DNA of 40,207 nucleotides. Origin: Halothiobacillus sp. (GTDB lineage: Bacteria > Pseudomonadota > Gammaproteobacteria > Halothiobacillales > Halothiobacillaceae). The notes under the pieces were generated by a model. That model ran no database searches. It had not been told where the DNA came from and was given only the letters and a program-made list of their open reading frames with translations. Location of the stretch: assembly GCA_020061705.1 (NCBI GenBank), contig JAGUXT010000011.1:1-40207 (forward strand). Direction: 5' to 3'. This document shows, piece after piece, positions 1-40,207 of this stretch. The translations under genes and the position numbers were made by a program. Each line of letters starts with the position of its first letter. Positions within the stretch are counted from its first letter, which is position 1.

Positions 1-1
1 C

Positions 2-103
2 CCGCGCTACCAGGTGCTCAATGCCAGCAAGGCACAGATTCGCCTAGCCGCCTTGTACACCGAAGCCTGGATGAGAACTTTTACTGATGATTGCTTTGTA
101 TGA
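2..103 (+). CDS. C-terminal end of an unknown protein (5' truncated by window edge)
   Basis: An open frame enters from the left edge and ends at the TGA at 101-103, giving about 33 residues with ordinary protein composition (a segment reading QIRLAALYTEAW). Its stop overlaps the GAGG ribosome-binding site (102-105) of the following cytochrome c gene, which is typical of adjacent genes in one operon. The other forward frames over this stretch read less like protein or meet a stop. Too little is present to name a family, so the upstream gene remains unidentified. Confidence 0.5.
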   Translation, partial: PRYQVLNASKAQIRLAALYTEAWMRTFTDDCFV

Positions 104-111
104 GGTGCATG

Positions 112-888
112 ATGCGTAACTCCCTACCTTTTTTGCTTGGCGTTCTAAGTGTCGCGATGAGCGGAACCCTATGCGCCGCCGATACAGTACCAAATCCTCA
201 ATCCGTAGTTGTCACCGTGAGCAAGCACGGTGGAGCCACTCAAGTTCAAATGCTTGAAGGTCACACACACTTGAGCCCCGCCGTACCCTGGACGCCTGCA
301 CGGGTGTCACAGGCGTTGCGCGAAATGCCCAAGCCCAATGAGCAACGCGGTAAAGCTTTGCATGGCGAAATGTTTTGTGCGTCTTGTCACGGTGTTGCGG
401 GTGAGTCGCTTAGCGACAACTGGCCTTCGCTTGCGGGGCAACGAGCTGAGTACACCTACAAAATGCTGCTCGATTATCAATCCGGCCTACGTCATGAAAA
501 TGAGACCGCTTCCATTATGAAAGCTGAAGCCGAGTTATTAACCAAGCAGGACATGGCGGATTTGGCGGCGTTTTATTCGGCACAGCCCTTGCCCGAAGCA
601 ACTCATATCGCCGATGCGGCGACCACTAGGATGATTCGCAAAGGTGAAGCTTCTCGCCTTGTTACGCCCTGTGCATCATGTCACGGGCTGCACGGTCAGG
701 GCGGTATTAATGAGTCGCCCGCTTTGGCAGGCTTGTCACGGGATTATTTCATCCGCACCATGCAGCATTTCCGTGATGGCAAGCGCAACAATGACTCGGT
801 ACAGGCCATGCGCGCGTTCGCAACGCCGTTGACTGATGCGGAAATCATTGCTTTGGCGGATTATTACGCGCCTGTTGCGGATAAATAG
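112..888 (+). CDS. Periplasmic dihaem cytochrome c (c4/c553-like)
   Basis: Predicted electron carrier in the periplasm. The 258-residue product begins with a Sec signal peptide (hydrophobic residues about 6-20, likely cleavage after the CAA at 21-23) and has two CASCH haem-c motifs, at residues 89-93 and 187-191. Each motif is followed by the G-x-x-G and P-S/A-L-A-G pattern of class I cytochromes of the c4/c553 type, so it looks like two tandem cytochrome domains. Methionines that could be sixth haem ligands lie after each motif, but I cannot assign them. ATG 112 is preferred because GAGG at 102-105 is 6 bp upstream; ATGs further upstream would overlap this site. A terminator follows at 916-938. 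Candidate partners are sulfur-oxidation enzymes or a terminal oxidase, which is inference from the sulfur genes elsewhere in the window. Confidence 0.88.
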   Translation: MRNSLPFLLGVLSVAMSGTLCAADTVPNPQSVVVTVSKHGGATQVQMLEGHTHLSPAVPWTPARVSQALREMPKPNEQRGKALHGEMFCASCHGVAGESLSDNWPSLAGQRAEYTYKMLLDYQSGLRHENETASIMKAEAELLTKQDMADLAAFYSAQPLPEATHIADAATTRMIRKGEASRLVTPCASCHGLHGQGGINESPALAGLSRDYFIRTMQHFRDGKRNNDSVQAMRAFATPLTDAEIIALADYYAPVADK

Positions 889-915
889 GCGGCTTTTGGG
901 CACGCACTTTGTCCC

Positions 916-938
916 AAGGCTCCGCAAGGAGCCTTTTT
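916..938 (+). terminator. Rho-independent terminator after cytochrome c
   Basis: The stem AAGGCTCC (916-923) pairs with GGAGCCTT (928-935) across a GCAA tetraloop, and the T run continues to 938. It lies 27 bp after the cytochrome stop, in the gap to the convergent PhnD-like gene. Confidence 0.85.
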
Positions 939-1008
939 GCGTGGTTAATTTATCGAAAAGTCCCCGCCACCAAAGCAAGGGGGGATATGGAATGCCGCAA
1001 GCTTACGG

Positions 1009-1845
1009 TTAATTCCAGCCGTAGGTGTTTTGGCTGAGTACCTTTTCAAAACCCTTGAGTGCGTCGGGTTTGACTTCAGTCCAGATTGCTTTGCTTGGGT
1101 CGTCTCCATTCACGCCGACCTTGTTCAGCGCTTGCAGTAGGGGGTCGCTCGCTGGGTTGGCGGTGGAAAGGTGTTTCGCCAGGGCATTGCGTTTTTCCGC
1201 GCTGAGTTTGTCGCTTGCGGTCAATACATAGCCCGGAAGCGGGGCGAGCTTGTAAACAACGCGCAGCTTGGCTTGGGTCGCTTGGTCAAATTTGTTTTGA
1301 TAGACACTGGCAGGAAGCACAGCGGCATCGCATTCACCGCTAAGCAGCTTTTGTGGTTTCCTGGCTTGATCGTCGAACATCCGCAGATCGGGCTGCTGCA
1401 TGGGATTGGGGAATTGTTCGAGAAAAATCAGCGTGGACAGGGTGGGGGATGCCTTGACGCATACTGCACGATTGATGAGTTGTTCAGCAGAATGGATGGT
1501 GGTGTTGCTGGCCGGAACGACCACGAGATAATCAAGGGTGGCTTGGGCTTCGGCAACTGGCTTGTGCAAGCCCTTGGCGATACGCCATGCCGCCGCGTGA
1601 GGGCCATCGACGATCAGGTCGTATTGCCCCTTGCGCAAGGCTTGTGGATAGTCTTGGCAGCTGACCGGTGCGACATAATGCACGGGTTCGCCCAGCTCCT
1701 TGCTGAGCAGTTTGGCCAGCGCCGTATAGTTTTTGTTGAGTTCGGTGCGATCGACAATGGAGGGTGATCCGGAAAGGACGAGGTCGGCGTGAGCCGGCAG
1801 GGTGATGACGAGGGCCAGGTACACATACAGGTTCTTGAATTTCAT
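1009..1845 (-). CDS. PhnD/SsuA-like periplasmic substrate-binding protein (orphan)
   Basis: A 278-residue protein with a Sec signal peptide (residues 1-20, ending PAHA). The fold type is that of PhnD-like phosphate/phosphonate-binding proteins: an early LVLSGSPS strand, the pattern N-Y-T-A-L-A-K-L-L-S near residue 40, then YDLIVDGPHAAAWR near 80 and GECDAAVLPASV near 175. Such proteins usually deliver a small oxyanion or organic ligand to an ABC transporter, but no permease or ATPase gene lies next to it here. It may therefore work with a distant transporter or as the sensing part of a signalling system. The ligand cannot be read from the sequence. The start is supported by GGAG about 11 bp upstream. 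It converges on the cytochrome c gene. Confidence 0.75.
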   Translation of the reverse strand: MKFKNLYVYLALVITLPAHADLVLSGSPSIVDRTELNKNYTALAKLLSKELGEPVHYVAPVSCQDYPQALRKGQYDLIVDGPHAAAWRIAKGLHKPVAEAQATLDYLVVVPASNTTIHSAEQLINRAVCVKASPTLSTLIFLEQFPNPMQQPDLRMFDDQARKPQKLLSGECDAAVLPASVYQNKFDQATQAKLRVVYKLAPLPGYVLTASDKLSAEKRNALAKHLSTANPASDPLLQALNKVGVNGDDPSKAIWTEVKPDALKGFEKVLSQNTYGWN

Positions 1846-2088
1846 AACTCGGTGCGCTCCTTAATGAGTGAGCAGGTTTTAAGGAAGCTCTGAAAAATTC
1901 GGAGCATCCCAAAGGGCAAGGAAGTTATCGAAATACTTCATGCGGGCAGATGGCATTCTCAGGGAGATATGTGACAACTCCATGTTTTTTAAAGAAATGA
2001 TATGGGTTGTTTTATCTTGTGGTGTGCAGCCTGGAGAGCAGGCGCTTGTGCTAGGCTTGCCACCTTCCGGGGTGTTTTGTATTTCTTA
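1846..2088. other. Intergenic stretch before the mtn operon
   Basis: This stretch, together with the element at 2089-2193 and the mtnB leader to 2219, makes a 374-bp gap between the divergent PhnD-like gene and mtnB. It should hold promoters for both, but I could not find a pair of -35 and -10 boxes convincing enough to call. A forward open frame starting at 1940 crosses the mobile element and runs into mtnB in another frame; I regard it as non-coding. Confidence 0.4.
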
Positions 2089-2193
2089 TAGGACTTACGC
2101 AAAACCGCCCCAGCGGCGTTCAAGCGCCTCGCCGTACTTCGGTGTACTGTCTTCGGCGCTTTGCCTTGCTGGAACACTTTTGCGTAAGTCCTA
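2089..2193 (+). mobile_element. MITE-like element, copy 1 (105 bp, intact termini)
   Basis: The ends are perfect 16-bp inverted repeats: TAGGACTTACGCAAAA at 2089-2104 and TTTTGCGTAAGTCCTA at 2178-2193. The element is flanked by the direct repeat TCTTA (2084-2088 and 2194-2198), a 5-bp target-site duplication. The interior is also partly self-complementary: CCAGCGGCGTTCAAGCGCC on the left resembles the complement of GGCGCTTTGCCTTGCTGG on the right. It is far too short to encode a transposase, so it must be moved in trans. It ends 21 bp (including the duplication) before the mtnB start. Related copies lie at 6609-6694 and 14347-14451. Confidence 0.9.
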
Positions 2194-2219
2194 TCTTAAA
2201 CAAGAGGGAGAGGCTGAAA

Positions 2220-2828
2220 TTGCTACAGTTGATGTTGAGTCAGTCCTTGATGGATGCGGGGCGATTTTTCTTTTCACGCGGCTGGGTTCCTGCCACCAGT
2301 AGTAATTTTTCCGTGCGCCTGGACGAAGAGCGTGCGCTGTTGACGGTATCCGGGCGGCATAAGGGCAAGCTGACGGAGGAGGATTTTCTGCGTGTTGCGA
2401 TTGATAGCGGTTTTTCGCTGGATGTGGGCAAGCGCCCTTCGGCTGAGACCTTGTTGCATACGCAGATTTATGTGCGCGAGCCGGATGTGGGTTGCGTGCT
2501 GCATACGCATTCGATGCCCGCAACCGTGCTGTCGCGCCTGACTGAGGGCGTGCTGCTGCTGGAAGGTTATGAGCTTGCCAAGGCATTTCCTGGTGTGGAC
2601 AGTCATGAGGCCAGTTTGAGCATACCGGTGTTTGCCAATGATCAGGATATTCCGCGTTTGGCGGCGGCGGTGGATGCGTGGATCAATCGGCATGGCCTGC
2701 CTGTGGGCTATTTGATTGAAGGACACGGGTTGTACACCTGGGGTGCGACGGTGGACGATGCGGTGCGCCATGTCGAGGCGCTGGAGTTTATGCTGGAGTG
2801 TGAGCTTTGGTTGCGGAGGGTAGGCTGA
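2220..2828 (+). CDS. mtnB: Methylthioribulose-1-phosphate dehydratase
   Basis: Methionine-salvage enzyme that dehydrates 5-methylthioribulose 1-phosphate to the 2,3-diketo intermediate in the cytosol. It belongs to the class II aldolase/adducin fold. Visible landmarks are the S-N-F-S-V-R motif near residue 25, the zinc-ligand HTHSMP near 95 and the EGHGLYTWG motif near 170, which carries a further histidine. The open frame begins inside the mobile element at 2142, but TTG at 2220 is preferred: GAGGGAGAGG (2204-2213) lies 6 bp upstream and the resulting 202 residues match the usual family length of about 200. ATG 2232 is the alternative but is too far from the site. The stop overlaps the mtnD start in TGATG. 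Confidence 0.9.
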   Translation: MLQLMLSQSLMDAGRFFFSRGWVPATSSNFSVRLDEERALLTVSGRHKGKLTEEDFLRVAIDSGFSLDVGKRPSAETLLHTQIYVREPDVGCVLHTHSMPATVLSRLTEGVLLLEGYELAKAFPGVDSHEASLSIPVFANDQDIPRLAAAVDAWINRHGLPVGYLIEGHGLYTWGATVDDAVRHVEALEFMLECELWLRRVG

Positions 2829-3379
2829 TGTCGGAGTTACGGATTTTTGATGCGATGAATCCTGGGCTGGATGCGGTGGTTGTGCGCGAACATGCGCTGA
2901 TTGCGCAACAACTTGCCGCGATTGGGGTGCTTTTCGAGTTTTGGGAGGCAAGCCGTCCTTTGTCTGAAGATGCCGATCAGGACGAGGTGCTGGAGGCTTA
3001 CAGGAGTGATGTCGCGCGGCTGAATGCCGAGTACGGTTTCAAGTCGGTGGATGTGGTGAGCCTGCGTGCCGATCACCCGCAAAAGAAGGCGATGCGTACC
3101 AGGTTTTTAAGCGAGCATACGCACGACGATTTTGAGGTGCGCTTTTTTGTCGATGGGCAAGGAATGTTTTATTTGCATGTCGCTGACAAGGTTTACGCGG
3201 TGTTGTGTACGCAGGGCGATCTGATTTCGGTGCCATCCGGTGTAACGCATTGGTTTGATATGGGGGGGCAGCCGAATTTTAAGTGCATCCGCTTTTTCAC
3301 CGTGCCGGAGGGCTGGGTCGGGCATTTCACGAATAGTGGGGTGGATAAATCCATTCCAAGCCTGGATGAGCTGGTTTAG
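2828..3379 (+). CDS. mtnD: Acireductone dioxygenase
   Basis: Oxidises the acireductone of the methionine-salvage pathway to 2-keto-4-methylthiobutyrate and formate (iron form). A nickel form of the same protein makes an off-pathway product, and sequence cannot tell which metal is used. The 183-residue cupin has the metal ligands His97, His99 and Glu103 in HTHDDFE and His141 in GVTHWF, one residue later than the numbering reported for the Klebsiella enzyme. The ATG at 2828 overlaps the mtnB stop by one base, so translation is probably coupled. A 61-bp perfect palindrome separates it from mtnC. Confidence 0.93.
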   Translation: MSELRIFDAMNPGLDAVVVREHALIAQQLAAIGVLFEFWEASRPLSEDADQDEVLEAYRSDVARLNAEYGFKSVDVVSLRADHPQKKAMRTRFLSEHTHDDFEVRFFVDGQGMFYLHVADKVYAVLCTQGDLISVPSGVTHWFDMGGQPNFKCIRFFTVPEGWVGHFTNSGVDKSIPSLDELV

Positions 3380-3390
3380 TTTTTTTGCCG

Positions 3391-3451
3391 TTGTAGGTGC
3401 GACAAATTCGCACAATTTTGGCGTGTTTGTGCGAATTTGTCGCACCTACAA
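3391..3451. repeat. 61-bp REP-like palindrome between mtnD and mtnC
   Basis: A 25-bp arm at 3391-3415, beginning TTGTAGGTGCGACAAATTCG, is perfectly complementary to 3427-3451 across an 11-bp loop. No T run follows the right arm, so it is not a classical terminator. The GTAGGTGCG...CGCACCTAC ends resemble REP-type sequences common in proteobacteria. It lies 11 bp after the mtnD stop and 27 bp before mtnC. Confidence 0.85.
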
Positions 3452-3478
3452 AAGCCTTGGCAGGATGGGAGCTAAGAC

Positions 3479-4183
3479 ATGATTAAAGCCATTGTGACCG
3501 ACATTGAAGGTACAACGTCGAGCATCGACTTTGTGCACAAAACGCTTTTTCCCTATGCGCAAGAGTATTTGGCAGAATTTGTGCGCACCCATCTGGGCAA
3601 CCCTGAGGTGCAGGAGCAGCTTGCTGCGGTAGAGCGCGAGTTGGGTGAGGCTCATCTTTCGCTTGATGAAGCACTGGCGCATCTGGCTGAGTGGATGGGA
3701 GAAGATCGCAAGCTGACACCGCTCAAGGTGCTGCAAGGTTTGGTGTGGGAGCAGGGTTATCGGCAGGGCGATTTCACCGGGCATGTCTATCAGGACGCAG
3801 TGGATGGTTTGCGCCGCTGGCATGAGCAGGGCTTGCGTTTGTATGTGTATTCGTCCGGGTCGGTGCAGGCGCAGAAGCTGTTGTTTGCACATTCGGATGC
3901 CGGAGATTTGACGGCGCTGTTTTCCGGCTATTTCGATACCACCATCGGTGCAAAGCGGGAGGTGGCTGCGTATCGTTTGATTGTCGAGGCGCTGGAGCTT
4001 GCACCGCATGAGATCGTGTTTCTGTCCGACATTCCGGCCGAGTTGGTGGCGGCCAAGGCGGCTGGGATGCAGGCGATTGGCCTGGCGCGGCACGCGCAGC
4101 CGATGTCGATGGACGCGGCAGCTTTTGGGTGGTGTCGGGATTTTGAGGATGTGGAAACACTTTTACGGCAAAACGCCGATTAG
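3479..4183 (+). CDS. mtnC: Enolase-phosphatase E1 (2,3-diketo-5-methylthiopentyl-1-phosphate enolase/phosphatase)
   Basis: Bifunctional HAD-superfamily enzyme that enolises and then dephosphorylates the MtnB product to give the acireductone used by MtnD. The 234-residue protein starts MIKAIVTDIEGTTSSIDFV, containing the HAD nucleophile motif D-x-E-G-T-T of this family. A serine motif (YSSGSVQAQK) follows near residue 125 and the acidic motif (FLSDIPAEL) near 180. It is the third gene of mtnB-mtnD-mtnC, which covers three successive chemical steps of the salvage pathway. mtnA and mtnP are not in the window. The gene converges on the truncated haemoglobin gene with a 4-bp gap. Confidence 0.93.
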   Translation: MIKAIVTDIEGTTSSIDFVHKTLFPYAQEYLAEFVRTHLGNPEVQEQLAAVERELGEAHLSLDEALAHLAEWMGEDRKLTPLKVLQGLVWEQGYRQGDFTGHVYQDAVDGLRRWHEQGLRLYVYSSGSVQAQKLLFAHSDAGDLTALFSGYFDTTIGAKREVAAYRLIVEALELAPHEIVFLSDIPAELVAAKAAGMQAIGLARHAQPMSMDAAAFGWCRDFEDVETLLRQNAD

Positions 4184-4187
4184 CGCA

Positions 4188-4583
4188 TCAATCAAGCCGA
4201 TTGCGCATGTGATCGGCCACGCTCCATAGTGATTGATACAGCTCTTCACGGAACACCGGGTCTTCGACCGTTTGATCGAGAGCGTGGCGCATGCAGTGCA
4301 TCCATTGGTCGCGCATATTGGTATCCACGGCGATTTGCATGTGGCGCATACGCAGACGCGGGTGGCCGTGGCGCTCCATGAACAACTGAGGGCCGCCCAG
4401 CCAGCCGGATATAAATTCGAACAGCTTTTGTTCGGCTTCGTCCACGTCACGATGAATCGCAAGCAGCTCGCGCACGCTGGGTAGCTCGCGCATGGCGCTG
4501 TACATGCTTACGGTCAGGCGGCGCACACCGGCCTCGCCACCGATTTTTGAATAGGCTGTGATTTGCGGGATAACCTGATTCAT
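4188..4583 (-). CDS. Group II truncated haemoglobin
   Basis: A 131-residue 2-on-2 globin that binds haem and O2, and possibly NO or sulfide. Group II features are visible: the SGWLGGPQLF segment, the RHGHPRLRMRH stretch leading to the proximal histidine in RHMQI, and the invariant Trp (position G8) in RDQWMHCM. A tyrosine in SMYSAM is a candidate for B10. Length fits the family. GAGG lies about 10 bp before the ATG. It is transcribed divergently from typA, sharing a 113-bp promoter region. In a sulfur oxidiser a role in oxygen or NO handling is plausible but is inference. Confidence 0.88.
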   Translation of the reverse strand: MNQVIPQITAYSKIGGEAGVRRLTVSMYSAMRELPSVRELLAIHRDVDEAEQKLFEFISGWLGGPQLFMERHGHPRLRMRHMQIAVDTNMRDQWMHCMRHALDQTVEDPVFREELYQSLWSVADHMRNRLD

Positions 4584-4638
4584 GGCGTCAATGCCTCATT
4601 GAATAAATTTATGAAATATCATTTTAGCTTGTAATCCG

Positions 4639-4644
4639 TATAAT
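4639..4644 (+). promoter_or_regulatory. Candidate -10 box of the typA promoter
   Basis: A perfect TATAAT lies 52 bp before the typA start in the AT-rich gap between the divergent trHb and typA genes. No good -35 hexamer sits 16-18 bp upstream (ATATCA at 4616-4621), so it would depend on the strong -10 or on an activator. Confidence 0.4.
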
Positions 4645-4696
4645 CGCGCACCAACTTACCCCTCCACAGCCTTTTTTAGCTTTCTGAGACTTTCTT

Positions 4697-6535
4697 GTGA
4701 TTAAAAATCTACGCAATATCGCCATCATCGCGCACGTTGACCATGGCAAAACCACCCTCGTTGACCAACTTCTGCGTCAATCAGGTACTTTCGGCGAGCG
4801 TGAACAGCTTGGCGAACGCATCATGGACTCCAACGACATTGAAAAGGAGCGTGGCATTACCATTCTGGCCAAGAACACAGCGATTCGCTGGACCAGCCCG
4901 GAAGGTGAGGAGTACCGCATCAATATCGTGGACACCCCAGGTCACGCCGACTTCGGTGGTGAAGTCGAACGCGTATTGTCGATGGTGGACTCGGTGCTGC
5001 TGCTGGTGGATGCCGTTGGTGGCCCAATGCCGCAAACCCGCTTCGTTACCCAAAAAGCCTTCCAGCATGGTCTGAAGCCGATTGTGGTGATTAACAAGAT
5101 TGACCGCCCAGGCTCGCGTCCGGATTGGGTGGTTGACCAAGTGTTTGACTTGTTCGCCAACCTGGGTGCGACCGATGAGCAACTGGATTTCCCGATTGTT
5201 TATGCTTCGGCCTTGAATGGTTACGCCAGCCTCGACAAAACCGTGCGCGAAGGCGACATGACACCGTTGTACGAGGCGATTATTAAAAATGTCGCTGCGC
5301 CGGATGTTGACCCTGAAGGCCCGTTCCAGCTTCAAGTGTCGAGCCTGGATTACAACTCATTTATGGGTGTAATTGGAGTCGGTAAAATCTCACGCGGAAA
5401 AATTACGGCCAACTCACAAGTGAAGGTGATTGATCGTGAAGGCAATATCCGTGCGGGTCGTATGTTGAAGCTGATGGGTTTCCACGGTCTTGATCGTATC
5501 GAAGTACAGGAAGCGCAAGCGGGCGACATTATTGCGTTCTCCGGCCTTGATCCGCTGTACATTTCCGACACCGTGTGTGATCCGGATAATGTCGAAATGC
5601 TGCCGCCATTGAGCGTTGATGAACCAACCGTAAGCATGATGTTCCAGGTGAACACCTCGCCATTTGCGGGCAAGGAAGGCAAGTTTGTCACCAGCCGCCA
5701 GATTCGTGACCGCCTGCACAAGGAACTGGTGCATAACGTGGCACTGCGCGTTGAAGACATGGACGGCTCCGACAAATTCCGTGTCTCCGGGCGTGGTGAA
5801 CTGCATCTTTCGGTCTTGATCGAAAACATGCGTCGTGAAGGCTTTGAGATGGGTGTGGGTCGCCCCGAGGTCATCATTCATGAAGTCAATGGTGTGAAGG
5901 AAGAGCCCTACGAGCAGCTGGTGGTGGATATCGAAGAGCAGCACCAGGGCACCATCATGGAGAAGCTTGGAATCCGTCGCGGCGAGCTTAAAAACATGGA
6001 GCCGGATGGCAAGGGTCGCGTGCGTTTGGAGTACATCATTCCCTCACGCGGTTTGATCGGCTTCCGCACCGAGTTTTTGACTTCAACCCAGGGCACCGGT
6101 TTGATGTTCTCTGTTTTCGATCATTACGGTGAGTACCGCCCCGGAACCATCGGTCAGCGCATTAACGGCGTGCTGATTGCCAACGAAACCGGCAAGGCGC
6201 TGGGCTTCGCGATTTTCGGACTGCAAGAGCGTGGTCGTATGTTCATTGGTCATGGCGAAGAGGTCTATGAAGGCCAGGTGATCGGTATTCACTCGCGTGA
6301 CAACGATTTGACCGTGAACGCGCTCAAGGGTAAAAAGCTGACCAACATGCGTGCTTCGGGTACGGATGAGGCGATTACCCTGGTTCCGCCGATTCGCTAT
6401 ACCCTGGAGCAATCACTGGAATTCATTGATGATGATGAACTGGTTGAAGTTACGCCCAAGTCGGTGCGTATCCGTAAGAAGTACTTGACCGAAAACGAGC
6501 GCAAGCGTTTTGGTCGTGGTTCGTCCAGCGAGTAA
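4697..6535 (+). CDS. typA: Ribosome-associated translational GTPase TypA/BipA
   Basis: Elongation-factor-like GTPase that binds the ribosome and assists 50S assembly and stress or cold adaptation. The 612-residue length is close to the E. coli 607. G motifs are visible: AHVDHGKTT (P-loop, near residue 11), a switch region with [22 protein letters not shown] near 80, and [10 protein letters not shown] near 135. Domain II, EF-G-like domains and the BipA C-terminal domain follow. The start is GTG at 4697, directly before [12 protein letters not shown]. The Shine-Dalgarno sequence is weak. A terminator follows at 6577-6607, and element copy 2 is inserted at its T run. Confidence 0.96.
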
Positions 6536-6576
6536 TTTCGTGCCGCGTTGAAGTTTCGTATTGGAACGTGATGAAG

Positions 6577-6607
6577 GAACCCGGCTTGTCCGGGTTCTTG
6601 TTTTTTT
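6577..6607 (+). terminator. Rho-independent terminator of typA
   Basis: GAACCCGG (6577-6584) pairs with CCGGGTTC (6590-6597) and is followed by TTGTTTTTTT to 6607. The left copy of the TTTTG target duplication of the mobile element (6604-6608) is part of this T run. Confidence 0.88.
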
Positions 6608-6608
6608 G

Positions 6609-6694
6609 TAGGACTTACGCAAAACCGCCTCGCCGTGCTCGGTTGTAATGCCTTCGGCGCTTTGCCTTGCTGGAACACTTTTGCGGAAGTCCTA
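6609..6694 (+). mobile_element. MITE-like element, copy 2 (86 bp, internally deleted)
   Basis: Left terminus TAGGACTTACGCAAAA (6609-6624) and right terminus TTTTGCGGAAGTCCTA (6679-6694, one change from copy 1). It is flanked by the direct repeat TTTTG (6604-6608 and 6695-6699). Compared with copy 1 it lacks 19 bp of the left interior, between the CCGCC and TCGCC segments, which fits slippage between short GCC repeats. The right-hand duplication TTTTG is directly continued by GAG to form the ffh ribosome-binding site. Confidence 0.88.
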
Positions 6695-6709
6695 TTTTGG
6701 AGTGGTTAC

Positions 6710-8062
6710 ATGTTTGAAAATCTAACCCAGCGCTTATCCGGTTTGCTCGACAAAATGCGCGGCCAGGGTCGCCTCACGGATGAGAATATCCAGGACGCAA
6801 TGCGTGAAGTGCGCATGGCGCTGCTGGAGGCGGATGTGGCGTTGCCCGTGGTGCGCGACTTCACGGCCAAGGTGAAAGAACGCGCCATTGGGCAAGAAGT
6901 GTTGAGCAGCCTGACGCCGGGGCAGGCCTTTATCAAGATCGTGCACGACGAACTGGTGGCGGTCATGGGCGAGGCGAATGAGGGCTTGAACCTGGCTGCC
7001 GTGCCTCCCGCCGTGGTGCTGATGGCAGGTCTTCAGGGTGCGGGCAAGACCACCACGGTCGGCAAGCTGGCGCGCCTGCTCAAGGAGCAGAAGAAAAAAG
7101 TGCTGGTGGTGAGTTGCGACGTTTACCGTCCTGCTGCGATCAAGCAGCTTGAAACTCTGGCCAAGCAGGTGGATGTGGGCTTCTTCCCGTCGGAATCCGG
7201 ACAGGAGCCGGTGGCGATTGCGCAAGCCGCTCTGCATGAAGCGCGCATTCGTCACATGGACGTGCTGCTGGTGGATACCGCAGGACGCCTGCACATCGAT
7301 GCTGCGATGATGGACGAGGTACAGCGCATCCATGCGGCACTGAATCCAATTGAAACGCTGTTCGTGGTCGATAGTATGACCGGGCAGGATGCGGCCAATA
7401 CCGCCAAGGCGTTTAACGATGCTTTGCCGCTGACCGGTGTGGTATTGACCAAGACCGATGGCGATGCGCGTGGTGGTGCGGCACTTTCGGTGCGCCAGAT
7501 TACCGGCAAGCCGATCAAGTTCCTGGGGCGTGGCGAAAAGCTGGCTGCGCTGGAGGCCTTCCATCCCGAGCGCGTGGCTTCGCGTATCTTGGGTATGGGC
7601 GATGTGCTGTCGTTGGTTGAAGATGTCACCAACAAGCTCGACCAAGCCAAGGCGCAGGCGCTGGTGGACAAGGTCAAGTCGGGCAAGTCGTTCAATATGG
7701 AAGACATGAAGTCGCAAATGGAACAGATGCTCAGTATGGGGGGCGTGGCAAGCTTGATGGATAAGCTGCCGGGTGCGGCAAAAATTCCGGAGCATATGAA
7801 AGCGCAGGCCAATGATCGTGATGTGAAACGCATGATTGCGCTGATTCAGTCCATGACCCCGCAAGAACGCCAGCACCCGGAGTTAATTAAGGGCTCGCGT
7901 AAGCGTCGTATTGCGCTTGGCGCAGGCTTGCAGGCACAAGACCTCAACCGACTGCTCAAGCAACATGCGGATATGCGCGACATGATGAAAAAATTGTCCG
8001 GTGGCGGAATGAGCAAGCTGATGCGTGGCATGAAGGGGCGTATGCCGGGTATGCCGTTTTAA
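6710..8062 (+). CDS. ffh: Signal recognition particle protein
   Basis: SRP54 homologue that binds 4.5S RNA and signal sequences of nascent membrane proteins and works with FtsY. The 450-residue product has an N-terminal helical bundle, then the GTPase domain with GLQGAGKTT near residue 107, DTAGR near 190 and TKTDGDARGG near 248. It ends in a methionine-rich M domain that finishes GRMPGMPF. ATG 6710 follows TTTTGGAG (GGAG 6699-6702, 7 bp spacing) and starts with the usual MFENLTQRLS. The open frame extends upstream into the mobile element, but that part is not native protein. It precedes rpsP-rimM-trmD-rplS, the same order as in E. coli. Confidence 0.96.
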   Translation: MFENLTQRLSGLLDKMRGQGRLTDENIQDAMREVRMALLEADVALPVVRDFTAKVKERAIGQEVLSSLTPGQAFIKIVHDELVAVMGEANEGLNLAAVPPAVVLMAGLQGAGKTTTVGKLARLLKEQKKKVLVVSCDVYRPAAIKQLETLAKQVDVGFFPSESGQEPVAIAQAALHEARIRHMDVLLVDTAGRLHIDAAMMDEVQRIHAALNPIETLFVVDSMTGQDAANTAKAFNDALPLTGVVLTKTDGDARGGAALSVRQITGKPIKFLGRGEKLAALEAFHPERVASRILGMGDVLSLVEDVTNKLDQAKAQALVDKVKSGKSFNMEDMKSQMEQMLSMGGVASLMDKLPGAAKIPEHMKAQANDRDVKRMIALIQSMTPQERQHPELIKGSRKRRIALGAGLQAQDLNRLLKQHADMRDMMKKLSGGGMSKLMRGMKGRMPGMPF

Positions 8063-8239
8063 TCATCTGTTCGAAGGAAGCAGGATTGATTTGGATGTTG
8101 CCATGTGGCGTTTAGCGATGCCGTGGGTGAGTTCATAGAAAAAGCTTCCCTTTTTGCGTTATCCAGTTAAAATGCCGTGCTTTATTTTGATGGGCTGTGT
8201 AGCGCAGCTTAATCCCGGACATTAAGGTTATAACAACGT

Positions 8240-8527
8240 ATGGTTTCCATTCGCCTAGCTCGTGGCGGCGCCAAAAAGCGTCCTTTCTATCACATCATCG
8301 TTACCGATAGCCGTAAGGCGCGTGATAGCGGTTCTTCAGTTGAGCGTCTTGGCTATTTCAATCCAGTAGCTCGCGGTCAGGAAGTGCGTTTGCACATTGA
8401 TGCTGAGCGCATGAACGGTTGGTTGGCTAAAGGTGCGCAGCCTAGCGGTCGCGTTGCTTCATTGTGGAAAGATTTTGCCAAGACTCAGGTTGCAACTGAG
8501 CCAACTGAAGTTGGGGCAGCGGCTTAA
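8240..8527 (+). CDS. rpsP: 30S ribosomal protein S16
   Basis: Small-subunit protein needed for 30S assembly. The 95 residues begin [20 protein letters not shown], with the family motif VERLGYFNP near residue 35. It has an ordinary length with a short alanine-rich tail. It is first in the rpsP-rimM-trmD-rplS operon, 177 bp after ffh; that gap probably holds the operon promoter, though no box was convincing enough to call. The following rimM gene is 27 bp downstream. Confidence 0.97.
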
Positions 8528-8554
8528 TACTCGGGCAACTTTTCGTCTAGTCCC

Positions 8555-9079
8555 ATGAGTGAGCCAGTAAAGGAATCGGCTGAGCGCATTGTGCTCGGTA
8601 AGATTCTTGCCCCCTTTGGTCTTCAGGGGTGGGTCAAGGTTCATTCCGAGTCGCGCCCGATGACGGACATTGGACGTTACCGTGTTTGGCAGCTCAAGCA
8701 AAAAAATGCGTGGGTTGATGTCCGCGTTAAATCGTTCAAAGCCCAGGGTAAAGGTTTGATTGCCAAGCTGGAAGGCGTGAATGATTGCAATCAGGCCGAA
8801 GCTCTTGCCGGGGCCGAGATTGCGGTAACTCCGTCACAATTGCCTGCCCTGGCGCACGGGGACTTTTACTGGCGCGATTTGATTGGCTTGCGTGTTTTTA
8901 CAGCAGATGGCGTTGATCTTGGGATCGTCGATCATTTGATGGAAACCGGGGCGAACGATGTGTTGGTGATTTGCGGTGAGCGTGAGCGCTTGGTGCCCTT
9001 CATCATGGATCAGTTTGTTCTGGCGGTTGATTTGGCTGAGCGGCGCATCACGGTCGATTGGGATCCTGATTTCGAGTGA
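8555..9079 (+). CDS. rimM: 16S rRNA-processing / ribosome maturation factor RimM
   Basis: Assembly factor that binds S19 and helps mature the 30S head. The 174-residue protein shows the N-terminal RimM motif (VLGKILAPFGLQGWVKV, residues about 12-28) and the PRC-barrel part with FYWRDLIGLRVF near 108 and GANDVLVI near 131, ending in VDWDPDFE as is usual. The start at ATG 8555 lacks a good Shine-Dalgarno sequence, so coupling to rpsP is possible. Confidence 0.95.
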   Translation: MSEPVKESAERIVLGKILAPFGLQGWVKVHSESRPMTDIGRYRVWQLKQKNAWVDVRVKSFKAQGKGLIAKLEGVNDCNQAEALAGAEIAVTPSQLPALAHGDFYWRDLIGLRVFTADGVDLGIVDHLMETGANDVLVICGERERLVPFIMDQFVLAVDLAERRITVDWDPDFE

Positions 9080-9112
9080 TGCCTGGGTTGCTAGCGTGTG
9101 GGGGCAGGGTGT

Positions 9113-9898
9113 ATGCAGATTGATGTCATCACACTGTTTCCTGAGCTGGTACAGGTGATTGCCGAACATGGCATTCCGCGCCGCGCCATTGAGGCCGGTT
9201 TGTGTTCGCTGATGCTGTGGAATCCACGAGATTTCACGCATGATCGACACCGGACGGTGGATGATCGCCCTTTTGGCGGTGGGCCTGGGATGCTGATGAA
9301 GGTTGAGCCCTTGCGTTTAGCCATCGCAGCAGCGCGTGAAAAGGCTCCGGCAGGGCATCGGGTGATTGCGCTGACTCCGCAAGGGCGGCGGATTGACCAG
9401 GCTGAGATTAACCGCTTGGCTCGCTTGCCAGGGATGATCCTGGTGTGCGGTCGCTACGAAGGCATGGACGAGCGGGTGTTGGAGGCGGATGTGGATGAGG
9501 AGCTGTCGTTGGGCGATTTTGTGCTCAGTGGCGGTGAACCCGCCGCGATGGCGTTGATTGATGCAGTGATTCGGCAGCTGCCGGGGGCATTGGGTCATGA
9601 GCAGTCGGCAGTACAGGATTCGTTTATGACGGGTCTGTTGGATTGCCCTCATTACACCCGCCCTGAATGGGTAGAAACACGCGGTGTGCCGGAAGTTTTG
9701 CTTTCCGGTCACCACAAAGAGATCGAGCGTTGGCGTCTTCAACAGGCGTTAACGCGAACTTGGCGGCGGCGGCCCGAGCTGCTTGCTGTCAGGCGTATGA
9801 CGGAAGCTGAACGTCGTTTGCTGGAGGCTGGGCATGATGAGTGTGCAGCGGAAGCGGGCAAACGGACGGCAAACGACGAATCGAAGATGAGGACTTGA
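9113..9898 (+). CDS. trmD: tRNA (guanine-N1)-methyltransferase
   Basis: Uses S-adenosylmethionine to methylate G37 of tRNAs that have G at position 36, preventing frameshifting. The 261-residue SPOUT enzyme starts [13 protein letters not shown] and has the FGGGPGM motif near 57, the knot residues [11 protein letters not shown] near 113 and [11 protein letters not shown] near 132. ATG 9113 is preferred over GTG 9098 by family alignment and the GGCAGGG just upstream. It ends 4 bp before rplS. Confidence 0.96.
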
Positions 9899-9902
9899 AA
9901 AC

Positions 9903-10268
9903 ATGAATTTTTTAATTCAACAGCTTAACGCTGAGATGATTGACGGTATTGAGCGCCCAGCTTTCGGCCCGGGTGATACTGTGGTGGTGAGTGTGCGTGT
10001 GAAGGAAGGTGATCGTGAGCGTCTCCAGGCTTTCGAAGGTGTGGTGATTGCAAAGCGTAATCGCGGTATTAACTCGGCATTCACTGTGCGTAAAATTTCG
10101 CACGGCGAAGGTGTTGAGCGCGTATTCCCGCTGTATGGCCCAAACGTGGCAGCGATTGAAGTCAAGCGTCGCGGTGCGGTGCGTCGCGCCAAGCTGTACT
10201 ACCTGCGCGGCCTGACCGGTAAGTCTGCACGTATCAAGGAAAAGCTTGCTCCGCGCGTCGCACGTTAA
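9903..10268 (+). CDS. rplS: 50S ribosomal protein L19
   Basis: Large-subunit protein at the 30S-50S interface. The 121 residues include the typical FGPGDTVVV near 22, [20 protein letters not shown] near 45, and the basic [15 protein letters not shown] tail. It is the last gene of the operon and is followed by a strong terminator at 10299-10323. Confidence 0.97.
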
Positions 10269-10298
10269 TTGGTGCCGAGTGTGAGTTGAGTATGAATA

Positions 10299-10323
10299 GA
10301 CCCCGAGCAGGGGTCTTTTTTTT
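10299..10323 (+). terminator. Rho-independent terminator of the rpsP-rplS operon
   Basis: GACCCC (10299-10304) pairs with GGGGTC (10310-10315), followed by eight T residues (10316-10323). It lies 31 bp after the rplS stop. Confidence 0.92.
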
Positions 10324-10350
10324 GCTCCATTTTTCATTGGACTGGGGTGG

Positions 10351-10839
10351 ATGATGGTCACTCAGTACGGGGCGTTTCTTTCGCCCGTAAGCTCGCCATT
10401 TGGCTGTATACATCTTGCATGGGTCGATGGCGCCCTGGAAGCGCTGGATTTTGATGTGCATTCGCTGAGTAATGTCGCTGTTGAGCCTTCTCCTGCCTTG
10501 GAAAAAACGCGAGTCTGGATTGCGGCGTACTTTGCGGGCGAGCCGTTAGCCGATTTACCTGAGATTAGGCTCAAGGGCACACCATTTCAGCAACGAGTTT
10601 GGTCTGAGGTGGCGCAAATTCCATGGGGCGAGTGCATCACTTATGCCACATTGGCAAAGCGGCTGGGCAGTGCGCCACGCGCGGTGGGGGGGGCGTTGCG
10701 CGCGAATCCAATCCCCATTCTGATTCCCTGTCATCGGGTGGTGTCCATGTCTGGTTTGGGTGGCTATGCCGGCGCGAGCGAGCTTGGTCAGGCGCGTAAA
10801 CGTTGGCTGCTGCGCCATGAAGGTGCAACTTGTGCTTGA
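10351..10839 (+). CDS. ogt: Methylated-DNA--protein-cysteine S-methyltransferase
   Basis: Suicide repair protein that transfers the alkyl group from O6-alkylguanine (or O4-alkylthymine) to its own cysteine. The 162-residue protein carries the active-site IPCHRVV with Cys127, preceded by the helix-turn-helix part (GTPFQQRVWSEVAQIPWGE near 77 and TYATLAKRLG near 98) and followed by GLGGYAG. This is the single-domain Ogt/MGMT type without an Ada N-domain. GGGGTGG lies just before the ATG. It is separated from rplS by the terminator. Confidence 0.93.
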   Translation: MMVTQYGAFLSPVSSPFGCIHLAWVDGALEALDFDVHSLSNVAVEPSPALEKTRVWIAAYFAGEPLADLPEIRLKGTPFQQRVWSEVAQIPWGECITYATLAKRLGSAPRAVGGALRANPIPILIPCHRVVSMSGLGGYAGASELGQARKRWLLRHEGATCA

Positions 10840-10860
10840 AAAATTTAGCCTAGCCCGCAG
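10835..10860 (+). promoter_or_regulatory. Possible heat-shock (sigma-32) promoter of htpG
   Basis: CTTGAAA at 10835-10841 is a perfect sigma-32 -35 element. About 12 bp further, CCCGCAG (10854-10860) only partly fits the CCCCAT -10. It lies 42-68 bp before htpG, a known heat-shock gene, and overlaps the ogt stop. A further small dyad (TGATTG 10863-10868, CAATCA 10877-10882) lies in the leader. Confidence 0.3.
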
Positions 10861-10902
10861 CTTGATTGCAATTTGTCAATCAGTCGTAGGGGATTTTGAA
10901 AC

Positions 10903-12756
10903 ATGAGCAACCAAACCGAAACACTTGAATTCCAAACCGAGGTGCGTCAACTACTGCACCTGATGATTCACTCGCTGTACTCCAATCCGGAAATTTTCCT
11001 GCGCGAACTGGTTTCCAATGCATCGGACGCCTGTGACAAGCTGCGCTATGAGGCGCTGGGTGATAGCGCCCTGTACGAAAATGATGCGGAACTGCGGATT
11101 GAAGTCAGTTTGGATAAGGATGCGCGTACCCTGACCCTGCGTGATAACGGCGTGGGCATGAGCCGTCAGGAAGTGATTGAAAACCTGGGCACCATCGCAC
11201 GTAGTGGCACCAAGCAGTTTCTGGAAACCTTGTCGGGTGATAAGGCCAAGGATACGCAGCTCATCGGTCAGTTCGGTGTGGGCTTTTATTCGGCGTTTAT
11301 CGTGGCCGACAAGGTGGATGTATTAACCCGTCGCGCGGGATTAGGCGCCGAACATGGTGTGCATTGGAGTTCGGAGGGTACGGGTGCTTATACCCTGGAA
11401 AACATCGAACGTGCGGCGCGAGGGACTGAAATCGTACTGCACCTGAAAGCCGATCAGGATAAATTCCTGGAACCCTGGCAGTTGCGCAGCATTATCAAGC
11501 GCTATTCCGAGCACATCACCTTCCCTATCATGATGGCCAAGGAAAGTCACAACGAGGAAGCAGCGGTGGAAGGCTTGGAACGTGTCAACGAGGCGACGGC
11601 GTTGTGGGCGCGTGCCAAGTCTGAAGTCACGGATGAGGAGTACAACGAGTTTTACCAGCAGGCTTTTCATGATTGGGAGGCTCCGCTGGCGTGGACACAC
11701 AACCGTGTTGAAGGTCGCACCGAATACACCAGCCTGATTTACATTCCGGCTCGCGCACCGTTCGAGCTGTGGGATCGCGATGCCAAGCACGGCATTAAGT
11801 TGTATGTGCGCCGCGTTTTCATTATGGATGATGCCGAGCGCTTGCTGCCGCGTTACCTGCGCTTTGTGCGTGGAGTGGTGGACGCTGCCGATTTGCCGCT
11901 GAATGTCTCGCGTGAAATTTTGCAGTCTTCCGAAGTTCTCAATCAGATTCGCTTAGGACTGACCAAGCGCGTGCTGGGTCTTTTGGAGGATTTGGCCAAG
12001 GATAAGCCTGAAGTCTACGCCAAGCTGTGGGGGCTTTACGGGCGGGTGATTAAAGAGGGTTTGAACGAAGACCCGGCCAATCGTGAGCAGTTGGCGCGTC
12101 TTTTACGTTTTGCTTCGACACATACGGAAAGCAGTGGACAGGATGTTGCGCTGGCCACATATGTCGAGCGCATGGCCGAAGGGCAGGATACGATTTATGT
12201 GCTGACGGCGGAAAACGATCATGCCGCACGCCATAGCCCCCACCTTGAAGCCTTCAAGGCGCGCGGTTTTGAAGTGTTGCTGCTCTCCGATGCGGTGGAT
12301 GAATGGATGCTGTCGCACTTGCATGAGTTTGACGGTAAGCCGATCAAGAGTGTGGCGCGTGAGGATGCGTTACCCGCAGAAGAGAAGCCCGTGCCGAACG
12401 AAGCGCAAACTGATGTGTTGCAGCGCATTGAAAAGGCGCTGGAAGGTAAGGTAAAAGCGGTACGCGCCTCAACTCGCCTCGTGGATTCGCCCGCGTGTGT
12501 GGTGTTGAGCGCGCATGAAATGCCGCAGCATTTGCGCCGTTTGTACCGCGAAGCAGGGCAGGCTTTGCCTGAAACCCTGCCGACCCTTGAGGTGAATTTG
12601 AATCATGCCTTGGTGCAACGGATTCAGGCCGAAACCGACGCAACACGAGTGCAGGATTGGTCGGCGCTTTTACTGGGCATGGCATTGTTGGCTGAAGGGG
12701 CGCAACTTGAGGACGGCGCAGCTTTTGTACAACAACTTAACCGTCTGTTCATATAA
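10903..12756 (+). CDS. htpG: Molecular chaperone HtpG (Hsp90)
   Basis: ATP-dependent cytosolic chaperone of the Hsp90 family. The 617-residue length fits (E. coli 624). GHKL ATPase motifs are visible near the N-terminus: [14 protein letters not shown] near residue 34, DNGVGM near 80, and the lid segment [11 protein letters not shown] near 122. The middle-domain arginine region ([11 protein letters not shown] near 340) is also present. The start ATG 10903 follows GTAGGGGAT. It is 53 bp before the lpxC start, so co-transcription with lpxC is possible. Confidence 0.97.
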
Positions 12757-12809
12757 GACAGATCGTGCCATCATGTCGAACTTTTGATGCATGCGCCGAG
12801 AGCTACATT

Positions 12810-13727
12810 TTGATTCGTCAACGTACACTTAGAAACGTGATCCGCGCCAGTGGGGTGGGTCTGCATACCGGCGAGCGCGTTATGCTGACCCTGCGTCCGG
12901 CTGAGCCCGATGTTGGCATCGTGTTTCACCGCAAGGACCTGGACAACGCGCCTTCAATTGACGGCTGCCCGATGAATGTGGGTGAAACTACGTTGTCTAC
13001 GACCTTGGTCAAGGGTGGGGTCAAAATTGCTACGGTGGAACATCTGATGTCGGCACTCGCCGGTTTGGGTATTGACAATGCACATGTCGAGCTGGACGGC
13101 CCAGAAACGCCCATTATGGATGGTAGCGCCAGCCCGTTTGTGTTTTTGATTCAATCTGCCGGTGTGGAAGAGCAGAATGCGGCCAAGCGTTTTATTCGCA
13201 TTAAACGCATGGTTGAAGTGCGCGAAGGCGACAAATGGGCGCGTTTTGAGCCACATGAAGGTTTCCGTCTGCGTATGACGATAGATTTCAATCACCCTGT
13301 ATTGAACGACACCGCTCAAACAGCGGAAATTGATTTCTCGTCCACCTCGTTTGTGAAGGAAGTCAGCCGGGCGCGAACCTTTGGTTTCATGCGTGATCTG
13401 GAGGTCATGCGCGCGCAAAACCTGGCTTTAGGTGGCAGCCTGGATAACGCGATTGTGGTGGGTGATGAACATATTCTTAACGAAGATGGTCTGCGTTTGG
13501 GCGATGAATTTGTCAAGCACAAAATCCTGGACGCAATTGGCGATTTGTACCTTTTAGGGCATAGCCTGATTGGTTCGTTCAGCGGACACAAAACTGGTCA
13601 TGCCTTGAACAATGCCTTGTTGCGCGCTTTGCTGAGTGAAACAGATGCATGGGAAGAGGTGACGTTTGAAAATGATGCCGACCTTCCGATTGCTTACCAT
13701 CAGCCGCTGGTGGGTTGCTCGGTTTGA
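12810..13727 (+). CDS. lpxC: UDP-3-O-acyl-N-acetylglucosamine deacetylase
   Basis: Zinc amidase catalysing the committed step of lipid A synthesis. Starting from TTG 12810 it reads [21 protein letters not shown] and is 305 residues long, the same as E. coli LpxC, so TTG 12810 is preferred over the frame start at 12765. Zinc and catalytic residues are visible: [11 protein letters not shown] (His78), [30 protein letters not shown] (a zinc-binding His and Asp) and [11 protein letters not shown]. lpxC usually follows ftsZ at the end of the dcw cluster; here htpG precedes it. A terminator follows at 13761. Confidence 0.95.
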
Positions 13728-13760
13728 AGCCCGTTCATTTAGTTCAGGTTGAATAAAGTA

Positions 13761-13788
13761 GGGAGTGCTGTAATGCACTCCCTTTTTT
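13761..13788 (+). terminator. Rho-independent terminator of lpxC
   Basis: GGGAGTGC (13761-13768) pairs with GCACTCCC (13775-13782), followed by TTTTTT (13783-13788). It lies between the convergent lpxC and dciA genes. Confidence 0.9.
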
Positions 13789-13816
13789 ATTGTGTAGAAG
13801 GTGGTTTAAAACACAA

Positions 13817-14242
13817 TCAAAGCCGCGCCGAACGGCGCATGGCGCGAGCCAATCCTTGCATGGCGGCGGACAACGCAGGGTCTTGGATATTTTTGGCTGT
13901 TGTAGCGACCAGCTCCATCGCTTGAGGTGAAGGGCTGCGTTGTAGTGGTTGGGTGTGTGGGCGCGCTGATACCGTTTGTGCGCGCCAGGCGACGCGTAAG
14001 GCGCTTGGGCTGGGTAATAGAGCATTAACCGCAGCAAGCAATTGTGGCGCACAGAAGCGCAGTGTGGTGACCAGGCTTTGCTGGTTACAGCCCAAAATCA
14101 AAGTGCCGGAACGCAGGTTGATGTAGGTCACATGCGCGGCAAGCTCGATGGGTAAACAGGTGCGTATGGCCTGCTGCATGGCTTGATGTTGACTCACGAT
14201 TTTGAGCACGTTGCTAGGCAAGGCGGGGCGTTGAAGTGCCAT
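13817..14242 (-). CDS. dciA: DUF721 / DciA-like protein (DnaB helicase-loading factor family)
   Basis: The core segment LPIELAAHVTYINLRSGTLILGCNQQSL followed by LRFCAPQLLAAVN matches the DUF721 fold, whose studied members (DciA) load the DnaB helicase in bacteria without DnaC. The position between lpxC and secA is also the usual one. The remaining C-terminus is low-complexity and basic. ATG 14242 (141 residues) is chosen because AGGA lies just upstream and the family domain begins there. The open frame reaches back to an ATG at 14345-14347, which would start exactly at the edge of element copy 3 and lacks a ribosome-binding site. No dnaC is visible here to test the assignment. Confidence 0.7.
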   Translation of the reverse strand: MALQRPALPSNVLKIVSQHQAMQQAIRTCLPIELAAHVTYINLRSGTLILGCNQQSLVTTLRFCAPQLLAAVNALLPSPSALRVAWRAQTVSARPHTQPLQRSPSPQAMELVATTAKNIQDPALSAAMQGLARAMRRSARL

Positions 14243-14346
14243 GAAATCCTGGTGGGGCAATGAATATGAATTACGACAGCCTACCAAAGCCAAGCCCGCT
14301 GGTCTAAGATGGTGCGGTTTTGTCACGGAAGCACGCGACTTATTCA

Positions 14347-14451
14347 TAGGATTTACGCAAAACCGCCCCAGCAGCGTTCAAGCGCCTCGCCGTATTTAGT
14401 TGTACTGGCATCAAAGCTTTGCCTTGCTGGATCAATTTTGCGTAAGCCCTG
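14347..14451 (+). mobile_element. MITE-like element, copy 3 (105 bp, diverged termini)
   Basis: Left end TAGGATTTACGCAAAA (14347-14362) and right end TTTTGCGTAAGCCCTG (14436-14451), with one and two changes from copy 1. It is flanked by the direct repeat ATTCA (14342-14346 and 14452-14456). It has the same length and orientation as copy 1 and a similar interior (CGCCTCGCCGTA, then GCTTTGCCTTGCTGG). It lies between divergent dciA and secA; its target duplication ends 24 bp before the secA ATG. The diverged ends suggest this is the oldest of the three copies. Confidence 0.88.
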
Positions 14452-14480
14452 ATTCACTTATAAAGCATAAAGAGTTAAAG

Positions 14481-17234
14481 ATGATAGGTAAGTTGTTCAG
14501 CAAGGTCTTTGGTAGCCGTAACGATCGCACGTTACGCCGTTTACGCAAGCAGGTTGTGGCGATCAATGCTCTTGAACCTGCCATGCAGGCGTTGTCGATG
14601 GACGAGTTGGCGGCTAAAACCCTCGAATTCCGTAAACGTTTGGCCGAAGGGGCTGCACTGGATAGTCTTTTGGTCGAGGCTTTTGCGGTATGCCGTGAAG
14701 CGAGCCGTCGCGTGCTGGGTATGCGCCACTTTGATGTGCAACTTATCGGCGGCATGGTGTTGCATGAGGGCAAGATTAGCGAAATGCGTACCGGTGAGGG
14801 CAAAACTCTCGTGGCCACGCTGGCGGCTTACCTGAACGCGCTGCCGGGTCAAGGCCTGCATGTGGTTACAGTGAACGACTACTTGGCGCGCCGCGATGCG
14901 GAGTCGATGGGACGTTTGTACAGCGCACTGGGCTTGACAGTGGGTGTGGTCGTGCCGGGCATGGATAACGCTGCCAAGCGCGATGCGTATCACTGTGACA
15001 TTACCTATGCCACCAACAACGAGTTGGGCTTTGATTACCTGCGTGACAACATGGCTTTCAGCCTGGATGACGTTATGCAGCGTCCGCTGAATTTCGCCAT
15101 CGTGGATGAAGTGGACTCCATCCTGATCGACGAGGCACGCACGCCGCTGATTATTTCCGGCCCGGCGGCGGATAGCTCCGAGATGTATCACGCTATTAAC
15201 GGCATGATCCCTGAATTCAAGCGCCAGATGCGCGAAGAACCCAAAGATGATGAAGAGCCGCTGACCGATGAAGAGCGCGGCGATTTCACTGTGGACGAAA
15301 AACAAAAGCAGGTTTTCCTGACCGAACTAGGCCATGAGAAAGCCGAAGACCTACTCCGTCAAATGGGCTTGTTGCCCGAAGGCGAGAGCCTTTACGACGC
15401 GAAAAACATCATGCTGGTGCATCACGTCGGTGCTGCGCTGCGCGCCCACGCGATTTATCGCCGCAATGTCGAATACATCGTGCGTGATGGCGAGGTGGTG
15501 ATTGTCGATGAGTTCACCGGGCGTACCTTGAGCGGTCGCCGCTGGTCGGAGGGTCTGCATCAGGCGATTGAGGCCAAGGAGGGTGTGCAGGTGCAGCCGG
15601 AAAATCAGACTTTGGCTTCGATTACGTTCCAGAATTATTTCCGCATTTACAAAAAACTGGCCGGTATGACCGGTACGGCGGATACCGAAGCGCCGGAATT
15701 CCACCAGATTTATAGCCTCGAAGTAGTGATTGTGCCCACTAACAGGCCGGTGACGCGCGTCGATCATGGCGATTTGGTGTACCTGACTGCCGAAGAGAAA
15801 TTCGAGGCGATTTTGCGTGATGTGACCGATTGTCAGTCACGTGGTCAGCCGGTTCTGGTCGGTACGGCCTCGATTGATGTGTCTGAGTTATTGGCCGAGC
15901 GCTTCAAAAAGGCCGGCATCAAGCACAACGTGCTTAATGCCAAGCAACATGAACGCGAGGCGGAAATTATTGCTGATGCCGGTCGTCCGGGTGCGGTGAC
16001 GATCGCTACCAATATGGCGGGGCGCGGCACGGATATTGTGCTTGGTGGCAATCTGGAAATGGAGTTGCTGGCTCTGGGCCATATTGATGCAGGCACGGAA
16101 GCCAAGGTGCGCGCCGCGTGGCAGGAGCGCCATAACCAGGTGTTGGCGGCGGGTGGCCTGCATGTGGTCGGCTCCGAACGTCATGAGTCACGCCGTATCG
16201 ACAATCAGTTGCGTGGTCGCTCAGGTCGCCAGGGTGATGCCGGCTCGACGCGCTTCTATTTGTCGCTGGAAGACAATTTGATGCGCATTTTCGCCTCGGA
16301 TCGTGTATCGGGCATGATGAAGCGCCTGGGTATGCAGCCCGGTGAGGCGATTGAGCATCCCTGGGTCAGCAAGGCGATTGAAAACGCGCAGCGCAAGGTC
16401 GAGGGGCATAACTTCGGCATTCGTAAAAACCTGCTCGAATACGATGATGTGGCGAACGATCAGCGCAAGGTGGTTTACGGTCAGCGTCATCAACTGATGC
16501 AAACCGAAGACATCAGCGAAGCCGTCACCGCCATGCGTGAAGAGGTGATTGCCGATGTGTTTGCGCGCTTCATTGTCCCCGGCAGTATGGACGAGCAGTG
16601 GGATATCGCTGGCTTGACCGCGCATCTCGCGGATGAATTGGCTTTGGCCTTGCCGATTCAGCAATGGTTGGATGAAGACAAAGACCTGCACGAAGAAACC
16701 TTGCTGGAACGCATTCAGCAGGCGTTTGCCGAGGATTATGCCAACAAGGAAATTCTGGTGGGTGCGGAAGGTATGCGCCGCTTTGAAAAGAGCGTGATGT
16801 TGCAAGTGCTCGATCATTTGTGGAAAGAGCATCTGGCGGCGATGGATTATTTGCGCCAGGGCATTGGCCTGCGCGGTTATGCACAGAAAAATCCGACGCA
16901 GGAATACAAGCGCGAAGCCTTTGAAATGTTCACCGCCATGCTGGACAAAATGCAGCATGACATCGTGCAAGTGCTCTGCCGTGTGCAGGTGCAACAACCC
17001 GAAGCCTTGGCCGCGTTTGAAGAGCCGCCGGAAATGCCTCCGCTTGAAATGCAGCATGAATCGGCCACGGCTTGGGGTGATGACGAAGTGGTGGATGCGC
17101 AGTTTGATTCCTCTGCCCCTGAGTCCGCGAGCAAGGAGCCTTTTGTGCGCGAGGAGCCGAAGCTTGGGCGCAATGACCCTTGCTGGTGTGGTTCGGGCAA
17201 GAAATACAAGCATTGCCACGGCAAGTTGAGTTGA
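14481..17234 (+). CDS. secA: Preprotein translocase ATPase SecA
   Basis: Motor ATPase that pushes preproteins through SecYEG. The 917 residues have the first nucleotide-binding fold with [13 protein letters not shown] near 101, [14 protein letters not shown] near 130 and [17 protein letters not shown] near 208. The second fold follows ([14 protein letters not shown] near 510, [16 protein letters not shown] near 572). The C-terminal zinc motif [14 protein letters not shown] binds SecB and lipids. ATG 14481 gives the usual [16 protein letters not shown]; the open frame extends upstream into the mobile element and this is discounted. A run of ten G lies just after the stop (17238-17247). Confidence 0.97.
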
Positions 17235-17395
17235 GATGGGGGGGGGGAGCGCCCACGGCGCGGCTTTGTCTTTGGTTTTTCCGTCCCCTTTTGATGCTGC
17301 CGTGAACTGACCTGCGTAAGCCGGGTAAAAGCGCCATGAATGGCGCGGCACGGATTTGGATTTCTGTTTTGGATTTCCTTCCCCCGCGTGGGGTC

Positions 17396-17509
17396 GCCGT
17401 GAACGGAGTGCCGAAGGTGAGGTAAACAGGCCATGGATGGCCTGTTTAGTCCCGTCGCAACATGGATGTTGCGTTGGGACGGCTTTGCCGTAGGCGCTGC
17501 GTTCACGGC
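17396..17509 (-). repeat. Branched hairpin module D (114 bp)
   Basis: Outer stem GCCGTGAACG (17396-17405) pairs with CGTTCACGGC (17500-17509). Inside are AAACAGGCCAT/ATGGCCTGTTT (17424-17447) and GTCCC-CGCAACAT/ATGTTGCG-GGGAC (17449-17480), both centred on CATGGATG. It has the same layout as the module at 17789-17901 but opposite orientation and different stem sequences. Confidence 0.75.
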
Positions 17510-17788
17510 TTGCCCGCAGGGCGACCCCTCAGGGGTGCATTTCTTTGGTGACTTTCTTTGTGCAAGCAAAGAAAGTTACTCGCCCGTTGCCACGTTCATT
17601 TGCAGCGGAGTGGCTACGTCAAGACGGGCGAAAAGGCCCACCGCCCGTTCAAGGCCGGTGGCATTATTTCGTCCGTTTCAAGGTTGCACGCTGCACCGGC
17701 CATGTTTGTCACGGACGAGTTCCTTTCTTTGCTTGTCCAAAGAAAGGAACCAAAGAAAGACACCCCGTTGATGCCGCCCTTCGGGCAA

Positions 17789-17901
17789 GCCGTGGACTGG
17801 CCTGCTCCAGCCGGGTCGTCTCAACACGACATCCTGTCGCGGAGAGACTAAATGCGCCATCCATGGCGCTATTACCCAGCCTCCACAGGCCAGTCCACGG
17901 C
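17789..17901 (+). repeat. Branched hairpin module A (113 bp)
   Basis: Outer stem GCCGTGGACTGGCCTG (17789-17804) pairs perfectly with CAGGCCAGTCCACGGC (17886-17901). Inside are GTCTC/GAGAC (17818-17848) enclosing CGACA-TCC-TGTCG, and GCGCCAT-CC-ATGGCGC (17854-17869). The stretch 17801-17915 is repeated at 21596-21710 with 5 differences in 115 bp. Confidence 0.8.
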
Positions 17902-18024
17902 GGCATCAAAAGGGGACGGAAAAACCAAAGCCGCGCAGTCGGCAGGGCGTGTCAAACAAACCTTCACTTTGTAACAGTCCCCGTCCATCATTAACGCCAT
18001 TCATTGACCAAGGAGCTGCACACC

Positions 18025-19251
18025 ATGCCCGTAAATCTCACCGCCCCCGCATCCGGTAGCCTCAAACCCATCAAAGGCATTCAGCTTGGCATTGCCGAAG
18101 CAGGGGTACGCAAGGCCAATCGCAAAGACCTTTTAGTGATGACCTTGCCTGAGGGGGCGCAGGTGGCAGGCGTATTCACGCAAAACCGTTTTTGCGCCGC
18201 GCCGGTCATCTTGTGTCGTGAGTTTCTTGCAGCGGGTGAGCCGATTCGTGCGCTGGTCGTGAATACCGGTAATGCCAATGCAGGCACGGGCGTGGATGGT
18301 TTGGCGCGGGCGCGTCAGGTCTGCGCGGCGTTGGGTGAGCACTTGCATTGCGCGTCTGAGCAGGTGTTGCCATTTTCCACCGGGGTGATCATGGAGTCCT
18401 TGCCGGTTGAGCGCATTGTGGATAGCTTGCCCGCGGCTTTGGTCGACTTGAGCGAAGCGCATTGGGAAAAGGCCGCTGAAGCGATTATGACTACGGATAT
18501 CGTGGCGAAAGGCTTGTCGCGGCAGTGTGAAATTGATGGCAAGACAGTCACGGTGACGGGGATTGCCAAGGGCTCGGGCATGATTCATCCGAACATGGCC
18601 ACCATGCTGGGGTACGTGGCGACCGATGCGGCTGTGCCCGCAGGACTGTTACAGGGCATGCTCAAAGAGATCAGTAATGTCTCATTTAACCGGGTCACGG
18701 TGGACGGCGATACCTCGACCAATGACAGCTTCATTTTGATCGCCGCCGGAACATCCGGGGTAGTGGTGGAATCGGCGCAGGCTGCAGGCTATGCCGCCTT
18801 GTACGCTGCGGTGCGCGAGGTGGCGGTGTTCTTGGCGCAAGCCTTGGCGCGAGATGGCGAGGGTGCAACCAAATTTGTCACGATTGAAGTTTCCGGTGGG
18901 CGGGATGCCGAGGAGTGCCTGAAAGTCGGCAAGGCGATTGCGCATTCGCCGCTAATTAAAACCGCGCTGTTTGCCTCCGATCCTAACCTTGGGCGTTTAT
19001 TGGCGGCGATTGGTTATGCGGGGATTGCTGATCTGGATGTAAATACCGTGCGCCTGTGGCTTGGTTCGGTACTGGTTGCCGAGAATGGCGGGCGCAATCC
19101 GGCCTATGTCGAGGCCGAGGCGGCGGCGATTATGAAAGAAGCCGAAATCATCATTCGCGTTGATTTGGGTCGTGGAAACGCCAGCGAAACCGTGTGGACA
19201 TGCGACTTTTCTTACGATTACGTCAAAATCAACGCCGAATACCGGAGTTAA
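18025..19251 (+). CDS. argJ: Bifunctional glutamate N-acetyltransferase / amino-acid N-acetyltransferase
   Basis: Arginine-synthesis enzyme that moves the acetyl group from N-acetylornithine to glutamate, and in bifunctional forms also uses acetyl-CoA. The 408-residue precursor has the autocleavage site in [13 protein letters not shown], cleaved before Thr193, which becomes the nucleophile of the beta chain. [12 protein letters not shown] near 78 and [11 protein letters not shown] near 226 are also typical. ATG 18025 has GGAG 9 bp upstream. The TTG at 18004 is a worse start. Whether it is mono- or bifunctional cannot be read from sequence. Confidence 0.95.
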
Positions 19252-19273
19252 TCCTCTGCTGAGGGCACACGAA

Positions 19274-20212
19274 ATGAAAAACTCGCCTTTGCATGTGGTC
19301 TGTGCGGTCATCGAGTCTGTTGACGGGCAGATTTTGCTTGCGCAGCGTTTGTCTTCGCAACATCTTGGTGGTTTGTGGGAATTTCCTGGCGGCAAACTGG
19401 AAGCGGGCGAAAACCAGCGTGAGGCGCTGGTGCGGGAATTGGATGAGGAGTTGGGTATACACCCGACCCAGGCCGAACACTGGATGGACGTGCGTCATCA
19501 TTATGCCGATGTGCGTTTGGGGCGCGAGGTTGTGCTGCATGTGTGGCGTGTCAGTGCGTGGCAAGGTGCGCCGGTCGGGCGTTTGGGGCAGCCTTTGCAG
19601 TGGGTGAGCAAATCCAATCTACATGCGTTTGCGGTGCCTGAAGCCAATCGGGCGATTGTGAACGCACTGGTGTTGCCTGAGCGTTGCCTGATTACTGGTG
19701 ATGCAGACTCTACCGACGATTTTTTCATGCGCCTTGAACGGGCTTTGGCCGCTGGCTTGCATTTAGTGATATTGCGCGGCGATTTGGCGTTGAGTTTGGT
19801 CGAAGCCGCAACGGCACGCATCCATGCGGCGGGCGGGCATGTACTGCTCAATACTACGCCGGAGTATTTTCAGGTGGTGGGTGCGGCGGCGGATGGTTTG
19901 CATCTCAATCGCCATGCCTTGATGGCGCTGCAGGCACGCCCCGCCGGGGTGCAATGGATGTCGGCATCCTGTCATGATGCGCTGGAACTGGCGCAGGCGC
20001 AGCGTTTGCATCTGGATTTTGCTGTGCTCTCCCCTGTGCTGCCTACACAATCGCATCCGGGTGCGCCGACCTTGGGTTGGGCTCGCTTTGCCGAATTGGT
20101 TAGCGATCATGCCTTGCCGATTTACGCCTTGGGTGGGGTGGGCGATGCGGAGATAGGCACGGCGCTGGAACATGGTGCTCAGGGTGTGGCGGCGATTCGC
20201 GCCTGGTGGTGA
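19274..20212 (+). CDS. mutT: Nudix hydrolase (MutT-type) fused to a ThiE-like domain
   Basis: 312-residue fusion. The N-terminal half (residues 1-130) has a complete Nudix box, GGKLEAGE...REL.EELGI, near 36-59, as in MutT, which removes 8-oxo-dGTP from the nucleotide pool. The C-terminal half (about 140-312) resembles thiamine-phosphate synthase, with GADGLHLNRHAL-like and SPVLPTQSHPG motifs and a final ALGGVG phosphate-binding turn. Its first substrate motif reads LRGD where active ThiE usually has a lysine, so it is probably not an active ThiE. This fusion is known in gammaproteobacteria. ATG 19274 follows GAGGG with 9 bp spacing, 22 bp after argJ. Confidence 0.88.
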   Translation: MKNSPLHVVCAVIESVDGQILLAQRLSSQHLGGLWEFPGGKLEAGENQREALVRELDEELGIHPTQAEHWMDVRHHYADVRLGREVVLHVWRVSAWQGAPVGRLGQPLQWVSKSNLHAFAVPEANRAIVNALVLPERCLITGDADSTDDFFMRLERALAAGLHLVILRGDLALSLVEAATARIHAAGGHVLLNTTPEYFQVVGAAADGLHLNRHALMALQARPAGVQWMSASCHDALELAQAQRLHLDFAVLSPVLPTQSHPGAPTLGWARFAELVSDHALPIYALGGVGDAEIGTALEHGAQGVAAIRAWW

Positions 20213-20375
20213 AGGACGCTGCTATAAATCCGCTGACACCGCGTCTGCCGCACTTAAATTCAGCTCAAAATGTTTACACACCCTGTGCATGTTGCGCCTA
20301 TTCACTGTTCTTTTTTGCAATCATCGACTTGATTGAACTTATAACAATGTCCTGATGTTTTATTCGCGGTGGCGC

Positions 20376-20383
20376 GCTATGCT
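20376..20383 (+). promoter_or_regulatory. Possible RpoS-type -10 element
   Basis: GCTATGCT fits the stationary-phase -10 consensus KCTAYRCT at all eight positions and lies 47 bp before the start of the coiled-coil gene. No clear -35 is seen, which is tolerated by this sigma factor. The rest of the 217-bp gap after the Nudix gene shows nothing I can name. Confidence 0.3.
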
Positions 20384-20429
20384 GATTGTGCTTTGATAGC
20401 TTCCGATAACTTCTGATGAGGTGATGGCA

Positions 20430-20957
20430 ATGATGAAAGAACAAATGGACAACACACTGGAAACCTTGGCTCAACAGCGTGACGAGTTGAAGCTCAAACT
20501 GCATCTCTTGGGCATGGAGGCGCGAGATGAGTGGGAAGCCAATGAAAAAATTTGGCAACAGGTGCAGAGCGCAGCCGAGGACATTCGCAATAGCGCGGGC
20601 GAGGCTCTGGACGACACTTGGGTGCGTTTCAATACCGTGACTTTGGAGTTGAGTGAAAAATACGCCAAGCTTCAACCCTTACAGGATGAGATCAAGGCCA
20701 GTGTAGGCCAGAAACTGGATGCCAGCATCGACGAGCTGCGCATGGTGCGTGATGAGCTGGCTTTGAAGGCGCATTTACTCGGAATGGAAGCACGCCAGCA
20801 GTGGGAAGAGACCGAGCCTTTGTGGGCGCGCTTGTCAGCTAAGATGGATGAGATCAAGCATGAAAGCGGAGAGGCTTTGGATAAGCTGGTCAGCGCAGCG
20901 GGTGAGTTGAAGCAGGATTTGGCCGAGCGCTATCAGCGTCTTAAAAAGGACGATTGA
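20430..20957 (+). CDS. Duplicated coiled-coil protein of unknown function
   Basis: A 175-residue, highly charged, helical protein without signal peptide or membrane segment. It consists of two similar halves: RDELKLKLHLLGMEARDEWE near residue 17 and RDELALKAHLLGMEARQQWE near 107, each followed by a helix with a GEALD motif (SAGEALDD, ESGEALDK). It resembles in style the sll1863-type stress-associated coiled-coil proteins, but I do not claim that family. Starts at GTG 20421, ATG 20424, 20430 and 20433 are possible; 20430 has GAGG (20418-20421) 8 bp upstream. Its stop overlaps the next start (TGATG). A possible RpoS promoter precedes it. Confidence 0.75.
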   Translation: MMKEQMDNTLETLAQQRDELKLKLHLLGMEARDEWEANEKIWQQVQSAAEDIRNSAGEALDDTWVRFNTVTLELSEKYAKLQPLQDEIKASVGQKLDASIDELRMVRDELALKAHLLGMEARQQWEETEPLWARLSAKMDEIKHESGEALDKLVSAAGELKQDLAERYQRLKKDD

Positions 20958-21508
20958 TGCGCTTGGCGAAAGTGCGCAATCTGAAGGTGTGGTGGCTGGC
21001 GAGCGCGTTGGTTGCCCTGATTTTGGGTGGTGTCTTGCTGCTGGATTTTTCCAGTTTGCGAGCGCCGCCCGCTGTATTTTCGGGGGCGGTGGTAAGTTTG
21101 CCGCTTCTTCCGCATTGTCATCCAGTGTTAAATCCTCAAATGCAGGAGGGGTGTACGGCACAAGCTGGCTTGCGCGCAATGACGTTGAAAATGTCGGGCG
21201 ATGTGCGCCCCCTGCGCCCCTTTGAGTTGCGCCTGATTCTGCCCGAGGCGGTGCGTGCTCATGCGACGGAAGCCAGTGTGGATTTCGTGATGGTGGGCAT
21301 GGATATGGGGATTAATCGCTACAGCTTGCTCAAGCAGCAAAATGGTGATTTTGTCGGCAAGGTGATTTTGCCGGTGTGCAGTATTGGGCGTAGCGATTGG
21401 CTTGCAAAATTGAGCGTGGTGGTGAATCTGCCGGACGGTGTGACGCAGGAAATGTGGACGGCAGAGATGCCGTTTACGGCGGAGGCATCCGTCGTTGTGC
21501 ATGATTGA
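20957..21508 (+). CDS. Membrane-anchored periplasmic protein of unknown function
   Basis: A 183-residue protein with one N-terminal transmembrane segment (residues about 13-32, after a basic N-terminus) and a presumably periplasmic beta-rich domain. The segment VMVGMDMGINRYSLLK near 114 followed by FVGKVILPVCSIGRSDW near 134 looks like the methionine-containing strand pattern of YtkA/FixH-like domains, some of which are linked to copper or oxidase assembly; this is a weak resemblance. Two cysteines, in LPHCHP and EGCTAQ, could form a disulfide. The ATG overlaps the stop of the coiled-coil gene, so the two are translationally coupled and probably work together. Confidence 0.7.
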   Translation: MRLAKVRNLKVWWLASALVALILGGVLLLDFSSLRAPPAVFSGAVVSLPLLPHCHPVLNPQMQEGCTAQAGLRAMTLKMSGDVRPLRPFELRLILPEAVRAHATEASVDFVMVGMDMGINRYSLLKQQNGDFVGKVILPVCSIGRSDWLAKLSVVVNLPDGVTQEMWTAEMPFTAEASVVVHD

Positions 21509-21540
21509 GTGGGTGTTCGCCAAGTGAAGGTTTGACGGAT

Positions 21541-21752
21541 GGCTTTCGCCGAAGGCGAGGTTTTTTATCCCCCGTGTGGGGTCGCCGTGAACTGACCTGC
21601 TCCAGCCGGGTCGTCTCAACGCGACATCCTGTCGCGGAGAGGTTAAATGCGCCATCCATGGCGCTTTTACCCGGCCTCCACAGGCCAGTCCACGGCGGCA
21701 TCAAAAGGGGGGAGGGAAAAACCCAAATCCAAATCCGCGCCTTCGGCGAAGG
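21541..21752. repeat. Palindromic intergenic repeat, copy B
   Basis: The ends are short palindromes complementary to one another (GGCTTTCGCCGAAGGCGAGG at 21541-21560 and GCGCCTTCGGCGAAGG near 21738-21753). Inside, CCCC/GGGG (21569-21581) is followed by a 115-bp block (21596-21710) matching 17801-17915 at 110 of 115 positions. That block contains CGCGACA-TCC-TGTCGCG (21620-21636) and GCGCCAT-CC-ATGGCGC (21649-21664). It lies between convergent genes and fills most of the 276-bp gap. Confidence 0.8.
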
Positions 21753-21784
21753 TGTCAAAAAACATTCGTTTAACGCATAGCTTG

Positions 21785-22366
21785 TCAAACTGGGGAACGC
21801 AAAAGCACATACATCGCCCCTTGCCCGCCATCTGCAGGTCGCGCCGGACAAAAGGCAAGTACGCGGGTGCTTTGCGGCAGCCAAATCAACAACAGGCGCT
21901 TGAGCTTGCCTTGCCCGTGCGGTGAGTTGTAGCCCTGACCATGAATAATTCGCACACACAAGGGCTCACCGGGGTAACGCCCGGAAGAGGGTTGCTGCAA
22001 TAACCATGCGACGCGTTGGCGGGCTTCTTCAACATGGTAACCGTGCAAGTCCAGGGTGGCGGCAATCCGGTGCTTGCCTTGGCGCAGTCGGCGCAGGGTT
22101 TGTGGCGCTAGCGAAGAGTGTTGAAAACCAACATGGACAGCGGCGTAGCCGGTTGTCTCAAGCACAGGTGTGAGTGGCGCGTAAGGATCGTGATCGCTGA
22201 AATACGCTTGCGGGGTTATGGGTTGATCGTCGCGTGAACGTGGGCGCAGTTTGGGTGTTGGGCGGCGTGGGTGGGGGTGAAGATGCGCTTTGGCCTGGAT
22301 GCGCCTGACCTCGCCACGTGTTGCGCCGATGCTTTCATGAAATAACTTAATGTCTTCGTCGTTCAT
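21785..22366 (-). CDS. Smr-domain protein (SmrA/YdaL type)
   Basis: A 193-residue protein with a C-terminal Smr domain: TLDLHGYHVEEAR near residue 124 and a VRIIHGQGYNS segment near 156, followed by VLAFCPARPADGGQGAMYVLL. Smr domains of this type are DNA or RNA nicking endonucleases. E. coli YdaL, of similar length, has the same layout with an N-terminal linker. ATG 22366 gives MNDEDIKLFHESIG, the usual N-terminus for the family; the ATG at 22420 has no ribosome-binding site. It is divergent from surE. Confidence 0.85.
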   Translation of the reverse strand: MNDEDIKLFHESIGATRGEVRRIQAKAHLHPHPRRPTPKLRPRSRDDQPITPQAYFSDHDPYAPLTPVLETTGYAAVHVGFQHSSLAPQTLRRLRQGKHRIAATLDLHGYHVEEARQRVAWLLQQPSSGRYPGEPLCVRIIHGQGYNSPHGQGKLKRLLLIWLPQSTRVLAFCPARPADGGQGAMYVLLRSPV

Positions 22367-22487
22367 TGTGGTTTTTTTTAACTCATCGCACGAATTAGGC
22401 ACTGATTCAGGTTGCTGCATTTGGGGGGCTTAAGGCAAGATGCGAGTGGCTCATTTTTCCCCTTATCAATAAAGTGCACTCAATACC

Positions 22488-23243
22488 ATGAATATCCTGA
22501 TTTCCAATGATGACGGTGTTTACGCGCCGGGCATTCGTGCCTTGGCCGAGGCGATGAAATCGCTTGGGCGGGTGATGATTGTGGCACCGGATCGTGATCG
22601 CAGCGGTGCGAGTAACTCGTTGACGTTGGCATCTCCCTTGCGCCCACGTTTGATTGAGCCGGATGTGTGGTCGGTGGATGGTACGCCGACGGATTGTGTG
22701 CATTTGGCGTTGACGGGCTTACTGGACTTTAAACCGGATATTGTAATTTCCGGTATCAATCATGGGGCGAATATGGGCGATGATGTGCTCTATTCGGGCA
22801 CTGTGGCCGCTGCGACTGAGGGACGTTCCTTGGGCCTGCCGGCCATCGCCTTGTCGATGGATGCGCATGATCCACAGCATTTGCCCACCGCTGGTATGGC
22901 CGCCACCTTGTTGGTGCAGAGTATTGCTTCACATTCCCTGCCACCGGATACCCTGTTGAACGTGAATATTCCCGATCGCCCTTGGACAGAAGTTAAAGGT
23001 TTGCGCGCCACGCGCTTGGGTAAACGCCACCCCTCTGCGCCCATGGTGCCTGCGCTTGACCCGCGCGGTAAGGCGATTTATTGGGTTGGCCCTGCGGGGG
23101 CGGCGGCGGATGAGGGTGAGGGGACGGATTTTGCCGCTGTGCGTGATGGCTGGGTATCAGTAACGCCGATTCATTTTGATATGACCCGTTACGAAGCGTT
23201 GGCTGGCCTTGCAGGATGGTTGCCTGATGTCGCAGCGCGCTGA
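22488..23243 (+). CDS. surE: 5'/3'-nucleotidase SurE
   Basis: Metal-dependent nucleoside monophosphatase of the stationary-phase survival group. The 251-residue protein begins MNILISNDDGVYAPG, with the catalytic metal ligands in NDDG. APDRDRSGASNSLT near 34 and SGINHGANMGDDVLYSGTV near 87 follow. First gene of surE-pcm-yqaA-nlpD-rpoS. Its end overlaps pcm by 17 bp. Confidence 0.96.
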   Translation: MNILISNDDGVYAPGIRALAEAMKSLGRVMIVAPDRDRSGASNSLTLASPLRPRLIEPDVWSVDGTPTDCVHLALTGLLDFKPDIVISGINHGANMGDDVLYSGTVAAATEGRSLGLPAIALSMDAHDPQHLPTAGMAATLLVQSIASHSLPPDTLLNVNIPDRPWTEVKGLRATRLGKRHPSAPMVPALDPRGKAIYWVGPAGAAADEGEGTDFAAVRDGWVSVTPIHFDMTRYEALAGLAGWLPDVAAR

Positions 23244-23916
23244 ACCCGCGACGGAATTGTCATTGCGAGGCAGCGGGCTGACCTCGCCGCGTAGTCGTGA
23301 GCGTTTGATTGAGCGCTTACAGCTGATGGGTATCGCCAACAAGCGTGTGCTGGAAGCGGTGCGCCAGGTGCCGCGCCACCTGTTTGTCGACGAGGCGTTT
23401 GCCGGGCGCGCGTATGAAGATACCGCGTTGCCGATAGGTTTGGGGCAAACGATCTCGCAGCCGTATATGGTGGCTCGTATGAGTGAAGCGATTTTGCAGG
23501 CTGGGACGCCACAGCGGGTGTTGGAGATTGGCACCGGCTCGGGCTACCAAACGTCAGTTTTGGCGCATTTGTGTGGTCGGGTGTATAGCCTGGAGCGCAT
23601 TGGTAGTCTGCTCGAACAGGCGCGGGAGCGGTTCAAGCGTCTCGATATTCACAATGTTTCACTGCGTCATGCAGACGGTGCACAGGGGTGGTCGGCGCAT
23701 GCACCTTACGATGCCATTGTGGTCACTGCCGCGCCGGATAATATCCCACCGCGTTTGTTGGAGCAGCTTGCCGAAGGCGGACGCATGGTAATTCCGGTGG
23801 GTGCTCAGGGCAGTGCACAGCATCTATTGATGATTCGGCGTGAACAGGGTGTATTGACGGAACAGGTCTTGGAAGATGTGGCCTTTGTGCCTTTAATTCG
23901 TGGGGCCTTGGCATGA
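23227..23916 (+). CDS. pcm: Protein-L-isoaspartate O-methyltransferase
   Basis: Repairs isoaspartyl residues in aged proteins using S-adenosylmethionine. The 229-residue product has the family motifs VPRHLFVDEAFAGRAYEDTALPIG...QTISQPY, then the SAM-binding VLEIGTGSGYQTSVLAHL near 100, and VTAAPDNIPPRLLEQLAEGG near 165. ATG 23227 lies inside the end of surE with AGGA 10 bp upstream. The stop overlaps the next gene in ATGA. Confidence 0.95.
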   Translation: MSQRAEPATELSLRGSGLTSPRSRERLIERLQLMGIANKRVLEAVRQVPRHLFVDEAFAGRAYEDTALPIGLGQTISQPYMVARMSEAILQAGTPQRVLEIGTGSGYQTSVLAHLCGRVYSLERIGSLLEQARERFKRLDIHNVSLRHADGAQGWSAHAPYDAIVVTAAPDNIPPRLLEQLAEGGRMVIPVGAQGSAQHLLMIRREQGVLTEQVLEDVAFVPLIRGALA

Positions 23917-24491
23917 AGCTGTTTGGTGGGTTGTACGACAAGGTGATTGGCTGGAGTAAGCATCCGCGTGCGCCGTGGTTTTTAGGCGGCATGAGTTTTG
24001 CGGAATCTTCGTTTTTTCCCATTCCGCCCGATGTATTACTTGTCCCGATGTGTATTGCACGTCCGGAAAAATGGTGGCGTTTGGCATTGCTGACCACTGT
24101 GATGTCTGTCATAGGTGGGTTGTTTGGGTATTTCTTAGGTGCGGTTTTCTTTGACTTATTGACACCGTGGATTGCCAAAATGGGCTATACCCCTGCGATG
24201 GAAAAGGCACGTGCATGGTTTACTGAATGGGGCTTTTGGGCTGTTTTTATTGCGGGCTTCTCACCGATTCCGTATAAAGCATTCACTATTACAGCGGGTG
24301 CCATGGGAATGCCTGTTATTCCCTTTGTGCTGGCTTCCGCATTTGGGCGTGGTGGGCGTTTTTTTCTTGTGGCTTGGCTAATGGGACGTTTTGGTGTGTC
24401 GTTTGAGTCGCGCTTGCGCCCATTTATGGAATGGTTGGGCTGGGGGGTGGTTGCGGTGGTGGTTGTAGCCTATTTGGTAATGAGTCATTAA
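23913..24491 (+). CDS. yqaA: DedA/YqaA-type membrane protein (VTT domain)
   Basis: 192-residue inner-membrane protein with about four to five hydrophobic segments. The SNARE-associated/VTT fold is suggested by FAESSFFPIPPDVLLVPM near 28, GGLFGYFLG near 68 and FSPIPYKAFTITAGAMGMP near 115. Members are proposed phospholipid flippases or transporters; the exact substrate is unknown. The position between pcm and nlpD is the usual one in many gammaproteobacteria. It starts in the ATGA overlap with pcm and ends immediately before nlpD. Confidence 0.9.
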   Translation: MKLFGGLYDKVIGWSKHPRAPWFLGGMSFAESSFFPIPPDVLLVPMCIARPEKWWRLALLTTVMSVIGGLFGYFLGAVFFDLLTPWIAKMGYTPAMEKARAWFTEWGFWAVFIAGFSPIPYKAFTITAGAMGMPVIPFVLASAFGRGGRFFLVAWLMGRFGVSFESRLRPFMEWLGWGVVAVVVVAYLVMSH

Positions 24492-25181
24492 ATGAAAACC
24501 AAGCTCGCACCTTTCATTATCGCTTCATTTTTGCTTTTGGCCGGGTGTAGCTCCACACCCACGCGCGATCCTCCAGCGAATGGAGTGCATGTGGTGCAAA
24601 AGGGCGAGTTTATTAGCCAGATCGCACAAGATTATGGCCTGGAATGGGAGGATCTTGCCAAAATTAATGGACTTAAACCACCCTACGCGCTGCGTATAGG
24701 GCAGCGTTTACGTTTAACTCCGGGTACGGTCAATGCATCCAGTGCCTCTAATCGAGGCGATGATCGCGCGAGTGACGCTGATCCTGGTGAGCCGATTGGC
24801 ACGATCCCGTGGATATGGCCGACCGAAGGTCGTGTGGTCAGTACCTTTAAGGCCAAGGATGCGACGCGTAAGGGTATTGATATTGCCGGTGTTGCAGGAC
24901 AAAAGGTACTCGCCGCAGCGGATGGTGAAGTGGTGTACAGCGGTGCAGGTTTAGCGGGTTATGGAAAGCTTATTATCATCAAACATGATGCACGTTTTTT
25001 AAGTGCCTATGCGTATAACGAAAAATTACTGGTTAGTGAGGGCCAGAAGGTTAAATCCGGCCAAGTCATTGCACACATGGGGTTGGAAAGTGTGGATAAA
25101 CCGCGGCTACATTTTGAGATTCGTCTTGATGGCCAGCCAATTGATCCTTTACGCCAGTTGCCCCGTCAAAGGAAACTATAA
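24492..25181 (+). CDS. nlpD: NlpD-type lipoprotein (LysM + degenerate LytM/M23)
   Basis: Outer-membrane lipoprotein that activates cell-wall amidases at the division septum. The 229 residues have a lipoprotein signal (LLAGCSS, Cys19), a LysM domain (about 31-76, HVVQKGEFISQIAQDYG) and a C-terminal M23 domain (about 125-225, GIDIAGVAGQKV...GYGKLIIIKHD). The usual zinc ligands are lost: Lys replaces His before GIDI, and AYAYNEK replaces the Y-A-H motif; only LHFEIR keeps its histidine. It should therefore be an activator and not an enzyme, as for E. coli NlpD. The ATG directly follows the yqaA stop. Confidence 0.93.
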   Translation: MKTKLAPFIIASFLLLAGCSSTPTRDPPANGVHVVQKGEFISQIAQDYGLEWEDLAKINGLKPPYALRIGQRLRLTPGTVNASSASNRGDDRASDADPGEPIGTIPWIWPTEGRVVSTFKAKDATRKGIDIAGVAGQKVLAAADGEVVYSGAGLAGYGKLIIIKHDARFLSAYAYNEKLLVSEGQKVKSGQVIAHMGLESVDKPRLHFEIRLDGQPIDPLRQLPRQRKL

Positions 25182-25334
25182 TCAGAACTTAATAAAACAC
25201 TGATTTAATCCAAAGATGTGATACTGCGCATATTCTTGATAGGGGCATTCCGACAAATGCGTTGAGTTTATGTATCGACTGTTACACAGTTGGCGCATGG
25301 CACGGTGCGACGAACATGTTGACGCGGGGACGGT

Positions 25335-26321
25335 ATGGCGAAATTAGATGATCTAGATGAAATCGTGGGCTTGGATGGTGTTACCGAACAAGAGGTACTG
25401 GGAGCGAATTTTGATCCGGCACAGGATGACGATGCATCAGGCTCAATGCTGGAGGTAGAGTCCGAGGCTGTTTTTGACCGTACCGAACGCGCTGACATTA
25501 CCCGTTTGTATTTGCATGATGTTGAGTGTCACAAACTGCTCAGTCCGGAAGATGAGCAACATTATGCGCGTCTGGCATTGCAAGGTGATTCGGTGGCACG
25601 CGAGCGAATGATCGTGTGCAACCTGCGCCTGGTAGTGAAAATCGCACGACGCTATATGTACCGTGGGCTGGAGCTGGCGGATTTGATTGAGGAAGGCAAT
25701 CTTGGTTTATTGCGTGCTGTGGAAAAATTTGACCCCGAAAGGGGTTTTCGCTTTTCAACGTATGGTACGTGGTGGATTCGTCAAACGATTGAACGCGCCT
25801 TGATGAATCAAGGGCGCACGGTACGTTTGCCGATTCATATTGCCAAGGAATTGAATGCTTACAAGCGCGCAGCACGCAAAATTGCCCAAGACCAGCACCA
25901 TGAGGCAAGCGCCGGCGAGATTGCCGAAGCTTTAGACCGAGAGGTTGGCGATGTGCAGCGGCACATGCGCTACGGCGAACGAATCACATCAATGAGTACG
26001 CCGCTGCATGATGATCCCGATCATTCGTTGTTGGAAATGATCCCCGATGAAAACAACATTGACCCGGCGGACTTATTGCAGGGCGAGCTGCTGCATGGCC
26101 GCGTGGGTGCATGGTTGCAGCAACTTGATGTCAAACAACGTGAAGTCATTGAGCGTCGCTTCGGTTTGCGTGGTTATGAACCGCATACGCTGGAAGCGAT
26201 TGGTGCCTTGTTGGGTGTAACCCGCGAGCGCGTGCGCCAAATTCAGATCGATGCGCTAGGCCGGCTGCGTCTTATGATGCGCGAAGAGGGGCAGACAGTG
26301 GATGTTTTGCTGGAAATTTAA
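25335..26321 (+). CDS. rpoS: RNA polymerase sigma factor RpoS
   Basis: Stationary-phase and general-stress sigma factor. The 328 residues (E. coli 330) have region 1.2 (TRLYLHDVE near 55), region 2 (ARRYMYRGLELADLIEEGNLG near 101 and RFSTYGTWWIRQTIERALM near 140), region 3 (RTVRLPIHI near 162) and the region 4 helix-turn-helix (LEAIGALLGVTRERVRQIQ near 290). GGGGACGG precedes the ATG. As in E. coli, a promoter may lie inside nlpD; none could be called in the 153-bp gap. Confidence 0.96.
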   Translation: MAKLDDLDEIVGLDGVTEQEVLGANFDPAQDDDASGSMLEVESEAVFDRTERADITRLYLHDVECHKLLSPEDEQHYARLALQGDSVARERMIVCNLRLVVKIARRYMYRGLELADLIEEGNLGLLRAVEKFDPERGFRFSTYGTWWIRQTIERALMNQGRTVRLPIHIAKELNAYKRAARKIAQDQHHEASAGEIAEALDREVGDVQRHMRYGERITSMSTPLHDDPDHSLLEMIPDENNIDPADLLQGELLHGRVGAWLQQLDVKQREVIERRFGLRGYEPHTLEAIGALLGVTRERVRQIQIDALGRLRLMMREEGQTVDVLLEI

Positions 26322-26351
26322 CAAGGAATTTTTCGCGAGCAGAAAATGAAA

Positions 26352-26372
26352 AACGGGGTCATAGACCCCGTT
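26352..26372. terminator. Hairpin terminator between convergent rpoS and phoD
   Basis: AACGGGGTC (26352-26360) pairs with GACCCCGTT (26364-26372) across ATA. T-rich sequence follows on both strands (GTATTGTC on plus, TTCATTTTC on minus), so it can serve both genes. Confidence 0.8.
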
Positions 26373-26395
26373 GTATTGTCAAATACTCAAATAAA

Positions 26396-28207
26396 TTACA
26401 CGTTGACGATCCGGCGATTACCCTTGCCCGGAAGCACTTTCAGGCTCTTGTCCTTGATGACGGTGTAGGTCTTGGATTTGACCGTGCTGACCATCGTCCA
26501 TTCGGCTGTGGCGGCCTGCGGGGTTATGTCCAGCACCATGTAGCCGCGCTGGTAGGTATTGGCGTACTTCAGGGTAGGGATAAGCTGTTGCACGCCAGCG
26601 GCGAGTTCCAGCGGATTTTGGCCGGGAATGTATTCCTCCAGACCGGGTGAGGACACGCTGGAGGTGGCGAATTCCACGCCGATGGGGTTGCCGCTGATGT
26701 CGTCAAGGTTGCTGGCCCAGGCGTTGTGCGTGTCGCCGGAGATTACGACCAGGTTCTTGTCCATGGCTTTGACCATACCGTACACGGTTTGACGTGGAGC
26801 TTCGTAGCCGTCCCATGCGTCGAGGTTGTAGGGGATGCTCGGCGCTTGAATGATGGCCTGGCTTTTCGGGTCAGCCACTATCGCGAGTTGTTCCGCCGTC
26901 ATGCCTGCGTTGAGGAAGTCGGTCGGGGTAGGGTTGGTATTTCCTGCTGCGGCCAACTTTTGCGCAATAGTTTGGTAGGTGATGAACGCCGTGGCGATCA
27001 CTCCGTACTGCGTAAAGCTGACGCTGGGATTTTGCGGGGTCGGGGTGAGCAGGGGCGAGGGCAGGTACATTTTGCCCATCAGGATTTGCTGCCCCAGCAC
27101 TTGCCAGGTGGCGGTGGAGGCGGCAAGTTGACCTTGCAGCCATTGGGTTTGTGCCGTACCGAGCAGTTGGCGGTTTGGGTTGGCCATGGCCTGAGCAAAG
27201 GCAGTAGAGTCAAACGCGCCGGTGGTTGGGTTGATGAAGTTGGCATAATCAAGCTGCTTGTCGCGACCAATCAGGCGGGTATCGAGCATGTGCAGGCTGA
27301 ACAGACTGCCGAAATCAAACGAGCGGTAGATGCGCAGCGGGTTGGCGGCATCCGGCATACGAACGGGTAGCCATTCGTAATAAGCCTGTAGGGCGACCGT
27401 GCGGCGGGCGATGAATGCACCCTCTTTGCTGGAGTCGTGGTTGTCGGCACCATCCTTGTAGGCATCGTTGGCGACTTCGTGGTCGTCCCAGACGCAGATA
27501 AAGGGAAGTTTGGCGTGGATGGTTTGCAGGTCGGTATCGCTGCGGTATTGCGCGTAGCGGGTGCGGTAGTCGGTAAGGCTGATTAGCTCGTTTTCCGGTT
27601 TGGATATGCGGTTGAGCTTGGCGGCATCTTCGGAGGCGTAGCCGTCCTTGGGGTATTCGTAGATGTAGTCGCCAAGATGAACTAAGGCGGCAAGATCGGT
27701 GCGCTTGGCAACTTCGGCATACACCTGGAAGTAGCCTGCGGGGTAGTTGGCGCAGGACATGACCGCGAGTTTTACCTGGGCAACGCTGCCGGTAGGCAGG
27801 GTGCGGGTGCGGCCTACACTCGACGTGGTGCTACCGTGTTTGAAACGGTAGAAGTAGCTTGTGCCCGGCTTGAGGCCGGTGGCATCGACTTTGACGGTAT
27901 AATCTTTGCTGGCATCGGTCGAGGTGCTGCCTTTGCTGACGATCGTTGCGAAGGCTTCATCAGTGGCGACTTCCCAGTCGATATTGGGAGTGAAGTCGGC
28001 AGAAGGCGTGGCGCGTGTCCAGATAATCACACGGTCGCTCAAAGGGTCGCCGCTGGCGATTCCGTAGTTGAAGCTAACGGTTGGGGCGGGCAGGATGGTG
28101 GCATCATCGCCACCACAGCCGCTGAGGCTCAATCCGGTTGTGGCGGCAGCGGTGCCTATTGCGACATTTTGCAAAAAGTGACGGCGGGAGTCATTCACGT
28201 TGGACAT
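26396..28207 (-). CDS. phoD: PhoD-type alkaline phosphatase / phosphodiesterase
   Basis: 603-residue exported metallophosphatase. The N-terminus has a twin-arginine signal (SRRHFLQNVA, residues 8-17), followed by SLSGCGG, which could also be a lipidation site. A fibronectin-like N-domain (NYGIASGDPLSDRVIIWTR near 47) leads into the catalytic PhoD domain with HLGDYIYEYP near 178, CVWDDHEVANDAYKD near 237 and SGDTHNAWASNL near 495. PhoD enzymes use calcium/iron and hydrolyse phosphomono- and diesters. No pho box was recognised upstream. It stands alone, convergent to rpoS. Confidence 0.93.
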   Translation of the reverse strand: MSNVNDSRRHFLQNVAIGTAAATTGLSLSGCGGDDATILPAPTVSFNYGIASGDPLSDRVIIWTRATPSADFTPNIDWEVATDEAFATIVSKGSTSTDASKDYTVKVDATGLKPGTSYFYRFKHGSTTSSVGRTRTLPTGSVAQVKLAVMSCANYPAGYFQVYAEVAKRTDLAALVHLGDYIYEYPKDGYASEDAAKLNRISKPENELISLTDYRTRYAQYRSDTDLQTIHAKLPFICVWDDHEVANDAYKDGADNHDSSKEGAFIARRTVALQAYYEWLPVRMPDAANPLRIYRSFDFGSLFSLHMLDTRLIGRDKQLDYANFINPTTGAFDSTAFAQAMANPNRQLLGTAQTQWLQGQLAASTATWQVLGQQILMGKMYLPSPLLTPTPQNPSVSFTQYGVIATAFITYQTIAQKLAAAGNTNPTPTDFLNAGMTAEQLAIVADPKSQAIIQAPSIPYNLDAWDGYEAPRQTVYGMVKAMDKNLVVISGDTHNAWASNLDDISGNPIGVEFATSSVSSPGLEEYIPGQNPLELAAGVQQLIPTLKYANTYQRGYMVLDITPQAATAEWTMVSTVKSKTYTVIKDKSLKVLPGKGNRRIVNV

Positions 28208-28300
28208 GCGGCTTACTCTGGGTTAAGGAAAAACCCGATAAGAATAGGTAGCAAGTCTTTCGGCTTGGTGACAATGCGGATGCGAGATTGTGAAAAGGTT

Positions 28301-28462
28301 CATGCCAGGCTGCTGAAATATTCATTTCAGCAGCCTGGCATGGCGGGACATGAATGTCCCGCACGCAAATCAATCACGCAAGTGGTTACTTTGCGGCTAC
28401 CCAATCCGGGCGTGTACCGGATTGGGTAGGGCTGAAAAAACTCATGGATGAGTTTTTTCAGC
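28301..28462. repeat. Array of four perfect hairpins
   Basis: In order: CATGCCAGGCTGCTGAAAT and its complement (28301-28319/28324-28342); GCGGGACAT-GA-ATGTCCCGC (28343-28362); TACCCAATCCGG/CCGGATTGGGTA (28398-28409/28417-28428); GCTGAAAAAACTCAT-GG-ATGAGTTTTTTCAGC as 15-bp arms (28431-28445/28448-28462). Together they fill the second half of the 260-bp gap upstream of phoD. The last may act as a terminator for the DUF2242 gene (minus strand), which ends 6 bp away. The second and fourth share the CATGAATG/CATGGATG core of the 17-kb repeats. Confidence 0.85.
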
Positions 28463-28467
28463 TTCTG

Positions 28468-29040
28468 TTAGGGGGCGGCTGGATTCGGGTCCTTTTTTGG
28501 TCGGGTATCGCTCAGGCTGCTTTCAAGCGCACTGAAAAAGGCGGCGTAAAACTCACGTTCGCTGATGGTTTCTTCAGTGGTTTTGACCATCGAATCCGCG
28601 CTCTGACCGATGGGCAGGGAGAGCGAACCGAAAACGCTGACACCAACGCTGGCTGAAGTGGATGATTTTTTCATTTCATAAATCGTGCGCAGGCCATTGG
28701 CATACACGCTACTTCCACCGTCGGGGTTGACAAGGCAGGTGACGGTCATATCTACCACAGCGGTGTGCTCGCTGTCGATGCGGTAGGATTTTCGTCCCTT
28801 GAGTTTGTCGTTGACGATGGGTTCGGTAAGGTAGCCATCGCCAAGCAGTGCACGATTGGCAGCTGCGCAGGCACTGGACGCATCCTCGGCGAATTGCCTT
28901 TGATATGGACTAACAGGCTTGCTCGTCGTTGCGCCCTTGTTCACGGATTGCGGCATGGCGCACGCTGTGAGCAAGAGTGCAGCGATGGGTGGGAGAGCAC
29001 AAAAACAAAGTACGCGGCGATAAAACATCAAACCACTCAT
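28468..29040 (-). CDS. DUF2242-like lipoprotein
   Basis: 190-residue lipoprotein: hydrophobic signal, lipobox LLTAC with Cys27, then a periplasmic domain. The segments SSACAAANRALLGDGYL near 55, VYANGLRTIYEMKKSSTSASVGV near 110 and FGSLSLPIGQSADSMVKTTEETI near 137 match my memory of the DUF2242 pattern. No function is known. ATG 29040 is next to the ettA stop (TGAGATG), so it is probably translated from the same mRNA; ATG 29028 is an alternative. It ends just before the hairpin array. Confidence 0.8.
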   Translation of the reverse strand: MSGLMFYRRVLCFCALPPIAALLLTACAMPQSVNKGATTSKPVSPYQRQFAEDASSACAAANRALLGDGYLTEPIVNDKLKGRKSYRIDSEHTAVVDMTVTCLVNPDGGSSVYANGLRTIYEMKKSSTSASVGVSVFGSLSLPIGQSADSMVKTTEETISEREFYAAFFSALESSLSDTRPKKDPNPAAP

Positions 29041-29041
29041 C

Positions 29042-30706
29042 TCATTCCAAACGTTTGTATTTTAAACGCTTGGGTTGGTCGGCATCGGTGCCGAGGCGTT
29101 TATGGCGGTCGGCTTCGTAGTCTTGGAAGTTGCCTTGGAAAAATACCACGCTACCGTCATCCTCGAAGGCGAGGATGTGGGTAGCGATACGGTCGAGGAA
29201 CCAGCGGTCGTGCGAGATCACCAGCACGTCGCCGGGGAAATCGAGAATCGCCTGCTCCAGCGCACGCAGGGTTTCGACATCCAGATCGTTGGTTGGTTCA
29301 TCGAGCAGTAGCACATTGCCGCCCGATTTGAGCAGCTTGGCGAGGTGTACGCGGTTGCGTTCGCCTCCGGAGAGGTCCTTGATGAACTTCTGCTGCGATT
29401 CGCCCTTGAAGTTGAAGCGGCCAAGATAGGCGCGTGAGGGCATCTGGAAGTTGCCGACCTGAATAATGTCCAGCCCGTCGGAGACTTCCTGCCACACGGT
29501 GTTCTTATCGTTCAGTGCGTCACGACTTTGATCGACGCAGGCCAGTTGCACGGTTTCGCCGAGGGTGATGCTGCCGGAATCCGGCTTTTCATCACCCGTT
29601 ATCATGCGGAACAGGGTGGATTTACCCACGCCGTTCGGGCCGATAATGCCGACAACCGCGCCTTTTGGCACGCTGAACGACATGCCTTGATACAAAACGC
29701 GGTCTCCGAAGCCTTTGGACAGGTTTTCGACTTCGATCACCTTGTCACCCAGGCGCGGGCCAGGCGGTATGTACAGCTCGTTGGTTTCGGAGCGCTTCTG
29801 GAATTCGACCGACTGCATTTCTTCAAAGCGCGCCAAACGTGCCTTGGATTTGGTTTGGCGAGCTTTGGCACCCTGGCGAACCCACTCCAGTTCCTGCGCC
29901 ATGGCTTTGTGGCGGGCGGACTCGGTTTTTTCTTCCTGTGCCAGACGTTTTTCCTTGGCTTCCAGCCATTGCGAGTAGTTGCCTTCAAATGGAATGCCCT
30001 GACCTCGGTCAAGTTCCAGAATCCAGCCCGCCACGTTGTCGAGGAAGTAACGGTCATGCGTCACCGCGACCACGGTTCCAGCGAAATCTTGCAGGAAGCG
30101 CTCCAGCCAAGCCACAGATTCAGCATCCAGATGGTTGGTCGGCTCGTCAAGGATGAGCATATCGGGGTTGGAGAGCAGTAGGCGGCACAGCGCTACACGG
30201 CGCTTTTCACCACCGGAAAGATGGTTCACGTCGGCATCCCACGGTGGCAGGCGCAGTGCATCGGCGGCGATTTCCAGCTTGCGGTCGATATCCCAGCCAC
30301 CTGCTGCGTCAATTTTGTCCTGCAATTCGGCCTGCTCGGCCAGCAGCGTGTCGAAGTCGGCATCCGGATCGGCGAAGGCATCGCTGATTTCGTTGAAGCG
30401 CTCAAGCAGGCCGGCAATTTCACCCACTCCTTCCATGACATTGCCGCGCACATCCTTGTCAGGATTAAGTTGGGGCTCTTGCGGCAGATAGCCGATTTTG
30501 ATGCCGGGCTGCGGGCGTGCTTCGCCAACGATATCCGTATCCACTCCCGCCATAATGCGCAGGAGTGTTGATTTACCCGAACCGTTGTAACCAAGCACAC
30601 CGATTTTCGCGCCGGGGAAAAAGTTGAGATAAATATCCTTGAGGATGAATTTTTTCGGCGGGACAATTTTGCCCACGCCATTCATGGTGAAAATATATTG
30701 AGCCAT
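29042..30706 (-). CDS. ettA: Energy-dependent translational throttle protein EttA (ABC-F)
   Basis: Cytosolic ABC-F ATPase that binds the ribosomal E site and gates the first elongation steps according to energy charge. The 554 residues (E. coli 555) contain two ABC domains: Walker A GYNGSGKST near 39 and GPNGVGKST near 354; signatures LSGGEKRR near 162 and LSGGERNR near 440; and the linker between them (WVRQGAKARQTKSKARL near 280). The N-terminus MAQYIFTMNGVGKIVPPKK is typical of EttA. It follows the cyclic-nucleotide-binding gene by 5 bp and precedes the DUF2242 gene, suggesting a three-gene operon. Confidence 0.95.
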   Translation of the reverse strand: MAQYIFTMNGVGKIVPPKKFILKDIYLNFFPGAKIGVLGYNGSGKSTLLRIMAGVDTDIVGEARPQPGIKIGYLPQEPQLNPDKDVRGNVMEGVGEIAGLLERFNEISDAFADPDADFDTLLAEQAELQDKIDAAGGWDIDRKLEIAADALRLPPWDADVNHLSGGEKRRVALCRLLLSNPDMLILDEPTNHLDAESVAWLERFLQDFAGTVVAVTHDRYFLDNVAGWILELDRGQGIPFEGNYSQWLEAKEKRLAQEEKTESARHKAMAQELEWVRQGAKARQTKSKARLARFEEMQSVEFQKRSETNELYIPPGPRLGDKVIEVENLSKGFGDRVLYQGMSFSVPKGAVVGIIGPNGVGKSTLFRMITGDEKPDSGSITLGETVQLACVDQSRDALNDKNTVWQEVSDGLDIIQVGNFQMPSRAYLGRFNFKGESQQKFIKDLSGGERNRVHLAKLLKSGGNVLLLDEPTNDLDVETLRALEQAILDFPGDVLVISHDRWFLDRIATHILAFEDDGSVVFFQGNFQDYEADRHKRLGTDADQPKRLKYKRLE

Positions 30707-30711
30707 GGGGA

Positions 30712-31206
30712 TTACTTCTTGCCGCTGCCGAATACATAAAGATTGAGATTGGACACGTCTTCGCTGGCGCGACGGAACAAGTGGTCGAGGCTGATGATGG
30801 CATATTCGAGCAGGTTCACCGCAATGTAGGGGTGTTCGATACGCAGCCGTTTGTACATCGGACGGGTGAGCTTGAGCAGGCGGTCACGCGGGGTGGCGGC
30901 CTTGAGGCGCACTTGGCGCGGGTTGCGGTCGAAAAAGCTCATTTCGCCCATCAATTCGCCTTCGTGAATGCGACCGACTTCGACTTCGCTGGCGGTGCTA
31001 CCGGTGACCAGGGCGACCTCGCCTTCGACGACGAAGTAGAGCGCCTCGCCAACCTCGCCAATGTCGGCAATGGTCTCGCCCTCCTTGAATTCGACCAGTT
31101 CGCAGTATTCGAGAAAGGTGGCGTATTCACTGGTTTTCATGGTCTCGCTGCACCATTGGGTGCGCAGTTGTTCAACCAGTCCGGGGTGTTCTGAAATGGA
31201 AATCAT
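30712..31206 (-). CDS. Cyclic-nucleotide-binding domain protein
   Basis: 164 residues with a single CAP-ED-type domain (about 15-125): FKEGETIADIGEVGEALYFV near 40, then the phosphate-binding-cassette region GELMGEMSFFDRNPRQVRL near 84. No DNA-binding helix-turn-helix is seen in the helical C-terminus, so it is probably not a Crp-type regulator but a stand-alone sensor or adaptor. GGAG lies 7 bp before the ATG. First gene of the probable operon with ettA and the DUF2242 lipoprotein. Whether it truly binds cAMP or c-di-GMP is unknown. Confidence 0.85.
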   Translation of the reverse strand: MISISEHPGLVEQLRTQWCSETMKTSEYATFLEYCELVEFKEGETIADIGEVGEALYFVVEGEVALVTGSTASEVEVGRIHEGELMGEMSFFDRNPRQVRLKAATPRDRLLKLTRPMYKRLRIEHPYIAVNLLEYAIISLDHLFRRASEDVSNLNLYVFGSGKK

Positions 31207-31298
31207 GGTGGGCTCCTTAAAACGATGCGCTCAATGTGGGGCAGTTTACAGGATGAACAAGGGCGGGGTAGCCGGGGCGGGGCCCAGTGTTGCAGCAA

Positions 31299-33413
31299 CT
31301 ACACACGTCGCACTTCATCAAGACCACTCAGTGCGGCAAGTTTGTCGATCAAGGGTTGCAAGTTGTCCAGGCTAGGCAGCTCAAGTTTCAGACGCATGTG
31401 CACTTGTTCAGTGCGTCTGTCGCGGGTGCTGTCAATCGCATTAACACGAGCTTTGAACATTGACAGAACATGACTGATGTCACTCAAAAACTCGGCGCGA
31501 TCTTCGCCCAAAATCAACAGTTCGGCACGTACCGCCATGCCTTGAAGATAGGGCCACTCCACGTCAATGAGGCGCTCGGGTTGCGTGCGGCGCAGGTTGG
31601 CGAGGTTGTGGCAATCACGACGATGCAGGCGCAAACCCTGGCCACGGGTAATAAATCCAACAATCGCATCCCCCGGCATGGGGTTGCAACAGCGCGCAGG
31701 TTCGGCTTGTAAGCCCTCCAGACTCAGACTGCGCGGGATGGAAGCGGCAGCTAAACGGCGTGGCAAGGATTGTGTGTCGCTGGGTGTGTTCCCTTGCTCT
31801 TGGGTGAGGGCGAGGGTGGCTCGGGCAGCATCCAAAAACGTGGCGTGTGATAACTGCCCTTCGCCAAGCGCTTCCCACACGGCAGCTTCGCTTTTGAGTT
31901 TGAGTTTTTGCAGCAACAACTCGCGTTGCTCACGAGAAAGTCCCAGGCGGCGAACCGTTTTGTCCCAATGTGCATGACCTTCCTCGCGCGCGCTGTCGCG
32001 CTCACGTTGTTTGAACCACGCGCGAACCTTGGCGCGCGCGCCTTTTGAAACCAGGTAGCCACTTTTCGCATCGGCCCACTCACGGTTGGGCGTGCCTTGG
32101 GGAGCGCGCATGAGTTCAACGCGGTCGGTGTTTTTCAGCGGCGTGTTCAGGGGTACAAGCCGACCATTGACCTTGGCGCCCTTGCATTGATGCCCAAGTT
32201 CGGTGTGCAGGCTGTAAGCCAAGTCCAGCGGCGTTGCGCCTTGCGGCAGTTCGATGACATGCCCTTTCGGGGTAAACACATAAATGCTGCGTACATTCAA
32301 CGCCCCGCCTTCACCTTCTTCCAGAGCGAGGCGGAGGCGTTCCAGATCGTCCTCAAAGCTATCACCACGCGCCTGACTGCCAGCCTTGTAACGCCAGTGG
32401 GCGGCGACACCAAGCTCGGCCTGATCGTGCATGGCGGCAGTGCGAATCTGTACTTCCAGCGTTTTGCCTTCGAACGCATGCACGGCGGTGTGCAGCGATT
32501 GATAGCCATTGGGCTTGGGGTGAGCAATGTAGTCGTCGTATTCGCTGTGTATTGGTTGCCACAGGTTATGCACTACGCTCAGTGCAGCATAGCAATCGCT
32601 GATATTGTCAACCTGCACTCGCAGGGCGCGCACGTCAAAAAGTTGTGCAAAATCCAGCTTTTTACGGCGCATTTTTTCAAAGATGCTGTAGAGATGCTTG
32701 GGGCGGCCATACACTTTCGCGGCAATCCCTTCAGAACGCAGGGCGCGATCAAGCTGGTCGCGCACCGTGCGCATATACTCTTCACGCTCAACACGCTTTT
32801 CATCCAGCAGGCTGGCAATGCGTTTATAGGTCTCCGGTTCCACGTGGCGAAATGCGAGGTCTTCAAGCTCCCATTTGAGTTGACCCAAGCCAAGGCGGTG
32901 TGCAATGGGCGCGAAAATATCCAGGGTTTCGCGAGCAACAATTTGACGCAAGTTGGGATTGTCCACCAGGGGTAGGGCACGCAAGCGCTCCAAGCGGTAA
33001 GCCAGTTTGATCAAAATCACGCGCACATCGCTCACCATGGCGAGCAACAAACGGCGCATGTTTTCGGCCTGTTGCGGATTCTCAAATGCCGCTTGCGATT
33101 CGCTAAAGGTATTCAGCCGGTGCAGTTCGGCGACCATGTGAGCGACGAGTGAGCCGTAATGTGCTGCAAGCTCGCCTTCGTTGAAACTTGCACGCAGGCG
33201 CGGGTCGCCCAGCGTGGCGGCCAACAGCGTGTCCGGGTCGGCTTTCATCTCACACAATACAAGCGCTGCCCGTGCACCACGCGGACGGGTCGGGTCTCCA
33301 TCCCAAACCGCGCTGGCTTGGGCACAGGCTTCGCGCAGCAAGGAATTATCTCCCGTTTGGGCGAGTAAATCGGCACAGAGGGCGTCTGGGTGCTGGTCGA
33401 GTGGATGCTGCAT
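31299..33413 (-). CDS. relA: GTP pyrophosphokinase RelA
   Basis: Ribosome-associated synthetase of (p)ppGpp, activated by uncharged tRNA. The 704-residue protein has an N-terminal hydrolase-like domain lacking the HD motif (CEMKADPDTLLAATLGDP near 54), so it should be inactive as a hydrolase. The synthetase domain follows (KVYGRPKHLYSIFEKMRRK near 238, EYDDYIAHPKPNGYQSLHT near 295); the acidic EYDD is RelA-type. A TGS domain (VFTPKGHVIELPQG near 378), a cysteine-rich zinc-finger-like region (PARCCNPMPGDAIVGF near 587) and a C-terminal ACT domain complete it. It is divergent from truD with a 53-bp gap. Confidence 0.94.
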   Translation of the reverse strand: MQHPLDQHPDALCADLLAQTGDNSLLREACAQASAVWDGDPTRPRGARAALVLCEMKADPDTLLAATLGDPRLRASFNEGELAAHYGSLVAHMVAELHRLNTFSESQAAFENPQQAENMRRLLLAMVSDVRVILIKLAYRLERLRALPLVDNPNLRQIVARETLDIFAPIAHRLGLGQLKWELEDLAFRHVEPETYKRIASLLDEKRVEREEYMRTVRDQLDRALRSEGIAAKVYGRPKHLYSIFEKMRRKKLDFAQLFDVRALRVQVDNISDCYAALSVVHNLWQPIHSEYDDYIAHPKPNGYQSLHTAVHAFEGKTLEVQIRTAAMHDQAELGVAAHWRYKAGSQARGDSFEDDLERLRLALEEGEGGALNVRSIYVFTPKGHVIELPQGATPLDLAYSLHTELGHQCKGAKVNGRLVPLNTPLKNTDRVELMRAPQGTPNREWADAKSGYLVSKGARAKVRAWFKQRERDSAREEGHAHWDKTVRRLGLSREQRELLLQKLKLKSEAAVWEALGEGQLSHATFLDAARATLALTQEQGNTPSDTQSLPRRLAAASIPRSLSLEGLQAEPARCCNPMPGDAIVGFITRGQGLRLHRRDCHNLANLRRTQPERLIDVEWPYLQGMAVRAELLILGEDRAEFLSDISHVLSMFKARVNAIDSTRDRRTEQVHMRLKLELPSLDNLQPLIDKLAALSGLDEVRRV

Positions 33414-33466
33414 GGCTTAAGCATGTCACAATGCCGACTTCTTGAGTACCCGGCGATGAAAACCCC

Positions 33467-34483
33467 ATGAACCTGCCCTATGCACTTGGCGCGCCTGCTG
33501 TTCGGGGCGTGCTGCGCAGTCAACCCGAAGACTTTTTTGTCGATGAAATGCTCGGTTTTGCACCGGATGGGCGCGGTGAGCATGTATGGCTTGCCGTGCG
33601 TAAACGTGAAGAAAATACTGCGTGGGTGGCCAAGCAATTGTCGCGTTTGGCGGGTTGCAGCGAGCGCGATGTCGGCTATTCGGGCTTGAAAGATCGCCAT
33701 GCGGTCACGACCCAATGGTTCAGCCTGCCCATGCCACGCCGTGCGGTGGACTGGGTTGAGCTTGGGCGTAAAACAGCGGCAGAAATCCTCGTTATGACGC
33801 GTCACGGGCGCAAGTTGCGGCGGGGGACGCATCGCGGCAATCGGTTTTTACTCACCGTGCGCGGGCTGGAAGGCGATTTGAGCGGATTGAATGCGCGCCT
33901 TGAGCATATTGCACGGTTTGGAGCCCCCAATTGGTTTGCCGAACAGCGTTTTGGTCATGATGGCGGTAACCTTGATGCAGTGCGTGCATGGTTCGCAGGC
34001 GGCAAGGCACCGCAGCGCGGGCAACAGGGCATGTTGTTGTCCACGGCACGCAGCGAGTTGTTTAACGCCATTCTTGCGCGGCGGATTGAGGATGGAACCT
34101 GGCTCAATCCACTGCACGGTGAAGCTCTGATGCTTGATGGTCGGCACAGTTTTTTTATCGCAGAAGAGGGGGATGACGCATTGGCCGAGCGATTGGCGAG
34201 CGGCGATGTACATACCAGCGGCGCGCTTTGGGGCAAGGAGGGAACCCAAGCGCAAGGCGATTGCGCTGAATTGGAGCAGGCCGTGATTGCTGCACATGCC
34301 CTGTTGGCCGAGGGTTTGGTGCGCGAGGGTTTGGAAGCCGCGCGCCGCCCCTTGCGCGTGATTCCACGAGAAATGCAGTGGCGCTTGGATGCAGTGAATC
34401 GCGTATTGAGGTTAAGCTTTGTGCTGCCTGCGGGAAGTTATGCCACGGCGGTGATGCGGGAAATTGTATCTGTTGCAGAATGA
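33467..34483 (+). CDS. truD: tRNA pseudouridine(13) synthase TruD
   Basis: Makes pseudouridine at position 13 of tRNA-Glu. The 338 residues (E. coli 349) have the catalytic Asp76 in DVGYSGLKDRHAVTTQWFS. EDFFVDE near 21, RGTHRGNRFLLTVRG near 123 and PNWFAEQRFGHDGGNL near 150 are further family motifs. A strong bidirectional terminator directly follows. In E. coli truD lies next to surE; here it is about 10 kb away from it in the same window. Confidence 0.95.
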   Translation: MNLPYALGAPAVRGVLRSQPEDFFVDEMLGFAPDGRGEHVWLAVRKREENTAWVAKQLSRLAGCSERDVGYSGLKDRHAVTTQWFSLPMPRRAVDWVELGRKTAAEILVMTRHGRKLRRGTHRGNRFLLTVRGLEGDLSGLNARLEHIARFGAPNWFAEQRFGHDGGNLDAVRAWFAGGKAPQRGQQGMLLSTARSELFNAILARRIEDGTWLNPLHGEALMLDGRHSFFIAEEGDDALAERLASGDVHTSGALWGKEGTQAQGDCAELEQAVIAAHALLAEGLVREGLEAARRPLRVIPREMQWRLDAVNRVLRLSFVLPAGSYATAVMREIVSVAE

Positions 34484-34484
34484 A

Positions 34485-34509
34485 AAAGCCCCCAACAGGT
34501 GGGGGCTTT
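34485..34509. terminator. Bidirectional terminator between truD and sqr
   Basis: AAAGCCCCCA (34485-34494) pairs with TGGGGGCTTT (34500-34509) across ACAGG. The A and T ends allow termination on both strands. It overlaps the end of truD by almost nothing and lies 38 bp from the sqr stop. Confidence 0.85.
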
Positions 34510-34547
34510 GAGAGAGTGCAAGGAGAGAGAGCGATTGCCGTTGTCTT

Positions 34548-35822
34548 TTACTTCGACAAGCGCGCAATACCAATCGCTTTCATGATGTACTTTTCATAAA
34601 TCGGCTCTGAGCTACCGGATTTCATCTTGCGGATGAAATATTTCTCGAAGGCGATCTTGGCAAGGTGTACCCACTTGCCCTTGGCGAACCAGTTGACGTT
34701 GCGTGGCGGAATTTGCGGCAGGGCGATAAACGCCGCGCCACGGTCGCCCATGTCGGCGAGGCAGATGGCTTGCCATGTGCCTTTGTGGGTGGGCTCTTCG
34801 CCCTTAATCTCTTGTTCGATGTTATGAATGATCGCCGTGACCATGGATTCGATCATGTAGCCGGTTTTGGGTGTACCCACGGGAACGGGGCAGGCTTCGA
34901 CCGGCGGGATGGCGACGCATACGCCAGCGGAGTAGATGCTGGGGTATTTTGGGTTGCGTTGCTTGTCGTCGATCAGCACAAAACCACCTGGGTTGACCAT
35001 GCCTTCAACGGCTGCGACGGCGTCCACGCCACGGAAGGGTGGCAACATCATGGAGTGGTTGAAGGGCAGTTCGTGGGTTTTGACAATGTTGCCCTGCATG
35101 TCGAGCTCTTCGACAAACATTTTGCCCGCTTCAACCTTGGTGGTGCGTGCGTTGCAAATCCATTTGATGTCGTGCATGCGCAGTTCGGATTCGAGCATGC
35201 CTTTCGAGTCGCCGACGCCACCCAACCCGAGGTGGCCGATGTAGGGTTCAGCAGTGACATAAGTGATAGGCACCTGGTCACGGATTTTTTTCTTGCGAAG
35301 GGCAGAGTCAAGAATAAAGACATATTCGTAGGCCGGGCCGTAGCAGCTTGCGCCGGGGAACGCACCAACTATCACCGGGCCTGGATTGTCACAGAGCTTG
35401 AGGTAGTCGGCATAGGCCAATTCAGCGTGATCGACGGTACACACGGAATGGGTGTGGCCGCCATGCGGGCCAGCGCCGGGAATAGCCGCGAAGTTGAGCT
35501 TAGGGCCGGTGGTGATGATGAGGTAGTCGTAGCTTACGCTTTTGCCGTTATCAAGATGTACGGTTTTGGCTTCAGGGTCGAGCTTGGTCACACTGGCATG
35601 AATGAAGTCGATGCCCTTGCGCTTGAGGTAGGGCTCGATGGGAAAGGTAATTTCATCACGAGTACGCCAGCCCACGGCAACCCAAGGGTTGGAGGGGGTG
35701 AACTGGAAGTAGTCTGTGGCGTTGATCGCGGTGATTTGATGTGATTTGCCGAGCAATTCGCGTGCTTCATACGCTGCGGGCATGCCGCCGATTCCTGCGC
35801 CCATGATGACGATGTGTGCCAT
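34548..35822 (-). CDS. sqr: Sulfide:quinone oxidoreductase (Acidithiobacillus-type)
   Basis: FAD enzyme on the periplasmic face of the membrane that oxidises sulfide to polysulfide/S0 and passes electrons to quinone. The 424 residues begin MAHIVIMGAGIGGMPAAYEA (FAD-binding glycines). Three redox cysteines are present, Cys128 (SVCTVDH), Cys160 (GASCYGPAYEY) and Cys354 (QAICLADMGDRGAAF), matching 128, 160 and 356 of the A. ferrooxidans enzyme. The C-terminus (VHLAKIAFEKYFIRKMKSG) is the membrane-binding amphipathic end. ATG 35822 is chosen because GAGG lies 7 bp upstream; the open frame runs to 35855. The gene stands alone, convergent to truD. Confidence 0.94.
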   Translation of the reverse strand: MAHIVIMGAGIGGMPAAYEARELLGKSHQITAINATDYFQFTPSNPWVAVGWRTRDEITFPIEPYLKRKGIDFIHASVTKLDPEAKTVHLDNGKSVSYDYLIITTGPKLNFAAIPGAGPHGGHTHSVCTVDHAELAYADYLKLCDNPGPVIVGAFPGASCYGPAYEYVFILDSALRKKKIRDQVPITYVTAEPYIGHLGLGGVGDSKGMLESELRMHDIKWICNARTTKVEAGKMFVEELDMQGNIVKTHELPFNHSMMLPPFRGVDAVAAVEGMVNPGGFVLIDDKQRNPKYPSIYSAGVCVAIPPVEACPVPVGTPKTGYMIESMVTAIIHNIEQEIKGEEPTHKGTWQAICLADMGDRGAAFIALPQIPPRNVNWFAKGKWVHLAKIAFEKYFIRKMKSGSSEPIYEKYIMKAIGIARLSK

Positions 35823-35938
35823 GTGTATGCCTCTGCCGTTTAAGTCTTGAATCACGCACCCAGGCAGACCATGAAGAGAGCTTGGCGCGTGTGGGGAAGT
35901 CTGAACCCGGCAAACTTTAGCATGTGCGGCTAGCGTAA

Positions 35939-35990
35939 ACTCATTGGACTGTCTTATGTTGCATGAGTGTCACTTATGAAATCCATGAGT
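35939..35990. promoter_or_regulatory. Three ATGAGT half-sites upstream of sqr
   Basis: ACTCAT at 35939-35944 faces ATGAGT at 35963-35968, and a second ATGAGT lies at 35985-35990. The steps are 24 and 22 bp, about two helical turns each. They lie 117-168 bp before the sqr start in the 203-bp gap to aat. Possible regulator sites; no known operator was recognised. Confidence 0.25.
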
Positions 35991-36025
35991 CGCAGTAATT
36001 TACTAGGGAATGGCGGTGTGCTGGT

Positions 36026-36682
36026 TCAATACGCGTGGCGACTGAGCAGGGAGAGAAATTGTTCACGGGGTATGGGTTTGGCGCCAAGGCTCAGCAGATG
36101 ATCGGTGGAAAATTGACAATCAATTACTGCAGGCGTTGAGCCTAAGACACCTTGGCACAAGGCAACGAGGGCGGCTTTGGATGCATCAGAAACACGGGTA
36201 AACATGGATTCACCAAAGAATACGCGCCCAATTTTGACGCCGTACAATCCGCCAACAAGGTCGTTGTTGCGCCAGCTTTCGATGCTGTAGGCGTAGCCCA
36301 TGCTGTGGAGACGCAGGTAGGCATGTTGCATGTCTGGGGTAATCCATGTGCCAGATTGATGCGCGCGCGGTGCGGCGCAGGCGTTGAGCACACCTTGAAA
36401 GTCTCGGTTAACGTGGATCTCGAACGGGCGGTTTTTTAGGGTCTTGCGCAAGCTGCGATGGATGATGATTTCATCGGGGAAGAGCACGGTGCGCGGGTCG
36501 GGTGACCACCACAGGATAGGGTCTCCGGGGGAAAACCATGGGAAAATGCCGTGTCGATATGCATTAAGCAGGCGCGCGGGTGATAGATCTCCTCCGACTG
36601 CAAGTAGACCATTCGGATCGGTTAGGGCAGAGCGCGGGTCGGGGAAGTTGTTGTCGAGTGGGTCGAGTTGATACAGAGGCAC
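36026..36682 (-). CDS. aat: Leucyl/phenylalanyl-tRNA--protein transferase
   Basis: Adds Leu or Phe to proteins with N-terminal Arg or Lys, marking them for ClpAP by the N-degron route. The 218 residues show the family motifs FPDPRSALTDPNGLLAVGG near 14, YRHGIFPWFSPGDPILWWSPDPR near 42 and VIDCQFSTDHLLSLGA near 182. The start is GTG at 36682. It follows yhbY by 23 bp on the same strand. Confidence 0.95.
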   Translation of the reverse strand: MPLYQLDPLDNNFPDPRSALTDPNGLLAVGGDLSPARLLNAYRHGIFPWFSPGDPILWWSPDPRTVLFPDEIIIHRSLRKTLKNRPFEIHVNRDFQGVLNACAAPRAHQSGTWITPDMQHAYLRLHSMGYAYSIESWRNNDLVGGLYGVKIGRVFFGESMFTRVSDASKAALVALCQGVLGSTPAVIDCQFSTDHLLSLGAKPIPREQFLSLLSRHAY

Positions 36683-36705
36683 GACCGTGACCGCGAAACT
36701 AAACG

Positions 36706-37002
36706 TTAGTGCGGCAAGCTGATTTGTGAGTCTTGTGCGCGCTTGCGGAAGAGTACAGCCATGTGACCAATGGCTTGCACAAGCTCAGCGTTACACGTCT
36801 CACAAATGGTTTGGATAATCGCGCGTTTTTCGTCGCGATCCATACCGGGAATGCGTACTTTGATGAGCTCGTGATGTGCAATAGCCTGCTCAATTTCAGC
36901 CAAAACGGCCTCAGTCAGCCCGTGTTGACCCAGCAAAACCACAGGTTTGATGTTGTGTGCGAGACTGCGCAGATGGCGCATTTGATTGGCTTTGAGGGGC
37001 AT
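36706..37002 (-). CDS. yhbY: YhbY-type RNA-binding protein (CRM domain)
   Basis: 98-residue single CRM-domain protein that associates with pre-50S ribosomes. It begins LKANQMRHLRSLAHNIKPVV and has the GxxG-type loop LGQHGLTEAVL near 22, then HELIKVRIPG near 47. It reads VLFRKRA near the end, as in the family. It is followed by aat in the same direction. Confidence 0.92.
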   Translation of the reverse strand: MPLKANQMRHLRSLAHNIKPVVLLGQHGLTEAVLAEIEQAIAHHELIKVRIPGMDRDEKRAIIQTICETCNAELVQAIGHMAVLFRKRAQDSQISLPH

Positions 37003-37054
37003 GGCAGGGTCAATCCGTAAAATAATGTTCGCGAGTTTAGCACGCGGCTCGCGC

Positions 37055-38032
37055 TTATTGCGGCTGGGTCGCGCTGGGCTTGGTGCTCAACGCATGATGT
37101 GCGGCGCCAAAAAGGGTCATTTGCACGCCAAAAATCATGGCCGCGAACATTAGATGCAAAGGCTGTAAAAATGCCGGAAAGCCCAGCAAAGCTAAACCAA
37201 GCCCGAACATAAGCTCAACGACCACCAAGGCCATCATGGCGCGGGCGAGATTTTGGCTGAGTGCATTATCTGCAAGTCGCACAACGCGCATGCCAAGCCA
37301 AAGGTTATACGCCACCACAAGCATGGCACCGAGAATATGGATGGTCAGTGGTGCGCCTACTTGTGCCACCCATGTTGCGCGCTCGGCGTAGTTCAAGCCG
37401 ATAGAGATGATGTCGATGCGTTCGCGCACTTGAACACCAAGTGCAATTTGCACGATGCTCAATATCATGCCTAAAATCAGCCATATGCGTGTGGCTTGGG
37501 CACCCTTGACACTCATGGTCAGCGATTCACGTGTGGCATGACTAATGGCGAGAATCAGGCTGGCAACCACGAGTAACGAGGCCATCATATGCGTGGTGAT
37601 GAGCACGGGATGCAGATTGCTGTCGACTACGACTTTGCCCAGCCAGCCGTTGAAACCAACCAGCAAAAACGCACTCAATGCGTACCAAAATACCGGTTTC
37701 ATTTCACGGCGCACGCGCCAAGCCGTCCACAATGTCCAGATGGACAAGAATCCAATAGTGACTCCCGTTAAGCGGTTGAAGAACTCTGTCCATGTTTTGA
37801 ACGCGTTGAACTCAACGTTGGCATAGCCGCGGTCACGGTAAATTTCCTGGTAGTTGCTGGGGAGTTGCGAAATATCCGTGGGCGGGATGAGTTGGCCAAA
37901 ACAGGTCGGCCAATCCGGGCAGCCCATACCCGCGCCCGTGGCCCGCACGGTACTGCCTACAGCGATAAGAATAAAAACCGCTGCCACGGTAATCAACGCG
38001 GCAGTAATAAAGTGACGTTGGGCTTTAGACAT
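37055..38032 (-). CDS. ctaA: Haem A synthase (COX15/CtaA family)
   Basis: Membrane enzyme that oxidises the C8 methyl of haem O to give haem A for aa3-type oxidase. The 325-residue protein has about eight hydrophobic segments. The GSTVRATGAGMGCPDWPTCFG stretch near 25, with two cysteines, is the COX15 signature; FNRLTGVTIGF, LHPVLITTHMMAS and LTIHILGAMLV carry the haem-ligand histidines. ATG 38032 is chosen because it directly precedes the first membrane segment. It overlaps the stop of the PepSY gene, so translation is probably coupled. Confidence 0.92.
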   Translation of the reverse strand: MSKAQRHFITAALITVAAVFILIAVGSTVRATGAGMGCPDWPTCFGQLIPPTDISQLPSNYQEIYRDRGYANVEFNAFKTWTEFFNRLTGVTIGFLSIWTLWTAWRVRREMKPVFWYALSAFLLVGFNGWLGKVVVDSNLHPVLITTHMMASLLVVASLILAISHATRESLTMSVKGAQATRIWLILGMILSIVQIALGVQVRERIDIISIGLNYAERATWVAQVGAPLTIHILGAMLVVAYNLWLGMRVVRLADNALSQNLARAMMALVVVELMFGLGLALLGFPAFLQPLHLMFAAMIFGVQMTLFGAAHHALSTKPSATQPQ

Positions 38033-38783
38033 GGTGATTTTCTGCCTTGGTATGTAAAGCATTCGGATTCTTGCGGGCGCGATAGCTTGCAATGCCACCG
38101 TAAACAAGTAAAGGCACGGCCAAACTCGCCAATACCCATAAAACGCGTCCAGGCATGCCGAACAACTCGCCTGTGTGGAGTTGGTGTAACCATGTACTAG
38201 GGCTATCTGAAAATGCGATAAGCAAGGAGGTTGTGGAGATGACAAGTAACACGGGTGCTGCGGTCATACCGAGAAGCGGGTGCAGGCGGGCGCTGAGGCT
38301 TTGCTGGTAGCTTTGACGGCGCAGCAGCAAACCACTCAGGGTGGTGAGGAGTAGGCCTAAAGCGCCTAAACGCGTGATCCACGAGCCGACGTCGCCCAGC
38401 ACCAGTGTGGTGTGAAAGCGATGCACCTGCGCATAAAAACTATCCGCAGCAAGTCGGCTGCCGCGAATCTCAGCGGTTTGGGTGTGAATAAACACTTCGT
38501 ATTTGTTCTTTTGCACGTCTTGCATGATGAAGATCGTGCTGTCGAACGCTGTTTTTGCCGGAAGAGTCTCGACAATCTTCAGATCGGGAAATTGTTTCTG
38601 TGCGACCGATTCAAGGACTTCAATTCTTTGTACGGGGGCGGAAGAAAAGGGTGCGGAGAGAAGATCGACGTTAATGATGCGATCCGATTCGCGCGCAAAA
38701 CCCAGCAAAGCGCCGCTGAGGCTTGCCAGCACCAAAGGCAGCGCAAATACAAGAGCTAGAGCGGCGTGAAGCGAACGGATCAC
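38025..38783 (-). CDS. PepSY-associated membrane protein in the haem A cluster
   Basis: A 252-residue protein with a first membrane segment (SLHAALALVFALPLVLASLSG), a periplasmic PepSY-like domain (about 35-110), the motif FYAQVHRFHTTLVLGDVGSWITRLGALGLL typical of PepSY-TM proteins, and two to three further membrane helices. Such proteins are often found with iron or haem genes, with reductase-like roles suggested. The start is uncertain: GTG 38783 gives a clean membrane N-terminus 7 bp after ctaB, while the frame runs to TTG 38825 inside ctaB. Its stop overlaps the ctaA start. Lying between ctaB and ctaA, it probably helps haem A or oxidase assembly. Confidence 0.8.
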   Translation of the reverse strand: MIRSLHAALALVFALPLVLASLSGALLGFARESDRIINVDLLSAPFSSAPVQRIEVLESVAQKQFPDLKIVETLPAKTAFDSTIFIMQDVQKNKYEVFIHTQTAEIRGSRLAADSFYAQVHRFHTTLVLGDVGSWITRLGALGLLLTTLSGLLLRRQSYQQSLSARLHPLLGMTAAPVLLVISTTSLLIAFSDSPSTWLHQLHTGELFGMPGRVLWVLASLAVPLLVYGGIASYRARKNPNALHTKAENHHV

Positions 38784-38790
38784 GAACGTA

Positions 38791-39711
38791 TCAACGCAGG
38801 TAATGGTCGGCAAGCAAGGCAGCAAAAATAAGCATTAAATAAAGAATGGAATAACCAAAGGTCGGCATGGCCATTTTACTTTCACCGGCATTTTCAGGCT
38901 CACGATAAAGCTTCCACGCATACATCAAAAACACCGCGCCCAAAGCAGAAGCTGCGCCGAGATAGAGCAGTCCGCTCATACCAATCGTTGTGGGAAGCAG
39001 GCTCACCGCAACCATCACCATGGTGTAGATCAGAATTTGATATTTGGTGTGATGAATGCCCTTGACCACAGGCATCATGGGAATGCCCGCGTTGCGATAA
39101 TCTTCCACGCGACGGATCGCCAATGGCCAGAAGTGCGGCGGTGTCCACACAAAAATAATCAGAAATAACACCAACCCTTCAACCGTGACCTGCCCTGTCA
39201 TGGCGGTCCAGCCGAGCAGCGGCGGTGCAGCACCGGCGGCACCGCCCCAAACAATGTTCTGTGGCGTGCTGTGCTTGAGATAAACCGTGTAAATTACTGC
39301 GTAACCAATCAGGGCAAAAAAAGTCAACACAGCGGTCAACATATTGACTTGCCATACCAGGATACCCATGGAAACAGCTGCCCACGTCAAAGCGACCAAC
39401 AGAACTTCGCGTGCATTAACGCGCTGGGTGGGTAGAGGGCGGCTATGCGTGCGATCCATCAGTGTGTCATAGCGCTCATCCAGCAGATGATTGATCGCCG
39501 CGCCTGCTGCTGAGGCCAAAGCAATGCCCAGCAGGGCAAAGAACATACGCTCCCACTCCATGCTCGTTGGCCAAGCGCCCGCGGGTACCGCCAATAACAT
39601 GCCGACAAACGCCGTGAACACAATCAAAAACACGACCTTGGGCTTGGCCAGTTCGTAGATAGAACGGACTTTTTCCGTGAGTGAATGTTGTAGTGCGGTC
39701 GCTTGAATCAT
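38791..39711 (-). CDS. ctaB: Protohaem IX farnesyltransferase (haem O synthase)
   Basis: UbiA-family membrane prenyltransferase that adds farnesyl to haem B to give haem O, the substrate of CtaA. The 306 residues show about eight to nine membrane segments and the active-site motif NHLLDERYDTLMDRTHSRPLP near 75, with the Asp-rich N..D...D pattern. A second conserved loop VWTPPHFWPLAIRRVEDYR lies near 190. AGGA lies a few bases before the ATG. First gene of the ctaB-PepSY-ctaA operon, divergent from the cytochrome gene at the window end. Confidence 0.95.
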   Translation of the reverse strand: MIQATALQHSLTEKVRSIYELAKPKVVFLIVFTAFVGMLLAVPAGAWPTSMEWERMFFALLGIALASAAGAAINHLLDERYDTLMDRTHSRPLPTQRVNAREVLLVALTWAAVSMGILVWQVNMLTAVLTFFALIGYAVIYTVYLKHSTPQNIVWGGAAGAAPPLLGWTAMTGQVTVEGLVLFLIIFVWTPPHFWPLAIRRVEDYRNAGIPMMPVVKGIHHTKYQILIYTMVMVAVSLLPTTIGMSGLLYLGAASALGAVFLMYAWKLYREPENAGESKMAMPTFGYSILYLMLIFAALLADHYLR

Positions 39712-39735
39712 GTTCTATCCTCTCACGCATATACG

Positions 39736-39935
39736 CTGTGTTATTTGGCGCACTTTTTATACCCGAATAAAAAAATGTGCAAGAAATAAAAAATCCTAAT
39801 AATGACCCTATCACGTGGAAGTATAGACGAAGGCCGGATTGGTGCAGGATATCTAGGTTTTGTGTTTTTAATGTTGAGTATTTTTCTGAGTTGTATCTGG
39901 CATAAGTCGGATTTATAGTGCGTCAAATAACACAG
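39736..39935. repeat. AT-rich intergenic stretch bounded by an 18-bp inverted repeat
   Basis: CTGTGTTATTTGGCGCAC (39736-39753) and GTGCGTCAAATAACACAG (39918-39935) are complementary at 17 of 18 positions. The 164 bp between them is markedly AT-rich. No target duplication is visible outside the repeats. It fills most of the 328-bp gap between divergent ctaB and the cytochrome gene, so it should also contain both promoters, which I could not place with confidence. Confidence 0.6.
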
Positions 39936-40039
39936 GTTCATCATGTTCTATGTGGGCTTGGGTTGTGGTTTTTTTAGGGGTGTTCTGCCCCGCATGTCTG
40001 CCCCGTGAGGGTGTGTCTTCTTGAGGAGATTCAACAAAA

Positions 40040-40207
40040 ATGACCCAACGTATTCGAATGTTAGGCGTCGTATTGGCTGGTGTGATGTCGATGCCTGTGG
40101 CATTTGCCGCCCCGCAAGCCAGTGGCGAGATGATGGGCAACACCTGTGCGGGGTGTCACGGTACACATGGTCGGCTTAGTGGAGAGGCCTTTGTGCCCTT
40201 GGCGGGC
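40040..40207 (+). CDS. c-type cytochrome, probable flavocytochrome c sulfide dehydrogenase haem subunit (3' truncated)
   Basis: The first 56 residues are present and the gene runs off the window. A Sec signal peptide (residues 1-24, ending AFAA) is followed by GNTCAGCHGTHGRLSGEAFVPLAG with the haem-c motif CAGCH (36-40). The C-x-G-C-H-G-T-x-G pattern and the P-L-A-G segment soon after resemble the small FccA/SoxE-type cytochromes that partner a flavoprotein in sulfide oxidation, which fits the sqr gene 4 kb away. GAGGAG lies 11 bp before the ATG. Another class I cytochrome remains possible until the rest is seen. Confidence 0.7.
   Translation, partial: MTQRIRMLGVVLAGVMSMPVAFAAPQASGEMMGNTCAGCHGTHGRLSGEAFVPLAG

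Follow-up and report, generated by a model that had tools for sequence, protein, structure and literature searches.

Correia elements have been described as a feature of Neisseria only, with an unknown mobilising mechanism (PMC2649163), and have been called IS630-derived (PMC2817692). Their known effects on transcripts involve RNase III, promoters and IHF (PMC2649163, PMC10969869). Among MITEs, those for which no insertion sequence with the same ends resides in the genome are termed type II and are known in Anabaena (PMC3542288), and for the Nezha MITE, movement by ISNpu3-like elements has been proposed (PMC3049150). How does a short repeat found in Halothiobacillus compare with these systems? 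The window considered here, that is, the whole stretch of 40,207 nucleotides that was analysed, is one of the 62 contigs (contig 22) of a draft genome of 2.27 Mb and contains three copies of the repeat, whose features are as follows.

2084..2088, unstranded: target duplication TCTTA, left of copy 1 (5 bp)
2089..2193, plus strand: MITE copy 1 (105 bp; perfect 16-bp terminal inverted repeats)
2109..2173, plus strand: hairpin core of copy 1 (covariance model R1, 78 bits; RNA fold)
2194..2198, unstranded: target duplication TCTTA, right of copy 1 (5 bp)
6604..6608, unstranded: target duplication TTTTG, left of copy 2 (5 bp)
6609..6694, plus strand: MITE copy 2, between bipA and ffh (86 bp; left part of the core missing)
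6695..6699, unstranded: target duplication TTTTG, right of copy 2 (5 bp)
14342..14346, unstranded: target duplication ATTCA, left of copy 3 (5 bp)
14347..14451, plus strand: MITE copy 3, directly upstream of secA (105 bp; ends with mismatches)
14452..14456, unstranded: target duplication ATTCA, right of copy 3 (5 bp)

The initial annotation had placed the three copies at exactly these coordinates and had given each a different direct repeat, and TCTTA, TTTTG and ATTCA are indeed found directly outside the ends on both sides of the respective copy. The 16-bp ends that it described as shared are present in all three copies, but they are not identical: only copy 1 has two perfect ends, while copy 2, an internally shortened form of 86 bp, has one mismatch in its right end, and copy 3 has one mismatch in its left end and two in its right. 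With up to two mismatches allowed, the end is matched six times in the window, compared with a mean of 0.17 and never more than one in shuffles. As had also been said, the copies encode no transposase, and the element is non-coding. Rfam 15 gives no match over the element in the window at the gathering score, and below this threshold generic hairpin matches only. Elsewhere in the window, two matches to the Rfam TwoAYGGAY RNA above the gathering score lie on opposite strands, at 17756-17922 (minus) and 17424-17482 (plus), and positions 28340-28383 (minus) match another interspersed repeat, which is found beside the MITE copy on L116 and at more than ten further places.

A family of three, as it was first presented, understates what the genome holds. 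In the stretches around end matches and BLAST hits of the same genome, 67 profile matches were obtained, 65 of them above 50 bits, and this number of copies is a lower bound, because the initial scan listed 90 candidates. The element is mostly 102-112 bp long, clustering at 103-105 bp and typically 104 bp, and its terminal inverted repeat is YAGGACTTACGCAAAA, where Y is T or C. Perfect 5-bp duplications flank 29 of the 65 copies, while 0.74 are expected, with a maximum of 4, when left and right flanks are re-paired; over all 65 copies, 77% of the bases in the flanking 5-mers agree between left and right, and flank repeats at lengths of 2-4 and 6-11 bp stay at chance level. The 29 perfect duplications are nearly all distinct in sequence and A+T rich (77%). 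Over these copies, the tabulation of termini and flanking 5-mers that the initial annotation had proposed turned out in its favour, and the consistent lack of duplications that it had set against its own claim is not what is observed. According to a crude gene call, 60 of the 65 copies are intergenic, and their orientation relative to neighbouring genes is unbiased (19 same, 14 opposite), so that there is no pointer to a host function on one strand and a strand-specific role relative to genes is unsupported. Such mostly intergenic and unbiased placement fits better with a selfish element that is tolerated than with a regulator acting on one strand. Two other stretches of this genome carry the same ends around another interior: L070:2528-2700, 172 bp long with CCCCTCTCCCC hairpins and TTAAG duplications, and L084:8557-8828, 272 bp long with CCCCCTTTGAAAAAGGGGG repeats.

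Did these copies really arrive by insertion? For seven copies, the two flanks were fused and the resulting sequence was compared with the four congeners. Where the window has copy 2, the sister species G003 shows a continuous bipA-ffh spacer that contains TTTTG only once. Copy 3 is missing in this species too, as is a copy found on L115 of the own genome. Another copy of the own genome, on L085, is absent from G004, where a single ATCAT is left, and its site is matched without interruption in G003 too. Copy 1, on the other hand, is shared: G003 carries it at the orthologous site, flanked likewise by TCTTA repeats, and it is therefore older than the split from G003. Sharing of the same copies at the same loci with relatives, which the initial annotation had counted against transposition, is thus seen for copy 1 and not for copies 2 and 3. 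Because of the 5-bp duplications and the absence of copies 2 and 3 from the sister species, the element is a non-autonomous, non-coding transposable element (MITE), which moves with a 5-bp target duplication. Matches to the element in the congeners number at least 40 in G003, 20 in G004, two in G002 and none in G001; in G004 one lies at 4281-4385, and it is found at the same place in DYLI01000013.1, a record titled Halothiobacillus neapolitanus.

The initial annotation had predicted a parental insertion sequence sharing these ends; no such sequence turned up in the stretches examined from the own genome, nor in relatives or in other genomes where these ends abound. The Pfam family DDE_Tnp_1 (PF01609) has no match in the own genome, and no locus of this family, whether in the relatives or in four end-rich genomes, is bracketed by a pair of these ends. 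Paired ends lying 0.5-3.5 kb apart with matching 5-mers in the fetched stretches gave no convincing parent; these pairs are adjacent MITEs, longer MITEs (172-198 bp) and, in L344, a likely chance pair. Plasmid records held no parent element, and viral contigs with the 15-mer end were too few and mostly at chance level. The end sequence YAGGACTTACGCAAAA was not found in the relevant papers searched.

The ends themselves are found widely. When species genomes were scanned for pairs of 15-bp ends with 60-85 bases between them, at least 115 stretches were obtained, and among the matches listed the ends occur in Undibacterium, Glaciimonas, Collimonas and Rhodoferax, in the cyanobacteria Nostoc, Brasilonema, Fischerella, Pseudanabaena and Okeania, and in one Chloroflexi MAG and one Desantisbacteria MAG. 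Perfect 5-bp duplications flank 70 of 118 such same-ended elements among the matches listed, which include Betaproteobacteria and Cyanobacteria, while 1.1 are expected. Their interiors, again among the matches listed, form types, of which the proteobacterial ones are alike and the cyanobacterial ones unrelated. One type of end is therefore combined with several interiors.

The interior is where the link to Correia elements lies. The initial annotation had taken it merely as shared sequence; in fact it is a conserved core common to elements with other ends. A BLAST comparison of the element consensus with plasmid records gave a match to a Massilia plasmid and, at 90.6% over 32 nt, one to a Neisseria gonorrhoeae chromosome deposited among those records. 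The gonococcal match falls within a 107-bp Correia element, at the same position between the ends; the Massilia element is bounded by ends of a third type. Used as a query, the Correia element in turn finds the Massilia core at E = 4.3e-9. A core profile built from Halothiobacillus only, with the ends removed, recovers every one of 19 gonococcal Correia cores, scoring them between 22.0 and 28.2 bits; the maximum in 3800 dinucleotide shuffles of Correia cores is 8.5 bits. Covariance model R1, whose alignment contained no Correia row, matches 11 Correia elements along its full length, with scores of 47-60 bits. The core is also found in 20 of 79 Oxalobacteraceae genomes, inside palindromes of about 100 bp with varied ends (AGGACTTACGC, AGAGCGCCTAACAAA, GCGGGCCTGA, GTGTTTCCCAAC, GAGGCCGTTTC and others), and R1 has matches at E <= 1e-4 in 39 of 369 Gammaproteobacteria (GTDB sense), many of them multi-copy and including another genus of Halothiobacillus's own family. 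In G129 the core stands between GAGGCCGTTTC ends, and five of the seven copies measured there have CTWAG duplications; in G232, G321 and G007 core hairpins form inverted pairs inside longer palindromes. One core thus occurs with several end types and targets.

Some further observations were made along with these matches. In G102, G139 and G118 (L502, L507 and L508), the core-bearing unit stands in tandem arrays with a period near 104 bp. Several contigs of G394 (L581 and L583-L586) terminate within a core-bearing element, so the repeat breaks short-read assemblies. On the Candidatus Desantisbacteria contig MNYI01000050.1, which also carries a same-ended MITE, L268:1383-1443 is a core-like hairpin of 23.6 bits in another long palindrome, and it is possible that the core extends beyond the Proteobacteria. 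An Rfam match to AaHKsRNA41 on a Correia locus was rejected, being a generic long hairpin with a terminator and not the core.

The core of about 63 nt is composed of a lower stem, a GTT bulge opposite a TT bulge, a middle stem, an internal loop (CTCGCC versus TGTCTTCG) and a tip (GTAC/GTAC). In a set of 37 diverse cores, 83.3% of cells are paired under the three-helix structure (71.2 in shuffles), and 92 cells show a double change (32.0 in shuffles). The covariation score of 0.331, compared with 0.135 for shuffles, was reached in 0 of 500 shuffles, and slid controls gave at most 0.105; these shuffles ignore the relatedness of the 37 cores. The distant R1 matches keep the covariation (0.473 versus 0.131, in an alignment fitted to the model). 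The unpaired GTT, CTT and internal loop are almost invariant across cores, and the minimum-energy RNA fold of copy 1 has the same helices (z -7.7). The interior is thus a hairpin core whose structure is conserved, and it is suggested that the core acts in folded form, because its unpaired bases are conserved and its stems covary. It is to be noted that template switching in palindromes can produce covariation without selection, and palindrome correction could imitate part of that seen here.

Taken together, these findings make it likely that the element is a MITE of two modules, trans-mobilised ends and a shared folded core, which have been exchanged during evolution; ends and core are regarded as exchangeable because the same core is found with other ends and other target sites. 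The first module is the terminal inverted repeat YAGGACTTACGCAAAA, at which a trans-acting transposase, probably a DDE enzyme, would cut and then insert the element with a stagger of 5 bp. The second module would be the bulged hairpin, and the two may have been swapped via recombination or via insertion of the core into palindromes. The core would work folded, either as DNA or as RNA, and be recognised in this form by a protein that aids the persistence or spread of such elements. Such recognition is the most likely role we can infer for the core, with about an even chance of being right. More tentatively, and with slightly less than even confidence, the same bulged hairpin, which is uncatalogued in Rfam, may be an independent module of many miniature transposable elements that are otherwise unrelated, across the Gammaproteobacteria (GTDB sense), Correia elements included; these would be chimeras of exchangeable ends with this core and would owe their success to a protein recognising its fold. 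Against this modular and recognition view stand the failure to find a parent or transposase with these ends and the unbiased orientation relative to genes. Copy 2 has lost part of its core and yet has a perfect duplication, so that an intact core is possibly dispensable for moving, unless this copy was shortened after insertion.

What else might the element be? That it is a static palindrome or an assembly artefact can be regarded as refuted: the copies do lie near gene ends, where palindromes are common, but duplications at 29 of 65 copies and clean empty sites for copy 2 and the L085 copy bear out the true transposition for which the initial annotation had argued. It might also be an ordinary MITE made when the ends of a now lost insertion sequence were joined by internal deletion, the hairpin being a leftover. 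Short ends, a fixed target duplication and no coding capacity fit the usual definition of a MITE, and parentless type II MITEs have been reported, for example in Anabaena sp. 90 (PMC3542288). A leftover, however, would not recur across end types, whereas this core is shared by at least three unrelated ones with different target sites, it is most constant at its unpaired positions and its stems show covariation; we therefore find this origin quite improbable.

Less improbable, though still unlikely, is that the core is itself a mobile hairpin of the REP/REPIN kind, inserted by a single-strand transposase into the tips of palindromes. The core is indeed central in palindromes with unrelated stems, some genomes have two inverted cores within one long palindrome, and REP dimers in larger palindromes have been reported, including in Halothiobacillus neapolitanus (PMC3733652). 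Nevertheless, an unsystematic look noticed no GTAG or CGTC tag at the foot of the core, and no orthologous palindrome was found that lacks just the core. The core might, finally, be kept for an effect on its neighbours at the RNA level, such as RNase III processing or the stabilising or ending of transcripts, which is possible by analogy with Correia elements, themselves RNase III substrates with promoters (PMC2649163, PMC10969869). The strong RNA fold of copy 1 is consistent with this, and so is the intergenic position of 60 of 65 copies by the crude gene call; however, purging of insertions within genes also yields intergenic placement, and the orientation of neighbouring genes is unbiased, so we consider such an effect rather unlikely as the reason for retention.

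With the Correia core seen between other ends in Halothiobacillus, Undibacterium, Massilia and many genera, what was a curiosity of Neisseria becomes a widespread module, open to study in bacteria that do no harm. MITEs are usually seen as elements in which nothing but the ends counts, the interior being filler; here the reverse holds, as the interior is conserved and the ends vary, and the reason why the core is retained is now directly testable. No mention of Correia-like elements outside Neisseria was found in the literature searched, and neither the link to the Correia core nor the exchange of ends was found there or in Rfam, subscription literature being outside this search.

Among the described systems that come close to the element are Correia elements (CREE/NEMIS), whose form of 104-108 bp is likewise non-coding and intergenic, has terminal inverted repeats, is multi-copy (more than 100 copies per genome) and has the hairpin core in common. 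Correia ends, however, are TATAGTGGATT with a TA target, while this element makes a 5-bp duplication outside its TA/CA ends, and the 26-bp Correia repeat (TATAGTGGATTAA...) at both ends is not found here, YAGGACTTACGCAAAA standing in its place. The Tn3-derived TIMEs are also miniature elements with a 5-bp target duplication, and their ends are the Tn3 ends of about 38 bp; this element shares their small size and duplication, but its ends are not of the Tn3 type. The elements of Cyanobacteria (Nostoc, Pseudanabaena, Brasilonema) and other phyla have identical 15-bp ends and the 5-bp duplication and differ by unrelated interiors, most of them without the core. Nezha and the type II MITEs of Anabaena are cyanobacterial MITEs, as are these same-ended cyanobacterial elements, which are set beside Nezha by description only. 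REP/REPIN sequences are multi-copy hairpins, sometimes in inverted pairs or inside larger palindromes (PMC3733652), and in this resemble the core; they are 20-40 bp long, have a GTAG or CGTC tag (PMC3733652) and make no target duplication, while the present element, with its 104 bp, 16-bp YAGG ends and 5-bp duplication, falls outside that class. As a MITE, then, the element adds one more member to a known kind, and what is new is the link to the Correia core together with the probable exchange of ends.
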